A stretch of 64,000 nt of DNA from the NCBI RefSeq assembly GCF_000238775.2, contig NZ_AFEJ02000002.1:1969501-2033500 (forward strand). Direction: 5' to 3'. Below, piece by piece: positions 1-64,000 of this stretch. This DNA comes from Acaryochloris sp. CCMEE 5410. Its GTDB lineage: Bacteria > Cyanobacteriota > Cyanobacteriia > Thermosynechococcales > Thermosynechococcaceae. The notes under the pieces are model-generated. The model saw nothing but the letters and a program-made list of their open reading frames with translations. It did not search any database and was not told the origin of the DNA. A program made the translations under genes and the position numbers. Numbering within the stretch: position 1 is the stretch's first letter; each line of letters starts with the position of its first letter.

Positions 1-401
1 AGTGCCCCTGCCGATTCAATATCGACCCGAAAACTAACCACATTACTCCCCCGATAGCCCACCAATCGTCGCTGACCATTATTGGAGCTATAGTTGGGTC
101 TCAGGTTAATCCCCGTGGTTTCCAGCTTGTCCACGTTGCGAGACTTTAAAAGAGAGACAACGGCAGCCGAACGGCTGGCGACCTGTTGCTGAACCGCCTC
201 TGCTGTTCTGCCTTGCACCTCTACACCCAACCGCACTTGAGCTTCAGTGGTCTGAATATTTTCAGCCCCTTTCCCAGTAACCGACAGCACTCGATACTGC
301 TGTTCTGAAATCCTAGGCAGTTGGGGCTGGGCATAGATGGGGGCTGATAGCCCTAGCAGCATCGTCACACCTAACAGACCAGAGCAAGCAACATGTTTCA
401 T
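1..401 (-). CDS. SIMPL domain (DUF541) periplasmic protein, 3' end outside window
   Basis: The reading frame starts at an ATG (399-401) and stays open to the left window edge, so about 133 N-terminal residues are visible. They begin with a signal peptide (MKHVACSG..., hydrophobic core, cleavage after IYAQ). The SIMPL/DUF541 pattern follows: VTGKGAENIQTTEAQVRLGV, then a Val/Ala/Arg-rich helix, a KLETTGINLRPNY strand and GYRGSNVVSFRVD. Family members are exported oligomeric proteins of poorly defined role, often linked to envelope or oxidative stress. The C-terminal part is missing only because of the window edge. The frame shows no break. Confidence 0.8.
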   Translation of the reverse strand, partial: MKHVACSGLLGVTMLLGLSAPIYAQPQLPRISEQQYRVLSVTGKGAENIQTTEAQVRLGVEVQGRTAEAVQQQVASRSAAVVSLLKSRNVDKLETTGINLRPNYSSNNGQRRLVGYRGSNVVSFRVDIESAGA

Positions 402-625
402 AGGATATTGAGTTGAGTGATTTGGAAATCAGAACAGCACTGTTGGCATTGCATAAGGGCAATCGTCATCCCAATAGAGCTGTTAGTTTAGTTGTCTCCT
501 AATATACTTTTTGGGTTCCAAAAAGCATGATCTCAGATGCGCCTGGACAATTTGTGGAGGCTTGGATAGCCCAGACAAGCTGATTTCAGAGTGCTGGTCA
601 CCATGAGTTAACAATTGTGGCAGTA

Positions 626-1909
626 CTACTGGATGGCCTGTCTCGCCATTGCGATCGCACGTTCTTTCTGGGGATCTTGGCCTTGGGCATAGGGGATAGG
701 GAAGGGCACGACAACATCTGGTGTCACGCCTACCCCCTCTAAGCGAGCCGTTTTATCGATATACACATCACTCACCGCAACATATAGCAAACTTTGATCT
801 GGCATTAGATAGGGGCGTCCTGCCACCACTGCCCCCGCAGTAGAACTCCCAACAACGGGGCCAATATCATATTGCTGAAAGCCATAGGCCAGAATTTCCT
901 TGGCACTGCGACTGCCTTCATTCACGAGCATCACGACAGGCTTATTCCACTGTCCCTGGTAGGTAGATGTGGCCCCATTTCTCCTAATACTGGTCAAACT
1001 GGGACCTCTCGACGTGAACAGGTGCAGTGCCGTCATCGGATCCCCGCCCCACCCATCTCGCAAATCAAGAACGAGGGCATCGGCATTCTTCAAACGGCCA
1101 TAAATCACTTCATCTTCTAACTCTTGCTGATGTGAGTCTCCAGCCAAAGACCAAACATGGATATAGCCAATGCGTTGACCATCCGTTTCAATTACCTGCA
1201 CACTATTAGCGATGGCTTCTACAAACATCTGGGTGCAATCGAAGCGCTTCGGCGTTACTGTGATGGTTTGTTGATCGTTAGGGTCTGCCGTTCTTTGAAT
1301 TCGCACCTTGATGGGTTGGTCCGCTTTGCCCTTAAACGACTGAATGGCTTGAAAAGGTTGACCTGCCACATTTAAGATCTGGTCTCCCACTTTGAGACCT
1401 GCCTTGGCGGCTGGACTGCCTTCAAAGATAGTTTTAATAAAAGTTTTGCCTTGAATCGCCTGGGTGACAATACCAATGCCTTCGTACTGAACCTTTCCCT
1501 CGGGAAACGTGGATTTGAGCTGAGTACGTAATTCTTTAATGCGGGGATAAAAAATGCCCAGTACCTGGTAATAAGCGGGTTCATCCACAGTAAAAAGATG
1601 AGTATGAGAGGTCTGCAACTGATCCAGCATCTCGTTGATCACCTCAGCTTTTTCTGCCCGAGACGATGCCTTGGCTACCTGGGGCTGGTATTGCGATTTC
1701 AAGGCAGCCCAGTCTAAGCTATTGAATTTCGGGTCGTAAAAGTTTTCATTGACGGTGCTCCACACCGCATCCAGTAAGCTGGGTTGTGCAGAAGACACAG
1801 AAGACATCGTTCCCTGCGAGAGCCAAAGCACCAAGCCCATTCCAAGGGTTATAAGGAAGCTCAGAAGATAGCTTTTATGGCGCTTCAGTTTTTGGATAAC
1901 AGTCTTCAT
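626..1909 (-). CDS. S41-family (C-terminal processing peptidase-like) PDZ protease, atypical active site
   Basis: About 427 aa. The start is the ATG at 1907-1909; a TTG six codons upstream is also in frame but less likely. An N-terminal basic stretch and membrane anchor (about residues 15-35) is followed by a helical N-domain, a PDZ domain (about 143-222, with GIGIV and AAKAGLKVGDQIL) and an S41 catalytic fold (DLRDGWGG, then VNEGSRSAKEIL with the predicted nucleophile Ser near residue 335). In CtpA-type enzymes the general-base Lys sits about 25 residues later in a TFGKG-like motif. Here that position reads GSSTAGAVVAG with no Lys. It may therefore use another triad, as S41B enzymes do, or be inactive. 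It probably acts in the periplasm or thylakoid lumen. Confidence 0.8.
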   Translation of the reverse strand: MKTVIQKLKRHKSYLLSFLITLGMGLVLWLSQGTMSSVSSAQPSLLDAVWSTVNENFYDPKFNSLDWAALKSQYQPQVAKASSRAEKAEVINEMLDQLQTSHTHLFTVDEPAYYQVLGIFYPRIKELRTQLKSTFPEGKVQYEGIGIVTQAIQGKTFIKTIFEGSPAAKAGLKVGDQILNVAGQPFQAIQSFKGKADQPIKVRIQRTADPNDQQTITVTPKRFDCTQMFVEAIANSVQVIETDGQRIGYIHVWSLAGDSHQQELEDEVIYGRLKNADALVLDLRDGWGGDPMTALHLFTSRGPSLTSIRRNGATSTYQGQWNKPVVMLVNEGSRSAKEILAYGFQQYDIGPVVGSSTAGAVVAGRPYLMPDQSLLYVAVSDVYIDKTARLEGVGVTPDVVVPFPIPYAQGQDPQKERAIAMARQAIQ

Positions 1910-2044
1910 TTTGTGTCTAACCTGCAATGAGCTGCCTTGCTAAGCCTGATATTTGAGGCTATCCCTGAATGAGACCAATCAATCGTGATGAAGTAATCCT
2001 GTCAGAGTCATGTTCTGATTCCATAACGCTTTGCGCATCATGAG

Positions 2045-2362
2045 CTAACGTTTCATCTGCCTTTGCGGCAAGAACTGTCTGCGCTTCAAATCACGACGTT
2101 GTTTCAGTTTCTGCCTAAATTCCTGCTGTCGCTGATTGAGAAATTCATCAATGTGTCGATGCTGCTTGAGACGGAGCTGCCGATGAAATTCTAGCTGCTG
2201 TTGAAGATGCTGCTGTTGCTGAAGCCTTGGCTGAAGCAAAGACCGCTGCTGACGATATGGCTGGGATTGAACGGGCGTTTGAGCCAGTAGAGACGATGAC
2301 AGGCTAAAGATAAAAGCAGCCGTCAAAAATACGCTCTGGGATCTATGGCAAAGTGCTGTCAT
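2045..2362 (-). CDS. Small exported Gln/Arg-rich protein of unknown function
   Basis: 105 aa from the ATG at 2360-2362; a TTG start 13 codons upstream is possible. The N-terminus is a clear signal peptide (MTALCHRSQSVF, hydrophobic run, LLAQT cleavage site). The mature part is almost entirely Gln, Arg, Leu, His and Lys in a heptad-like helical pattern (repeated QQ, RQ, LKQ), predicting a long, very basic amphipathic helix. I do not recognise a family. Periplasmic helical sensors of the CpxP/Spy type have a similar size and composition, but no LTxxQ motif is visible, so that comparison is weak. It lies between the S41 protease and the ABC binding protein on the same strand. Confidence 0.55.
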   Translation of the reverse strand: MTALCHRSQSVFLTAAFIFSLSSSLLAQTPVQSQPYRQQRSLLQPRLQQQQHLQQQLEFHRQLRLKQHRHIDEFLNQRQQEFRQKLKQRRDLKRRQFLPQRQMKR

Positions 2363-2469
2363 TAAATTGACCTCTGCCCCTAGTGTAACGAGTGAGATCA
2401 ATCGCGAGCTTGAGTGCGTTTCTAACAGCTCAGGTCACAACAAGCTTACGGAACTGCCTCTATCAAAGG

Positions 2470-4224
2470 TCACTCTCTCACCTCTCGAATATCATGAATA
2501 TTCCACGTTACTTTGCCTAAAGCCGTATATTGAGTACCTTCAAAGTCATTACGGACTGCTGCTAGGGCCAACGGATTAATCAGGTAAATGAAAGGTAGGT
2601 ACTCCTGGGCAATCTGTTGGGTCTTTGCATAAATCGCTTTTCGCTTGGCCTCATCGATCTCTTGAGCACCTTCGATATAGAGATCGGCAATTTCCTGTTC
2701 CCAGTCACTTACTGTAAACCCTTGGATTGGTTCACTGGGGGGCTGGGGTTTTTGATTAAACATATGCAAGCCTCCTTCAGGAGACCAGACATTCGCCCCC
2801 GTGTTGGGTTCTAAACCACCCGTCAATCCCAACAGGGCACAGTCCCAATCTAGAGAGTCATCCAACTTATCAACCATCGTGTTGAAGGCGATGGGAGTAT
2901 AGTCCACCTTGATGCCAACTTTCGATAAATCTTGCTTAATCTGAGATCCCAATGTACTCCCTGCCGGGGCCATCAGCGTAAAACGAACGGGGTTACCTTT
3001 GTCATCAAAGAGTTGTCCCCTATTTTTGGTCGTAAACCCAGCTTCTTTCAGGAGTTGTTTGGCCTTCTCCAGATCGTAGTTGTAAACTTTGAGACCTTCC
3101 TCGGGCGACAGATAGTAAGGACTTTGTACAGAGATGGGAGAGTTTTGGGGCAATCCTAACCCTTGGTAGGTATTAGCCAACATCCGATCCCGATCAATCG
3201 CATAGGCCACTGCTTGGCGAAATTTAACGTTATTAAACCACCGTGACTTAACGGGGTTGACCAGAGGCTTATTATTTCTGCGCCCTCGATTGAGATTAAA
3301 GAAAACAAAGGTTGTCCCAAAATCGGGCCCCCCTTCATAGATGGTGAAGTTGCCAGCCTTTTCTTCTCGCTTTAGGAGAGAAAAGGTACTGGCTCGCACT
3401 CCAACAGAATCTAACCCCCCTGAGCGAAATTGCAGAAGGGCTGTATCAGGAGATTCCACAATTTTCCAAATAATGCGCTCAATATTTCCGTTGGCTCGAC
3501 CGGGGATTTGATAGCGCCAGTAAAATGGGTTGCGCCGAAAGACAACCCGCTGGTTGGTTTCATAGGATTCTAGTTGGTAAGGTCCATTGACAATAATTTC
3601 GCTCGGGTCTGTATCCACCCCCCAAGCAGAAATAAATTGAGGATTACCTTTGCGATCTGGCGTATCCACCAATTTCTTGAGGGCATGGGCTGGCAAAATA
3701 TCGACTGCCCCAGCAGTCCGCAAAAAAGGAGCGAAAGGTTCTGGGATAGAAAACTCAACTCGCTGGTCATCTAATTTTTTAACTTTGGGTAAAGCCCGAC
3801 TTTTTCCAATTCTGAGTACATCGCGAGTATCAGTTGGAATAGCTTCATTCAGGTAGACATCGTTATAGGAAAAAACAACATCGTCCGCCGTTAAGGGAGC
3901 CCCATCTGACCATTTCAGATTCGGTCGGAGGGTAAAGATAATTTTGAGTTTATCGGCCGAGAATTCCCAAGACTCTGCGAGGGCAGGCTCAATCTCACCC
4001 GTCAGACCATTCTGGGTGGTTAGCCCTTCATAAATTAAGCCGAAGACATTGTTGGCTTCTTTACTTTGGGAGGAATTAAACGTTTTAGGGGCACTCAGCA
4101 GGACATCAACATACTGGGGAACCCGTGCTGTTTGGGTTTTGAATTGGGAGAGGCTACAGCCAGGGAGTGCGATCGCAACTACCAATACCAAACTCCAAGC
4201 CACCCATCGTCGCAGAAAAGCCAT
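2470..4224 (-). CDS. ABC transporter substrate-binding lipoprotein, family 5 (oligopeptide type)
   Basis: 584 aa from the ATG at 4222-4224; the TTG five codons upstream is less likely. A basic N-terminus, a hydrophobic helix and the lipobox LPGC (Cys near residue 23) mark a lipoprotein. The SBP_bac_5 pattern follows: FNSSQSKEANNVFGLIYEGL, WSDGAPLTADDVVFSYN, IVNGPYQLESY, FRQAVAYAIDRDRML, LLKEAGF. This family binds peptides, nickel or opines outside the membrane and delivers them to an ABC permease. No permease or ATPase genes are adjacent, so substrate and partners cannot be read from context. Length is normal for the family and the frame is intact. Confidence 0.88.
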   Translation of the reverse strand: MAFLRRWVAWSLVLVVAIALPGCSLSQFKTQTARVPQYVDVLLSAPKTFNSSQSKEANNVFGLIYEGLTTQNGLTGEIEPALAESWEFSADKLKIIFTLRPNLKWSDGAPLTADDVVFSYNDVYLNEAIPTDTRDVLRIGKSRALPKVKKLDDQRVEFSIPEPFAPFLRTAGAVDILPAHALKKLVDTPDRKGNPQFISAWGVDTDPSEIIVNGPYQLESYETNQRVVFRRNPFYWRYQIPGRANGNIERIIWKIVESPDTALLQFRSGGLDSVGVRASTFSLLKREEKAGNFTIYEGGPDFGTTFVFFNLNRGRRNNKPLVNPVKSRWFNNVKFRQAVAYAIDRDRMLANTYQGLGLPQNSPISVQSPYYLSPEEGLKVYNYDLEKAKQLLKEAGFTTKNRGQLFDDKGNPVRFTLMAPAGSTLGSQIKQDLSKVGIKVDYTPIAFNTMVDKLDDSLDWDCALLGLTGGLEPNTGANVWSPEGGLHMFNQKPQPPSEPIQGFTVSDWEQEIADLYIEGAQEIDEAKRKAIYAKTQQIAQEYLPFIYLINPLALAAVRNDFEGTQYTALGKVTWNIHDIREVRE

Positions 4225-4296
4225 ACGGTTCACAGCCAACGTTTAACGCTGAGTTTGATGGTAGCGTACAAGTCTATTAGAATTGCCAAACCACTC

Positions 4297-5376
4297 TTAA
4301 GTCGGGTCAGCTGCAGGAGTACTGTCCGTACTGACGGGCAAAACAGGGGGCTGGATATAATCAGCAGGGGGTTCTCCGGTCAGAGATTCTAGAAAAGCGA
4401 CAATATCTCCAGCTTCCGCATTAGAGAGATCTTTACCCAACTGAGTGTTAGCCATTTGCACCACAGCCGCTTTCAGGGATTTAACAGAACCATCATGAAA
4501 ATAGGGACCCGTCTTCGCCACGTTGCGCAAGGAAGGCACCTTAAACAGCATCCGGTCATACTCATCACCCGTTACTTTGTAACGCCCTTGATCATCTTGA
4601 TTGGGCCAAGGATTGACTCGACCCGCTTTTTGATAGGTATTACCGCCAAAATAAGTGCCGTTATGACATTGGGCACAGCCTGCATCCACAAAAAGGGTTA
4701 GACCCCGTTTTTGTTTGGCATTTAAAGCGGTTTGATCACCTGCAAAATAGCGATCAAAGGGGGCAGGGGTAACGAGACCTCGCTCGAAGGCACCAATAGC
4801 TTGACCCAAGTGATCGTAAGTAACAGACTGTTTATCATTGGGAAAGGCTGTGGCAAAGGCTTCCACATACTCCGGCATGGAATTGAGGACTTTGAGAACC
4901 TGAGCCTCGGAGGGCATCGCCATCTCCACGGGGTTGAGAATGGGGCCTTTCGCTTGAGCTTCTACATCGGCAGCACGGCCATCCCAAAACTGGGCCACAT
5001 GGGCGGCAGCGTTATAAACCGAGGGAGAGTTTCGTCCCCCAAGTTGACCTTTGTGGCCAGGGGAAAAGGGCTGGTTATCAACGCCATAGCGATCGAGTTG
5101 GTGACAGCTATTGCAAGAAATATCCTGGTTTTTACTCAGGCGCTTTTCAAAGTAAAGGCTGCGACCTAAGTCCACAAGTTCAGGATCGGCGGGTTGCTGC
5201 TGAGGGTAGAAATTCTCAGGTAAGGGAGGACCAAATAGTGCGAGGTTGGGGCCTTCATCTGCGATAGCAATTTCCGACCCGCGGAGGAATATCAGCAAGG
5301 TCGCTGCCAATACCACCCAAAACACAATAAACCGATGGATCTTATCGCGGTTGCCGTGATGCCATTGCAGAGTCAT
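4297..5376 (-). CDS. Di-haem cytochrome c peroxidase (CcpA/MauG family)
   Basis: 359 aa starting at ATG 5374-5376. One N-terminal transmembrane or signal segment (about residues 14-32) exports the protein. Two c-type haem sites are visible: CNSCH at residues 88-92 and CAQCH at 234-238, in the usual order and spacing of bacterial di-haem peroxidases. Family blocks include LGRSLYFEKRLS, GRNSPSVYNAA, FWDGRA and FKVPSLRNVAKTGPYFHDG. The enzyme reduces H2O2 with electrons from small c-type cytochromes on the periplasmic or lumenal side. The C-terminal tail is Pro/Thr/Asp-rich and short. Frame intact; neighbours do not form an obvious operon. Confidence 0.9.
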   Translation of the reverse strand: MTLQWHHGNRDKIHRFIVFWVVLAATLLIFLRGSEIAIADEGPNLALFGPPLPENFYPQQQPADPELVDLGRSLYFEKRLSKNQDISCNSCHQLDRYGVDNQPFSPGHKGQLGGRNSPSVYNAAAHVAQFWDGRAADVEAQAKGPILNPVEMAMPSEAQVLKVLNSMPEYVEAFATAFPNDKQSVTYDHLGQAIGAFERGLVTPAPFDRYFAGDQTALNAKQKRGLTLFVDAGCAQCHNGTYFGGNTYQKAGRVNPWPNQDDQGRYKVTGDEYDRMLFKVPSLRNVAKTGPYFHDGSVKSLKAAVVQMANTQLGKDLSNAEAGDIVAFLESLTGEPPADYIQPPVLPVSTDSTPAADPT

Positions 5377-5482
5377 GGGTCACTTCTCCTCTCAAAAACG
5401 CTCTGGGTCGCGAGCTGCGCTCCACCCAAATTTTATGAGTTAGCCAAAAGTGAATGACGACCCGTAAGAAAACGTGATAGCC

Positions 5483-5677
5483 CTATGACGTTTTGGCACA
5501 AAACCATACATAGCTTCGAATTTCGCAAGAAAAGGTTGAACTAATGATGCCTGCATAACGGTCATACAAAGTCGACCGTGCGGCTTGATTCTGTTCAGCT
5601 ACTTGGTGGATTAAAACCAAGGCTTCACTATTGCGCTGAACGGTCATTCCCGAATTAAACTCACGTAATTCCAACAA
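5483..5677 (-). pseudogene. N-terminal relic of an ECF sigma factor
   Basis: About 64 codons. The central part reads LIHQVAEQNQAARSTLYDRY followed by AGIISS, matching the region 2 start of ECF sigma factors (consensus around ...D..AL..LYDRYA..v). The match stops after about 20 more residues and no region 2.3-2.4 or region 4 follows, so this is a truncated remnant. A divergently oriented DUF4331 relic lies 155 bp away, which suggests that a sigma/target gene pair decayed here together. Confidence 0.5.
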
Positions 5678-5831
5678 ATTTTTCGAGAAACAGATCCAAT
5701 CATCAACTCCCAGCGTATACCCCTAAAGATTGGTGAATCAGAAGAAGTTAACAGCGAAGTTTGTCCGAGGCTGGACAAGCTTCTGTTGCCCATTCTCAGT
5801 CCATTTGCAGCTTAATCTTTATGGAAATTGA

Positions 5832-6020
5832 GTGGCGTGGTTTATGGGACTTGGCCTCTCGTTGGGCAGCATTGCCCCAGCCATGGACTCAGATCACGAT
5901 GATGGTGCAACCCATACCAAGAGCCGCAATCTCAACCTGACGGACTTATATGTATTCCCCAAAGACAATCAAAATTCCCATGTTTACAGTGCTTTTGCTT
6001 TTTTTGACCAAGGACCATAA
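5832..6020 (+). pseudogene. N-terminal relic of a DUF4331 exported protein
   Basis: About 62 codons. After a hydrophobic leader (GLGLSLGSIAPA) comes SDHDDG, then RNLNLTDLYVFP, the typical N-terminal block of DUF4331 proteins (SDHxDG...LNLTDLYVF). The frame stops at 6020 after FDQGP, whereas family members usually exceed 300 aa. An upstream ATG at 5821 is out of frame with this segment, so the start is also damaged. Reading: a truncated, non-functional copy. Confidence 0.6.
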
Positions 6021-6176
6021 TTCATCCGCATTCATGCCGTTGGTCGACACAACCTGAACTTCTCCATTGTGAATCATTTGGGTTTTATAACTGGCTGAGC
6101 AAATCACCCTCACACAGGTGTTAGTAAGCCACACCTGTGATGCGAGATAGTCTGCGAGGACTACTCCCTTCAGCAT
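5946..6176 (-). pseudogene. Possible short relic of an IS1-like transposase
   Basis: A 76-codon frame overlapping the end of the DUF4331 relic on the other strand. Its C-terminal half (...HNGEVQVV...MNADELWSLVKKSK) resembles the core of IS1-type transposases, where a Val-rich segment is followed by DE(I/M)WSFV and a Lys-rich turn. The resemblance is short and based on recall only. No terminal repeats are seen. It could be a chance frame. Confidence 0.25.
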
Positions 6177-6374
6177 GGGTTTGAAGGATAACCGTGATAA
6201 TAGAGGGTATTAAAAAGTGTCACTGAAAGTTTGTTGACAGTGCAAGCAGTGATAGCGTTAGCTGCCTTTGCTAGTCTTGCCATATTTGTGGGGCTTAGAA
6301 TGACCCCATAGGGGACATTGCATGAGGGAATAGGATCACTCAACTCCCTATTGGTTTAGCAAACCCACACTTTT

Positions 6375-6644
6375 TTAATGCACGATCCGAAGGCTTAATA
6401 CTCTGATTGAATCGAGGTAATGGTGTCCCGTCACCATACCTACATTGGCTGTATTGGTCTTTATCAATAATCGCCTTGGAATGCTCTCCAGAGTTTGCTT
6501 AAAAGCCTTGAGATATTCTGATCGATCTTTAATATTTAGGTCTCTAAATTTTCCATTTGTAGGGTCATTATTTTCTACATTGAATATAAAATAGCCCTGA
6601 CTCTTGAGGTCAAAATGGTCGGCATCCAGCCATTTAGAGCGGCT
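6375..6644 (-). pseudogene. Orphan C-terminal fragment of an unrecognised gene
   Basis: About 90 codons are open on the minus strand from just after a TAA (6645-6647) down to TAA at 6375-6377. The translation looks like real protein (RSKWLDADHFDLKSQGYFIF then NVENNDPTNGKFRDLN). No ATG, GTG or TTG is available near its beginning, so it is probably the tail of a gene whose front has been lost. I do not recognise the family. It sits 55 bp upstream of the EIIC-EAL gene, in the opposite direction. The rest of 6180-6698 shows no other gene. Confidence 0.3.
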
Positions 6645-6698
6645 TTAACCTAGCCAAATCCCACTCCAGCAAGTGTTTCCCTGTGTTTGTGTTCATCC

Positions 6699-8723
6699 AT
6701 GTATCTGAATCGACTTATTCACTTTAAGACCCTGTTGCTATTACGAGAAGCATTTACTTCGCTCTTACCCGTCGTCTTAGTGATGAATATTGTTGTCCTA
6801 CTGTCAGGTTTGTCTGACGTGCTGGCATCTCAGGGTGTCGTAGCAGAGGGTTTTATCAACGGAAATGAAGTTAGCCGACTCTACTTCTTCCTAGTTCCGT
6901 TTTTTCTCAACATTTCTCTGAGCACTTTGATGGCCAAGGAGAAAGAGCTTGATCAGGTTAGTACTGTTCTGATTTCAGCTGTTTGTTTTTTGCGCGTGTC
7001 GGGCTTCTTATTTATTGATTCAACCGGCCAAATCCTCTCTTTTCAGGGCTCCGTGATCACCAGTGTCCCAGCCACACTGGTGGCGGTCACGCTGCTCCAT
7101 TATTTCAGTCGATTCTCGTCTCTACAATTTTTTCGAGGTCGATCTGAGGTGAGCCCAGTCCTCCAAAGAACGCTAAACCTCCTGATTCCGGGTCTATTGA
7201 CAATGTTATGTTGTGAGTTGGTAGGTCATGGATTTCGGCTATTTTTTAAGGCCGGTGTTTTTAGCATTTTATTCGCAGCTCTACCTAAGCTTCAGGACAT
7301 TCAAGAAGTCATTCTCTTTAAGCTGATTTCTCAACTCTCCTGGTTCTTCGGGATTCATGGTGAGTATAGTGCCGATGGTTTATTTCGAATTTTAAATGAG
7401 ATTCCATCCTCCCAAGCCGGCAGTATTCACTTCAAAGTCTTACATGATGTATTTATGAATATTGGAGGCTCTGGCTCTACGTTTGTGGTGCCATTAGCAA
7501 TTCTTTCCCTCCCCGGTTCTGCTCCCTTTAAATCCATCGCTCAGCTGAGTCTGCCGTTCGCCCTCTTCAATGTCAATGAGATTTTATTGTTCGGGCTACC
7601 GATCATCCTCAATCCACTCTTTTTAGCACCATTTTTGTTAGCCCCCCTGGTTAATCTGGCCATTGCTCTGACGGCAATTCATCTAGGGGTATTCACCATC
7701 AGTGCCCCTGCCATTAACTGGATGTCTCCTCCCTTATATAGTGCCTATGCGGTCTCTGGCGGATCGGGAGGGGCAGTCCTGACCCAGTTACTTTGTATCG
7801 CGATCGATATGAGTATCTACTATCCATTTTTGCTCCTGGCCAAGCAACAGTCGAAGACGCCATTGGATTTACGCAAGCGCTTGCACAGTGATGCCTACCA
7901 ATTTGTCAACACAGAAATCAATCGCCAAGAAGAGCGACGCTTTATTACTCAGAAAATAGATCAAGTCAGAGGGATGGAAGAGACCCAACGCTTGCTGCAG
8001 CAACTCAAAGGTGGACAGTTTCTTCTGTACTTTCAGCCTAAGGTGGATGCCAAATCAAAAGCACTCGTGGGCTTAGAAACATTGCTTCGTTTCCAAGATG
8101 CAGGGGGTAAAATTACCCCTCCTACTTTTTTACCTATTCTCTACCAACAAGGGCTTTCTAAGGCCGTGGATCAGAAAGTGCTGTCGCTGGTTTTTGACCA
8201 GATCAAACAGTGGCGAGGGGATGGTCAAAAATTGCCTCAGATTAGTATTAACCTGGATAAAGATTTTTTATTAGATCCACCATCGGTAAAAGCTTTTATT
8301 GCCCAAGCCAAACAAGAAGAGATTTACTTTGAACTAGAAATCACTGAGCATACCTACACTTCGGAAGTGCAATCTCTAGCATCAGTGGTGCGGGACCTGC
8401 GAGCAGCAGGGCATCAAGTTTCAATTGATGATTTTGGGGCGGGCTATTCTTCCCTCACCACTCTAGTGTCTCTGGAAGCAGATTCGGTCAAATTAGATCG
8501 CAAACTGGTCGCTGCCCCTGAAGGGGAAAGCCAGCGGGGACAAGTGTTACTGCAGTCTAGTGTAAAGCTCTGTCATGACTTAGGATTTGCTGTAGTGGCA
8601 GAGGGGGTTGAAAGCTTGTCTCAGTTACAGTTAGTGCAGCACTGTGGGGTAGATTTTGTGCAAGGCTATTATACGGGCAAACCCATGCCTTCGGATCAGG
8701 TCAGTCGCTTATTTCAGGCTTAA
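6699..8723 (+). CDS. PTS EIIC-like membrane domain fused to EAL c-di-GMP phosphodiesterase
   Basis: 674 aa from ATG 6699; a TTG at 6687 is in frame but less likely. Residues 1-390 form a polytopic domain like lactose/cellobiose/chitobiose-type EIIC: FGIHG (His220), GGSGST (about 256-261), NVNEILLFGLP (Glu294). The His and Glu correspond to the substrate-contacting pair known from the chitobiose transporter ChbC. A linker (about 390-430) leads to an EAL domain (430-674). Its catalytic residues look complete: Glu460 in GLETLLR, Asn518, Glu547 in LEITE, Asp577-Asp578 in DDFGAGYSSL, Lys598, Glu635 in AEGVES. No EIIA or EIIB domain is attached. Best reading: a sugar-responsive membrane receptor that hydrolyses c-di-GMP; ligand unknown. 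Confidence 0.88.
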   Translation: MYLNRLIHFKTLLLLREAFTSLLPVVLVMNIVVLLSGLSDVLASQGVVAEGFINGNEVSRLYFFLVPFFLNISLSTLMAKEKELDQVSTVLISAVCFLRVSGFLFIDSTGQILSFQGSVITSVPATLVAVTLLHYFSRFSSLQFFRGRSEVSPVLQRTLNLLIPGLLTMLCCELVGHGFRLFFKAGVFSILFAALPKLQDIQEVILFKLISQLSWFFGIHGEYSADGLFRILNEIPSSQAGSIHFKVLHDVFMNIGGSGSTFVVPLAILSLPGSAPFKSIAQLSLPFALFNVNEILLFGLPIILNPLFLAPFLLAPLVNLAIALTAIHLGVFTISAPAINWMSPPLYSAYAVSGGSGGAVLTQLLCIAIDMSIYYPFLLLAKQQSKTPLDLRKRLHSDAYQFVNTEINRQEERRFITQKIDQVRGMEETQRLLQQLKGGQFLLYFQPKVDAKSKALVGLETLLRFQDAGGKITPPTFLPILYQQGLSKAVDQKVLSLVFDQIKQWRGDGQKLPQISINLDKDFLLDPPSVKAFIAQAKQEEIYFELEITEHTYTSEVQSLASVVRDLRAAGHQVSIDDFGAGYSSLTTLVSLEADSVKLDRKLVAAPEGESQRGQVLLQSSVKLCHDLGFAVVAEGVESLSQLQLVQHCGVDFVQGYYTGKPMPSDQVSRLFQA

Positions 8724-8862
8724 TTGAATGCATTAGCCTGCCCCCCAGTTCAGCTGGCAATTTCCATCGGCTGAAACTGCGCTGGGATTCAGGTTGAAGT
8801 AACACCATTCAGATCCAGCTGTTTGACACAACCGTTCAGAGGCCTACATATCAACGACTGAA

Positions 8863-9576
8863 CTAGGGAATTAACCCTTCGATATCAATGGGGATGTCAT
8901 CAATGGGCAGATCCTTGAGGGGATTATCACCATCAATGTTGATAGGCAATCCATCTTGAGGGATTTTTTCGAGTAAGGCAGTGGTGACGGCATTTGCGAT
9001 CGCAACTGACAATTTCCCCTCGGCATTCTTAGAGGTCACGTCCGTTAGCTCGATATCATCAATATCCAGATTCTCTTCTAAATCAATAATGGCATTCACC
9101 TTAATCGAGGCTTTGATATTGCGAATACTCAAACGGCCAATTTTGACCACCTTCTCATTACCGCTGCTTTCGGGCTGTTCCTTTTCTTGCAGGGTATCCA
9201 CCACTTTCACCAAATTATTGTCGGGGATCTGCTGCTCTACCTTCAGATCTAGGCCATTAACGGTCAGGGCCTCAAGTTCGACCTGATCTTGCCACAGGTT
9301 AGACAGCTGAAAATCTAAATCTAAATTCTGGACTTTGACCAAATGAGGGGTAGAAAAGCCCTGGGGGTTTTTAAGGGTAATAGCCTTAATGGTCAGATCT
9401 CCGGCAAAGGGCTGGAAGTTCAGACCCTCTACATCCGTGCTCACGCCCGTTGTATCTTGGATAGCCCCTTCTAAGGCCGACTCCAGAATGGCATTGCGAC
9501 TGAACCAGCCAATTCCCAATGCGAGAACTGCGATCGCAACCCCACCACCCAAAATCTTTAAAGCACGCTTCGCCAT
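8863..9576 (-). CDS. Membrane-anchored AsmA-like protein
   Basis: 237 aa from ATG 9574-9576. One N-terminal transmembrane helix (AIAVLALGIGWF) is followed by ALEGAIQDTTGVSTDVEGL, PFAGDLTIKAITLKNPQGF and repeated short beta-strands. This layout is typical of the N-terminal part of AsmA/DUF748 proteins, which line lipid-transfer bridges in the envelope. Here the protein is only about 240 aa, so it would be a short version. The C-terminus is rich in Asp, Ile and Pro (LKDLPIDDIPIDIEGL). It follows gnd on the same strand, 74 bp downstream, with a strong hairpin in the gap. Substrate unknown. Confidence 0.6.
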   Translation of the reverse strand: MAKRALKILGGGVAIAVLALGIGWFSRNAILESALEGAIQDTTGVSTDVEGLNFQPFAGDLTIKAITLKNPQGFSTPHLVKVQNLDLDFQLSNLWQDQVELEALTVNGLDLKVEQQIPDNNLVKVVDTLQEKEQPESSGNEKVVKIGRLSIRNIKASIKVNAIIDLEENLDIDDIELTDVTSKNAEGKLSVAIANAVTTALLEKIPQDGLPINIDGDNPLKDLPIDDIPIDIEGLIP

Positions 9577-9592
9577 AGCCACCCTGCACCGA

Positions 9593-9618
9593 GAACTGCC
9601 GTGCTACCACGGCAGTTC
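9593..9618 (-). terminator. Strong hairpin between gnd and the AsmA-like gene
   Basis: GAACTGCCGTG (9593-9603) pairs with CACGGCAGTTC (9608-9618) across a 4-base loop, an 11-bp perfect stem. It lies 33 bp after the gnd stop codon in the direction of gnd transcription. No T-run follows, so it may be an attenuator or RNA-stabilising structure rather than a classical terminator. Confidence 0.45.
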
Positions 9619-9650
9619 CAGCTTATCCCACAAAAATCCAGCTTGGGAAA

Positions 9651-11081
9651 CTAGCTGTTGGATTCATTAATGGCAGTCCATTCCGTATGGAACGTTCCTT
9701 CCTTATCAATCCGCTGATAGGTATGGGCACCAAAGAAATCGCGCTGGGCCTGAGTTAGGTTTTGGGGCAAGCGATCACGACGGTAGCTGTCGAAGTAATC
9801 CAAAGAGGCACTAAAGGCCGGGACCGGAATCCCGAGCTGAGCTGCCGTGGCCATCACTTCCCGCCAAGCCTGCTGACGGTCCAAAATGGTCTGCCGAAAC
9901 TCAGGAGCAAGCAGCAGATTGGCCAAGGCTGGATCGTCAGCAAAGGCCGATTTAATTTTGTCCAAGAAGCCCGCCCGAATAATGCAGCCCCCTTTCCAAA
10001 TCCGAGAGATTTCACTTAAATTCAAATTAAAATTAAACTCCCGTGACGCCGCACTCATCAAGGCCATTCCCTGAGCATAGGAACAAATCTTAGAGCAATA
10101 CAGGGCATCTCGAACTTTGCCGATAAAGGCTTGCTTGTCGCCACTAAAAGTAGCAGTGGGTCCCGTCAGGATTTCAGCCGCCTTGACTCGCTCATCCTTA
10201 AAGGATGAGGTAATGCGGGCATTGACGGCTGCTGTAATCGTGGGGATGGGCACACCCAATTCCAAGGCACTCATCACCGTCCAGCGGCCTGTTCCTTTCT
10301 GGCCTGCCTTATCCAAAATCAGCTCTACCAAAGGCTGCTGGGTACCAGGATCAACATAGGTGAAAATTTCAGCCGTAATTTCAATCAAAAAGGAATTCAG
10401 CTCATCCGTGGTGTTCCACTCGCTAAAGACCTCATGCAGTTCCGTATGACTCAGTCCTAGAACATTTTTGAGCAGGTCATAGGCTTCAGCGATCAGCTGC
10501 ATATCGCCATACTCAATGCCGTTATGGACCATTTTGACGTAGTGACCAGCACCCCCCGGACCAATGTAGGTGACACAAGGTCCGTCATCTACCTGAGCAG
10601 CAATCTTTGTCAGAATCGGGGACAGATCTTTGTAGGCAGCTTCTGTACCACCGGGCATTAGGCTAGGACCGTTGAGGGCACCTTCTTCACCGCCACTCAC
10701 ACCCATGCCAATATACCGGAGGCCGACCGCTTCCAGTTCTTCTGTGCGTCGCACGGTGTCCCCATACAAGGAGTTGCCGCCATCAATCAGAGCATCGCCG
10801 GGTTCCAGCAAGGGCTTGAGCTGCTGAATTACGGCATCCACCGGGGCTCCAGCTTTGACCATAATCAGAATCCGTCGTGGACGTACGAGGGATGCGACCA
10901 GTTCTTCCGGTGTAAACGCGGCGACTACTTGTCGTCCCTGGGCCCGCTCTGCCATAAAGGCATCTGTTTTTGCTCGTGTGCGATTGTAGACAGCAATGGG
11001 AAAGCCATTTCGCTCAACGTTGAGGGCTAAATTTTCCCCCATAACGGCGAGGCCAATTAGTCCAAATTGTTGCTGGGACAT
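9651..11081 (-). CDS. gnd: 6-phosphogluconate dehydrogenase (decarboxylating)
   Basis: 476 aa from ATG 11079-11081. Oxidises 6-phosphogluconate to ribulose 5-phosphate and CO2 with NADP, in the cytosolic oxidative pentose phosphate pathway. The N-terminal dinucleotide fold reads GLIGLAVMGENLALN, followed by YNRT. The signature GVSGGEEGA, the catalytic Lys/His block HYVKMVHNGIEYGDMQ and the C-terminal QAQRDFFGAHTY are all present. Length is standard and the frame is intact. In cyanobacteria this pathway supplies NADPH in the dark. No pathway neighbour lies beside it here. Confidence 0.97.
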   Translation of the reverse strand: MSQQQFGLIGLAVMGENLALNVERNGFPIAVYNRTRAKTDAFMAERAQGRQVVAAFTPEELVASLVRPRRILIMVKAGAPVDAVIQQLKPLLEPGDALIDGGNSLYGDTVRRTEELEAVGLRYIGMGVSGGEEGALNGPSLMPGGTEAAYKDLSPILTKIAAQVDDGPCVTYIGPGGAGHYVKMVHNGIEYGDMQLIAEAYDLLKNVLGLSHTELHEVFSEWNTTDELNSFLIEITAEIFTYVDPGTQQPLVELILDKAGQKGTGRWTVMSALELGVPIPTITAAVNARITSSFKDERVKAAEILTGPTATFSGDKQAFIGKVRDALYCSKICSYAQGMALMSAASREFNFNLNLSEISRIWKGGCIIRAGFLDKIKSAFADDPALANLLLAPEFRQTILDRQQAWREVMATAAQLGIPVPAFSASLDYFDSYRRDRLPQNLTQAQRDFFGAHTYQRIDKEGTFHTEWTAINESNS

Positions 11082-11129
11082 AAGGAATTTGCTCTAAATA
11101 GTGAGAGTCACAATGCGTTGACTACAGGG

Positions 11130-11640
11130 TAGCTCGATCCCCATGGGAACTACTGGAAGAAGAGATTAAAAGACGCCAAGAATCAGGTGAGAATCGGTCA
11201 GACAAGACTGATCAGACTTTAGGTGCCAGCGGTCTAGAATCAAAACAGTTAGGCAAGCTCAAGTCTCAGCCGATGCGTCTTGGGCCAGTGTTCAAGAGGT
11301 CAAATGAGTTTGGAGGATTTGATAGCAGATAACAAAACAGCGATTCCAAGCATTGAAGAAGGGCAGCAAGCTCTTGAGATGCTAAGAGTGAGCAACCAAC
11401 AGTTGGAACTCACCGCTATAGCATTGGACGAACTGATAACCACAGTAGAGGGAGGTCTAAGCTGCCAACATCACCAGAGCTTGGAGAAAAGCAGGACAAC
11501 AACCTTCAGCAACACTGCCACCTAACGGTGGTCGTCAGGGGCATGAGCAAAAAGTAAAAATATCCACATCAATGCTGGTCTCTTAGCAGCATCTAACAGG
11601 CTAAACCTCTTATCTAGTTATAGGCTTTAGGATAAACGCA
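11130..11640 (+). pseudogene. Degraded coding region of unknown origin
   Basis: Three consecutive protein-like stretches lie in different frames on the plus strand: one ending QVSADASWASVQEVK at about 11306, a second starting at ATG 11304 (MSLEDLIADNKTAIPSIEEG) in an ATGA-type overlap, and a third (AANITRAWRKAGQQPSATLP) continuing to a stop near 11588. Together they look like a small two-gene unit broken by at least one frameshift. I recognise no family. Gln/Glu-rich helices dominate. Confidence 0.3.
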
Positions 11641-11688
11641 GATAGAAGATCCAAATGCTTATTAAATCAGGATTAAGGGAATATAGAG

Positions 11689-11710
11689 CCTGTTAATAGA
11701 CCAGTGCCAA
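11689..11710. repeat. Solo terminal repeat of the IS1-like element
   Basis: CCTGTTAATAGACCAGTGCC at 11691-11710 is a close copy of the right terminal repeat of the IS1-like element (CCTGCTAACAGACCAGTGCC, ending at 14298), in the same orientation. No transposase is attached on its left. It suggests a second, mostly deleted copy or an IS-mediated rearrangement. Confidence 0.5.
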
Positions 11711-11802
11711 ACATAACGCAAAACAAACGATAGTATCGATAAAAATTTGCTGTTTTCTATGATTTTGAATAACTTTATTCAAAATGCAAAAAGATAATTC
11801 CT

Positions 11803-12081
11803 TTACATTAATAGTTCAGATGTTTTTGAGAAAAGTTGATTAGAATCTGTTTGAATAATTGAGCTTAATTCTAATAAAGGCAATATTTCTTGTTCTTCTT
11901 GTTCAACATCTTGATAAAACTTAGAACACTCTCTTTCCAATTCATCATAGATGATACTTAATTTCCCATTGAGTCGCTGTGAGATATCAATTTCTAGCTG
12001 AGATTTTCCAGCTTCAATGGCCTTATCAAATTTTTTGACTATTTTGTGGCGTTGCGGCACTGGTCTACTAACAGGGCACAT
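11803..12081 (-). pseudogene. C-terminal gene fragment truncated by the IS1-like element
   Basis: The frame reads from the end of the insertion sequence (first residues MCPVSRPVPQ come from IS DNA) into about 80 host residues. These are helical and charged: KKFDKAIEAGKSQLEIDISQ, then YDELERECSKFYQDVEQEEQ, ending in TSELLM. The pattern resembles the helical tail of dynamin-like GTPases, but the match is too weak to name. The front of the gene is missing. The other side of the element (14299 on) does not clearly continue it and no target duplication is seen, so a deletion probably accompanied the event. Confidence 0.35.
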
Positions 12082-12241
12082 ACCTAAACCCTTTATTGGT
12101 GAGGAGTTCTAGTGTGCTCAACGGACGAGAACAAAATCCCATCTCCATTGCTGGTGTGGTCTGCTTACTGAGCCCCCAATGGGGTCTAACCCAGTTATGA
12201 ATCAGGCGTTGTACATCTAGCACTCGCTGTAACCCCGACCG

Positions 12242-12249
12242 CTTCTTAG
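12242..12249. repeat. Target site duplication of ISAs1 element, left copy
   Basis: CTTCTTAG directly precedes the left end (CCAGGG...) of the nested element. The same 8 bases follow its right end at 13418-13425. An 8-bp duplication is usual for the ISAs1 family and shows that transposition placed it here. Confidence 0.85.
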
Positions 12250-13417
12250 CCAGGGTTGTTTTACGTTACTCCTAGAAAAAATAGGATGGTTCTACTGACC
12301 AACAGTAGAGAGACCGATGAGCCATCTAATCGATACTTTGAAGCAAGTCCCGGATTTCCGCAGTGCCCATGGCCGTATTCATCCGTTATGGCTGCTGTTG
12401 CTATTGATGGTGATGGGCATGCTTGCTGGATATCAAGGGTACCGTCCGTTAGAAACCTTTGTGAGCGATTATCGCCAGCCTTTAAGTGAGCTATTGGGGC
12501 TTGAGAGCCTCGAAGTTCCGTCTCACTGTACCTTTCGTCGAGTGATGAAGGGGCTTGACTTCCAAGCGTTGAGCCACCAATTTGAAGCATGGATGCTCTC
12601 GAAAGCCCAGACTCACTCTCCCGATAATTATGCAGCCTCCATTGATGGCAAACGGATTCGTCAGGGGCTGACAGATGCCAAGGGGAAGCAGCGTTTTGTA
12701 GGGTTGGTGAGTTTATTTGCGGTGGAAGCAGGCATCACCCTCAAGCTCGAAGCCCTCACTCAGGAGGATAATAGCGAAATCAAAGTCGTCCAGGCTTTGT
12801 TGGAAACCCTTCAACTCGATGGCTTGCTGATTACCATGGATGCCTTACACGCCCAAAAAAACACTTGAGAAGATTGTGGCCTCGGGTAACGACTATCTTG
12901 TGGCGGTCAAATCCAATCAGGGAAGACTTTACGACCACCTCCAGACTTACTTTGAGTGTCTTAAACCCATGGCTGAGCACATCCACTCCGCCCAAAGTAG
13001 AGGACGAGATGAACATCGGTGTATACAGGTTTATGAGCCTGTCGGCATAGCCTTACAGGAATGGGAGGCAATTCGCTCTGTGCTTTGTGTCCAACGATGG
13101 GGCACTCGCAAAGGAAAGGAGTATCACAATACCGCCTATTACATCAGTTCAGCTGCCACCTCACCCCAGCATTGGCAATCTCTGGTCCGAGAACATTGGG
13201 GCATTGAAAATCGGTTGCATTGGCCGAAGGATGTTGTTTTTGGCGAAGATGATTATCGACTCGAAGATGAACAAGCACTGCTCAATTGGTCAGTGCTTAG
13301 AACTATTGGGATTAATATCCTGCGGCTAAACGACTATCAATCCCTCAAAACCGCGATGACTAAGCTTGCTAATCGGGTCGATATTATTTTTTCGCTGCTA
13401 ACTTAAAACAGCCCTGG
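12250..13417 (+). mobile_element. ISAs1-family insertion sequence nested in the IS1-like element
   Basis: 1168 bp. Left end CCAGGGTTGTTTTACGTTA and right end (read inverted) CCAGGGCTGTTTTAAGTTA match at 17 of 19 positions. The element is bounded by the 8-bp direct repeat CTTCTTAG. One transposase gene occupies most of its length, with a frameshift in an A-run. The nearly intact ends and perfect duplication point to a fairly recent insertion. Confidence 0.9.
12317..13406 (+). pseudogene. ISAs1-family DDE transposase with frameshift at an A7 run
   Basis: The N-terminal part (MSHLIDTLKQVPDFRSAHGR) and the DDE residues (Asp in SIDGKRIRQG, Asp in TMDALHAQK, Glu in EHWGIENRLHW) are those of ISAs1 transposases. 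The first frame ends at TGA after DALHAQKNT. The rest continues in the +1 frame as KKTLEKIVASGNDYLVAVKS to a TAA at 13404-13406. The switch is at seven consecutive A residues (12855-12861). Six A would give one open frame of about 363 aa, so either one A was gained or polymerase slippage makes some active enzyme. Confidence 0.85.
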
Positions 13418-13425
13418 CTTCTTAG
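13418..13425. repeat. Target site duplication of ISAs1 element, right copy
   Basis: CTTCTTAG immediately follows the right end CCCTGG of the nested element and matches the copy at 12242-12249. Confidence 0.85.
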
Positions 13426-14298
13426 CGTAGAGATTCTGCCGTCTTCGATAAGCACTACATCGTCTCCTCAAGGCAGCATTGTGAGCCTCATTATGATTGG
13501 CATGGACCTCAGACCCTAGACTGATAGCGGTAAAGGGATGCTCTGCTTTCACCCACTCTACTCGCCGATTCCCCTGAGACCCTTTAACTTTCATCGCGAC
13601 TTCTAACCCCTCTCGCCAAACCTTGCGATGCCCATAGTCAGGATGACACTCCTCACCATTGAGATAGACATTGGCGAGCTTCCAAAGTTCTTGTCCATAA
13701 CGCCTCTCACCATCGGTAAACCATCGAATCCCATCACAGGCTTTGACCCACTCCCAAGCTGAGTAAACGCCATTTGCAAAAGTTGTGCATCCTTGAGGCC
13801 AGCTTGTGCTGTCAACCAATAGCGGCTTTCGCGTTCAAGGAAATGGATGGTCCAGCCCTGGGATTGGCTGGGGGGAAGATTTTTGCCTACACGCGTGTAA
13901 ACTTCATCCCCTTCTACCGTCACATCAGAGGCTGCTGGTGCGGGAGGTGACCAGTTCTGTGCTTGGTCTGCTAGGCGTTTTTCCCAACGCATAATGGTGG
14001 TATGAGATTTACCGAAAGTTCGACCTGCAGCACGAATACCCATCCCTTCGGTGCGAGCTTTGATGGCATAGCTCACTACTGAACTAGCGGTGCGTAAGCG
14101 AGCCATTGGGGTACCCGTGCGTTCGTTGAAACGCCGATTGCAATCCTTACACTGATATCGCTGGACTAATGTCCCATCTTGCAGGCTATCAAAGCCGCGC
14201 TTTAGGATCTTCTCGCTTAGACAATATGGGCATTCCATTGATCTACATTAGGTTGCGTCGGAAGCATTATAGCTAGATCCTGCTAACAGACCAGTGCC

Positions 14299-14927
14299 TG
14301 TGAAAAGTACAAAGAATACACATAAGTCTTCTTTCATCAGTAAAAATCCGTTCATCTAGTTCAATAGACTCTTGCCTATATATCTGACTTGTTAAAATCA
14401 GTTACTAGGGCCTCAAAAGTTTAAGAAGATAGCAGCGAACGGAAGCCCAGTGGAGGCGAGAGATATAGTAAATAGTTCATCTCTGGGTTCTCTTGGACGA
14501 GTGTTCTGCCTGCATGGCATTATTCAGATTACTATTCCTGTAATTACAAGTTAAGAGAGTGAAGCGATAGCTTTGAACCACCAACAGGACAAGTCACTGC
14601 TAGCAATAATCTGCCAATTTAATATTTTTCCTGAGAATTCAACTATTGAAGAGATTATAGGAGTAAAGAAACAGAATAAAAATGCTTGTTAGTGCTCTTT
14701 TGTGATGTTTTAGCTATTAAGTTTGGTGAAGAAAGTGATCAAGATACAGCAAAAAAAGCGGAAAAGACTAATTTCAAAAGACTTGAGAACTTAATATTTC
14801 TTCCAGGTACTCCTTGATAATAGATTAGCCGCTCCTCTAGGGGAATTTGAATATCTGAATCAAGCCGCCTTGATCAATCTTAGAAATCAGGCCCGATACA
14901 ATAGTGACAGTGTAAGTTATCCCGAAT
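14299..14927. other. Gene-free interval between IS1-like element and Uma2 relic
   Basis: About 630 bp, AT-rich, with no convincing gene, RNA or terminator. A minus-strand stretch close to the IS end (QIYRQESIELDERIFTDERR, about 14320-14385) could be the stub of a gene cut by the element, but it has no recognisable family and no clear start. Confidence 0.4.
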
Positions 14928-15506
14928 ATGACACTTTCGCAGTCAATCCTCACTCAACCTATTGAGCATCTATGGTCCGTTGCTGACTATCACCGCATGG
15001 TCGAAGCGGGCATTTTGGGTGATTGCCATGTAGAACTGCTCCGAGGCAAAATTGTCGATCAGACACCCGAAGGTCCACTTCACACCCATAGTAGTGAAGG
15101 AACTGCTCAGTTTCTCCACCAACATCTTCAAGGACAGGCGTGGATCTGAGAGGCACGTCCAATTACCCTAAACACTTCTGAACCGGAGCCAGATCTTGCC
15201 ATTGTTCGCTTACCCTGGTCCCAATATCGTCAGCGTCATCCAAACCCAAGTGAAGTATATTGTCTGATCGAAATCTCTGACTCTAGCATAGCGATTGATT
15301 CTGGCTATAAGCTCAAAATCTATGCTAGTGCTGGAATCCCTGAATATTGGATTGTTAATTTACGCAAACAACAAGTCAGTGTCTATCGACAGCCTGAGTC
15401 AGATCATTATCGTTCTGTAGAAACTTACCAAGATGGTGAGCTGATGCCCTTAGCCTTTCCAACGTTAAGGGTTTCTGTTTCGCTATTACTCGCTCAAGAG
15501 ATCTAA
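14928..15506 (+). pseudogene. Uma2 family (DUF820) endonuclease-like gene with one internal stop
   Basis: ATG 14928 opens a frame that runs 193 codons to TAA 15504-15506, interrupted only by TGA at 15147-15149. Before the stop: LWSVADYHRMVEAGIL and VELLRGKIVDQTPEG. After it, in the same frame: EPEPDLAIVRLPW, YCLIEISDSSIAIDSGYKL and YASAGIPEYWIVNLR. These are the standard Uma2 blocks with PD-(D/E)xK-like Asp, Glu and Lys. The family often has Arg at the stop position, so CGA to TGA would explain it. The Coq4-like gene begins 5 bp after the TAA. Confidence 0.85.
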
Positions 15507-15510
15507 AGAT

Positions 15511-16134
15511 ATGGATAGCAGTCATCAGTTAGTCTCTCGACAGCGCTTCTCTCTTTTTTCCCTAGCCGTACAAGCCTATCGCCAAGGCAAACTGGGGGAC
15601 GTTGCCGCTTATAAATCTGCAATATTAGGCACTAAAGCCTATCCAGATATTGCGGAAACGCTCTCTAGATTAAAAACCTGCTGTCCCACCATTGACTTAA
15701 CAGCCTTAAGAACCCTACCAGAAGGAACCTTTGGACAAATCTATGCCCAGCATATGGATGAATGTCATCTGACGCCTTTGGAGATTAGCGCAGATGTCAT
15801 AGCTTCATTGCCAGACCAATCTTTGGGACTACGCTATACCCTTCTGCATGATGTGTTTCATGTGCTGCTAGGGTATGACACCAGCCTTATAGGAGAAATG
15901 GGGGTATGGGCTTTTGTCGATGCTCAGCACTATAGTCCTAGCTATAAAACAGCCGCCTGGCTGGCCCATTACTTATATCCTCTGGTCATTCCACATCGAT
16001 ACAGACAACTACGTGCCATCGAGCAGCACAGTCGTAAACTTGGACAGCAAGCAGCCTGCATCATCGCTCAACCGCTCGAAGACTATTGGTCAGAACCCCT
16101 TTCTACGGTTCGATCTCGCTTAGGTTTAGCGTGA
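15511..16134 (+). CDS. Coq4-like protein
   Basis: 207 aa from ATG 15511. The Coq4 zinc motif HDxxH-x11-E is exact: His113, Asp114, His117 and Glu129 in LLHDVFHVLLGYDTSLIGEM. Other Coq4 blocks are FGQIYAQHM and the Pro-rich turn before the C-terminal helix. In eukaryotes and proteobacteria Coq4 takes part in ubiquinone biosynthesis. Cyanobacteria make plastoquinone instead, so the role here is not established; action on a quinone or other prenyl lipid is a reasonable inference. Probably a peripheral membrane protein. Frame intact, directly downstream of the Uma2 relic. Confidence 0.8.
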   Translation: MDSSHQLVSRQRFSLFSLAVQAYRQGKLGDVAAYKSAILGTKAYPDIAETLSRLKTCCPTIDLTALRTLPEGTFGQIYAQHMDECHLTPLEISADVIASLPDQSLGLRYTLLHDVFHVLLGYDTSLIGEMGVWAFVDAQHYSPSYKTAAWLAHYLYPLVIPHRYRQLRAIEQHSRKLGQQAACIIAQPLEDYWSEPLSTVRSRLGLA

Positions 16135-16214
16135 AGACTTCTGCCCCAGATAAGCTGGGTCGATTCCAGGGGGTCAAAATTCAAGACCTCAAATTCTGAG
16201 ATCCTAACGCGCCA

Positions 16215-17735
16215 CTAATCCCAGGAGTCATCTGTTTTGACTGGAGCGCGACCGTAGGTGTCCGTGAGTTGTAGTAACCGTTCTGCGATCGCATCCGTCA
16301 ATCCACCCGAACGATACCGCCAGGCCCAGTTGCCCCCTGAGGTACTGGGTAAGTTCATGCGGGCCTCCGTACCTAATCCCAGCAGATCTTGTACTGGAAT
16401 AATCACTTGGTTGGCCACCGAACTGAGGGCCAGTCGAATTAAATCCCAGTGAATGCCTTCCGGGGACAAGCCGCCCATATAGCCCTCCACAAACACCCGC
16501 TCATGGTCAGGCATATCGCGAAACCAGCCCACTGTCGTGTTGTTGTCGTGGGTACCCGTATAGACCAAACAGTTCTGCACATGGTTAAAGGGCAGGTAAG
16601 GATTACCCGGGCCAGAGCCGAAGGCAAAATGGAGAATCTTCATGCCCGGAAATTCAAACTTATCCCGGAGTTCCTCCACATCGGGGGTGATGATGCCCAA
16701 GTCTTCCGCCAAAATCGGCAGCTTGCCCAGCTCATCTCGCAGGGCTTCGAACAGCTCATCTCCAGGAGCTACAACCCACTCGCCATTCATGGCAGTATTT
16801 TCCCCTTGCTTGACCTGCCAAAAGGCCCGAAAGCCCCGGAAGTGATCGACACGGATTAGATCCACATAGTCCAGCATGGTGCGGAAGCGCTGAATCCACC
16901 ATTTGAAGCCTTGCTTCTCCATCCGCTCCCACTGGTAGATAGGGTTACCCCAGAGCTGTCCGGTTTCACTAAAGTAATCCGGGGGCACGCCAGCCATGAG
17001 CGCAGGTTCAAGGGTTTCTGGATCTAAGAAAAACTGATCGGGGTTCGACCAAACATCTGAACTGTTATGGGCGACGTAGATGGGAATATCACCAATGATT
17101 TGAATGCCGTTATCGTTGGCGTACTGTTTCAGATTGGACCATTGCTGAAAAAACTGAAATTGCCAAAACTTATGCATCTCGATATCGGACTGCAGCTTTT
17201 GCTGCCACTCCGCCATAGCAGCAGGTTGGCGCTGGGCAATTTCTTGGGGCCACGTATTCCAGGCCGCCCCCCAATGGGCATCCTTGAGGGCCATAAAAAA
17301 GGCGAAATCTTCCAGCCAGGCTCTGGTTTGGCAAAATGTCTGAAAAGCGAGGGCAAGCTCCGGAAAGACGCCCGCTTTGAAATTGTCGTAGGCTAACCGC
17401 AGCAGTCCCTGCTTCATGGGAATGACCTGCTCGTAGGCAATGGTCTCCGGGCGAAAGCCCACGCCTAGCTCCAGATCTTCCTCTTGCAATAGCTCCTGCT
17501 CTTGTAGTTGCTCCAGACTAATCAAGAGGGGATTGCCCGCCATCGCGGAATAACACATATAAGGGGAGTTACCAAACCCCGTTGGCCCTAAGGGCAGCAC
17601 CTGCCAAAGCTGCTGACCACTCTGGACCATAAAATCAACGAATCGATAGGCTTCTGGCCCTAGGTCACCGACTCCAAATCGCCCCGGAAACGACGTCGGA
17701 TGCAGGAGAAGGCCACTAGCTCGGGGGAAGGGCAT
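16215..17735 (-). CDS. malQ: 4-alpha-glucanotransferase (amylomaltase)
   Basis: 506 aa from ATG 17733-17735; the upstream TTG at 17741 is unlikely. GH77 enzyme that transfers alpha-1,4-glucan segments between malto-oligosaccharides during glycogen turnover. Hallmarks: RASGLLLHPTSFPGRFGVGDLG at the start, WQVLPLGPTG, IIGDIPIYVAHNSSDVW, DLIRVDHFRGFRAFW (catalytic Asp), ILAEDLGIITPDVEELRD (catalytic Glu) and YTGTHDNNTTVGW (third acidic residue). Length is standard. It begins 15 bp after the upstream ThiO-like gene ends and is likely co-transcribed with it. Confidence 0.96.
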   Translation of the reverse strand: MPFPRASGLLLHPTSFPGRFGVGDLGPEAYRFVDFMVQSGQQLWQVLPLGPTGFGNSPYMCYSAMAGNPLLISLEQLQEQELLQEEDLELGVGFRPETIAYEQVIPMKQGLLRLAYDNFKAGVFPELALAFQTFCQTRAWLEDFAFFMALKDAHWGAAWNTWPQEIAQRQPAAMAEWQQKLQSDIEMHKFWQFQFFQQWSNLKQYANDNGIQIIGDIPIYVAHNSSDVWSNPDQFFLDPETLEPALMAGVPPDYFSETGQLWGNPIYQWERMEKQGFKWWIQRFRTMLDYVDLIRVDHFRGFRAFWQVKQGENTAMNGEWVVAPGDELFEALRDELGKLPILAEDLGIITPDVEELRDKFEFPGMKILHFAFGSGPGNPYLPFNHVQNCLVYTGTHDNNTTVGWFRDMPDHERVFVEGYMGGLSPEGIHWDLIRLALSSVANQVIIPVQDLLGLGTEARMNLPSTSGGNWAWRYRSGGLTDAIAERLLQLTDTYGRAPVKTDDSWD

Positions 17736-17750
17736 ACGCAAGAACTCACT

Positions 17751-18857
17751 TTAGTTCGATATCAACTGTCGCACTTTTTGGGCCGTAATGGGGGCTAATA
17801 AGACACCATTGCGATAATGCCCACTCGCCACCACCACATTGTCATAACCAGGGAGTCGTTCAATGATGGGCGCAGGCCGTTCATGGGGCCGAGGACGTAA
17901 GCCAGACCAGGTTCTGAGAATACTGGCATGGGCGAGGGATGCATCGAGTGCGATCGCACGTTGATGCAACTCCTTTAATTGAATCGGATCGGCTTCGATA
18001 GCGCCTCCCACCTCAGACGGAAATTCAACCGTCGCCCCCACCCATACTTCCGAAGCATTGAGGGGCACAATATGCACCCGATCACCATTGACCACAGGCA
18101 ATGGGTCTACCAGCGGATGTTGGCGTTTGAGGTGCAGTGCTTGTCCTAGAACAGGATAGATAGGTACGGGTTGGTGAAGCGTAGTCGTTAGGGCCGTTGA
18201 TCCCAGCCCCGCCGACACAATCACCCAATCCAGGGGATAGCTTTCGGTGGAGGAGCAGACATGAGTAAGAGACTGGGGATCATCTGTCCGCAACGATTTG
18301 AAGCCAGAAATCGGCGTATCGAAATAAAACTCAGCCCCATTATTCTGAGCCGCAGCAATCAAGGCTACTGATAACGCAACGGGATCAATTTGGCGATCTT
18401 GGGAAGAAAAGATGGCACCCACTACTGGGATTTTTGACGCCCTAAGATGGGCCGCGCTTAAATGAGGATAGTTGTGAAAAAGCTGACCTTGATCCAAAAT
18501 TTCCAGCTGAAATCCTTGTTGGGCTCGAACTTGCTGGGTTCTAGACCAGCGACTCAGCTCATCACCATCAAAACACAGGCGTAAAATGCCTTGTTGGTTA
18601 TAGGGTAAGGATGTTTTGGTGATCGCTTCTAGTTTGGGTATTAACGTGTCGTAGAACTTGAGGCTGTCTAGGCGCAGTTGCAGATGTTTGCCCTTAAGCT
18701 TCGGGGTAATCGCTGCCATCAGCACCCCCAGGGCCGCACCTGTCGCCTGCCATTGATGGGGCGACCGTGCATCCCACACGGTCACCTGATGGGTCTGACT
18801 GAGCTCAAAGGCAATTGCTGCCCCCACGACACCACAGCCAATAATGCCAATTCGCAT
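17751..18857 (-). CDS. FAD-dependent amino acid oxidase, ThiO/glycine oxidase-like
   Basis: 368 aa from ATG 18855-18857. The Rossmann motif GIIGCGVVGAAIAFEL binds FAD. The DAO-family pattern continues with GAALGVLMAA, YPHLSAAHLRA, Asp/Pro in the DRQIDPVALS segment, and a C-terminal WSGLRPRPHERPAPIIERLP with GHYRNGVLLAP. These blocks fit ThiO-like glycine oxidases that supply iminoglycine for the thiazole of thiamine, but other small amines cannot be excluded and no thi genes are adjacent. It heads a likely two-gene transcript with malQ. Confidence 0.8.
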   Translation of the reverse strand: MRIGIIGCGVVGAAIAFELSQTHQVTVWDARSPHQWQATGAALGVLMAAITPKLKGKHLQLRLDSLKFYDTLIPKLEAITKTSLPYNQQGILRLCFDGDELSRWSRTQQVRAQQGFQLEILDQGQLFHNYPHLSAAHLRASKIPVVGAIFSSQDRQIDPVALSVALIAAAQNNGAEFYFDTPISGFKSLRTDDPQSLTHVCSSTESYPLDWVIVSAGLGSTALTTTLHQPVPIYPVLGQALHLKRQHPLVDPLPVVNGDRVHIVPLNASEVWVGATVEFPSEVGGAIEADPIQLKELHQRAIALDASLAHASILRTWSGLRPRPHERPAPIIERLPGYDNVVVASGHYRNGVLLAPITAQKVRQLISN

Positions 18858-19062
18858 TGCATTGTTTGTCTTGAGGAACTTATGAATAGCATGATTATTA
18901 AGGAAAAATCAATAATCTGCCGCCCAGGAAATTCATAAGCATGTGCTAGGATCATGAGCGAATTAAATCAGTCGGTTGCGCAACACCTCTTAGAAAGCGC
19001 AACGCAGCTGTTTCTAGTGTTTGCACTATTAGCAACCCGTTTAATCTTTCTACAATCCATAT

Positions 19063-19296
19063 ATGACAAACACCACCATAACTCCGGCGGTTCTGCACCC
19101 AATGGGTAAACTGCAGCGCCAAGTGCAGTCGTTAGTCAATTCTCAAAAGCTCAAGCCAACCGATAGTTTATGGAAAGTTGGATTGCTGTTTCCCGATAAG
19201 TGGTCCCATCTAAAAGATGAGTTAATCGACTTTGAATTTTCGATGCAAGATCCAATTGCCAGTTTCCTAGAAGTTGAAACCTGGGAAGACGAATAG
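19063..19296 (+). CDS. Small cyanobacterial protein, DUF4327-like
   Basis: 77 aa from ATG 19063. Soluble and acidic at its end. The pattern HPMGKLQRQVQSLV, KPTDSLWKVG, a Trp near the middle and SMQDPIASFLEVETWEDE at the C-terminus resembles the roughly 70-residue DUF4327 family found in cyanobacteria. Function unknown. It is transcribed divergently from the ThiO-like gene and followed 21 bp later by a broken acetyltransferase on the same strand. Confidence 0.55.
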   Translation: MTNTTITPAVLHPMGKLQRQVQSLVNSQKLKPTDSLWKVGLLFPDKWSHLKDELIDFEFSMQDPIASFLEVETWEDE

Positions 19297-19317
19297 CAGC
19301 ACAGTTTTCACCTAGCA

Positions 19318-19852
19318 TTGACTGAACCAAATCGCTTGCAACTCATTCAGCCTACTGCAGCCCTGAAATCTGAATTCCTAAACATAGTGAGCGACTTTCA
19401 GCATGCGGGTGAAACATTCATTCACGATCAAAACATCTCCTTTATTCAAAACTCTTTTCTGGCCTACCTTCATCAGCTAGAACAGAACGCCCTCGGTATT
19501 GGCCTGCAACCGGGATTTGTTCCGGCAACCACTTTTTGGCTGATCAATGAAAACAATCGAGTGTTAGGCGAAAGTCGGCTACAACATTGCTTAACGCCCT
19601 CTCTAGAAGAGGTGGGGGGCATATCGGCATATGGTTCGTCCTGCAGATCGAGGCCAAGGAAATGGTACTCAGCTGTTGGCACTGACCCTAGCGAAAGCCC
19701 AAAAAAAGGGAATTCAGCCTGTTTTAATCACCTATCATCCAGCCAATCGAGCCTCTGTAAAGGTCATCCAAAAGAATGGGGGTGCTCTCACCAGCAAGAG
19801 CTATGTCCCACGCATCAATCAGCAGTGGATTGAGTTGGGGACAATGCCCTAA
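19318..19852 (+). pseudogene. GNAT acetyltransferase with frameshift
   Basis: First part from TTG 19318 (LQLIQPTAALKSEFLNIVSD...FWLINENNRVLGESRLQH...SLEEVGG). The second part lies in another frame from about 19631: MVRPADRGQGNGTQLLALTL, then the C-terminal NRASVKVIQKNGG block, ending at 19852. GNAT proteins read GGHIGYxVRPxxRxxGxG across this joint. The site GTGGGGGGCATATCGGCATATGG gives that if one G is added to the G-run and one T before ATG, so two single-base losses within 20 bp fit best. The acetyl-CoA loop (RGQGNG) is intact. Confidence 0.8.
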
Positions 19853-19873
19853 ATATCTGGAGACAACCGAAAT

Positions 19874-20419
19874 TTATGGTGCAATGACGCCGAAGGTCTT
19901 TAGGGTTGGGCGCATCGCTGTAATTTCATCCCGGTGGGCAATCACCGTGAGTAGGGTTTGGGGGTCTGTCTCTCCAGACGAGGCCACCGATTCTACCTTG
20001 AGTCTGACCTGTTCAGGCCGTTGGGCCTTTTGCCAGTAAAACCAGCCTGCCACCGGTGAAATAACGGTGATCACCGTAAAGCCAAAGCCTACAGAGGGAA
20101 AGAGAATGCTAAACACTAGGCTTAAGCACAGGGTTGCCGTTAGCATCAGGGCGGTGAGGAAACAGGCCAACACCACGCTAGGCCGCACCGTTCCTTCAAA
20201 GGTAACTTGATCTAATTCTTTGTCTAAAGCCGAGAGCCGATAGGACCGATTCGTCAGGTGGTCTTCCACTTTCTTGAGTACGGCTTCTTCTGGCTGGCTA
20301 GACAGCCACTGCAGCTGTTCTGTTCGATCTTTCACCGAGGCGCGAATAAAGAAGAATAACCCCACCATCAGCAATAAGGTCAGCAGAAAGGTTGAGGGTA
20401 AAACAAAGGAGCGCATCAT
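19874..20419 (-). CDS. CCB2/CCB4-like cytochrome b6 haem attachment factor (DUF2930)
   Basis: 181 aa starting at the first of two adjacent ATG codons (20417-20419). One N-terminal membrane helix (STFLLTLLLMVGLFFFIRASVKDRTE) and a pair of helices around residues 85-130 surround a short soluble loop. This is the layout of the cyanobacterial and plant cofactor-assembly-of-complex-C subunit B proteins. Plant CCB2 and CCB4 help attach haem ci covalently to cytochrome b6 on the stromal side of the thylakoid. Assignment rests on the N-terminal block and topology. Convergent with the broken acetyltransferase. Confidence 0.75.
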   Translation of the reverse strand: MMRSFVLPSTFLLTLLLMVGLFFFIRASVKDRTEQLQWLSSQPEEAVLKKVEDHLTNRSYRLSALDKELDQVTFEGTVRPSVVLACFLTALMLTATLCLSLVFSILFPSVGFGFTVITVISPVAGWFYWQKAQRPEQVRLKVESVASSGETDPQTLLTVIAHRDEITAMRPTLKTFGVIAP

Positions 20420-20655
20420 AGGTGATTTAAGCCCAGTGAATAAAACAAATGTGATGCAAGTTGCCAGATCGAGTTGACCTCAGTCACTGCAAGCACTTAA
20501 AAGAAGCCATATGGTATGGAAACACATCCAGTGAGAAATTGCTGCAATTTTGACTGTCTTCCAAACAAGAAACCATTATTTGGTAGCGGCGAAATAATCA
20601 CTTGGATGTATCTTCTCTGTTTAGTTTACAGCCAAAACTAGAACTCTTCATATGC

Positions 20656-20685
20656 TTGAAAGTCTTATTTTTTGGGAACTATAGA
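20656..20685 (+). promoter_or_regulatory. Candidate sigma-70 promoter of sigC
   Basis: TTGAAA (20656-20661), an 18-bp spacer, then TATAGA (20680-20685), ending 44 bp before the sigC start codon. The rest of the 310-bp upstream gap shows nothing else recognisable. Position and boxes are plausible; start site not known. Confidence 0.4.
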
Positions 20686-20729
20686 GGAAGGGAGCTGTTT
20701 TCGCTTTAACCTGTTAGAGGTGATCTTAG

Positions 20730-22001
20730 ATGTCGGCAATTCCGCAAAAAGCAGAAGTCATTCATGCCGTTTATGACGGTCAAGGGAACAGTCGTGACCT
20801 TGATCAAAATTCCAATGAACCTGAGGAAGTAGAGTTTGATCCAAACGCTGATTTAGATGATGATGCTTCCGAAGATCTTGCCGCTCTGAAGATGACTCCC
20901 ATTTCTGCTGCCAATCGTCGGGGAACGACGGATTTGGTGCGGTTATATTTACAAGAAATTGGCCGAGTCAACCTATTAGAACGGGATGAAGAAGTCGCTG
21001 AAGCCCAGAAGGTGCAACGCTATATGCATCTACTGGAAACGCGAGAAGAATTTTTGGACAGTCATCCAGCGATTGCTGAGTATGCCCGTTTAACGGATGT
21101 CCGCGATCGGTTGACCGCGATGTTGGGGCATCGTCCTTCCTTTAACCGCTGGGCCAAGGAAGCTGATATTCCAGTCGCAGATCTGAAGCCCCGCCTAGCT
21201 GAAGGCAAAACCGCCTGGGCAGAGAAAGCTGAATTATCCAATGCGGAGCTTGACCAAATCGTTAAGCAAGGCATTAAAGCGAAGGAGCATATGATTCAAG
21301 CCAATCTGCGCTTGGTCGTCTCGGTCGCGAAGAAATACCAAAACCGAGGTTTAGAACTTCTGGATTTGATTCAAGAAGGAACCTTAGGTTTAGAACGGGC
21401 AGTCGAAAAGTTTGATCCCACTAAAGGGTATCGCTTTAGTACCTATGCCTACTGGTGGATTCGCCAAGGGATCACCCGTGCGATCGCAACTCAAAGCCGC
21501 ACCATCCGCCTCCCGGTCCATATCACTGAGAAGCTGAACAAAATCAAAAAAGCTCAGCGTAAACTGTCCCAAAGCAAAGGCCGCACCGCCAGCATTGAGG
21601 ACATTGCCCAGGAAATGGATATGACCCCGGAGCAAATTCGGGAACTCTTAGTCCGCGTCCCCCGCTCCGTCTCCCTGGAGATCAAAGTTGGTAAGGACAA
21701 AGATACGGAGTTGGGTGACCTGCTAGAAACGGATGATATTTCTCCAGAAGAGCTGATCATGCGAGAGTCCTTACAGCATGAACTCAAGCAGCTCCTCGCC
21801 GACCTCACCCCTCGGGAGCGAGATGTGATCACCATGCGATTTGGCCTCAATGATGGCAAAACCCATTCCCTTGCCCAAATTGGTAAGTCCTTAGATTTAT
21901 CACGAGAGCGGGTTCGCCAAATTGAATCGAAGGCGCTACAAAAGCTTCGACAACCCAAGCGACGCAACCGAATCCGTGACTTTTTAGAGGCCTTTGCCTA
22001 A
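20730..22001 (+). CDS. sigC: Group 2 RNA polymerase sigma factor, SigC type
   Basis: 423 aa from ATG 20730. An acidic N-terminus (about residues 30-50) is followed by region 1.2 (DLVRLYLQEIGRVNLLERDEE), region 2 (NLRLVVSVAKKYQNRGLELL, YRFSTYAYWWIRQGITRAIA), region 3 (IRLPVHITEKLNKIKKAQRK) and region 4 (LTPRERDVITMRFGL, SLDLSRERVRQIESKALQKL). The ending LRQPKRRNRIRDFLEAFA resembles SigC rather than the principal SigA. Group 2 factors are non-essential and respond to stress, nitrogen, carbon or heat. A candidate promoter and a terminator flank the gene, so it is probably monocistronic. Confidence 0.88.
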   Translation: MSAIPQKAEVIHAVYDGQGNSRDLDQNSNEPEEVEFDPNADLDDDASEDLAALKMTPISAANRRGTTDLVRLYLQEIGRVNLLERDEEVAEAQKVQRYMHLLETREEFLDSHPAIAEYARLTDVRDRLTAMLGHRPSFNRWAKEADIPVADLKPRLAEGKTAWAEKAELSNAELDQIVKQGIKAKEHMIQANLRLVVSVAKKYQNRGLELLDLIQEGTLGLERAVEKFDPTKGYRFSTYAYWWIRQGITRAIATQSRTIRLPVHITEKLNKIKKAQRKLSQSKGRTASIEDIAQEMDMTPEQIRELLVRVPRSVSLEIKVGKDKDTELGDLLETDDISPEELIMRESLQHELKQLLADLTPRERDVITMRFGLNDGKTHSLAQIGKSLDLSRERVRQIESKALQKLRQPKRRNRIRDFLEAFA

Positions 22002-22035
22002 CCCTTTCGGCCTTAACAATTGCCAAGATCACCCT

Positions 22036-22063
22036 AAGGGGATCGCTAAGCGATCCCCTTTCT
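22036..22063 (+). terminator. Rho-independent terminator of sigC
   Basis: AAGGGGATCGC (22036-22046), loop TAA, GCGATCCCCTT (22050-22060), followed by TTTCTTG. Perfect 11-bp stem located 35 bp after the sigC stop. Confidence 0.85.
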
Positions 22064-22225
22064 TGCGTCAAGGGCAAATAGACTGCAATACAGGTCAGCG
22101 TATAGAATTACAGACTTCTTCAGGATTCACGCCCTCGCTTTACTTTTCTCAATAGAATCTTCTTGTTGCCAAAGGATCCATCATTCGTTAGACTTTCAAT
22201 AAGCTCATGTTCTTGAGAAAAGACT

Positions 22226-22675
22226 ATGTACAGTGCTAACTCACTTAAAGCAGAACTCAACGATCGAGGGTGGCGTCTTACACCTCAACGAGAAACGATC
22301 CTCAATGTGTTTCAAAACCTGCAAAAGGGAAAACATTTAAGCGCTGAAGATTTATACAATCTCTTGGAAGAACAGGGTGAGCCTATTAGTTTATCCACGA
22401 TTTATCGAACGGTAAAATTAATGGCTCGCATGGGGATTTTGCGAGAGTTAGAATTCGCTGAAGGTCATAAACACTATGAACTGAATCAGCCCTATCCCTA
22501 CCATCATCACCACCTGATTTGCGTTAAATGCAACAAAACCATTGAGTTTAAAAGTGACTCTGTTTTGAAGATTGGCTCAAAGACAGCGAAAAAATCAGGC
22601 TTCCATTTATTGGACTGTCAACTGTCGATTCATGCCATTTGCCCGCAATGTCAGCGGTCTTTACTGCCCACTTGA
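22226..22675 (+). CDS. furA: Ferric uptake regulator FurA
   Basis: 149 aa from ATG 22226. The winged-helix half carries RGWRLTPQRETIL, HLSAEDLYNLLEEQGEPISL, STIYRTVKLMARMGIL. The metal and dimer half carries EGHKHYELNQPYPYHHHH, then CxxC pairs CVKC and CPQC. The whole pattern fits cyanobacterial FurA better than Zur or PerR. It is an iron-responsive repressor of uptake genes with wider roles in redox control. The final 25 bp overlap the end of the convergent acyl carrier protein phosphodiesterase gene, so the two transcripts can form an antisense overlap. Confidence 0.93.
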   Translation: MYSANSLKAELNDRGWRLTPQRETILNVFQNLQKGKHLSAEDLYNLLEEQGEPISLSTIYRTVKLMARMGILRELEFAEGHKHYELNQPYPYHHHHLICVKCNKTIEFKSDSVLKIGSKTAKKSGFHLLDCQLSIHAICPQCQRSLLPT

Positions 22676-23259
22676 TCCAGGGTGTGGCAATGCTGAATCA
22701 TGTCTGGGAAAAATTGTGCAAAGTCCTGGGCAACAGTGGGGTAGTGGGTCAACCAATCTTCAATAGCGGGGCATAGGTTGACGGAACGCTGCCAACGGTG
22801 GCTAATTCTGCGAGATAAGCGAGACAAGGTAGTCTCGATGCCCTCAATGGATTGATATTGGGTTAGCCAATCTTCTGCGGCAATCCGATTCAAAAGAATG
22901 TGAACATCCGTAGGCAACCAGCCCGTATAGGTTTGGAAAGAACGGTAAATCTCCTGGGTAAACGTCGCCAGGGGCACATCACTATACTCTGGCCACTGGC
23001 AAGCCAGATGGTGATCGTAAAAAATATCTACTAATATGCCTGCCATCCGGCGATGCGCGGGACTGATCAGACGTTTGCTATGGCGTACCACCGGATGACG
23101 ATCCGTAAAACTATCAATCTGTTGGTGGTATTTCATCCCTGCCTGCATCTCCAGAGAGAACTCCTGGCGGGCCGTCCCTTTAATGAAGTCTGCGAGTAAG
23201 TTACCTAGCCGATGGTCAACGGTCGGCTGAGCCAGGTAGAGATGGGCTAAAAAGTTCAT
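22651..23259 (-). CDS. Acyl carrier protein phosphodiesterase (AcpH-like)
   Basis: 202 aa from ATG 23257-23259. AcpH removes the 4'-phosphopantetheine arm from acyl carrier protein; it is an HD-like metal phosphodiesterase. Pattern seen: MNFLAHLYLAQPTVDHRLGN, LLADFIKG, then HQQIDSFTDRHPVVRHSKR, GILVDIFYDHHLA. The conserved His and Asp residues of the family are present. The start overlaps the SulP stop as ATGA, so translation is probably coupled. The 3' end overlaps furA on the opposite strand. Confidence 0.9.
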   Translation of the reverse strand: MNFLAHLYLAQPTVDHRLGNLLADFIKGTARQEFSLEMQAGMKYHQQIDSFTDRHPVVRHSKRLISPAHRRMAGILVDIFYDHHLACQWPEYSDVPLATFTQEIYRSFQTYTGWLPTDVHILLNRIAAEDWLTQYQSIEGIETTLSRLSRRISHRWQRSVNLCPAIEDWLTHYPTVAQDFAQFFPDMIQHCHTLDQVGSKDR

Positions 23260-24983
23260 GTAGATGGTTGATCCAAAGGATTAGCAGACGCTGGATATAG
23301 GGTCGTGTAGGCCGAAACTGCCGTGGGTAGCGTGGCAAAAATGTACTCTGGCGGAATGTTTTTCAGAAAAGCGGTGGGCTGCAGCTGACCATAAAGGTCT
23401 TGTTTCATCCGGGCAATGCCAAACTGAATGTCTTGCTTAGCGAGTTCTCGGCGCAGCTCTTCCAGCATATCGACCGCCGTAATATCAATATTGATGATGG
23501 CTTCCGTGTTGAGGACAAACCAGTGGACAGGGGGTTCTTCAGTTGAGATCGCAGCCAAGACTCGCTGCTTAAAATTTTCGGCATTAGCAAAACAAAGGGG
23601 CGCATCATAGCGATAAATCACTAAACCTGGCCAGGTCGCCGTCCCCTCCCAATCGGCAATATCATGGAGGCCAGCCATGCCAGGAACTTTCCCCAACACG
23701 GCATCATGGGGGCGGGCAATCCGAGCAAACAGATCAATCACCGACAAGCCCACCGCCACCGCCACCCCTAGTAAAATATCCGTTCCCAACACGCCTAACG
23801 TAGTGATGATGGCTAACCCCCACTCCGTTTTTCGAAACCGCCAGAGTCGCTTAAATTCTGCCCATTCAATCAGTCGGGTTGCCGCAAAGATCACAATTGC
23901 CCCGAGTGCTGCGGTCGGGAAGAGCGCCAGTACAGGCCGTAGAAGCAGCAAAACAATGACCACCACCCCAAACGCGACCAAGGAAAACACTTGGGTCTTA
24001 CTCCCCAACGCATCGCCAATCACGGTACGGCTACCACTGCTGCTGATGGGGAAGCCTTGCAGCAACCCCGTGGCCAAATTCGCGATGCCTAAGGCCAACA
24101 GTTCTTGATTCCCGTCGATTTGGTAGCCATTACGGTTAGCAAAGGATCGGGCCGTCAATACATTATCCGAATATCCCACCACGGCAATGCCCACTGCTGC
24201 CGCGAGCAAAGTAGAAATTTTGTGAAGTGAGAAACGGGGCAGGAGTGGCGTGGGCAAACCCGCTGGGATGGTACCTACCACCTTGACGCCTTGCTGATCG
24301 AGCTGAAATACAGCGACCGCTGCCGTTGCCAATAAAACTGCAATCAGCGGCCCCGGCCATTTGGGAAAGCGAATTTGAATCACAAAGAGAAAAAACAAGA
24401 CAGCGGTTGCCAACACAAAGGTCGGTAGATGCAGCTGATCGAATTGAGTCACAAAGTCTTGCACCTCTCCCACCAAACTCTCAGACTGAATGGGAATACC
24501 GCTTACCTTGCCTAGCTGGCCAATGATCATAATCAGGGCGACCCCTGCCATATATCCCACTAAAATGGGCTTCGACAGCAAATCAGCCAGAAAGCCCAGT
24601 CGAGCGATATAAGCAATCAAATAAACCAGTCCGACACATAAGGCTAAGACTGCAGCCCAACTCGCCGCCTCATAGGCTCCATCGGCCACTAAAGGCCTAA
24701 TGGCAACAGCTGTCATCACAGCAGTTGTCGATTCAGGCCCTAAAGAGAGTTGCAGCGAAGATCCGAACATTGCGTAGATCACCATGGCAGGCAAAATAGC
24801 CCACAAACCAGCCACAGGCTCCACCCCCGCTAACTCCCCATAGGCCATACATTGAGGAACCAAATACGCCGCGACCGTTATCCCCGCGATGCTATCCTGC
24901 CGAAACCACTGCCATTGATAATGGGTCAGCTGCCACCAACCCGGTACCAACGATCGCAGCCCAGACTTACCGTTCTTAGTCAC
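23256..24983 (-). CDS. SulP family anion transporter with STAS domain
   Basis: 575 aa. About a dozen membrane helices (residues 30-440) carry the SulP signature (QDSIAGITVAAYLVPQCMAYGELAGV; LSLGPESTTAVMTAVAI; GFPISSSGSRTVIGDALGSKT). A C-terminal STAS domain follows (about 450-560, with YRYDAPLCFANAENFKQRVL and INIDITAVDMLEELRREL). SulP proteins carry sulfate, bicarbonate or other anions at the plasma membrane. The N-terminus differs from BicA as I recall it, so bicarbonate is possible but not indicated. It follows the glycerate kinase gene after 59 bp and overlaps the AcpH start by 4 bp. Confidence 0.93.
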   Translation of the reverse strand: MTKNGKSGLRSLVPGWWQLTHYQWQWFRQDSIAGITVAAYLVPQCMAYGELAGVEPVAGLWAILPAMVIYAMFGSSLQLSLGPESTTAVMTAVAIRPLVADGAYEAASWAAVLALCVGLVYLIAYIARLGFLADLLSKPILVGYMAGVALIMIIGQLGKVSGIPIQSESLVGEVQDFVTQFDQLHLPTFVLATAVLFFLFVIQIRFPKWPGPLIAVLLATAAVAVFQLDQQGVKVVGTIPAGLPTPLLPRFSLHKISTLLAAAVGIAVVGYSDNVLTARSFANRNGYQIDGNQELLALGIANLATGLLQGFPISSSGSRTVIGDALGSKTQVFSLVAFGVVVIVLLLLRPVLALFPTAALGAIVIFAATRLIEWAEFKRLWRFRKTEWGLAIITTLGVLGTDILLGVAVAVGLSVIDLFARIARPHDAVLGKVPGMAGLHDIADWEGTATWPGLVIYRYDAPLCFANAENFKQRVLAAISTEEPPVHWFVLNTEAIINIDITAVDMLEELRRELAKQDIQFGIARMKQDLYGQLQPTAFLKNIPPEYIFATLPTAVSAYTTLYPASANPLDQPST

Positions 24984-25042
24984 AGTTTATGCTTCTGTTC
25001 AGTCTGGATTGATATTAGCTTGAATTGAATACGGCAATGGCC

Positions 25043-26104
25043 CTAGGCCGTATCCAACCTCCGAGCCGGTTGATAAATATCACCCAAGGTGTGATCTGCA
25101 TTGACTGTAATCACCAGATCGGCCCCGTGCTCCTGGGTAGTCAAGGGTTTTACAAATAGCTCTGGGTGCAGCGTTTTCCAGAAGTAATCCACAAATTCAT
25201 CGATTTCCCCATCGCTCATGCCAGCGTTACCAGCTGCGATCGCTTTATGTTCTGCCTCTTTTCGCCACTGTTTACTAAGCTGATAATCCGCTAGATTCAG
25301 CACCATCAAGCGGTCAAGACGGTCCCAGAGAGGCAAGTAATCCTGTAAGCGTCGGTTCATATCTATGGCGAACTGGCGATCAGCAGGTGTATCAATCGGT
25401 GCAGGGGCCTGTTCCAAGACCTCCGGTGAAATGGGCTGTGCCCCCACAAACCAGCCCTCAAACAGGACAATATCGACAGTCGGCACCGATTCAAACCCAC
25501 TGCGATCACCCTGGCCGCCAAAGGCCGACTTATCAAACCGAGGAATCTGAAGTTGAGTATTTGCCTCATTGGCTCGCACCTGATCTAGAATTTGAAGACC
25601 CAAATCAACATCATGGGTTCCCGGTGGCCCTCGCCATTTCAGTCGAGGATCCTCCTTCTGCAGCTGTTGACGCTCACCATAGGTCTTATAGAGATCATCG
25701 ATGGACAGGCAGCAGCACGAATAGCCTAGCTGTTCCAGAACGATCTGCAACACCGTGGTCAGGGTCGTTTTTCCAGCCCCCTGCATGCCCAAAATGCCTT
25801 GAATCAGTGGGCGATTCAGCTTCCGTCTCGCTTCCGCTATCTGGCAGGCTAGCGGCATCCATACCCGCCAGAGAAGCTGTAGGGGCGAAGTCGAAATTTG
25901 GCAGTCTCCACACCAAAACACCTCCACTGGGGGGTAGATTCGGGGGAGGAGCTGGGCGAGCTGATAAATGGTTGTGTCTACTGAGGCTGGGGTTAGGCCA
26001 AACGCCGCTGCCCGATCCGGCTCAGACAGCATCCATTGGCCTAATTCAGCCTTTTGAGACTCTGTGAGCACCTGTCCTTGAACCAGCTGTTCTAAACTGT
26101 CCAT
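25043..26104 (-). CDS. D-glycerate 3-kinase (GLYK type)
   Basis: 353 aa from ATG 26102-26104. Walker A GMQGAGKTT near residue 107, followed by LSIDDLYKTYGERQQL, GPPGTHDVDLGLQIL, PRFDKSAFGGQGDR and VLFEGWFVGA. This order is that of plant and cyanobacterial glycerate kinase, which phosphorylates D-glycerate to 3-phosphoglycerate in the last step of photorespiration. The N-terminal 100 residues are a helical extension also seen in relatives. It starts 17 bp after glgP ends, so the two are likely on one transcript, linking glycogen use and photorespiratory carbon recovery. Confidence 0.92.
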   Translation of the reverse strand: MDSLEQLVQGQVLTESQKAELGQWMLSEPDRAAAFGLTPASVDTTIYQLAQLLPRIYPPVEVFWCGDCQISTSPLQLLWRVWMPLACQIAEARRKLNRPLIQGILGMQGAGKTTLTTVLQIVLEQLGYSCCCLSIDDLYKTYGERQQLQKEDPRLKWRGPPGTHDVDLGLQILDQVRANEANTQLQIPRFDKSAFGGQGDRSGFESVPTVDIVLFEGWFVGAQPISPEVLEQAPAPIDTPADRQFAIDMNRRLQDYLPLWDRLDRLMVLNLADYQLSKQWRKEAEHKAIAAGNAGMSDGEIDEFVDYFWKTLHPELFVKPLTTQEHGADLVITVNADHTLGDIYQPARRLDTA

Positions 26105-26121
26105 GATTTAGGTGCTGATGC

Positions 26122-28665
26122 CTAGCACTGGCGCAATTCAACGTTCACAGGTTCAACTTTCCAGATATCTCGACAATAGTCTTCAATCGAGCGATCCGAA
26201 GAGAACTTACCCATACGGGCTGCATTTAGAATCGACATGCGAGTCCACTTCGTCTGATCTTTATAGACCGCAGCCACCTGATCTTGACAAGCGATATAGG
26301 ACGCATAGTCCGCAAAGAGGAAATATTGGTCCTGGTTGAGCAGATCATCAACCAAAGGTCGAAACAGCTCTGCATCTCCCTGGGAAAAGAAACCAGAAGC
26401 GATCCGATCAATCGCCAGCTTTAGCTCAGCGTTGGTATGGTAGTAATCCCGAGATCGATAGCCATGGGCTCGCTTGTGATAGACCTCTTCAGTCGTCAAG
26501 CCGAATAAGAAAAAGTTTTCTTCACCCACTTCTTCTCGAATTTCCACATTGGCTCCATCTAAGGTGCCAATGGTCAGAGCACCATTTAGGGCAAATTTCA
26601 TATTGCCTGTGCCTGATGCCTCTTTACCCGCGGTGGAAATCTGCTCCGATAAATCAGCAGCGGGGTAAATTCGCTGGGCCAGTTTGACGTTATAGTCCTT
26701 CAAAAAGACCACCTTAAGCCGTCCTCGCACATCCGGATCGCGGTTAACCACATTCCCCACAGAGTTAATAAGCTTGATAATCAGCTTGGCCATAAAATAG
26801 CCTGGCGCTGCTTTACCGCCGAAGATAAAGGTGCGAGGCGTAATCTCAATATCTGGATTCTCCTTAATGCGGTTGTAGAGGGTAACGATATGGAGCAGGC
26901 TTAAGTGTTGGCGCTTATATTCATGGAAGCGCTTCGCCTGAATATCAAAGAGAGAATCCGGGTCAACGGTGATGCCGTTATTGTTTTGGATATAAGTCGC
27001 CAGCTCAGTTTTACTGTGCTGCTTAATCCGCCGCCATTCCACTTGAAAACCAGCGTCATCCACAAACTGCTCTAACTGCTGCAGTTCCTTCAGATTTTTG
27101 ATCCAAGAATCACCAATTTTGCTCGTAATCAGCTTGCTGAGTTGAGAATTGCTGAGAACCATAAACCGACGGGGGGTCACCCCATTGGTTTTATTGGTGA
27201 ACTTATGGGGATACATTTCATAGAAATCCCGCAGTACATCTTTTTGCAGCAATTCTGTATGCAGCGCTGCCACCCCGTTAATGGCATGGCTACCGACACA
27301 GGCCAGGTGAGCCATGCGCACATACCGTTCCCCACTTTCATCAATCAGAGACATGCGAATCATGCGCTCTTCATCGTCAGGGAACTTAATCCGCACCTCG
27401 TCTAAGAAGCGCTGATTAATTTCATAAATCAGTTCTAAGTGACGGGGCAACAGAGACCCAAACAACTCAATGGGCCACCGTTCTAATGCTTCAGGCAAAA
27501 GCGTATGGTTCGTATAGGCAAAGGTCTGATGGGTGATAGCCCAGGCTTGCTCCCAGTCCATTTGGTGATGATCGATCAGCAGCCGCATCAGTTCAACCAC
27601 AGAGATGGCGGGGTGAGTATCATTCAGCTGCACCGCAAATTTCTTGTGGAAATTTTCTAAAGGCAAATTCTGACCATGGAGAATGCGAATCATATCCTGC
27701 AATGAACAGGAGACAAAGAAAAACTGCTGGGTGAGACGGAGTTGCTTACCTTGGGATGAATCATCATTGGGATAGAGGACCTTGGAAATATTTTCCGAGA
27801 TCATCTTTTCGTAAACGGCCCCTAAATAATCCCCTGAGTTAAAGGACGTAAAGTCAAAGGACTCCGGTGCTTCAGCTGTCCACAGACGCAGGGTATTGGC
27901 CGTATTGGTCTGGTAGCCCAAAATTGGGGTGTCATAGGGAATCCCTTTGACGACTTGATCCGGCACCCAACGAGACCGATAGTTACCGTGATCGTCTGTG
28001 TAATGTTCGGTGTGGCCGCCTAATTTAATCTCTACGGACCATTCTGGACGGGCGATTTCCCAGGGATTGCCAGCGCTTAACCATTTGTCGGTCCGCTCGA
28101 CTTGCCAGCCATCACGAATATCTTGATCAAAAATGCCAAATTCGTAGCGAATGCCATATCCCAAAGACGGAATATCCAAGGTGGCCAAGGAATCCAAGTA
28201 GCAAGCAGCTAAGCGTCCTAGACCACCATTACCTAAGCCTGGCTCTTCTTCTTCCTCTTGCAGCTCATCCAAGCTGAGGCCCAATTCTGCCATGCCTTGC
28301 TCAACTTGGTCATAAATACCGAGGTTAATAAGGTTATTGCCCAGATGCGGTCCCATCAGGAACTCTGCAGAGAAATAGGCGACGGTCCGGGACCCGAGTT
28401 CGGTATAGGTGGCAGCTGTATTGATCCACCGTTGGAGGAGGCGGTCTCTAACGGTATAGGCCAACGCCATATAGTAGTCATTGGTGGTCGCCAGGGCAGG
28501 GAATTTACCCTGGACGTAGAATAGATTATTCAGGAAAGCCCGCTTAAGGGTTTCGCTATCCATGCCGGTGCGATTGCTTAGCTCGCAGCGATCTTGTAGG
28601 TCGATAGCGTCGAGGGACAGTTCGCTAGAAGAACCATGAATTTGGGCTGAAGGATTGCTGGTCAT
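26122..28665 (-). CDS. glgP: Glycogen phosphorylase
   Basis: 847 aa from ATG 28663-28665. GT35 enzyme that releases glucose 1-phosphate from glycogen. Visible: YFSAEFLMGPHLGNNLINLG, GNGGLGRLAACYLDSLATL, NDTHPAISVVELMR, TNKTNGVTPRRFM, FGGKAAPGYFMAKLIIKLIN and the PLP-lysine block EASGTGNMKFALNGALTIGT. The first 30 residues are a variable leader. Length is full. It is the first gene of a tight minus-strand run (glgP, glyK, sulP, acpH). 500 bp of non-coding DNA precede it and should hold the promoter. Confidence 0.97.
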   Translation of the reverse strand: MTSNPSAQIHGSSSELSLDAIDLQDRCELSNRTGMDSETLKRAFLNNLFYVQGKFPALATTNDYYMALAYTVRDRLLQRWINTAATYTELGSRTVAYFSAEFLMGPHLGNNLINLGIYDQVEQGMAELGLSLDELQEEEEEPGLGNGGLGRLAACYLDSLATLDIPSLGYGIRYEFGIFDQDIRDGWQVERTDKWLSAGNPWEIARPEWSVEIKLGGHTEHYTDDHGNYRSRWVPDQVVKGIPYDTPILGYQTNTANTLRLWTAEAPESFDFTSFNSGDYLGAVYEKMISENISKVLYPNDDSSQGKQLRLTQQFFFVSCSLQDMIRILHGQNLPLENFHKKFAVQLNDTHPAISVVELMRLLIDHHQMDWEQAWAITHQTFAYTNHTLLPEALERWPIELFGSLLPRHLELIYEINQRFLDEVRIKFPDDEERMIRMSLIDESGERYVRMAHLACVGSHAINGVAALHTELLQKDVLRDFYEMYPHKFTNKTNGVTPRRFMVLSNSQLSKLITSKIGDSWIKNLKELQQLEQFVDDAGFQVEWRRIKQHSKTELATYIQNNNGITVDPDSLFDIQAKRFHEYKRQHLSLLHIVTLYNRIKENPDIEITPRTFIFGGKAAPGYFMAKLIIKLINSVGNVVNRDPDVRGRLKVVFLKDYNVKLAQRIYPAADLSEQISTAGKEASGTGNMKFALNGALTIGTLDGANVEIREEVGEENFFLFGLTTEEVYHKRAHGYRSRDYYHTNAELKLAIDRIASGFFSQGDAELFRPLVDDLLNQDQYFLFADYASYIACQDQVAAVYKDQTKWTRMSILNAARMGKFSSDRSIEDYCRDIWKVEPVNVELRQC

Positions 28666-29165
28666 TGCATTAAATAAAGAAAGTACCAGGAATAAACGGT
28701 CAGCCTCAATCGCACTTGAGAGCTGTGCTCAGATTATTATCATTCAATGTTAATCATGTTTGTGCTGTGCAGCACTAGAAGCCACCCCTTAACTTCATAA
28801 TTTAGGATTTGCTTTAGATCCCCACCCTTTATCTCCGATCCTGCAGGCCCATGGGCTGCATTTGTTCCCCACGACCTCCCAATGGGGATAGGGAACAGTG
28901 AGATCCAATGCATTTACCCTCATCGACCTGTTTAGAGACGAAGGATTCGTTCTAACTCTGAGTCATCCTACCGAGTAGAAAGGGCCAAGGATATCGGTTA
29001 TCCAACCTCCCTGGGGGGAATCACCCCCAAACAACCCCAAAGATGGAAAAAGTAACGTTAGGATTTAGAGAAGAGACACAAATAGTTCGCTCAATTGTGG
29101 CGGCTGTAGATGTTTCTCCTGATATCGCTTAAGCAATATTGCCCTTCTGACTCAACACAAGATTT
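28666..29165. other. Divergent intergenic region between glgP and msrB
   Basis: 500 bp with no gene. It must contain promoters for both divergent genes, but no boxes stand out. A C-rich/G-rich inverted motif (CCTGGGGGGAATCACCCCC near 29008) could form a hairpin on either strand. Confidence 0.4.
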
Positions 29166-29561
29166 ATGGAAAAAGTACAAAAAACGGAACAGGAATGGGA
29201 AGCCCAACTCACTCCAGAACAGTTCCGTGTGACCCGTCACCATGGAACAGAGCGGGCCTTTACTGGGGAATATCATGACCTCAAGGCAGCAGGCACCTAC
29301 CAATGTGTGTGTTGCGGTACAGAATTATTCACATCCGACACCAAATTTGATTCTGGGACGGGCTGGCCCAGCTTTTGGGCTCCGGCGGATAAAACTCATG
29401 TCCAGGAAAAGACGGATCGCAGTTTGTTTATGGTTCGAACTGAGGTACTCTGTGCCGCTTGTGATGCTCATCTAGGCCATGTCTTTAATGATGGTCCAAA
29501 ACCCACGGGCTTAAGATATTGCATGAACTCTGCTGCCCTCAAGTTTATTCCCCAAAGTTAA
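29166..29561 (+). CDS. msrB: Peptide-methionine (R)-S-oxide reductase
   Basis: 131 aa from ATG 29166. Repairs methionine-R-sulfoxide in proteins with thioredoxin as electron donor. Two CxxC pairs (CVCC after TYQ; CAAC after EVL) form the structural zinc site. The active-site block is [11 protein letters not shown] at the front, then [20 protein letters not shown] with the catalytic Cys in RYCMNS. Length and order are typical of a stand-alone cytosolic MsrB. It has its own upstream region. Confidence 0.96.
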
Positions 29562-29680
29562 GGGGTGAGTCGAACATGGGGTTTTAGATCCCAGGCTGTG
29601 CTGTCGCCTAGCCGCTGGCATTTATAAACCCAACAGCCCTCATCGTCTTCTGAAGTCTCATCGTCTTTTGCTAAACGCCC

Positions 29681-30235
29681 GTGAACAGAAATCGTGGCTT
29701 GCAATATTTGCAAGGGTATAGTCTCATCTTCCTCCCCACCATGCTTCTAGCTTGTGCTCCCATCGTGGATGGAGATGAAGTGGGTCGCCGAATTCACAAG
29801 GAATTTGAGCGCAAAACTGAAATTGCAGTGCACTCGGTGAAATGTCCCCAAGATATTGAGAGCAAAGTCGGTAAAAGGTTTGTTTGTGAGATCTATGCCC
29901 TAGAAGGGAATATTCTCAAAACCCAAGTCACCTTAAAGGATGACCAAGGCGATATTTCATGGTCTGTACAAACGGGCCTAGTGAATTTAGGAGTGATTGA
30001 AGAGAATATTGAGAAGACCTTCAAAGATGAGCGTTTAAGCAAAGTCAAAGCCTCTTGTGAGGGCAAGTTCAAAATTGCTCATCAAGGGGACACCTTTGAG
30101 TGCGGGGTCCAAGAAGGGAATGACGACCCAGGCAAGGTGATGGTCAAAGTCACGGATGAGCAGGGGAAAGTCAATTTTCAGTTTTTAGATCATTCTGATC
30201 CAGCTCCAGACAATGAACCGTCCTCTGCTCCGTAG
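29681..30235 (+). CDS. Lipoprotein with two DUF4333 repeats
   Basis: 184 aa from a GTG at 29681; no ATG is better placed. N-terminal hydrophobic stretch and lipobox LLAC (Cys about residue 25). Two similar modules follow, each with a Cys pair: VKCPQDIESKVGKRFVCEIY (about 54-73) and ASCEGKFKIAHQGDTFECGV (about 126-145), both followed by beta-strands with DxxGxxxxxV. This fits tandem DUF4333 domains, small lipid-anchored modules of unknown function better known from actinobacteria. Likely faces the periplasm. Followed 43 bp later by an alpha/beta hydrolase on the same strand. Confidence 0.7.
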   Translation: MNRNRGLQYLQGYSLIFLPTMLLACAPIVDGDEVGRRIHKEFERKTEIAVHSVKCPQDIESKVGKRFVCEIYALEGNILKTQVTLKDDQGDISWSVQTGLVNLGVIEENIEKTFKDERLSKVKASCEGKFKIAHQGDTFECGVQEGNDDPGKVMVKVTDEQGKVNFQFLDHSDPAPDNEPSSAP

Positions 30236-30278
30236 GGGTATCACTAGAATTGAGTCGACAGTAAGGTAGGCAATCGGA

Positions 30279-31250
30279 TTGAGTACATTCAGAACTTGGC
30301 AACAGCAAATCGGCCACCAGCGAGACTGGGCTTGGCGGGGATGGCAAATTCGCTATACCTTTATGCGCGGACAACAGGAGACGACGCAACCCCCCATGTT
30401 GCTATTACATGGGTTCGGAGCTTCGATTGGCCATTGGCGCTTCAATATACCGGTGTTTGCCCAAGACCGAACCGTCTATGCGCTCGATTTACTGGGGTTT
30501 GGGGCATCCGAGAAAGTCTCTACCGACTATTTGGTGACCCTATGGGTGGAACAGGTTCATGACTTTTGGCAGACCTATATCCGCACCCCAATGGTTTTGG
30601 TGGGTAATTCTCTCGGGTCCTTGGTCAGTCTTACGGCCGCAGCGCTATATCCAGAGATGGTGGCGGGATTGGCCATGCTAACCCTGCCGGATACATCGGT
30701 GTTGAAAAATCCTTCATGGGTCAAACCTGCGATCGCACCTTTGAAACTCGCCCTCAATCCCATAGCTGCATTTGCCAAAGCCTTGTTCACTGCGCCCCCA
30801 ATCTTCAACCCGTTTTTTCAATTCATTCGCCAGCCCAAGATTATTCGCTCCTGGGTCAGGAAAGCCTATATCGATACCACGTCCGTTGAGGATGATCTCG
30901 TCGATATCCTTTCCAGTCCGGCTTATGATCAGGGGGCCGCAGATGCCCTCCGAGCCATGGTCAACACTATGTCCAAGCCCCAAGTCCCTCAACATTCGGC
31001 CAAGGAGATGCTGCCTCAATTAACGATTCCGATTCTGTTGGTGTGGGGGCAGCAAGATGTCATGATCCCACCCAAATTGGGACCGCTCTTTGCCCGCTGC
31101 AATCCTCGAATCCAGCTAGTCGAATTAGCCCATGCGGGCCATTGTCCCCATGACGAATGTCCAGACCGACTTAACCCTATTCTTATAGACTGGCTTGCCG
31201 CTCACTTCCCTATCCAGCAGCCACAGCCAGAACAGTTGCACTGCGCCTAG
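30279..31250 (+). CDS. Alpha/beta-fold hydrolase
   Basis: 323 aa from a TTG at 30279; later ATG codons would remove the first core strand. The oxyanion block [18 protein letters not shown], nucleophile elbow GNSLGSLVS (Ser), acid region [13 protein letters not shown] (Asp) and catalytic His in [11 protein letters not shown] are all present. Cyanobacterial relatives are often compared with pheophytinase-like or haloalkane dehalogenase-like esterases; substrate is not evident. Probably cytosolic, no signal peptide. Frame intact. Confidence 0.85.
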
Positions 31251-31305
31251 ATTTGATCGCATAATCAGGCCATTACACCACCCCAAGCTGGGGCTGAATC
31301 AAACC

Positions 31306-31824
31306 ATGAAACATACACTGTCCGTCTTAGTTGAAGACGAAGCTGGCGTTCTCACTCGCATCGCCGGACTTTTTGCCCGACGAGGATTTAACATCGAAAG
31401 TTTAGCCGTTGGACCTGCCGAGCAAATTGGGGTCTCTCGCATTACGATGGTCGTTCCCGGTGATAATCGCAGCATTGAGCAGCTCACCAAGCAGCTCTAT
31501 AAGCTAATCAATGTTCTTAAGGTTCAGGATATTACTGAAGTCCCCTGTGTGGAGCGGGAGCTGATGTTGATTAAAGTAAATGCCGCGGCGTCTCTACGCT
31601 CTGAGATTGTGGAAATTGTCCAAATCTTTCGTGCCAAAGTGGTGGATGTTTCTGAGGACGCTCTCACCATCGAGGTCTCAGGTGACCCAGGCAAGATGGT
31701 GGCAATTGTGCAAATGCTGAATAAGTTTGGCATTCAAGAAATTGCCCGAACTGGCAAGATTGCCTTAACCCGAGAATCACGCGTCAATACTGAATATCTG
31801 AAATCTTTAGCAGCCAAGGTTTAG
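31306..31824 (+). CDS. ilvN: Acetolactate synthase small (regulatory) subunit
   Basis: 172 aa from ATG 31306; the frame is open further upstream but the family starts at [16 protein letters not shown]. This ACT-domain subunit binds valine and controls the catalytic subunit IlvB in branched-chain amino acid synthesis. Seen: [47 protein letters not shown] and [19 protein letters not shown] (second ACT-like domain). Length is standard. ilvB is not in the window, as is common in cyanobacteria. Also known as ilvH. Confidence 0.96.
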
Positions 31825-31866
31825 CAACTCAAAGATCTGCCAGCCTCAAAGGATTCAAGAGCAGTC

Positions 31867-32799
31867 TTAATAACTGCCGTCGTCATTCTCTGGTCCACCT
31901 GAACCCGGGCCTGGGTACTTGGGTAAATCCAGAGGCTTATAGTCTACATAATCATCATTGCCGTTCTGGCCGTAAGCATCGTCTGAACCGCTATCGCCAG
32001 CAGCATTGGCTGAATAGCCGTTCGCACCTGTGTCATCAGCATCTGTGTTTTTACGTCGACGGTTTCTCATGGCTTTGACCGCTGATGAGTAATCATCGGG
32101 AGTATAGTCTTGATCTTCCAGCTCTCCCGTTAATTGCAAAGGACGACGACGGCGAGGTCGCTCTTCTGATGAAGGTTCGGGCGGGGCATAAGACGTTGAC
32201 GAAGAATAACCTTGGTCATAACCATAGCTAGCCTGATCCTGACCATAGCTATCTTGGGAATAGCTGTTGCTGCCTTGCTCATAGTCATCATAGGCAGCAG
32301 CCCGTCGCCTAGACCGCCGGCTGGGCGAATCATCATAGTCATTCCCATAGGCATATTCATCCCGTCTTGACCGACGGTCCCCTTCCCCTCGAATGCGACG
32401 AGGTCGAGCAGGCATATCGTCTTCAAACTCCAGTTGAGCTTCAGACCGCATACGGCTAGAGCGCTGAGGGCGTTTAGGGCGATAGTCGTCGTCTCGATCC
32501 CGAGGTCCGCCTCGCTCTCGAGGCTGTCTCATGGGGCCATTATTGGGCAGACGGTTCTGGATATTCTCAATCATCAGCGCCACTAACATCCCCACTACAA
32601 TCATCTGCTGCAGGGACAGGGTAAATTCCATACCCAAGTGGGCCAAGAGGATAACACCCGCTAGTAAGCCGAGAAAGGCATAGACATTATCGGAATCTCG
32701 ACGGTAGCCCGGCTTGATTTTATCCAAAAAGAATAATGCGATCGCACCGACGATCAAAATAACTCCAACAATAAGTGGAACAGGAGTACCGAAATTCAC
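31867..32799 (-). CDS. ycf66: Ycf66 family membrane protein
   Basis: 310 aa from ATG 32797-32799. Three N-terminal membrane helices (about residues 8-25, 38-57, 62-80), with KIKPGYRRDSDNVYAFLGL between the first two, form the conserved Ycf66 core. The rest is a long hydrophilic tail rich in Arg, Asp, Ser, Tyr and Gly with repeated RR, YGQ and DDY motifs, predicted disordered. Ycf66 is known in cyanobacteria and some plastids; function unknown. The basic-acidic tail is much longer than in plastid versions. Confidence 0.85.
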   Translation of the reverse strand: MNFGTPVPLIVGVILIVGAIALFFLDKIKPGYRRDSDNVYAFLGLLAGVILLAHLGMEFTLSLQQMIVVGMLVALMIENIQNRLPNNGPMRQPRERGGPRDRDDDYRPKRPQRSSRMRSEAQLEFEDDMPARPRRIRGEGDRRSRRDEYAYGNDYDDSPSRRSRRRAAAYDDYEQGSNSYSQDSYGQDQASYGYDQGYSSSTSYAPPEPSSEERPRRRRPLQLTGELEDQDYTPDDYSSAVKAMRNRRRKNTDADDTGANGYSANAAGDSGSDDAYGQNGNDDYVDYKPLDLPKYPGPGSGGPENDDGSY

Positions 32800-33078
32800 T
32801 TGGGATGTCTCTCTGGGTGACGACTGATAGCCAAGGTCCGCATACTCAATCAGTAATGGAACGAAGGAGAACGGCTAGGTTGGCTGTAGGGAAGCAAATT
32901 GTAATTTAACCGATACAACCCCACCTGGATCAAACTCTATGCTAGCGAGTTATGGGTCCAAATGGGATGAGCGGGGTATCTCAGTTTCTTTATACAGTTG
33001 AAATCTCACCCAGCAAGTAGGGGGGAAGTGACAAAAAGGAATGATGAGGACGCTGCGGCATATCAACCTATAAAAACG
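32800..33078. other. Intergenic region between ycf66 and psbX terminator
   Basis: No convincing gene. It contains the upstream region of ycf66. A 64-codon minus-strand frame at 32950-33144 overlaps the psbX terminator hairpin and is rejected. Confidence 0.4.
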
Positions 33079-33111
33079 AAGCACGGCTGAACAGTATTTC
33101 CAGCCGTGCTT
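33079..33111 (-). terminator. Terminator downstream of psbX
   Basis: Inverted repeat AAGCACGGCTG (33079-33089) and CAGCCGTGCTT (33101-33111), 11-bp stem with an 11-base loop. In the direction of psbX transcription the stem is followed by CGTTTTTATAG, a good T-run. Confidence 0.8.
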
Positions 33112-33243
33112 TAAGAAAACATATTTTAAGATATTTTGCCCCAAATGGCATTAATAGTGAAGCTACCAAAACGCTGAGGTGATTATTGCGCTAGAGGTGG
33201 ACTGAGGTAGCCCACGCTAGAGATCAACAATCACCCTAAAAAC

Positions 33244-33366
33244 CTAGCGTCGTACAATCTTATCTTTTTGGCTAAAGAAGATGAATCCACCGCCGAGTAG
33301 ACCCAACACGATGGCTCCAAAAAGAATGCTATAAAAGAAACCCTGTAAAGAGGGGGTAATGGTCAT
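33244..33366 (-). CDS. psbX: Photosystem II protein PsbX
   Basis: 40 aa if started at the ATG at 33364-33366 (MTITPSLQGFFYS). Two further in-frame ATG codons (33372, 33381) would give up to 45 aa; the shorter form matches the usual 39-40 residues. One membrane helix (ILFGAIVLGLLGGGFIFF) is followed by the diagnostic C-terminal SQKDKIVRR. PsbX is a small thylakoid subunit near the QB quinone site and cytochrome b559 of photosystem II. A hairpin terminator lies 133 bp downstream. The Gly-rich helix end (GLLGGG) differs from the IPAT seen in many homologues. Confidence 0.9.
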   Translation of the reverse strand: MTITPSLQGFFYSILFGAIVLGLLGGGFIFFSQKDKIVRR

Positions 33367-33634
33367 TAACATGGAAGTCATATTTTTTTGATATTACGAC
33401 AGCATCTCTAATCTTAAAGGTTTGTAAGGATATTGAGAAGTCTTCCTTAACGGCAACTTAGACATAGCCCCCATACCAACCTTGTATTCACATCACTTTT
33501 TTGCGCCTCGCCAGCTGCATAGTGAGCTGCCCCTCTCCAGCTCAAGTCAGCTTCAAACGACTGCTGCTGCTATGCCAACCCTAGACAACGCGCTACACTG
33601 AAACATATCAGGGTACTGGGTTGGACACCATTTT

Positions 33635-33919
33635 ATGACCATAGAGACACTACTTATTTGGGGCCTCAGCTTTTGCCTAGGGCTGTTTATCTTTCTCTTT
33701 ATTTTCAGAATTATCCTCACTTGGTATCCCCAAGTGGATCTCAATCAGATGCCGATTGCCTTGGCGACCTGGCCAACGGAACCCTTTTTGATCCCCACCC
33801 GTAAACTGATTCCACCCATGGGAGGGGTCGATATCACACCTATTATTTGGGTCGGTATCACGAGTCTGCTTCGGGAGGTCCTCCTCGGGCAGCAAGGTCT
33901 ACTGAGAATGTTGTTCTAG
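33635..33919 (+). CDS. YggT/Ycf19 family membrane protein
   Basis: 94 aa from ATG 33635. Two membrane helices (LLIWGLSFCLGLFIFLFIFR; IIWVGITSLLREVLL) flank the YggT hallmark WYPQVDLNQMPIALATWPTEPFLIPTRKLIPPMGG-type loop, here at about residues 30-65. Ycf19/YggT proteins are linked to nucleoid distribution in chloroplasts and to cell division or osmotic response in bacteria. Divergently transcribed from psbX. Frame intact. Confidence 0.9.
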   Translation: MTIETLLIWGLSFCLGLFIFLFIFRIILTWYPQVDLNQMPIALATWPTEPFLIPTRKLIPPMGGVDITPIIWVGITSLLREVLLGQQGLLRMLF

Positions 33920-34004
33920 GCTGCTTTTGTCCATCTCACCTTATTGAGGTGGAAGAAAGTCAGAGTCGATGTAAGCAATCCACCTAGCAGCCACATCAAG
34001 ACCA

Positions 34005-35354
34005 TCATTGCAATCCCATCACTTCTTGAATGAAATTGGTATACACCTCACCTTGAATAAATTCTGGAGTGTCTAGAATTTTTTGATGAAAGCCAATAGT
34101 GGTGGGCAATCCAGTAATTGCACATTCTTGCAGGGCGCGTTTCATCCGTGCGATCGCAGTCGGTCGATCTCGTCCCCAAACAATGAGTTTGCCAATCAGC
34201 GAATCATAATAAGGGGGAATCTCATAATCCGTATACACATGAGAATCAACCCGCACCCCAGGCCCACCAGGGGGTAGATAGCCATTGATACGTCCTGGGT
34301 GGGGGCGGAAATTATGGTCAGGATCTTCGGCATTGATGCGGCACTCGATGGCATGGCCCGTTAGCTTCACCTGATCTTGGGTCACACTTAGTTTTTCACC
34401 CTGGGCAATGCGGATCTGCTCCGCAATCAAATCTAAGCCCGTTGTTACTTCCGTCACCGGATGTTCCACCTGGATTCGGGTATTCATCTCCATAAAATAG
34501 AACTCTCCTGTCGAAGACAGCAGGAACTCAACGGTGCCGGCACCGACATAGCCAATCGATTGAGCTGCCCGGACAGCGGCGGAACCCATTTTTTCTCTTA
34601 GCTCTGGGCTTAGGGCTGGGCTGGGGGATTCTTCCAGTAACTTTTGGTGCCGTCGCTGGATCGAGCAGTCCCGCTCGCCCAAATGAACCACATTGCCATA
34701 GCTGTCAGCAAAAATCTGAAATTCAATATGACGAGGGTTTTCGATAAATTTTTCAATATAGACCCCAGGATTACCAAAGGCAGCCTCTGCTTCGCCTTGG
34801 GCCGCTAAATAGAGCTTGCCTAAGTTTTCAGGTTCCCGCACTAAGCGCATCCCTCGACCACCGCCCCCGGCCGTGGCTTTGACCATAACCGGATAGCCCA
34901 TATCATCCGCAATTTTTTTAGCCGTCGCTTCATCCGGTACCAGGCCATCGCTTCCTGGGACGGTAGGAACCCCAGCCTTTTGCATCGTTTCTTTGGCCGT
35001 AGACTTATCTCCCATCGCCCTCATGGCTTCGGGGGTAGGACCAATAAAGTGAATCTTATGATCGGCACAGATCTCGGCAAAGCGGGCATTTTCGGCCAGG
35101 AAACCATATCCCGGATGAATGGCCGTCGCATTCCGCGTTAAGGCAGCCGAAATAATATTGGGAATATTGAGGTAACTCTTACTGCTGGCGGGTTCTCCAA
35201 TGCAGACTGCTTCATCTGCCAACTGCACATTGAGAGATTGCTGATCCACGGTGGAATGAACGGCAACAGTGGAAATTCCCATCTCTCCACAGGTTCGGAG
35301 TATCCTCAAGGCAATCTCGCCCCGATTCGCAATTAAAATCTTAGAAAAACGCAT
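34005..35354 (-). CDS. accC: Acetyl-CoA carboxylase, biotin carboxylase subunit
   Basis: 449 aa from ATG 35352-35354. Carboxylates the biotin of AccB with ATP and bicarbonate, the first step of fatty-acid synthesis. N-terminal [40 protein letters not shown]-grasp Gly loop [41 protein letters not shown]-type block (about 209-236), [15 protein letters not shown] and [11 protein letters not shown] are all present. Full length and intact. The other subunits are not adjacent. Confidence 0.97.
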
Positions 35355-35630
35355 GTTTTAACAGGAGCGTAACGCTCAATAACCTTCTCGCAATGACCCA
35401 GGACGAACCTGCTACACGCCCCAAGTCTGAACCCCTAAGGAGCTGCGTGAAGCGAAATCCCACCACACATTCGTCCAGTAGCGGTAAGCAGTGTCAAAAG
35501 TAAAATCCAGAGCTATCGTATCATGCAGATGCAGCCAAGATTCCTCTTGTCATTTTAGGAATGAGGGGTAGGGCAAATACATGAGGATAGCCTTTCCTAC
35601 CTCAGCCATCAACGTTCATTTAAGTCGCTG

Positions 35631-37577
35631 CTATTCTGCAGCCGTGGGATCAAGGATGACCGGTCGAGAGAGCTCCGCATCGGGATCCGGGGCATAGGTT
35701 TCAGCCGGTGGCGGTGCTGCCGGTGGAGCCTGCTGCTGAACTGGAACGGGTTCCTGTTCATATCGAGGTTCGGGCTCATAGCGGGGTTCAGGCTCATACC
35801 GAGGCTCTTCTCGTCGCCGTCGAGACGCATAAATTGCATCCCGTTCAGCAGCCCACGCAGCAATCTTATCCTGCGCCTCGTAATAGAGGGCTCGACCGTA
35901 CCCAATCTGGGAGGCCGTTGCGATCGCATCAGACAAACGTCCATTTCGCGCTAGGGCATTGGCTTCGCTCAGAATGGGGCGGTCTTCCACGGATTGAATT
36001 TCAGCAACCCAGGTATAGATATCGTCTTGGGCTTCTCGATGGAGGGATCGTCCTGATTCAATTTGTTCAGCGGTTTTAATTGCGTCATTGAGCTTGCCAG
36101 CCTTAGCAAGCTTACGAGCTTCATCTAGAATCGGCTGATCTTCCACCTTCTCAATAGAGCCTTCCCATTCTTGCATCAGGGTTTGGGCTTCATCCCGTAA
36201 CGGATTGCCAAACTCTACTTTCCGTGCCTCTACAATGGCCGCTTGGAACCCTGCCGTCGTATTTTGGGTGGCAAATTGACGAGCCCGAGCCAAGACCTGA
36301 CGATCTTGGAAGGTATTGATCTGTTGATTCCATTGGGCAATCAAGGTTTGGGCCTGAATTCGACCCGGTTTCTCTGTACCAATCAGGGCCGCATGATCCA
36401 TGGCCAACTGATAGGTATGAACGTTATCAATATTGGCGAAGAATTTCGCCAAATGGAGCTGGCCAGTATTTTGAATTTTTTGTTCCCAGGCTTCAACGCG
36501 ATCGCGATTTTTTTCAAACAAGTCACTCTTGCGATCAATCTGCTCCGCTAAGGTCCAAGCATGGATATAGCTGTAGAAGTCATCCTCCTCCACTGTTGCT
36601 TCAGCCCGACTGAGCTGCACTAATGTCGTTGCGTTCTTAGCCGCTTTAGTATTGGGTGGAATCCGTTGAGCAGCCGCAATGGCTTCTTGGAACTGGCCAT
36701 ACTCTTGGTGCTCTTCTGACAAGTCCAGAAGCTTCTGACTCCACTTTTCAATATTTTGTTGGACTTCTTCTTTAGCAAGGCGCTTGGGATCAATTTTGCT
36801 GGCCAGCTGAATCGCTTCCGATAAGTCTTTAGCGCGACCATAGGCAGCGATATCTTGCGCTTTATAAAGATCTTGAAAGGCTTTTTTCTCAATCGCCATA
36901 TCCCCCAGGATCTTATCGGCTTGATCGGACCAATAGCCATCTCCCAGTTGGACTAGAGACCGAACCTGTAGAGCCGCCTGGGTCCAATCCTGCTTCTTAA
37001 TGGCTGTTCGAGCATTCTCTAGGGATTCTTCTCCCGCGTCCCAATTCGCTTCCCAACGTTTGATCAGGCGTTTGGACTCAGGTTGAATGCTACTTGCCTC
37101 TGGCACTTCTTTCGCCAGACTAATGGCTTCTTTGAGATTACCTTTGGAGATTTCTCGCCGCGCCAACCCTAAAATCGAACGAGACCATTCGTCAGATAGC
37201 AGAGATACCCGGGGATAGAGAGGATGTTCCTCATCCCATTTATCCGCAATGGCTAGGGCCGCTTTAATATCTTTAACCGTCCCTTTACGAGCAAGCTTGT
37301 CAGCACACTCCAACTGCTCTGCCTCAGAGAGGGTAGCGGCAATCTGCTTGCAATTAGGTGTTGGCGGTAAACTGGATAACCATTGCATGGCAGTCATGCC
37401 GGTCACCCAGGACACAACAATGGTGATCAACCAGGGCCACCCTTTAAAGGTCACAATCTTACCCAAGACGTTTTGGACCTTCTGAATTTTGGGGTTTTGT
37501 CCAGGGTCAGGCAGCTCAGATCCTTGTCCAGGCTCTAAAGCGGGAGGGTTACTGTCGGCAGGTTGGTTACTCGTCAT
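35631..37577 (-). CDS. Membrane-anchored tandem helical-repeat protein, unknown function
   Basis: 648 aa from ATG 37575-37577. Cytosolic N-terminus of about 50 residues rich in Pro/Gln, one membrane helix (GWPWLITIVVSWVTGMTAM), then about 500 residues of repeating helical units. Each contains an A(I/L)xxAxxI-type helix and a W near the end: for example AIKTAEQIESGRSLHREAQD and AIATASQIGYGRALYYEAQD. At least eight such units can be traced, TPR- or HAT-like in rhythm. The last 70 residues hold the tandem peptide EPRYEPEPRYEPEPRYEQEP followed by a Pro/Ala-rich tail. Relatives in cyanobacteria are sometimes labelled chromosome segregation ATPase, but no Walker motif is visible. Probably a periplasmic or cytoplasmic scaffold. 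Confidence 0.7.
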   Translation of the reverse strand: MTSNQPADSNPPALEPGQGSELPDPGQNPKIQKVQNVLGKIVTFKGWPWLITIVVSWVTGMTAMQWLSSLPPTPNCKQIAATLSEAEQLECADKLARKGTVKDIKAALAIADKWDEEHPLYPRVSLLSDEWSRSILGLARREISKGNLKEAISLAKEVPEASSIQPESKRLIKRWEANWDAGEESLENARTAIKKQDWTQAALQVRSLVQLGDGYWSDQADKILGDMAIEKKAFQDLYKAQDIAAYGRAKDLSEAIQLASKIDPKRLAKEEVQQNIEKWSQKLLDLSEEHQEYGQFQEAIAAAQRIPPNTKAAKNATTLVQLSRAEATVEEDDFYSYIHAWTLAEQIDRKSDLFEKNRDRVEAWEQKIQNTGQLHLAKFFANIDNVHTYQLAMDHAALIGTEKPGRIQAQTLIAQWNQQINTFQDRQVLARARQFATQNTTAGFQAAIVEARKVEFGNPLRDEAQTLMQEWEGSIEKVEDQPILDEARKLAKAGKLNDAIKTAEQIESGRSLHREAQDDIYTWVAEIQSVEDRPILSEANALARNGRLSDAIATASQIGYGRALYYEAQDKIAAWAAERDAIYASRRRREEPRYEPEPRYEPEPRYEQEPVPVQQQAPPAAPPPAETYAPDPDAELSRPVILDPTAAE

Positions 37578-37734
37578 ATCCTAAGGATTAAAGCAGAAAA
37601 TCACACAAAGACTGGCTCAGTATTATTCACACATCATTTGATGTATCCCGCACATCCTCTGTAAAGAGGTCTAGCGGAAATAAGCCTCATGTAGATAATA
37701 GGCTAGAAAACTGAGAATTGACAGTTCATCAAAA

Positions 37735-37813
37735 ATAGCCCATCTCTCCAAGGATTAATAATGGCTGCGGGAACACCTAGGTGATCCAGCGTTTTCCTTG
37801 GAGATTGGGCTAT
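37735..37813. repeat. Long near-perfect hairpin downstream of rplT
   Basis: ATAGCCCATCTCTCCAAGGA at 37735-37754 pairs with TCCTTGGAGATTGGGCTAT ending at 37813 (one bulge). Inside, GGCTG/CAGC and the palindrome CACCTAGGTG extend the pairing, so almost the whole 79 bp folds. It lies 53 bp after rplT in its direction. It may be a terminator/processing structure or a small MITE-like palindrome. Confidence 0.65.
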
Positions 37814-37865
37814 AAATATGGGTTGATGCTGTGAGGACCAAGTCGATCGCTCTAAGGACGAAGTG

Positions 37866-38216
37866 TTAGGCTTTGCCAGCCAGTTCAACGATTTTGCTAA
37901 AGCTGTCTGGATCCGTCGCAGCAAGTTGGGCTAGCATTTTGCGGTTGAGCTGAATATCAGCCCGCTTAAGCTGTCCCATAAATTTGCTGTAGCTAACGCC
38001 ATGTTGACGAGTTGCAGCATTGATACGGGCAATCCACAGACGACGAAAATCTCTTTTACGCTTGCGGCGATCACGATAGGCGTTACGTAAGGCCTTCATC
38101 ACCTGCTGATTCGCAATTCTAAACAGGCGAGAATGGGAGCCTCGGTAGCCTTTAGCAAGCTTTAATATCTTTTTGCGGCGCTTACGAGCGACGTTACCGC
38201 GTTTAACGCGAGTCAT
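37866..38216 (-). CDS. rplT: Large ribosomal subunit protein bL20
   Basis: 116 aa from ATG 38214-38216. Begins [20 protein letters not shown] and continues with [53 protein letters not shown]; all L20 blocks. Binds 23S rRNA early in 50S assembly and can repress its own mRNA in some bacteria. Follows rpmI after 84 bp on the same strand, the usual rpmI-rplT pair. infC is not next to them here. Confidence 0.98.
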
Positions 38217-38300
38217 GGTCTTGGTCCTTGTTGATGATTTTTTAGGTAGGGAAAACTATTTATATAGGTATAAAGTCAAAGCCTGGCTCGGGTTCTGCCC

Positions 38301-38498
38301 CTAGGAGTAAGGCATCATGGCTCTAACGTTTTCTGCGTCTTGCTCGCTTACCACACATTTCTTAGAGAGGCGACTCTTACGGTCGGGACCTTTATGCTCT
38401 AACAAGTGGTTCTTGTATGCCTTGCGACGCATAAATTTGCCACTTCCGCTTCGTTTAAAGCGTTTGGCAGCGGATCGTCGGGTTTTTAGTTTGGGCAT
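38301..38498 (-). CDS. rpmI: Large ribosomal subunit protein bL35
   Basis: 65 aa from ATG 38496-38498 ([20 protein letters not shown]). The frame is open for another 82 codons upstream, but that part is not ribosomal-protein-like and the canonical start is internal. C-terminal [20 protein letters not shown] fits. Component of the 50S subunit, co-transcribed with rplT. Confidence 0.97.
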
Positions 38499-38775
38499 TG
38501 TTCGTCTAGAATCGCAGCATCGACACAAACTAGCATCATAGTATATGTGACAACCGATTGCCAATAGCTGTTCAAACTGTCCAAACACATAGTGTGTCAC
38601 CTGAGTTGGATGGGCAGTCTGAGAGAAGAATCTTAAATTTGGGCCAAGGCTGCTGACTGACTGCAGGACGGCAATACCTATCCCTGAAGGGGGGAAGACC
38701 GATCTTAGGCAATGTCCTCTCCTCCCTACAATGGCAGTAGGCACTAGGCCCGCCTAATATTAATCCCCACTGTCC

Positions 38776-38781
38776 AGGAGG
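38776..38781 (+). promoter_or_regulatory. Strong ribosome binding site of clpB
   Basis: AGGAGG centred about 13 bp before ATG 38792. Such a full Shine-Dalgarno box is rare in this window and fixes the clpB start. No CIRCE inverted repeat is visible in the 293-bp gap upstream. Confidence 0.7.
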
Positions 38782-38791
38782 TTCCCCATTC

Positions 38792-41416
38792 ATGCAACCC
38801 ACAAATCATGATCAATTTACGGAAAAGGCTTGGGCTGCGATTGTACGAACCTCCGATTTGGCAAAAGAGGCCCAGCAGCAGCAGATTGAGAGTGAACATC
38901 TGCTGCAAGCCCTGGTTAAAGACGATGGTTTAGCAGGACAAATTTTTACGAAAGCAGGTACCGATGTGCAGCGAGTTCGCGATCGCACCACGGAATTTAT
39001 TAATCGCCAGGCTAAGTTAACGTCCCCGAGTGAGTCAGTCTACCTAGGACGAAGTCTAGACACCCTCTTTGATCGGGCCGAAAGCTTTCGCCGCTCCCTT
39101 GGGGATGACTTCATTTCCATTGAGCACTTGGTCTTGGGCTATATCGAAGATGATCGCTTCGGCCAACCTCTCCTTCAAGGTTTGGGCATCACCGAGCAAA
39201 TGCTGAAGCAAGCCGTTACAGACATCCGGGGCAGTCATAAAGTCACAGATAAGAATCCAGAAGGCAAGTATGAATCCTTAGAAAAATATGGTCGCGACCT
39301 AACAGAACTGGCGCGGGAAGGAAAGTTAGACCCGGTGATTGGCCGAGATGACGAGATTCGACGCACGATTCAAATTCTCTCCCGACGCACCAAGAATAAC
39401 CCCGTCTTGATTGGGGAACCTGGGGTGGGTAAAACAGCCATTGCCGAAGGGTTAGCCCAGCGGATTGTGGCCCGAGATGTGCCGGAATCCTTGCGCGATC
39501 GCAAATTGATTGCCCTAGATATGGGGTCCCTGATTGCTGGGGCCAAATATCGGGGTGAATTCGAGGAACGACTCAAGTCCGTCCTGAAAGAAGTGACGGA
39601 GTCAGACGGGTTGATGATCTTATTTATTGATGAGATCCATACCGTCGTTGGCGCAGGGGCCAGTCAAGGTGCCATGGATGCGGGCAATCTTCTCAAACCG
39701 ATGTTGGCCCGAGGGGAACTGCGCTGTATTGGAGCCACCACCCTCGATGAATACCGCAAATATATTGAAAAAGACGCGGCCCTAGAACGACGGTTCCAGC
39801 AGGTGTATATCGACCAGCCCAATATTCAAGACACCGTCTCTATCTTGCGGGGTCTAAAGGAACGCTACGAGGTTCATCACGGGGTCAAGATTTCTGATAA
39901 TGCTCTGGTTGCTGCCGCTACCCTTTCTACTCGCTATATCAGCGACCGCTTTCTCCCCGACAAGGCCATTGACCTAATGGATGAAGCGGCAGCCAAACTG
40001 AAGATGGAGATTACCTCTAAACCGGAAGAGCTAGACGAAATTGATCGCAAAATCCTCCAGCTGGAAATGGAGCGTTTATCCCTAGAAAAGGAAAGCGATC
40101 GTGCCTCTCTAGAACGGCTGGAACGGATTGAGCAGGAGATTGCCAATTTACAAGAAGATCAGAAGACCCTAAATGCCCAATGGCAGTCGGAGAAACAGAT
40201 CATTGATGATATCCAAACCATCAAAGAAGAGATTGACCGGGTCAATATTGAGATTCAGCAAGCCGAGCGTAACTACGACCTCAACCATGCCGCTGAACTC
40301 AAATATGGCAAACTTACCAACTTACAGCGGCAGCTAGAATCAGCTGAAACGCAACTGGCCCAGCGCCAAACCAACACCAACTCCCTCCTAAGGGAAGAGG
40401 TCACCGACGCTGATATTGCTGAAATCATCTCTAAATGGACGGGGATTCCTGTCAGTAAGCTAGTGGCCTCAGAGATGGAGAAGCTACTGCACCTAGAAGA
40501 TGAGCTACATCAGCGCGTGATTGGTCAGGAAGAAGCAGTGACGGCCGTGTCTGATGCGATTCAGCGATCGCGAGCCGGTCTCGCAGATCCCAACCGCCCC
40601 ATTGCCAGCTTTATCTTCTTAGGCCCCACAGGCGTCGGTAAAACAGAGCTGGGTAAGGCTTTAGCTGCCTACCTATTTGATACGGAAGATGCCATGGTCC
40701 GCATCGACATGTCGGAATATATGGAGAAGCATACGGTGGCCCGGATGATTGGAGCTCCTCCCGGCTATGTCGGCTATGACGAAGGCGGTCAACTCACCGA
40801 AGCCGTGCGTCGTCGTCCCTATGCGGTCATCCTCTTTGATGAAATTGAGAAGGCCCACCCCGATGTCTTCAATATCATGCTGCAAATCCTCGATGATGGC
40901 CGGGTGACAGATTCTCAAGGTCGCACCGTCGACTTTAAGAATGCGGTGATTATTATGACCAGTAATATTGGCTCCCAACATATTTTGGATTTGGCGGGAG
41001 ATGATAGCCGCTACAGCGAAATGCAAAATCGCGTTATGGATGCCATGCGCTCCCACTTCCGACCTGAATTTCTGAACCGGATTGACGAGCTGATTATCTT
41101 CCGTAGTCTGCGTAAGGATCAGCTGCGCCGAATTACCCAACTCCAGGTACAACGACTGGCGAAACGACTCAGCGATCGCAAGATGTCTCTCAAACTCTCA
41201 GAATCGGCATTAGATTTCCTAGCCGAAGTGGGATACGACCCAGTCTATGGTGCCAGACCCCTGAAGCGGGCCATTCAGCGGGAGCTAGAAACCCAAATTG
41301 CCAAGGCCATTTTGCGAGGCGACTTTGGTGAAGGCGACACCATTTTTGCTGATGTCGAGAATGAGCGGTTAATCTTTAAGCGCATGGGGGCAGAAGTCTT
41401 GACCACTTCGGGTTAA
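38792..41416 (+). CDS. clpB: ATP-dependent disaggregase ClpB
   Basis: 874 aa from ATG 38792. Hexameric AAA+ chaperone that rescues aggregated proteins with DnaK. N-domain (residues 1-150, [20 protein letters not shown]), first AAA domain with [15 protein letters not shown] and [11 protein letters not shown], coiled-coil middle domain (about 405-530, [20 protein letters not shown]), second AAA domain with [17 protein letters not shown] and [13 protein letters not shown], and a C-terminal domain with [10 protein letters not shown]. The tail after AIFADVEN is short. No ClpP-binding tripeptide is seen, consistent with ClpB rather than ClpA/C. Full length and intact. Confidence 0.97.
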
Positions 41417-41443
41417 TGCACTATTCACAACCTAGCCATAATC

Positions 41444-41475
41444 AAGCCCCTTAGAACCATCGTTCTAGGGGGCTT
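41444..41475. terminator. Bidirectional terminator between clpB and ndhD
   Basis: AAGCCCCTTAGAAC (41444-41457) pairs with GTTCTAGGGGGCTT (41462-41475) around CATC, one G-T mismatch. Both sides have short T or A runs, so it can end clpB transcripts and, read in reverse, the ndhF-ndhD transcript. Confidence 0.8.
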
Positions 41476-41519
41476 TGAGTGAGGAGTTAATGTGAGTGAG
41501 GATTGAAAAGATGAAAAGT

Positions 41520-42992
41520 CTACATCAAGGTGCCGCCAATGCTAGCTAGCAGATCCTGCAGCGTCGGAATAAAGAAGCTGAGGAGATAGCGAGGATAAAT
41601 TCCAATGCCTAGGGTGATAATCAGTAGCGGAACAACTGTGACCACCTCACGCATATTGATATCGGGCAAGCTTTCCCACTTGGGATTGGCAGGTCCCAAC
41701 AGCACTCGGCGCACCATAAACAGGAGATAACAGGCTGCTAAGAGAATGCCCATGCAGGCAAACGCGGTATAGAGCTTGCTGTATTCATAGGAACCCAGCA
41801 AGACCAGAAACTCACTGACAAAGCCGCTGAGGCCCGGTAGCCCCAAAGAGGCGAGGGAGAAGAATACCAAAAATCCTGAGTAAACCGGAAGTTGAGCATT
41901 CAGCCCACCAAAGGCGTTCATATCGCGGGTATGAGCCCGGTCGTAAATGACGCCGACCAGTAAGAACAAGGCTCCAGTGATCACACCGTGACTAAACATT
42001 TGGAGCATGGCACCATTAAAGCCATTGGTGGAGAAAGCTGCTAAGCCCAACAACACGAACCCCATGTGACTGATGCTGGAATAGGCCACCATCTTTTTGA
42101 AGTCTGTCTGGGCCAGGGCAATAAACCCACCATAGACAATACCAATGGCTGCTAACACTGCGAGATAAGGACGGAACCAGTTCGCTGCTTCGGGCAAAAT
42201 AGGGAAGCTAAAGCGAAAGAATCCGTAAGTTCCCATTTTGAGCAACACGCCCGCCAGAATCACGCTGATAGGGGTGGGGGCTTCCACATGGGCATCGGGT
42301 AGCCAAGTATGGAAGGGGAAGGTGGGAACTTTGACTGCAAAGCCCACAAAGAGAGCCAAAAAGACAATCTTTTGGAATCCAAAGCTAAAGTCTTGAGCCA
42401 CCAGTTCCATAATATTGAAGGTGTGGGGAGCGGAATTAAAGTACATCCCCAAAATGCCCACCAACATCAGCAAGCTACCGGCAAAGGTATACAGGAAGAA
42501 TTTCATCGCTGCATATTCTTTCCTGGGGCCACCCCAAATTCCAATCAAGAAATACATGGGGACGAGAACGACTTCCCAAAAGACATAGAACAAAATCATG
42601 TCTAGAGCTAGGAAGGTGCCCATCATGCCTGTCACGAGAAACAGGTAGAGACAGTAGTATTCTTTTTCCCGTTTCTTGATGCTGAAGGAGCCAATACTGG
42701 CCAGGGTAGAAATTAAAGCGGTTAACACCACCATCGGAAAGCTAATGCCATCAGTTCCCAGCAGGTAATAAACATTGAGCTGAGGAATCCAGAGGGTCTT
42801 TTCGACTAGCTGAAAGCCAGTCTGATTCGGGTCAAATTGGAGGAATGCTGCAAATGTAAGCGCACTCACCACGACCATATTGGCCAAAGATATCCATTTG
42901 TAAAGGCTTTCTTGGGCCTTAGGGAGCAAAAGGATTATGACCGCCCCAACGAGCGGGGAAAATATTATCAAGGATAAAAGATGAGATGCCAT
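41520..42992 (-). CDS. ndhD: NADH dehydrogenase subunit 4 homologue (NdhD/NuoM)
   Basis: 490 aa from ATG 42990-42992. About 14 membrane helices. Antiporter-family residues are visible: conserved Glu in FYVFWEVVLVPMYFLIG, Lys in FVGFAVKVPTFPFHTWLPDAH, VLLKMGTYGFFR and ISHMGFVLLGL. In NDH-1 this subunit forms a proton channel of the membrane arm. Several blocks (LVPMYFLIGIWGGPRKEYAA, KFFLYTFAGSLLMLVGILGM) read more like general bacterial NuoM than like cyanobacterial D1 or D3/D4 as I recall them. The start lies inside the end of ndhF (74-bp overlap), so translation is probably coupled. No cup genes follow. Confidence 0.9.
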   Translation of the reverse strand: MASHLLSLIIFSPLVGAVIILLLPKAQESLYKWISLANMVVVSALTFAAFLQFDPNQTGFQLVEKTLWIPQLNVYYLLGTDGISFPMVVLTALISTLASIGSFSIKKREKEYYCLYLFLVTGMMGTFLALDMILFYVFWEVVLVPMYFLIGIWGGPRKEYAAMKFFLYTFAGSLLMLVGILGMYFNSAPHTFNIMELVAQDFSFGFQKIVFLALFVGFAVKVPTFPFHTWLPDAHVEAPTPISVILAGVLLKMGTYGFFRFSFPILPEAANWFRPYLAVLAAIGIVYGGFIALAQTDFKKMVAYSSISHMGFVLLGLAAFSTNGFNGAMLQMFSHGVITGALFLLVGVIYDRAHTRDMNAFGGLNAQLPVYSGFLVFFSLASLGLPGLSGFVSEFLVLLGSYEYSKLYTAFACMGILLAACYLLFMVRRVLLGPANPKWESLPDINMREVVTVVPLLIITLGIGIYPRYLLSFFIPTLQDLLASIGGTLM

Positions 42993-44934
42993 ACAACTCC
43001 TCTCTGAGCAAAGGAAGTTCTTGGAAACCTGAGGTTAATTCAACCGACAGGAAGGCCAGAACGCTAACGCAAGTAATCAGTAAATAAAATTGGGTAGAAC
43101 CCGTTTGGAACAGCTTGAGGATATCGCCGCCAATGACGGTGCCTCGGCCAGTGAGATTAACGAGCCCATCGACAATGTTGCGATCAATCCAAAGCTGGAT
43201 TTGGCTCATTTTCTGCATGGCAGTTGCTGAACTGTTGACTAAGCCATCAATCACGAGCCGATCAAACCCAAAGAGGAATTCTCCAAAGGCTTGAAAGGGA
43301 TTGAGGATTAAAACGGAATAGATATCGTCAATCCAGAATTGGTTAATCGATAACAGATAAAGAGGACGGAACGTATTTGCGATCGCAACGGGCCATTGAG
43401 GCTTAGCCAGGTAAAGCACTGCAGCTAGACCAATACCCAAAACACCGGCAGCAATCGAAGCTCCCATCACCATCCAGTCAATCGCAGCTGCATGGTGCTC
43501 ACCGGTCAAGAAGGTTTGGAACCAGTTATTCATAAAGGGGGAGCCCGGAATACCCACAAAGATGGCACCGATGGCGAGACACCAAAGGGGCACGGTCATC
43601 AAAGCGGGAGACTCATGGGCATGAATCTCAGGGTTACGAGCTTTGCCAAAGAAGGTCATAAACACCAGGCGGAACATATAGAAGGCGGTCATAAAGGCCG
43701 TCAACAACAGCACGCCATAAACCACAAAATGACCTTCTTGATAGGCTTCTAGCAGGATTTCATCCTTAGACCAAAACCCCGATAGCGGCGGCACACCCGC
43801 AATCGCCAGGGACGCAATCACAAAGGTGGCTCCCGTATGCTTCATCTTGCCGAACAGGCCGCCTAATTGACGGATATCCTGTTCATGGGCCCCGTGAATA
43901 ACGCTGCCTGCACCAAGAAAGAGCAAGGCCTTAAAGAATGCATGGGTCATCAGGTGAAAGGTGCCTGCGGTCATACCGCCTAAGCCCATGGCTGTCACCA
44001 TGTAACCCAACTGGGAAATCGTGGAAAAGGCCAGGACTTTCTTGATATCTGTCGCAGTTAAAGCAATATAGGCCGCCATAAACGCGGTCAAGGTGCCGAT
44101 CCCCATCACCCAGGGCATCACCATGGGGAAGCTGGTAAATAGCACGAAGGAACGAGCCACCAGATACACCCCTGCCGCCACCATTGTTGCCGCATGAATC
44201 AGGGCACTCACTGGCGTCGGACCTTCCATGGCGTCTGGCAACCAGACGTGCAAGGGAAATTGAGCCGACTTACCAACGGTTCCACAGAAAATCAGGGGAG
44301 CTGCCAGCCACAGCAACGGAGCACCCGTTTCTACTGCATTGGGCAGATCCACAAAGCTGAGGGTACCGCCAGTCACAAACAGGGTCATAATGCCGAGGAA
44401 TAAGCCCACATCCCCCACACGGGTGGTTAAAAAGGCTTTCCGAGAGGCATTCGCTGCTGAATCCTTGTGGAAGTAAAAACCAATCAGTAAATAAGAGCAG
44501 AGACCCATGACTTCCCAAGCCATAAAGTACTGCACATAGTTATTGGCAATGACCAAGGTGAGCATGGCCGCCATGAACAGGGACACATAGGCAAAAAACC
44601 GGTGATAGTATTTCTCACCATGCATATAGCCAATGGAATAGACCTGAATTAGGGTACCAATCACCGTCACCACAAACAGCAAGGTGGCTGAGAGGGGATC
44701 CAGTAAATAACCAAAATTGAGGTCGTAATTTCCTAAGGTCAACCACAGCCACTCATGGGAGTACTGGCCACCCTGGGCGACTGCCCAAGCTGCCGGTAAA
44801 GCAATGGCCGAAGAGGCAACACTTGTCAGGACTGAAATCCATCCAGAGAAACTACCTAAACGATGACCAAAGAAAAGATTGATTGCAAACGCAATCAGGG
44901 GAAATAAGGGTATTAGGTATGCAAAATCAGTCAT
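42919..44934 (-). CDS. ndhF: NADH dehydrogenase subunit 5 homologue (NdhF/NuoL)
   Basis: 671 aa from ATG 44932-44934; a TTG five codons upstream is less likely. About 16 membrane helices. Family blocks: YSIGYMHGEKYYHRFFAYVS, AWEVMGLCSYLLIGFYF, KAFLTTRVGDVGLFLGIM, GKSAQFPLHVWLPDAMEGPT, HAATMVAAGVYLVAR, MTHAFFKALLFLGAGSVIHG. Functions as the distal proton-pumping subunit of NDH-1 with the long lateral helix at the C-terminus. The sequence is NuoL-like overall. The last 74 bp overlap ndhD in another frame; the ending RWGGHNPFAP is clean, so the overlap looks real. Confidence 0.9.
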   Translation of the reverse strand: MTDFAYLIPLFPLIAFAINLFFGHRLGSFSGWISVLTSVASSAIALPAAWAVAQGGQYSHEWLWLTLGNYDLNFGYLLDPLSATLLFVVTVIGTLIQVYSIGYMHGEKYYHRFFAYVSLFMAAMLTLVIANNYVQYFMAWEVMGLCSYLLIGFYFHKDSAANASRKAFLTTRVGDVGLFLGIMTLFVTGGTLSFVDLPNAVETGAPLLWLAAPLIFCGTVGKSAQFPLHVWLPDAMEGPTPVSALIHAATMVAAGVYLVARSFVLFTSFPMVMPWVMGIGTLTAFMAAYIALTATDIKKVLAFSTISQLGYMVTAMGLGGMTAGTFHLMTHAFFKALLFLGAGSVIHGAHEQDIRQLGGLFGKMKHTGATFVIASLAIAGVPPLSGFWSKDEILLEAYQEGHFVVYGVLLLTAFMTAFYMFRLVFMTFFGKARNPEIHAHESPALMTVPLWCLAIGAIFVGIPGSPFMNNWFQTFLTGEHHAAAIDWMVMGASIAAGVLGIGLAAVLYLAKPQWPVAIANTFRPLYLLSINQFWIDDIYSVLILNPFQAFGEFLFGFDRLVIDGLVNSSATAMQKMSQIQLWIDRNIVDGLVNLTGRGTVIGGDILKLFQTGSTQFYLLITCVSVLAFLSVELTSGFQELPLLREELYGISSFILDNIFPARWGGHNPFAP

Positions 44935-45604
44935 AGTTTCCCATTTCAAGAGATCGATTAATTTATCCCCACAAACTGTCTTCCTAATTCGGGCGGTAGC
45001 GGTTAAACATCAAGCTAAACTGCTCCGTGGAATCGATAGACCATTAAATAAAACAAAGATAAATTTCAGGAAATTTACATAATTCATGGGTGGATGGAAA
45101 TATCGACGACCAAACCAGATGAGTGGCTGAGTCGATTTTTCATTTCGTTAATCGTACTTGCTAAAAAAAAGTGTGTAGCCAAGCAGGGTAAAGGCCTAAA
45201 ACCCTTTCTCTGCCTGCAAGACCTTATTCTAACAGCAACATTTTTGAGGTGCCGAGCTGTCTATCAGCAGGGGTGTAAAAATGGGAATTCACCCATCAAT
45301 TTTGGTCAACATTCTGTTAATGACGCCTATCTTTCTGGCGGGATTCAAGGGCTGATTCTATAGACGCTTACTTGGTTTGAGCAGAGTCATGATTTTTGCT
45401 TAGTTACTGTAAAAAAACTGATCCTGAAGAAAATCTTTTATTTCAAATTTTTCGGAGTTAAAACTTAAGTTTCATTAACATAAGAAACATGTTCCCAATG
45501 TAAACAAATGTATCTTTGTTATTGAGACTTAAAATGCGGTTGTCCAAGCCATAATGCAGTTGACTTTCTAGCCTAGTTTTAGTGAAGCACCCCAATCGCG
45601 GAAT
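44935..45604. other. Gene-free divergent interval upstream of ndhF
   Basis: 670 bp, AT-rich. It separates ndhF (minus) from the FAD oxidoreductase (plus), so promoters for both are expected. No gene, RNA or repeat could be supported. A plus-strand frame at 45094-45363 has no protein-like pattern. Confidence 0.4.
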
Positions 45605-47710
45605 ATGAGTAAGACGGGTAATGGCATTCTTGAAGCGCATTTTTTCCTTCGGCCCGCCGCTGACCAGGAATTAACCACCCCCATCCTGATTGTGGGGGGA
45701 TCGACAGCAGCCTATGCCGCCACCTTAGGTGCATTGCAAGCCGGAGCAAAGGTATGTTTAGTGCAGCCTCAGCTCGTCTTAGGGGGGCAGTTCACTGCCC
45801 AAGGGTTACCAGCCTCTGATGATGGCAAGTTATTGATGCCCTATGAGCTTATTTCACCGGATCAACGAGATCCAAATCAACTCAAGGATAGTGAGTACTT
45901 TGCATTGTCGCGATCGCAACGACAATTCCGGCAATGCCAACGTCAGCATCAACCCGTTGCCCACCAAATTCTTCAGAACCCTGGCGGTAGCTGGGTGAGT
46001 CACCTATCGGTCACGCCAACCGTCGCTGCAGACTGCTTCAATACAGCGATTCGGCCCTTTTTAGAACAGGGATTATTAACGCTTATCCCTTGGTCTATAC
46101 CAATACGGGTATTGAAGGAAGAATCACCCCGCCGCATCCTAGGTGTTCAATTCAAGGATAAACAGACCCATCATCAATTCACGGTTAGGGCGAAACTCAC
46201 CATTGAAGCTACGGATCTAGGAGAGCTGCTGGAACTGGGAAAGATACCCTCCCGGGTGGGGCAAGAATCTCGTTCCCAAACCCAGGAAGCCGCATTGCCT
46301 GAAGACCCTCGCCCTGAATGCCAACAGGCCATCACCTTTTGCGTTGTAGTTGAGCGGAGTTCCAAAAGTCCACCACCCCTGCCAGCACCATCAGGGTATG
46401 ACCATCAACCCTGGCTGCAATCTTGTGACTTCACTGATGAGTTTTGGATCCACCAGCCCGATCGATGGCAAAAACATGACTTCTACGATCCAGACGGTAT
46501 GTTTCGGTATCGTCGGCTGTATCGTAGCCAGAATAGTGATAATGTTCAGCCCGGAGATATCACCGTTCTTAACTGGGCAACCAGTCCACTAGGGGTTAAT
46601 GGTGGACCGCCAGATCCTTCAGCCCCACTGGGGTGTGGCAATGATTATCCCTTTGGTTGCCTCCTTGGTGTCAGTCCAGAGCAACGACAAGAACAAGTGA
46701 TACGGGCGCGCGATCGCACCCAAGCCTATATCCACTATCTGCAAACCCAAGGTCATCCCGAACTGAAACCGAGGGGCGATTTAACCTGGACCGAGGATGG
46801 CATTGCCCTAGAACCCTATATCCGAGAAGCCCGCCGCGGCATTGCCCTCACCACCATTCGCCATGAAGATGTGGCTACTAAATTTTTTCCCAATCAAGCT
46901 CGGGCTCGGACTTTTACCGACAGTGTGGGCATCGGTCAATACCATTACTTAGATGTTCACCCCAACCATGCCCAAGGCCATGTAGAGCTAGGCGATGGTC
47001 ACGATGCCTTGCCGTTCACTCTACCCTTATCGGCCTTAATCCCCATAGATACCTTAGGGCTGATTTTATCGGCCAAAAGTATCGGCACCACTCACATCAC
47101 CAATGCGGCTTATCGTATGCATCCCATGGAATGGGCTATTGGTGAAGCTGGAGGGCATTTAGCCGCCTTTGCAATCACAAACGGTGTGGCCGTGCAAGAC
47201 ATCACACAACAGCCAGCACTGGGAAGGGCGTTCCAAGCCCATCTCACCCATCAGGGAATTCCTATTGTTTGGTTAAACGACGTCAGTCATGAGGATCCGG
47301 ACTTTGCTGCGATTCAAGTGTTAACCACCACCGGAATCCTCCCGCTCCAGAACCTGCAAACCTTAAATTTTATGCCCGAGCAATCTATCATCTGGGGTCG
47401 ATTTCGGAACGCCTTAACACAGGTATGGCAATGGTCCCTTGAATCTAACAACTCGTCCTTATCAAATCTTGCTTCTACAGAATCAGCCTCCTCTTCTGCC
47501 CAAGATCGACTGGTAGGGCAGAACAATCTAGACCGTTTTCAATTCGACCTTGAACAACCCATCACCTGGAGCCAATGCCAGCAGTTACTGGAGCAGCTAT
47601 CTCTAGTACCAGCAAACTTTAAGGTTTCATGGGCTGATAACCAACCGATAACCAACCGTATCGCTGCCCAGATTGTGTTGCAACTGTGGACGTCTACCTC
47701 CGACCTTTAA
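45605..47710 (+). CDS. FAD-dependent oxidoreductase (FAD_oxidored family)
   Basis: 701 aa from ATG 45605. The FAD-binding motif appears as ILIVGGSTAAYAATLGALQAGAKVCLV (about residues 25-52), followed by LGGQFTAQGLPASDD. The middle carries YIREARRGIALTTIRHEDV and a C-terminal FAD contact (KSIGTTHITNAAYRMHPMEWAIGEAGGHLAAFA). This is the PF12831-like layout. The Gly pattern is GGSTAA rather than GxGxxG, a known variation. A 60-residue Ser-rich insert near residues 600-650 is unusual. Substrate unknown; no signal peptide. Confidence 0.75.
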   Translation: MSKTGNGILEAHFFLRPAADQELTTPILIVGGSTAAYAATLGALQAGAKVCLVQPQLVLGGQFTAQGLPASDDGKLLMPYELISPDQRDPNQLKDSEYFALSRSQRQFRQCQRQHQPVAHQILQNPGGSWVSHLSVTPTVAADCFNTAIRPFLEQGLLTLIPWSIPIRVLKEESPRRILGVQFKDKQTHHQFTVRAKLTIEATDLGELLELGKIPSRVGQESRSQTQEAALPEDPRPECQQAITFCVVVERSSKSPPPLPAPSGYDHQPWLQSCDFTDEFWIHQPDRWQKHDFYDPDGMFRYRRLYRSQNSDNVQPGDITVLNWATSPLGVNGGPPDPSAPLGCGNDYPFGCLLGVSPEQRQEQVIRARDRTQAYIHYLQTQGHPELKPRGDLTWTEDGIALEPYIREARRGIALTTIRHEDVATKFFPNQARARTFTDSVGIGQYHYLDVHPNHAQGHVELGDGHDALPFTLPLSALIPIDTLGLILSAKSIGTTHITNAAYRMHPMEWAIGEAGGHLAAFAITNGVAVQDITQQPALGRAFQAHLTHQGIPIVWLNDVSHEDPDFAAIQVLTTTGILPLQNLQTLNFMPEQSIIWGRFRNALTQVWQWSLESNNSSLSNLASTESASSSAQDRLVGQNNLDRFQFDLEQPITWSQCQQLLEQLSLVPANFKVSWADNQPITNRIAAQIVLQLWTSTSDL

Positions 47711-48034
47711 CCTTCAATCGTCGGTAGGAAGGGTCACGGCAGACCTACTTGGCAAAACAGGATATCGAAATGAAGACCCAAGCAGGCAACTAAATTGACT
47801 CCTACTTTGTCAGCAGAAACTCTCTATATGAGTTGTCCACCACCTGAGAATTAAGTTAAATTTAGTTAAGATTGATGTTCGACTTGCCTCAAATTGGCCT
47901 TTTACCAGGTCCAACCCTGAGGAAACGCTCTAAGCGTATGTAACAAGTCGGTTGAGATCGTTCTCGCTTCGCTTCAGACATGCCAGACCTCTAGCAAGGC
48001 TGTGCGTTGCTTTTACCGAAAGGGCCCATAAACG
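47711..48034. other. Intergenic region upstream of ftsH
   Basis: 324 bp without a gene. It should hold the ftsH promoter; no clear boxes, terminator or operator can be named. Confidence 0.4.
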
Positions 48035-49927
48035 ATGAAATCTTCTTGGAAAATACTTCTTCTGTGGCTTTTGCCATCTCTACTGATTGTGTTCTTCCTC
48101 TGGCAAAGTGTTTTTGCCCCTGCAGCCACTACCACGCCAGAAATGAGCAATGCTGCAAACTCACGGATGACCTACGGTCGGTTTCTTGACTATTTAGAAG
48201 CAGGTCGAATCCAGAAGGTCGACCTATTTGATGGTGGTCAAACCGCCATTATTGAGACAACAGACGTAGAAATTGGCGGTCCAGTTCAACGAGTTCGTGT
48301 CGCCCTTCCTGGGTCTGCACCTCAGCTCATTGCCAAGCTCAGAGAAGACAAGGTTGACTTTGACATTCACCCCGATCGCAATACAGGCGCTGTTTGGGGC
48401 TTGCTAGGTAACCTGATTTTCCCCATTTTCCTGATTGTGGGCCTCTTCTTTATCTTCCGACGGTCCAGCAACGTTCCCGGTGGACCAGGCCAAGCCATGA
48501 ACTTTGGTAAGTCCAAAGCTCGCTTCCAAATGGAAGCCCAAACCGGAGTCATGTTTGATGACGTCGCGGGTGTCGAAGAAGCCAAAGAAGAACTCGAAGA
48601 AGTCGTCACCTTCCTGAAAAAACCTGAGAAATTCACCGCTGTTGGCGCTCGAATTCCTAAGGGTGTCTTGTTAGTGGGTCCTCCTGGAACAGGTAAGACT
48701 TTACTCGCCAAAGCCATTGCCGGTGAAGCAGGGGTTCCGTTCTTCAGTATTTCTGGTTCAGAATTTGTCGAAATGTTTGTGGGTGTCGGTGCCTCTCGGG
48801 TCCGCGACCTATTTAAGAAAGCCAAAGAAAACGCGCCTTGCATCATTTTTATCGATGAGATTGACGCCGTTGGTCGTCAGCGGGGTGCCGGTATCGGTGG
48901 TGGTAATGATGAACGGGAGCAAACCTTGAACCAGCTCTTAACAGAGATGGATGGTTTTGAAGGCAACACTGGAATTATTATTCTGGCAGCCACTAACCGC
49001 CCCGACGTCCTAGACAGTGCCCTCCTTCGTCCGGGTCGATTTGACCGTCAAGTTACTGTGGATGCCCCGGATATCAAGGGTCGTCTAGAAATCCTGTCCG
49101 TTCATGCTCGGGACAAGAAGCTGGCGGAAGAGGTTTCTCTAAAGACGATTGCCCGTCGTACTCCTGGCTTCACGGGCGCTGACTTAGCAAACCTGTTAAA
49201 TGAAGCAGCCATTCTAACCGCGCGTCGTCGGAAAGAAGCTATTACTCTTTCTGAGATTGATGATGCCGTCGACCGTGTTGTTGCCGGTATGGAAGGCACC
49301 CCCTTAGTTGACAGCAAGAGCAAGCGACTGATTGCTTACCACGAGATTGGTCATGCCATTGTCGGTACGTTGATGAAAGAGCATGATCCGGTCCAAAAAG
49401 TCACCCTAATTCCTCGCGGCCAAGCCCAAGGTCTAACCTGGTTTACCCCGTCCGATGAACAGGAATTGGTATCGCGATCGCAACTCAAAGCCCGAATGGC
49501 AGGTGCCATGGGTGGGCGCGCTGCAGAGCAAGTGGTCTTTGGTGATGCCGAAGTTACCACGGGTGCAGGCGGTGACTTACAGCAAGTCACAGGTATGGCA
49601 AGGCAAATGGTGACTCGATTTGGTATGTCGGATTTAGGTCCCCTGTCCTTAGAGGGGCAGCAAGCGGATGTATTTCTCGGTCGAGATCTGATGTCCCGCT
49701 CTGAATATTCTGATGAGATTGCAGGTCGCATTGATGCCCAAGTGCGCGAACTGATTCAGCATGCTTACGAGGAAGCGATTCATATCGTCCGGGATCACCG
49801 AGCAGCGGTGGACCGATTGGTGGACCTCTTGGTGGAGAAGGAAACCATTGACGGTGATGAGCTACGACATATTCTGGCAGAGTACACAACTGTCCCTGAG
49901 AAGGAACGTTTCGTACCCCAGCTATAA
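48035..49927 (+). CDS. ftsH: ATP-dependent zinc metalloprotease FtsH
   Basis: 630 aa from ATG 48035. Two N-terminal membrane helices (about 7-25 and 120-142) flank a lumenal or periplasmic domain. The AAA+ domain has Walker A GPPGTGKT (215-222), Walker [12 protein letters not shown] and the second-region-of-homology arginines in RPGRFDRQV. The zinc protease motif HEIGH is at 436-440, with the third ligand region after it. Thylakoid FtsH removes damaged D1 during photosystem II repair; others act at the plasma membrane. Which of the several cyanobacterial paralogues this is cannot be decided here. A terminator follows. Confidence 0.96.
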
Positions 49928-49951
49928 ACTCAATCACTAGAAAATTCTTGA

Positions 49952-49983
49952 AAAGAGGGTGAGTTGAACTCACCCTCTTTTTT
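49952..49983 (+). terminator. Rho-independent terminator of ftsH
   Basis: AAAGAGGGTGAGTT (49952-49965), one-base loop region, AACTCACCCTCTTT (49967-49980), then TTTTCG. Perfect 14-bp stem directly after ftsH. Confidence 0.88.
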
Positions 49984-50078
49984 CGCAAATATGTTCTTTT
50001 ACGAGGATCTCTTGACGAGGATGGTCCGCAAAGCTTTACGATGAGTTAGTTTATGCCTTTCATCGTTCGCCACACGCT

Positions 50079-50891
50079 ATGAAGCCCTACCTTGCTGCCG
50101 CAGTTCAAATGACCAGTTTGCCAGATTTACACAAAAATTTGGCACAAGCGACGGATTTAATTGAGCTAGCAGTGCGCCGCGGAGCCGAATTAGTATGTTT
50201 GCCTGAGAATTTTTCTTTTCTTGGAGATGAATCAGCCAAAATTGAGCAAGCTGAAACCATTGGTTTAGAATCTGAAAAATTTATCAAAACCATGGCTCAG
50301 CGCTTCCAAATTACGATTTTGGGAGGGGGCTACCCTGTGCCTGCAGAGGCAGGCAAAGTCTACAATACGGCTCTACTAGTAGCACCAGACGGGAGTGAAC
50401 TAGCTCGATACCATAAAGTCCATCTCTTCGACGTCGAACTCCCTGACGGCAATATTTATCATGAGTCAGGCATTGTGCTCGCTGGCTCGGAAATCCCCCC
50501 CATTTACGCTTCCCCCAAATATGGCAACTTGGGTATGTCTGTCTGCTACGATGTTCGATTTCCTGAGTTTTATCGGGCCTTGTCTAAGGCTGGAGCAGAC
50601 GTACTGTTTGTGCCAGCAGCATTCACAGCCTTTACGGGCAAAGATCACTGGCAAGTGTTACTCCAAGCCCGTGCCATTGAGAATACGACTTACGTTATCG
50701 CCCCAGCCCAAACCGGCTTCCACAACTCTCGTCGCCAATCCCATGGCCATGCTCTGATTGTCGATCCCTGGGGAGTTGTCTTAGCAGATGCCAGTATTGA
50801 GCCAGGAGTCGCTGTAGCCGCCATCGAACCCTCCCGTCTGGATCAAGTGCGGCAGCAAATGCCTTGTTTAAACCACCGCGTATTTGGTTAA
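50079..50891 (+). CDS. Carbon-nitrogen hydrolase (Nit1/omega-amidase-like)
   Basis: 270 aa from ATG 50079. Nitrilase-superfamily catalytic triad: Glu in VCLPENFSF, Lys in YHKVHLFDVELP, Cys in MSVCYDVRFPEFYRAL. The sequence after Cys and the C-terminal VDPWGVVLADA fit the Nit1/Nit2 amidase group, which hydrolyses deaminated glutathione or alpha-keto acid amides (metabolite repair). Cytosolic, standard length and intact. No functional neighbour. Confidence 0.88.
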   Translation: MKPYLAAAVQMTSLPDLHKNLAQATDLIELAVRRGAELVCLPENFSFLGDESAKIEQAETIGLESEKFIKTMAQRFQITILGGGYPVPAEAGKVYNTALLVAPDGSELARYHKVHLFDVELPDGNIYHESGIVLAGSEIPPIYASPKYGNLGMSVCYDVRFPEFYRALSKAGADVLFVPAAFTAFTGKDHWQVLLQARAIENTTYVIAPAQTGFHNSRRQSHGHALIVDPWGVVLADASIEPGVAVAAIEPSRLDQVRQQMPCLNHRVFG

Positions 50892-50960
50892 GTCTTTTAC
50901 CACCAATGGTCTTGCATTCCTGTACTGCAGGATATAGAGCAGTCTGCGACGGTTGGGGCA

Positions 50961-51874
50961 ATGTGGGTTAATATCTTGCTTACTGTGGGTCTTTCTGCAC
51001 TATTAAGTCATTGATACTTCTAGAAGCGGGGGCGGTAGACACCACGCCTTCCATGCTGGTCTTTTTAGGGTCAACCACTGAGGCAGGTATTGAAACTGCG
51101 ATCGCAGTATCGCAAACCTATAGCAAAGTCATCTCCACTTTCGCCGAGTTAGGCATGGTCACTCTCTAAAATTGGTTTAGAGTCGTATCTACAAGTCCTA
51201 ATGGGACCGGGTCCTCAAACCACCATTATTGCGGTCGTTGGGGTAGCTATCCCCTTCATTTAATATATGTTTGGATTAATCTATTGTTTTTATTTGAATC
51301 GACAAACTACAAACTCGCGGTGATCTACTCCTGTCTGCTTTAATCCTTGTTAGCGTTATAAAGCTATCCATTTAGAAGCCATTCTAGGCACCTTTACCGC
51401 TGAATTAGTCCTAGCTGGAACCAACCAATATAAAGAACAAGTAATCCCCTTAGCAGGCATACTTGTCTCTATCTTTATTTGTCTGTGTGGGGGCAAAAAC
51501 CGATGTCAGCGTTCTCAACCTTCTGATACCAGAGAATCGTGAAGGACTGAATCATCGCCGCATTTTTGATTATTGTTGCTATTATTGGCAGAGTGATCAC
51601 AGGATTCACTATTTTGGGGCAACCTGAGATTAATCGTCTAGCCATTGGCGTAGGGATGATTCCCAGGAGAGAAGTTGGACTGGTCTTTACCGGTGTTGGT
51701 TCAGTAAGTGGCACTTTATCGCGTCCACTAGAAGCAGCCATCATTGTTATGGTGATTTCGACAACGTTTCTAGCACCACCCATGCAGCACGTTGTATTCC
51801 AGTCGTCCGATACAGGTGAACCAGCCTTGAGTGTAAAAGTTGCATCTGCAGTGGTCGGTGATATTGACACTTAA
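50961..51874 (+). pseudogene. Decayed cation:proton antiporter (CPA2, NapA/KefB type)
   Basis: Pieces of one antiporter follow each other in different frames: MWVNILLTVGLSALL (50961), LGSTTEAGIETAIAVSQTYSKV with ISTFAELG (about 51060-51165), KIGLESYLQVLMGPGPQTTI (about 51170), LEAILGTFTAELVLAGTNQY (about 51370), then a last frame INRLAIGVGMIPRREVGLVF with ISTTFLAPPM, ending at 51872-51874. Order and wording match CPA2 antiporters. At least four frame breaks and several missing segments show it is dead. It lies between the amidohydrolase and the AMIN-amidase gene. Confidence 0.8.
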
Positions 51875-52181
51875 AGCAATGTCACGACCGACGGGGCACT
51901 GTTCAATCAAGACCTTGAGCGACCTACTGTTCTCCTAAATACAGATAATGCTTGATCAAAACTTGATTGAGATCAAAGCTCTGTAACTCCTACCTGATAT
52001 GGCATCTAATGCCATTATTGGGGTGCAGTCGCAAGTCATCACAGAAACTTTGATGCTCAATTGGGCGTCCCGAAGCTTGCAGACTGCCATACCCCTTTTG
52101 CGGACTAGGCGAACGTCAAGTGCTCCTACATTGAGACAGCTTGAAAGCGTTAGGGGGTCGATTTATCCATGGAGACATTGC

Positions 52182-54110
52182 ATGCGCCACCATTTACAGA
52201 CTGTCCATAGACAAAGGAGGACCACTCACTCGTTACGTTGGCTACTCCCCAGTCTATGCGGGCTCTTTCTCAGTTGCTTACCGGCGGAAGCAGCCCAACT
52301 TCAGTCTTGGCGGTTTGACCAAAATCAAAATCGATTGGAATTCACCACAGATGAAGAAATTCGGCCTCGGGTACAGCTCATTCCCAACCCCACTCGCTTA
52401 GTCGTCGATCTACCTGGGATTGTCCTAGGTCAGAGAACCTTAAAGCAACGTTTGGGAAGCCAGTTTCGCTCCATCCGCCTCGGACAAGTCAATGCACAAA
52501 CCGCACGGATTGTAGTGGAATTAGATCCGGCTTATACCCTCGATCCACAGGAAGTCAAAGTGGAGGGGAATTCACCCACCAACTGGTCGATCAATTTACC
52601 CACTCCCCAGCGGTGGCAGTCCTCAAGTGAAACGCCTGACAATAGTTCCACAGCATTGGCTCCAGCCCCTCTACCCCCATTCCAGGCCGTTCAGCCAGCA
52701 CCTGCTCTCTCACCAAAAATCGTCGCAACAAAATCTCCGTCTCCTCCCCTCCAAATTGCCCAAAGCTCATCGGGGATCAGTGATATTTTAGTGACCGTTG
52801 ATGGTCTTTTCTTACCAACAAAGAAGAGTAAACCCAAAGTAAAAGTCAAGCGCAGCCGCAATAAAAAAGAGATCACATTCAAGATCTCTGGGACCACTAT
52901 TTCCCCTCAACTGGCGAAGACCTTCACGCCGGGATATCACGGCATTAAAAGCATGACTTTGAAATCTGTCTCTGATTCAGAGGCGGAGCTGTTGCTAATG
53001 GTAGATCGAGAGAGTCCAGACTGGATGGCAAGTGTCAGTCGCTTCAGCGGCATTGTCCTGTTGCCCAAAGGTGGTCCATCGGCCAATCGTTCAGCTCGTC
53101 GTCCGGGGACAACCGTCAGTTTAGTTTCACCTAATCGCCCGACCCCTTCCACCACTGCAAATAGCCGACTGAATACGGTTCGCCGTATCGATTTAGGCGG
53201 TCGGCAGCTCCTTATTCAAGCCGATCAACCGATCTCTTACAGCACCCGTTGGTCTGGTCGGGCGTATCAAATTACCATTAATTCTGCCAAACTAGCAGAT
53301 GACTTAAGAAAACCACGATTAGGGTCTGGCAGCCCCTTATCTGACATTACTGTTACGGAGTCAGATAGCAATACGGTTACTATTCTGGCCAAACCCAGTA
53401 CCAATGTCAGAGTGACGGGGGTCCAGAAACTATCAAATCAGTCGATTGCCCTCAATCTCCTCCGACCCGGTCAACGTCCGATTACCCGCATTCCGAGTAA
53501 TCCTTTTCCCTCAACAACCCCATCCCCCCCTCCTGTGACGGGTCGCCCCGTTCGTGGTCGAAAAGTGATTGTCATTGATCCTGGCCATGGAGGTCCCGAT
53601 CCAGGTGCAATTGGCATTGGCGGTTTGCGGGAAACGAATGTGGTTTTGGATATTAGCTTAGAAGTCTCTCGAATTCTTCAGCGTCAGGGAGTGGTGGTTT
53701 ATCTCACCCGAACACGGGAAGTGGATGTTGATCTGCCTCCCCGTGTCAGCCTGGCTGAGCGAGTGAATGCTACAGCTTTTGTCAGTATCCATGCCAATGC
53801 CATCAGTATGAGCCGTCCGGATGTAAATGGCCTAGAAACCTATCATGCGCCCGGCGCTCTCTTAGGATCCCGCTTAGCACGGACCGTTCATAACACTATT
53901 CTTCGTCGTTTAAGGATGCCGGATCGCCGAGTTCGTCCAGCCCGATTCTATGTGATTCGGAAGACCTCAATGCCAGCGATTCTGGTTGAAACAGGGTTTC
54001 TCACCGGTGCTCAAGATATTGTCGGACTGAGGAATCCTGCTTGGCGAAAACAAATGGCCCAAGCTATTGCTGAGGGGATTCTCAATTATTTGAACGGTCG
54101 TTACAACTAA
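52182..54110 (+). CDS. amiC: N-acetylmuramoyl-L-alanine amidase with AMIN domain
   Basis: 642 aa from ATG 52182 (MRHHLQTVHRQRR); the frame is open upstream to 51999 but the signal peptide fits this start. Signal sequence to AEAA, an N-terminal AMIN domain (about 45-150, RVQLIPNPTRLVVDLPG), a long Pro/Ser/Thr-rich linker, a second AMIN-like segment (about 390-480) and a C-terminal Amidase_3 domain with zinc ligands in VIDPGHGGPDPGAIG, ETNVVLDISLEV, SIHANA and VETGFLT. It cleaves the peptide from glycan in the cell wall. In filamentous cyanobacteria such enzymes make septal pores. The end overlaps mdh by 4 bp, convergent. Confidence 0.92.
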   Translation: MRHHLQTVHRQRRTTHSLRWLLPSLCGLFLSCLPAEAAQLQSWRFDQNQNRLEFTTDEEIRPRVQLIPNPTRLVVDLPGIVLGQRTLKQRLGSQFRSIRLGQVNAQTARIVVELDPAYTLDPQEVKVEGNSPTNWSINLPTPQRWQSSSETPDNSSTALAPAPLPPFQAVQPAPALSPKIVATKSPSPPLQIAQSSSGISDILVTVDGLFLPTKKSKPKVKVKRSRNKKEITFKISGTTISPQLAKTFTPGYHGIKSMTLKSVSDSEAELLLMVDRESPDWMASVSRFSGIVLLPKGGPSANRSARRPGTTVSLVSPNRPTPSTTANSRLNTVRRIDLGGRQLLIQADQPISYSTRWSGRAYQITINSAKLADDLRKPRLGSGSPLSDITVTESDSNTVTILAKPSTNVRVTGVQKLSNQSIALNLLRPGQRPITRIPSNPFPSTTPSPPPVTGRPVRGRKVIVIDPGHGGPDPGAIGIGGLRETNVVLDISLEVSRILQRQGVVVYLTRTREVDVDLPPRVSLAERVNATAFVSIHANAISMSRPDVNGLETYHAPGALLGSRLARTVHNTILRRLRMPDRRVRPARFYVIRKTSMPAILVETGFLTGAQDIVGLRNPAWRKQMAQAIAEGILNYLNGRYN

Positions 54111-55078
54111 TTGCCAGACCTTAACAAGGTTTGGGCAGTGGTAATATTCTGCCGAACCGCCTGAGCTGATGTCTGCAATGACTGATAGTCCTCTGCGGAT
54201 AATTCAAGTTCTAATACTTTTGTCACTCCCTGACGGCTTAAACAGGTAGGAACTCCCAAGAAAAGATCAGACAGCCCATATTGCCCATTCAGGTAGGCTG
54301 CCGCAGGCAAGATGCGCGAGCGATTAAATAGAATGGATTCCACCATTAAGGAAGCAGAGGAAGCTGGTGCAAAATAAGCACTACCCGCCTGCATAAGACT
54401 AACGATTTCCGCGCCTCCATTACGGGTTCGCTCGACGAGACGCTGAATTGTCGCCTCATCCATCAATTCAGTGATCGGGATGCCGCTAACAGTGGAATAG
54501 CGGGGCAAAGGCACCATTAGATCCCCATGTCCACCAAGCACCATGGCATGAACGTTGGCAATCGAGACTTTGAGTTCTAGGGCAATAAAGGTTTCGAATC
54601 GAGCCGCATCTAGAACCCCTGCCATACCAACGACACGTTCTGGAGGTAATCCACTGGCTTGCCAAGCCAGATAGGTCATCACGTCTAAGGGATTGGTGAC
54701 CACCATCAAGATGGCATGGGGGGATTGAGCTATCGCTTGGCGAGTGACATTGGTAATAATTTGGGCATTTACCTTGAGTAGATCGTCCCGACTCATCCCC
54801 GGTTTGCGAGGAAGGCCAGCCGTAATTACGATGACATCTGAGTTTTGAGTATCGGTATAGTCTGCTGTGCCGATAATGGTGCGGTCGTGATGTTCGACGC
54901 CGCGGGCTTCCATTAAATCTAGGGCTAACCCCTGAGGACGACTCGCTTGAATATCCAGCAGGACAACGTCGGCAATATTCTTTTCGACAATTCGCTGGCC
55001 CAAGGTACTACCAACATTGCCTGCACCTACAATTGTGACGCGGGGGGCTTGAGTGCCGGGTAAGCAGATGAGGTCCAT
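54107..55078 (-). CDS. mdh: Malate dehydrogenase
   Basis: 323 aa from ATG 55076-55078. NAD-binding VTIVGAGNVGSTLGQRIVEK, substrate Arg loop GLPRKPGMSRDDLLKVN, TNPLDVMTYLAW, and catalytic His in VLGGHGDLMVPLPRYSTVSG. The Arg at position 102-equivalent (LPRKPGMSR) indicates malate/oxaloacetate rather than lactate. Interconverts malate and oxaloacetate in cytosolic carbon metabolism. Standard length, intact, convergent with the amidase. Confidence 0.94.
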   Translation of the reverse strand: MDLICLPGTQAPRVTIVGAGNVGSTLGQRIVEKNIADVVLLDIQASRPQGLALDLMEARGVEHHDRTIIGTADYTDTQNSDVIVITAGLPRKPGMSRDDLLKVNAQIITNVTRQAIAQSPHAILMVVTNPLDVMTYLAWQASGLPPERVVGMAGVLDAARFETFIALELKVSIANVHAMVLGGHGDLMVPLPRYSTVSGIPITELMDEATIQRLVERTRNGGAEIVSLMQAGSAYFAPASSASLMVESILFNRSRILPAAAYLNGQYGLSDLFLGVPTCLSRQGVTKVLELELSAEDYQSLQTSAQAVRQNITTAQTLLRSGN

Positions 55079-55139
55079 ACCTCTATTGTGGTGGGATAAG
55101 ATGCGATCGCACTTAATCCGTAACCAATCGTTGAGATGA

Positions 55140-55349
55140 TTAGGCCGCTTCTAGCTGATCAACCCGGAGCCAAACCGTTGGCACAGGGACGCGAAACTGA
55201 ATCTGGGCATAGTCACCCTTAATTTCTAGTACTTCGCCAGTACCCTCAAATACATAGGGCGGCAAGCGGCGATCGCTGGCCTTGGCCTCTAAGCTATTTT
55301 CAAATTTTTCGGGAACGATACGGACTAGACTTCCTTTCTTTACAGCCAT
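55140..55349 (-). CDS. ndhO: NDH-1 subunit O
   Basis: 69 aa from ATG 55347-55349 ([20 protein letters not shown]). The open frame extends upstream but the NdhO family begins here. The ending [14 protein letters not shown] is diagnostic. NdhO is a small cytoplasmic subunit found only in oxygenic phototrophs; it stabilises or tunes the NDH-1 peripheral arm. Located 61 bp downstream-side of mdh on the same strand and divergent from the DUF4079 gene. Confidence 0.93.
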
Positions 55350-55600
55350 AATTGCGGGTAACTTTACCAAAGTGAGAGCCATCGTCATTGTAGTCGCTTT
55401 CCCCTCCCTGATCCTAACTTCAGTGATTCCCACTACTAATCAAGCGTTTGATGAAGTCGCAACTTAGAGCCGTTTTTACTGCGCCCCAACCGTTCGCAAG
55501 AAATCATTACACTTAGAAGTCGTAGCGGTTGTATCACCCAATTGAAGGGAATCACGCTGTCATAAGAACACTGCCGAAGCCTTGAAGGAGCACTTTAAAG

Positions 55601-56068
55601 ATGGAAGAACTACTGGCCCCCATTGCGGGATTTTTTCAAAGTTTAGGCTTGCCTGAGCCGATCGTGCATTGGGGGCATCCCACCATGATGGGAATTGTGG
55701 TGTTTGTGATGGGATCCTATGCCGGTGTAAAAGGCTGGCAAGGTCGCTTAGCCACTGACGAAGAAGACGGTAACAAAAAACGAGCTGCCCATGCCCAAGT
55801 CGTGCCTTGGATGTTTTTGTTTATCGTCTTGGGATATACCGGAGGCGTGCTGTCTTTGGTGATGCAGGAACAGCCTATTTTCGAGAGTCCCCACTTCTGG
55901 TCGGGGACCGCTGTGATTGGTTTATTGGCGACTAATGCGGTGCTGTCGCTCAGCAATTTCTGGGGAGAAACGAGTTTTCGCTCTGCCCATGCTTATATTG
56001 GCAGCTCTGCTCTAGTTCTGCTAGTGGTCCACACACTACTAGGTTTGAAACTCGGCTTATCGTTTTAA
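55601..56068 (+). CDS. DUF4079 family membrane protein
   Basis: 155 aa from ATG 55601 with a ribosome site GGAG at 55586. Four membrane helices (MMGIVVFVMGSYAGVKGW; WMFLFIVLGYTGGVLSL; AVIGLLATNAVLSL; ALVLLVVHTLLGLKLGL) and conserved His residues (HWGHP, AHAQV, SAHAYIG, VVHTLLG). The pattern fits DUF4079, a cyanobacterial cytochrome b561-like four-helix family in which paired His could bind haem. Function unknown. Frame intact. Confidence 0.85.
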   Translation: MEELLAPIAGFFQSLGLPEPIVHWGHPTMMGIVVFVMGSYAGVKGWQGRLATDEEDGNKKRAAHAQVVPWMFLFIVLGYTGGVLSLVMQEQPIFESPHFWSGTAVIGLLATNAVLSLSNFWGETSFRSAHAYIGSSALVLLVVHTLLGLKLGLSF

Positions 56069-56309
56069 CCCAGCAGGGAATCACAATCATTTAGCCCACC
56101 CTCCACTCCCCTATCTATGCAAAGAAGCCACATCAATCTTGCAGCCAAGCACAAAGATGGAGTGGACCTTCCCCATTTTGGGAGGGGTACCAAAAGAGAG
56201 GGTGGGTTAATGGCCAAAATTCAGGTTAATCTCAACAGGCTTGATACTTTAGCAGCAGTAAGAACGATAAATCGATTATGAAACGATCAATTCTGCCCGA
56301 TATCCCCAA

Positions 56310-56428
56310 ATGAGTTCAAAAGGTCGTTATCTCAGGCAGGATATGACTCCGGGTGAAGTTTCACTCTGGCAATGACTAAAGGAGAAACAGCTGTTAGGCT
56401 ATGACTTCACTTGGCAGCGCCCTATTTA
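56310..56428 (+). pseudogene. DUF559 endonuclease-like gene, 5' part before the IS
   Basis: ATG 56310 opens MSSKGRYLRQDMTPGEVSLW then Q, a TGA stop, and LKEKQLLGYDFTWQRPI up to the insertion point. The wording is that of DUF559 (MTPAExxLWxxL...G.xFxRQxPI). The gene already had a stop codon before, or acquired one after, the IS insertion. Confidence 0.8.
56423..56428. repeat. Target duplication of IS5-like element, left copy
   Basis: TATTTA before GGGTTTGCT; repeated at 58124-58129. If the terminal GGG/CCC is counted as target, the repeat is the 9-mer CCCTATTTA. Confidence 0.7.
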
Positions 56429-58123
56429 GGGTTTGCTGAAAAAGTAAATTGAGCTAATTCCTGGCATCAAATCGTACAATCAACCCAGTTGTGACGGCCA
56501 GGGCCATATTCCTTCACTGGCCCTAGAAAAGCCCCAAGGCAGCCCTGGCAGCTCCATAACGCTTTCCAACACCAGCAATCCCACCCAAAAATGAATGATA
56601 AAAGGTGGCGGAGCCACCGCTCTAGATTCATCACCAAGAACGTGATAGCAATCGCACTAGCAGCCGTATCCGCTAACTTCGCCATCACTCGATTCAAGCC
56701 AAATCTTCGCTTGGCCTGCCCAAACTTGCCCTCAATTTGGACTCTCACCTTTTCGTCCTCCCGTGCTTGTTGCTTGAGTTGGCCCTGCACCTGGGGGTCT
56801 TGTTGAGGTCTTCCTAACGGTGGTCCACTCAATCGGATACCTCGAGCTTTACACCATCGTCGATTAGCTCGGGTTCGATAGATTTGGTCGGCATGGACTG
56901 AGAGAGGATAATGGCCAAAGCGACGATGAAAGCTTCCACTTGATATTGAAGATGCTGGGATTCATTGAACGCATCCCAGCTTAAACGTTCCAGAAACACA
57001 CATCCGTTGACACAACTGAGGGATAGCTTGGCCCCAAACTCAACAGGTACTCCAGCTTTGCCTCGGACCATCGGTCGGACATGAGGCTGAGTGAGGCTGA
57101 CAATACGGTCATCTACTCGACGCACGTGCTGTTGATACATCCACTCTTGCTGTCGAAAGACTTCATGAATCACCAGCAACAGACGGTACTGTCGCCGGGA
57201 CAGTCGGGACAGAGACGCTCCTAAAGCTATCAATCCATCAATGTGGGCTAGATTCCGACGCACATAGCCCAACTGCTGACGAATCCCTTTACGAATCAGC
57301 TTGCGACTCGGTTGACGTTTCTTGGCAATGGCCAGATAAGCTTTGCGGGCCTTTTGGCGGTAGGTGCGAGGTTTGCCCTTGAGAGACAGCATGACTTGAG
57401 CATATAAAGCATCAAGGATGGCTTCACTCGCTTTGCGGGCATCATTGAGCAGATCTAAGTCTGTCGGATAGCGAATATCGGCTGGCGCACAGGTCGCGTC
57501 TATCAACAATTGGCCCTGGTTGGGAGGGGCAGGAGGCTCATCTTCGTCATCTTCAGGAGAAGGAGATGACTCAGGGGACATCACAACAGGAGAACCCTCA
57601 GATGCGAGCACTGATTCCACGACTGCGTCGTTGACTTGAGTCAGTAGCTCTAGATTCAACCGTTGGCGAAAGTGAACCAGCATGGAGGCATCAAACGGAG
57701 CACTCTCTCGATATTCACTAAAACCCAGAAAGTACTGCAAGTAGGGGTTCTCTCGAATCTGTTCTACGGTCTCTGCATCGGATACACCCAGTTTCTCTTT
57801 GATGATTAAGGTCCCTAAGGCCACACGAAAGGGTTTGGCAGGTGCCCCCATGGTCTGACTGAATTGCTCTGCATACTCTGACTCAAAGCTCTCCCAAGGA
57901 ATCAGCTCGGCGAGTTTGACCCAGCGATTCTCTTCTGATAGTTTGCCTCCGAAGGGCAAGTAGAAGTTCTTAAAGGACAGTTGACCGGGGGATGGACGAC
58001 GATACATTGGGGTGCATGTGCAAAGGTTTTGAGTATTTTGAACGATTTTCCTTGCACTTCTCAAGGGCGCTCAACACTTGGATACACTGCAAATATTCAA
58101 CCTTAGACTTTCGAAGCAAGCCC
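56429..58123 (-). mobile_element. IS5-like insertion sequence in the DUF559 gene
   Basis: 1695 bp. Left end GGGTTTGCTGAAAAAGT and inverted right end GGGCTTGCTTCGAAAGT match at 13 of 17 positions. Direct repeat TATTTA on both sides. One transposase gene with a frame break fills most of it. Removing the element and one repeat copy rejoins the DUF559 frame exactly (QRPI-YQCIVDF). Confidence 0.88.
56467..58007 (-). pseudogene. IS5/IS1182-like transposase in two frames
   Basis: From ATG 58005-58007 (MYRRPSPGQLSFKNFYLPFG) the N-terminal DUF772-type domain (GAPAKPFRVALGTLIIKEKL, ENPYLQYFLGFSEY, FDASMLVHFRQRL) and the DDE start (LLIDATCAPADIRYPTDLDL) are open to a stop at 56829. The natural continuation, HRRFGHYPLSVHADQIYRTR then GPPLGRPQQDPQVQGQLKQQ and ERRFGLNRVMAKL-like tail, lies in the -1 frame and ends at 56467. 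The switch is at GAAGCTTTC near 56930. No classical slippery heptamer is seen there, so mutation is more likely than programmed shifting. Confidence 0.8.
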
Positions 58124-58268
58124 TATTTATCAATGTATTGTGGATTTTCACTACAAAGCTTTAAAGCTAGCGATAGAAATTGACGCGGCATCCCACAAAG
58201 GGGAAGTTGCATAAATAAGAGACCGAGCGATTAAAGTCTTGAGGGATCCACTTTTTAGGGTTTTCTGA
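58124..58268 (+). pseudogene. DUF559 endonuclease-like gene, 3' part after the IS
   Basis: After the duplicated TATTTA the frame continues as QCIVDFHYKALKLAIEIDAA then SHKGEVA, a TAA stop, and IRDRAIKVLRDPLFRVF to TGA 58266-58268. DUF559 members read IVDFxC...LAIEIDGxxH, so the PD-(D/E)xK-like core is recognisable. The second internal stop confirms a dead gene. Confidence 0.8.
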
Positions 58269-58440
58269 GAGACTGGCACAAACTCAGCCACCGCTGATTT
58301 TTGAAGAGATTAAGATGTGGATTTAGCAAAAATCATCCAAATGAGTCTTGTTCTGTAGGATATTGGAGAGACCCACCCTGCTCTTCGAGCATTCCTCCCA
58401 GGAAGGGATGGGACGTCCTATGTGACTCAGGAGTGTATCT

Positions 58441-58905
58441 ATGCCTCACTTAGTCAAAGCCTCCACGATTCAAGAGTCCCCCGAACAACATTTTCAACAT
58501 CCTTTAAACTCTAATGCGGTACGACACACTAAATCGATTGGGGACTGGGTGGGACTTGAACGGCTGGGAGTTCATCTGGTTAGAGTAGAGCCGGGTCGGG
58601 ACACCACGCAGTTTCACTACCATCATCAAGAAGAAGAATTTGTTTATGTCCTTTCGGGAAAAGGGATTGCCGAGATTGGCAATGCTTCATATGAAGTTGG
58701 TCCAGGCGACTTTATGGGATTTACAGCACCTTCCCAGCCCCATAGCTTGTCTAATCCTTTTGACCAAGACTTGGTCTATTTGATGGGGGGAGAACGACGC
58801 TCTGTCGATATCTGTGACTATCCCAAATTGCAGCAGCGGTTAATTCGTAGCGGTGAAGACCGTCAACTCTACAACTGTGATGATCTGCAGCAATTTAGGA
58901 TCTAA
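58441..58905 (+). CDS. Cupin-domain protein
   Basis: 154 aa from ATG 58441. Single conserved beta-barrel of the cupin_2 type: RVEPGRDTTQFHYHHQEEEF (metal-binding His-His-Glu), VLSGKGIAEIGNASYEVGPGDFMGF and SQPHSLSNPF (fourth ligand His). The protein is soluble; substrate cannot be told. Its stop codon TAA is immediately followed by the ATG of comEC, so the two genes are probably co-transcribed. Confidence 0.85.
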   Translation: MPHLVKASTIQESPEQHFQHPLNSNAVRHTKSIGDWVGLERLGVHLVRVEPGRDTTQFHYHHQEEEFVYVLSGKGIAEIGNASYEVGPGDFMGFTAPSQPHSLSNPFDQDLVYLMGGERRSVDICDYPKLQQRLIRSGEDRQLYNCDDLQQFRI

Positions 58906-61151
58906 ATGCAGGCGTTGAATGGGGCCATTCTCTGTATCGCCTGGATAGTCGGCTTACTCTCTACGGCTCATCCTTATGGCTGGGTAGGGTTGATGGGCTT
59001 AGGGCTGGGGCTAATGGGAATACGAGTGCTTAGCTTACGAACACCCTGGCCGCTTCTTTATCCCTGGCGACGAGGCCCAAGGGTTGCCTTTTGGCTATTG
59101 GCTTTAGCCATCGCATTATTTGCGAGCCTATATTTCTTCGTCCGCACCCCAACTCCAGGCTCAAGAGATATCAGTCGAATCGTCTCTGAAGTCTCGCGAT
59201 CGCCCGTGACGGTTACAGGCAAAGTCAAAACCATGCCTCGCCTGACACGGAGTCAAACCGTTCAGTTTCAGCTTCAGGCGTTAAAACTACAAGCAAAGCC
59301 AATTCAAAAAACGGTTCGTGGCTTACTCTATGTATCCTTGCCTCCAAAGCAGGGGCAAGAACTGCATCCAGGACAGCGATTGGAAATTTCTGGCTATCTA
59401 TACAAGCCTCGTCGCTCCACTACACCCCAAGGCTTTGATTTTGAAGATTACCTCACTCGTTCCGGTATTTTCGCAGGTTTGCGAGGTAAAACTGCTACAG
59501 TCAAGCAGTCTAGAGGAACTTGGGGCGGATGGGCAGTTCGGCAGCGCATTGTGCGATCGCACGCCCGATTCCTGGGACCCGAAAAAGGTGCGTTAGTCAG
59601 CGCCATGGTCTTGGGCCATCGTCGGGTTGATTTACCGTTCGATCTCCGCAATCGCTTTGTCAAAGTCGGTTTGGCTCATGCCCTAGCCGCGTCAGGATTC
59701 CATGTTTCTATCATTCTTGCAGGACTGTTAAAGATCACGGGTCGTCTATCGTCTCGAACTCAACTGTTCACCGGGCTGATCGGCTTAATCCTGTTTATCT
59801 TCTTGAGTGGATTTGAGCCCTCGGTTTCCCGTGCAGTCTTAATGGGGATGGCAGGTCTGGCTGCCGTTGCGGCCAACCAGAAGTTAAATCCAGTGGGCGT
59901 ATTGCTGGTCGTGGCTGTGGGGCTGCTCGTTATCCAACCCCAATGGATCTGGGATTTGGGGTTCCAACTCAGCTTCCTCGCCACTTTGGGACTGATTGTG
60001 ACGGTGCCACCCTTAACTCACAAACTGGATTGGTTACCGCCTGCGTTCGCATCCCTATTCGCGGTGCCTATCGCCGCTATGTTGTGGACCTTGCCCTTAC
60101 AGCTCTATCAGTTTGGAATCGCCCCGATTTATTGTTTGCTGGCCAATATTTGCACAACGCCGCTGCTGATTCTGCTGACGGCAGGTGGATTTTGCAGCGG
60201 TATCGTAGCGGTGGTGTGGCCTTTGGCAGGGGGGCTATTGGCTTGGCTGCTGGCAATACCGACTCAAGGACTGATTTGGCTGGTCACTCAGATCAGCCAG
60301 TTACCGGGAGCCTCCTTAACCTTGGGCATGATCTCCATTGGGCAGTTGGTAGTGCTCTATGGGCTGCTGGTGTCGGCTTGGCTCTTACCCATTTGGCAGC
60401 AGCGCCTACCGCTATTGATAACCTTGGCCTTGGGTATCATCATTCTGCCCATTTGGCATCATCAAGTCCATCGCTTCCAAATCACGATTTTTGACCGGGC
60501 CACACCCCCGATGATGGTGATCCAGCAACCCAGATCGACGCTGGTATTGAATAGTGGCGATCGCAACACCGCATCACAAACCCTCGTTCCTTTTTTACAA
60601 CGCCAGGGCATTGATCAAGTGGATCTGGCCTTAGCCACAGACTTACGATCTCGCTGGAGAGACGGATGGCCCGCGTTACTCCAGCAGGTCTCCCTAAAGA
60701 AGTTGATTCCCATCTCTGTAACCAACAACACCGCACTACAAGAGCAACTTCTTGGATCTCAGGTCCAACCGGAAAAGCTACGTTTCCTTCAAGTCGGTGA
60801 GCAACTGGTTCAAGACCAAACTCAAATTAGCGTCTTGCGTCACCAACCGACTCTGTTGCAGTTCACTATCAATCAACAAACTGGCTGATGGTTTCGGGTA
60901 GGTATCAAGGATTATTACCTTGGCTGCAAACGGCCCAAGTCCCCTCGCCGCAAGTGCTATGGTGGTCCACACAAGTTGATCTAGAAGCGATTCACCACTT
61001 GCAACCTAAAGTTCTTATTCTCACGTCTCGCAATATTGATGCCGAAAGCTTGAGCCAGTTAGAACGCCGAATCTCCAAAGTTTATTGGACGCCCAGAGAT
61101 GGGCAGTGCAGTGGACTCGCGATCGTGGTTTTGAATCCACCTTCCCCTTAG
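58906..61151 (+). CDS. comEC: ComEC/Rec2 DNA-uptake channel, C-terminal part frameshifted
   Basis: Main frame 58906-60888 (660 aa) then continuation in another frame from 60888 (LMVSGRYQGLLPWL, PQVLWWSTQVDLEAIHHLQP). N-terminal helices, a DUF4131 OB-like domain (TVTGKVKTMPRLTRSQTVQF), the competence channel core (ALAASGFHVSIILAGLLKI; LSGFEPSVSRAVLMGMAGLA) and a C-terminal metallo-beta-lactamase-like domain (FQITIFDRATPPMMVI, LNSGDRNTASQTLVPFL). The usual HxHxDH metal site of that domain is absent. One base appears lost near 60880 and another near 61101 (RDGQCSG should read RDGAVQW). ComEC carries single-stranded DNA across the inner membrane in natural transformation. Confidence 0.85.
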
Positions 61152-61210
61152 TGAAAATCCGGCTTCTCCCCTGTAGAATAGGCGTTAGACTAAACCAAAA
61201 TCACCAACCT

Positions 61211-61297
61211 GGAGAGGTGGCAGAGTGGTTGAATGCGGCAGACTCGAAATCTGTTTTAGGGTCAAACCTAACGGGGGTTCGAATCCCCCCCTCTCCG
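61211..61297 (+). tRNA. tRNA-Ser (anticodon CGA)
   Basis: 87 nt. Acceptor GGAGAGG pairs with CCTCTCC, discriminator G. D-arm GGCAGAGTGGTTGAATGC region, anticodon stem-loop CAGACTCGAAATCTG with anticodon CGA, a long variable arm typical of tRNA-Ser, and T-arm GGGGGTTCGAATCCCCC. CCA is not encoded. Reads UCG codons. Confidence 0.95.
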
Positions 61298-61334
61298 TTT
61301 TAATTAAGATACCGCCAGCAAGCGGCTTTTAATG

Positions 61335-64000
61335 CTATTTGGCTTCCATCCAGTTGGCCCCAGTATGGACTTCAGCTACCAAGGGGATGCTGAGGGGGAG
61401 CGCTGTTTCCATGGTGGTTTTGATTTGCGATCGCACATCGTCCACCTCATCTACAGGGACTTCCAACACTAATTCATCATGGACCTGCATCAGCAGTCGA
61501 CTCTTATAGGGTTCAAGAGCAGCCTGGAGTTGAACCATGGCAATTTTAATCAAGTCAGCACTAGAACCTTGGATGGGAGCATTGGCTGCTGCCCTCAGCA
61601 GACCTCGATCATAGCTACTCATTTTGATATCACTGAGATCGACTTCTGCTAACTCTTCTAGAGCTTTACCGCGATATTTTTTCAGACTCCGACTATCAAA
61701 CTCAAAATAGCGTCGGCGTCCAAGAATCGTTTCCACATAGCCTTGGCTCACCGCTTCTCGCTCCATCCGCTGCAAATAGGCAAAACCTCTGGATAGCGAT
61801 CGTAAAACCGCTGAATAAAGTCTTTGGCCTCGCCATATTTAACCCCAGCCTCACGGGCAAATCGATGGGGTCCCATGCCATAGATAACACCAAAGTTGAT
61901 AATCTTCGCTAGCCTTCGTTCCTCGGCTGCAATTTCATCTTTTTCCAACAGCAATTGAGCCGTCAGAGAGTGAACATCCTGACCATTCCGATAGGCATCT
62001 AATAGCCGTGGCTCTTGGCTGAGGTGGGCAAGGATCCGCAGCTCAATTTGGGAATAATCCGCTGCCATCAGGATCCAGCTCGATTCGGGAATAAATGCAG
62101 CTCGGATTTGACGGCTAAATTCAGTCCGTATCGGAATATTCTGCAAGTTGGGATTCGAGGAAGACAGGCGTCCCGTCGCGGTCACCGCCTGATTAAGTCC
62201 GTATGGATACGATGGGTATCTTCTCTGACCAAGGTGGGTAAGGCATCCACATAGGTAGATTTGAGTTTGGCTAAGGTTCGATACTCCACAGCACATCGAT
62301 AATCGGATGATCACCCTGCAGTTTTTCCAAAGTGGCGGCATCCGTAGAGTAGCCCAGCTTGGTCTTGCGGGACTTCTTAACATCCAGCTCTAGGCGGCCA
62401 AATAGGATTTCACTCAACTGCTTAGGGGAGCCTAAATTGAAGATTTCTCCGGCTAGCTCATACGCCCGGCCTCCAAGCGCTGGAGATCCGCCTCTAATTG
62501 GGTAGAGAGGGTTTGCAAATAGTCTTGGTCAATGCGGACACCCGACGTTTCCATCACCGCCAACACCGCTTCCAAGGCAGCTCTACTTCCTGGAAGAGGC
62601 CATATAGGGAGGGAATTGCAGCCAGTTCAGCTTCCAGCTTCTCCCTCAGCTGATAGGTGGTGAATACATCCAAGCCGCAATATTCTGCCACTTGAGAAAT
62701 GGATAAGTCAGCAATGGTTTGCCCCTTTTTGACCAATTCCTTATAGCTTTTTGCCGTTATTTGCAGATAATTTCGAGAGAGATCCGTCAGGTTATGGCTA
62801 CGTTCTGGATTTAGCACATAACTAGCCAGCATCGTGTCAAAGACAACCCCCTGAAGATGAATTCCCTGGAACTGGAATACCAACCGATCAAATTTGGCAT
62901 TTTGGAGCACCTTGGGATAAGCATCACTTTCTAAAATGGGGCGTAACCCTTCCAGGGCCGTCGCAAGCTCTAAGTTGTCACCCTCTTTATGGCCGACTGG
63001 AATATAGGCAATCGCCTGTTCATCCCCCTGCCAGCAACAGCCAATACCAACGAGATGGGCATCTCGGGGGGAAAGGCTATCGGTCTCTGTATCCCAGGCC
63101 ACAGGACGGTTGACATCGGTGCACGCTTCCAAAATCGTGATTAACTCTTTCAACTGGCCGGCGTATCCACAATTCGAGGGACCAGTTGAGGAGGTGGCGG
63201 CGTTTGAGCAGCCTCCGTATCTTCAGCACTAAAAAACCAGGTGTCATCTCCATCGTCTGTAACCGGAGACGCGGTAGGGGCAGGTGGGGCGATGGCTTCT
63301 CCCCCAAACTGCTTTTGTAACTGGTTAATTTGGCGCAGGAAAGACTGAAATTCTAGCTTCTCCAGCACAGGAGACACCTTATCCGAGGTGAAGCCTTTGA
63401 GTTCAAAGTCTTTTGGCCCCACCTTTAAAGGCACATCCAAGACAATACGAGCCATAAATTGAGAATGATAGGCAGCCTCTTTGCCCGTGATCAGTTTTTT
63501 CTGAACAGCTCCTTTAATTTGATCAACCGAGGCATAGATATTATCGAGGGTGCCATACTCCGTCAGCAGCTTAACGGCAGTTTTATCGCCAATCCCCTTC
63601 ACCCCCGGAATATTATCGGACGAGTCTCCACAAAGCGCCTTGTAATCGACAATCTGCTCAACCATGACGCCCATCTTTCTTGGACTTCGGTGGGGCCAAT
63701 GACCCTGGTGGGGCTCCACTCCGAGAGGCAGCACTATAGATATTGCTCATATAGAGAATACGAACCCGATCGTCAGGCTGAACCAGCTGAAATAATCGCG
63801 ATCGCCACTGAGGATCTTCACCTTAAAGCCTTGCTGACTCGCCTGATAGGCCAACGTGCCTAGCACATCATCCGCTTCATACCCCGGCTCAACCACAATG
63901 GGCAAATCCATAGCGGTCAAAAGCTCTTGCAATTTTCTAGATCTGGGATGAAGTCCTCGGGGGTTTCGGCTCGGTTGGCTTTATAGGTTTCATCGGCTTT
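61335..64000 (-). pseudogene. polA: DNA polymerase I, broken by many single-base deletions (5' end outside window)
   Basis: All three domains can be traced in order. 5'-nuclease: ETYKANRAETPEDFIPDL, EADDVLGTLAYQASQQGFKV, VDYKALCGDSSDNIPGVKGI. 3'-5' exonuclease-like: VAWDTETDSLSPRDAHLVGI, FDTMLASYVLNPERSHNL. Polymerase: TATGRLSSSNPNLQNIPIRT, MAADYSQIELRILAHLS, INFGVIYGMG, LLMQVHDELVLEVP, ending NWMEAK. The reading frame changes at least nine times, each repaired by adding one base (for example near 61782, 62193, 62288, 62468, 62575, 63155, 63676, 63792, 63932). No in-frame nonsense substitution is seen. The exonuclease Asp-Glu pair (DTET) is intact. Sequence error is the likeliest cause, since polA is normally important. 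Confidence 0.88.

Follow-up and report, generated by a model that had tools for sequence, protein, structure and literature searches.

PTS_EIIC domains are rare among the proteins of c-di-GMP signalling; they have been catalogued from Pfam in a 2022 review (PMC8846402) which treats such domains in c-di-GMP proteins as phosphoreceivers. No other relevant account of the combination of EIIC with c-di-GMP domains was found in the literature searched, in which subscription journals were thinly covered; neither PMC2453333 nor PMC10513181 has EIIC–EAL fusions as its subject, and the main text of PMC1183210 does not mention EIIC. With respect to EIIC itself, PMC6048161 gives an elevator mechanism as the current view of transport. 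A study of an EIIC of Vibrio cholerae (PMC12900739) describes the GITEP glutamate of the glucose family as essential for phosphorylation as well as for transport, and implicates a conserved HP1b histidine in phosphotransfer.

The gene described here was found in a window (the whole stretch of DNA that was analysed) of 64,000 nucleotides from contig NZ_AFEJ02000002.1 of the cyanobacterium Acaryochloris sp. CCMEE 5410. Cyanobacteria usually lack a complete sugar PTS, and a first-pass annotation, made from the letters alone, had proposed that the encoded protein is a sugar transporter turned receptor.

The fusion gene and its domains

The gene occupies positions 6699–8723 of the window on the forward strand, on which all of its features given below lie. 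It was correctly recognized in the first-pass annotation as an EIIC–EAL fusion: ORF reading and Pfam place EIIC, and then EAL, in a single open frame of 674 residues, and both domains score above their Pfam gathering cut-offs (PTS_EIIC with 56.6 bits versus 30.7, EAL with 191.8 bits versus 31.3). The frame can also be read from a TTG at 6687, which would add four residues (678 in total); the ATG at 6699 appears the likelier start, since two cyanobacterial relatives (L023 and L025) have an aligned ATG one codon away, which in L025 is the earliest ATG in frame. The EIIC domain (6726–7850, residues 10–384) is of the lactose/cellobiose/chitobiose type; it is matched by PTS_EIIC and by the NCBIfam profile lacE/cello_pts_IIC (TIGR00410), the latter over profile positions 12–417 of 424 with an E-value of 2.1e-35. 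The TIGR00410 score of 122.6 bits lies below the curated cut-off of 236 (lacE), and it is this near-full coverage at so low a score that marks the EIIC half as a divergent relative of the lactose/cellobiose IIC proteins. A linker of poorly conserved sequence (7851–7988, residues 385–430), modelled as a helix of low confidence, leads to the EAL domain (7986–8684, residues 430–662). An artefact of assembly or annotation was ruled out, as the same fusion recurs in five other cyanobacterial genomes, each time as an uninterrupted frame in which both Pfam domains are recognized. The EIIC–EAL protein is real, conserved and rare.

The EIIC half

In sequence, the EIIC half is similar to the solved cellobiose-type EIIC, ChbC (3QNQ), with an E-value of 3.4e-20. 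Both the histidine and the glutamate that mark the pocket of lactose/cellobiose-type EIICs are present and stand where they had been annotated: His220 (codon 7356–7358) aligns with chain position 250 of 3QNQ and Glu294 (codon 7578–7580) with position 334, positions which we take to be sugar-contacting residues in ChbC. The GITEP glutamate and the HP1b histidine of the V. cholerae work would be the counterparts of Glu294 and His220, respectively.

Glu294 ends an NVNE motif that is followed by ILL, with isoleucine instead of proline next to the glutamate, and not by P(I/V). This was read correctly in the annotation; the suggestion attached to it, that transport itself may be altered, is weakened, however, by ChbC, which has methionine at this position (NEM), so that the absence of the proline need not alter transport. 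Consequently, the missing proline was dropped as a receptor signature and as proof of lost transport. The proline following NxNE is present in all 15 stand-alone EIICs compared, a hand-picked and redundant set of plasmid matches plus the clostridial L063, with 3QNQ outside it and, according to the tree, with five Enterobacterales sequences that are near relatives of one another and a similarly close pair from Enterococcus, and is replaced in 11 of 12 fusions; judged from these alignments, a residue other than proline in the fusions may serve as a lead, not as proof that transport was lost. The one fusion retaining the proline, from Photobacterium (L029), has asparagine in place of the pocket histidine.

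Known EIICs have about ten membrane spans and form dimers. For residues 1–384, hydropathy predicts 11 membrane segments; a twelfth listed segment sits within the EAL domain. The AlphaFold model of the full-length protein is weak (mean pLDDT 61, pTM 0.39), with the EAL domain modelled well and the EIIC half and linker poorly; a model of the EIIC half alone is likewise of low confidence (pTM 0.55). When this low-confidence EIIC model was compared with known structures, as the annotation had proposed for ChbC, 3QNQ was the best PDB match both in Foldseek (E 1.8e-9, TM about 0.4) and in VIA-align (278 residues aligned with an rmsd of 8.0 and a Z of 12.9, which by the tool's own note is, taken alone, within chance for a helical bundle). 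In each of the two programs the best five matches are PTS EIICs or related PTS permeases, 3QNQ being at the top, while the lower ones are mostly unrelated. In the model a linker helix spans 393–440 (numbered from the TTG), with pLDDT below 50 at 388–430; given the weakness of the models, they provide no basis to judge the linker or an interface.

The EAL half and its c-di-GMP context

All nine EAL positions checked in alignment columns are present (E460, N518, E547, E550, D577, D578, K598, E635 and Q655), in agreement with the claim that the domain has its full set of metal and catalytic residues; we take the nine to be the metal, catalytic and loop sites (including the loop-6 glutamate) of EAL enzymology, and Asp577–Asp578 (codons 8427–8432) to be the metal site pair. 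The own genome contains 51 GGDEF stretches, one of them an 86-residue frame with a stop, and c-di-GMP turnover is therefore to be expected in this organism.

One cyanobacterial relative departs from this pattern. L062 (genome G622, positions 1459–3525, reverse strand) has histidine in place of the second aspartate of the pair, D578, and alanine in place of the aspartate of KxD. By these residues its EAL half is likely inactive, or may bind c-di-GMP without cleavage, and not every lineage would thus have retained catalysis.

Relatives of the fusion and its origin

The search for other EIIC–EAL fusions that had been called for was productive. A scan of genome contigs for exact peptide patterns retrieved three cyanobacterial relatives, L023, L024 and L025, with 51–60% identity in the best segment. 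Among 388 genomes of the class, searched with at most three best candidates scored per genome, five had a match at E ≤ 1e-80: the own genome, G396 (of the same family as the source genome; its protein is L023), G616 (its protein is L025), G544 and G622. The distinct cyanobacterial fusions thus number six, the own one and five others, and in each of them PTS_EIIC and EAL both exceed their Pfam cut-offs.

Fusions also occur outside the phylum. Among 5000 plasmid records, at least six matches extend over 80% or more of the query, one each from Pseudoalteromonas, Vibrio and Photobacterium and three from Tritonibacter; matches in Acetoanaerobium and Clostridioides difficile cover 69% and were full fusions when read out. 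In these six groups the domain order is the same; in the six non-cyanobacterial fusions analysed, both Pfam domains are above cut-off and all nine EAL positions are present (6 of 6 in both cases), and identity to the window protein is about 26–31% over the aligned part. The C. difficile record has its EIIC–EAL gene (L031) just upstream of rlmH and, about 9 kb further on, a stand-alone EIIC of the lactose/cellobiose type (L063).

When the 12 fusions were placed in one tree with the 15 stand-alone EIICs, some branches of which are long, the fusions required two changes, and the EIIC halves of the two clostridial fusions group nearer to, or among, the stand-alone EIICs. A tree that holds all fusions together is worse by 1.38 log units (p-AU 0.467), and a single origin is accordingly not rejected. 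The Proteobacterial and clostridial fusions probably live beside a PTS, and independence from the PTS may therefore not be general among such proteins.

PTS carriers

Whether phosphate carriers of a PTS exist in the same genome had been named as a check, and EI, HPr and IIB of the PF02302 type were not found there. In the own genome, which is 98.64% complete with 3.83% contamination, the fusion gene is the single match to PTS_EIIC (PF02378), and no match was obtained with the profiles for EI (PF05524), HPr (PF00381) and IIB (PF02302), which match 7, 7 and 6 of 14 control genomes, respectively. Of the annotated lack of EIIA and EIIB, the search bears on PF02302-type IIB, as distinct from EIIA (PF02255), glucose-type EIIB (PF00367) and EIIC families other than PF02378. 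Nor was EI found in any of five other distinct fusion-bearing cyanobacterial genomes (those of L023, L024 and L025, G544 and G622), some of which are incomplete (G396 83%, G616 75%, G544 97%, G622 93%), or HPr in the three searched for it (those of L023, L024 and L025).

Across the phylum, PTS_EIIC is matched at E ≤ 0.001 in 22 of 386 sampled genomes, 15 of the matches (L008–L022) being below the curated cut-off. The seven above it comprise the own genome, a 90-residue frame in G255 (L007) and five proteins that combine EIIC with an EIIB domain and lack EAL (L002–L006, in G170, G157, G262, G011 and G008); the EIIB is glucose-type in four and PTS_IIB in L006. All five genomes with EIIC–EIIB also encode EI and HPr. 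Thus, the five cyanobacteria with an EIIC of the working type retain the carriers, and the fusion-bearing ones do not show them. In each of the five (loci among L034–L045), an EI and an HPr match lie a few kb from the EIIC on the same contig.

Gene neighbourhoods

In the window the fusion gene is a single one, flanked by neighbours of opposite orientation, and no PTS gene, IIA and IIB included, is present among the ten neighbouring ORFs scanned. The neighbours encode a MauG-type peroxidase, a DUF748/AsmA-like protein and 6-phosphogluconate dehydrogenase; a gene for 4-alpha-glucanotransferase lies 7.5 kb away. The 1.3 kb upstream of the fusion (5377–6686) hold no ORF of 100 or more residues. 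Part of this region, about 5844–6017, has by eye the look of a gene remnant, with no Pfam match, and at 12317–13406 a transposase of the DDE_Tnp_1 type is split over two overlapping reading frames.

No conserved neighbourhood was found when the window was compared with the flanks of L023, L024 and L025. L023, whose flank ends just past the fusion gene, has DUF1800/DUF1501 genes upstream; downstream of L024 a histidine kinase and a receiver/ATPase protein are encoded; and the flanks of L025, from Leptothoe kymatousa, contain RtcB, a CesT-like protein and a GH3-type glycosidase. The glycosidase gene (L025 8862–11366) is on the same strand as the fusion, about 0.8 kb downstream of it, and a small ORF on the opposite strand that matches CesT lies in between. 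Such a neighbour, seen in one of the three relatives with scanned flanks, hints weakly at a beta-glucoside as ligand.

A proposed ligand-gated phosphodiesterase and its alternatives

The explanation we lean towards, and would put at somewhat better than even, is that the protein is a PTS-independent membrane receptor with the fold of a sugar transporter, that is, a c-di-GMP phosphodiesterase gated by a ligand. EAL enzymes act as dimers. A sugar or sugar-like ligand would bind in the old disaccharide pocket of the EIIC half; the family to which this half belongs points to a disaccharide. The EIIC half would be unable to phosphorylate it because the genome gave no match to EI, HPr or PF02302-type IIB. 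Bound ligand might then shift the balance between the outward and the inward state (the "elevator"), the linker would relay this shift to the paired EAL domains in the cytoplasm of a presumed dimer, and the rate at which the pair cleaves c-di-GMP would change. We infer the direction of this effect, as we do the motility or biofilm outputs that might follow. The receptor proposal of the first-pass annotation is supported in part, by the lack of PTS carriers among those searched for, by the intact EAL positions and by the conservation of the sugar-site hairpin described below; the argument from altered transport carries less weight than it did.

The EIIC half could instead be a membrane anchor and dimer scaffold and nothing else, the EAL domain being constitutive or controlled by a partner, and sugar not being sensed at all. 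Identity between the window protein and its five cyanobacterial relatives is 46–58% in the EIIC half, 46–69% in the EAL half and 22–44% in the linker; the linker is thus the least conserved part, and in four of the five comparisons EIIC is conserved less well than EAL, both of which would fit an anchor. However, when the EIIC halves of the six cyanobacterial fusions are compared in stretches of 15 residues, the 13 best conserved all fall at residues 287–313, the hairpin with NxNE...FGLPI..NP, and of the 12 fusions all have Glu294 and 11 have His220. A peak of conservation at the NxNE/FGLP hairpin of the sugar site would not be expected of a mere anchor, although it does not prove binding, and we regard this alternative as unlikely.

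More doubtful still is a reversed direction of control, by which sugar would still pass through EIIC by facilitated diffusion, and this transport would be gated by the EAL domain as it binds or cleaves c-di-GMP. The conserved pocket residues would serve such a transporter as well as a receptor, solved ChbC also has a residue other than proline after NxNE, and the degenerate EAL half of L062 might still bind c-di-GMP. On the other hand, there would be no phosphorylation to trap the sugar without an EIIB, the ten neighbouring ORFs include no sugar-uptake gene, even though the 4-alpha-glucanotransferase gene is not far off, and the checked EAL positions are complete in 11 of 12 fusions, which suggests hydrolysis.

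That the gene was recently acquired and is decaying without a function is very improbable. It would agree with the fusion not being seen in six other genomes of the source genus (82–92% complete) and with the upstream 1.3 kb devoid of ORFs of that size; yet the frame is open over 674 codons, both domains share 46–69% identity with the relatives and retain the EAL and pocket residues that were checked, and the strongest conservation within EIIC, at the sugar-site hairpin, argues against decay.

Least probable of all, and disfavoured in cyanobacteria, is phosphorylation-dependent control, as the 2022 review (PMC8846402) assumes for PTS domains in c-di-GMP proteins and as is described in PMC6877527 for V. 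cholerae PdeS and the phosphorylation of EIIA-Glc, given that EI, HPr and PF02302-type IIB were not found in the own genome, nor EI in the five other fusion-bearing cyanobacteria.

The receptor reading can be drawn further: the cyanobacterial EIIC would have been wholly freed from phosphotransfer, so that elevator movement driven by ligand, and not phosphate, sets the phosphodiesterase, and a phototroph lacking a PTS would read the disaccharides outside it. We put this forward tentatively and as a little less than an even prospect. If true, it would provide a testable sugar input for c-di-GMP signalling in cyanobacteria. The cyanobacterial fusion would also be a clean system in which to follow the transfer of a signal from elevator to EAL, free of PTS cross-talk, because the search of the genome for EI, HPr and PF02302-type IIB gave no match.

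Comparison with known systems

The architecture itself is not new, because PTS_EIIC is catalogued in c-di-GMP proteins in the 2022 review (PMC8846402) and because fusions occur in Proteobacteria and Clostridia; what is new is the cyanobacterial setting in which PTS carriers were not found. Like the window protein, the GGDEF, EAL and HD proteins of that review have EIIC and a c-di-GMP domain in one chain; they are regarded as phosphoreceivers, whereas the genome of the window yielded neither EI nor HPr nor PF02302-type IIB. Should the receptor reading hold, EIIC could signal by ligand binding alone, beyond the phosphoreceiver view given there. With PdeS of V. cholerae (VC1710; PMC6877527) the window protein would have in common that sugar status sets an EAL phosphodiesterase; PdeS senses through a separate phosphorylated PTS protein, while here the PTS-derived domain is fused to the enzyme and no phosphate carrier was found.

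Closest to the EIIC half are the ChbC/cellobiose-type EIICs (3QNQ, TIGR00410), which it resembles in sequence, in the histidine and the glutamate, in the residue other than proline after NxNE and as the best fold match. Unlike ChbC, it stays below the TIGR00410 cut-off, continues into a C-terminal EAL domain and has no IIA or IIB among the scanned neighbours. The Proteobacterial and clostridial EIIC–EAL fusions share the domain order of the window protein at an identity of about 26–31%. A more distant parallel is the sensor Amt protein (6EU6), a receptor derived from a transporter; its ligand is ammonium, and its fold and output domain are different ones, but there, as here, a transporter fold is joined to a signalling output.
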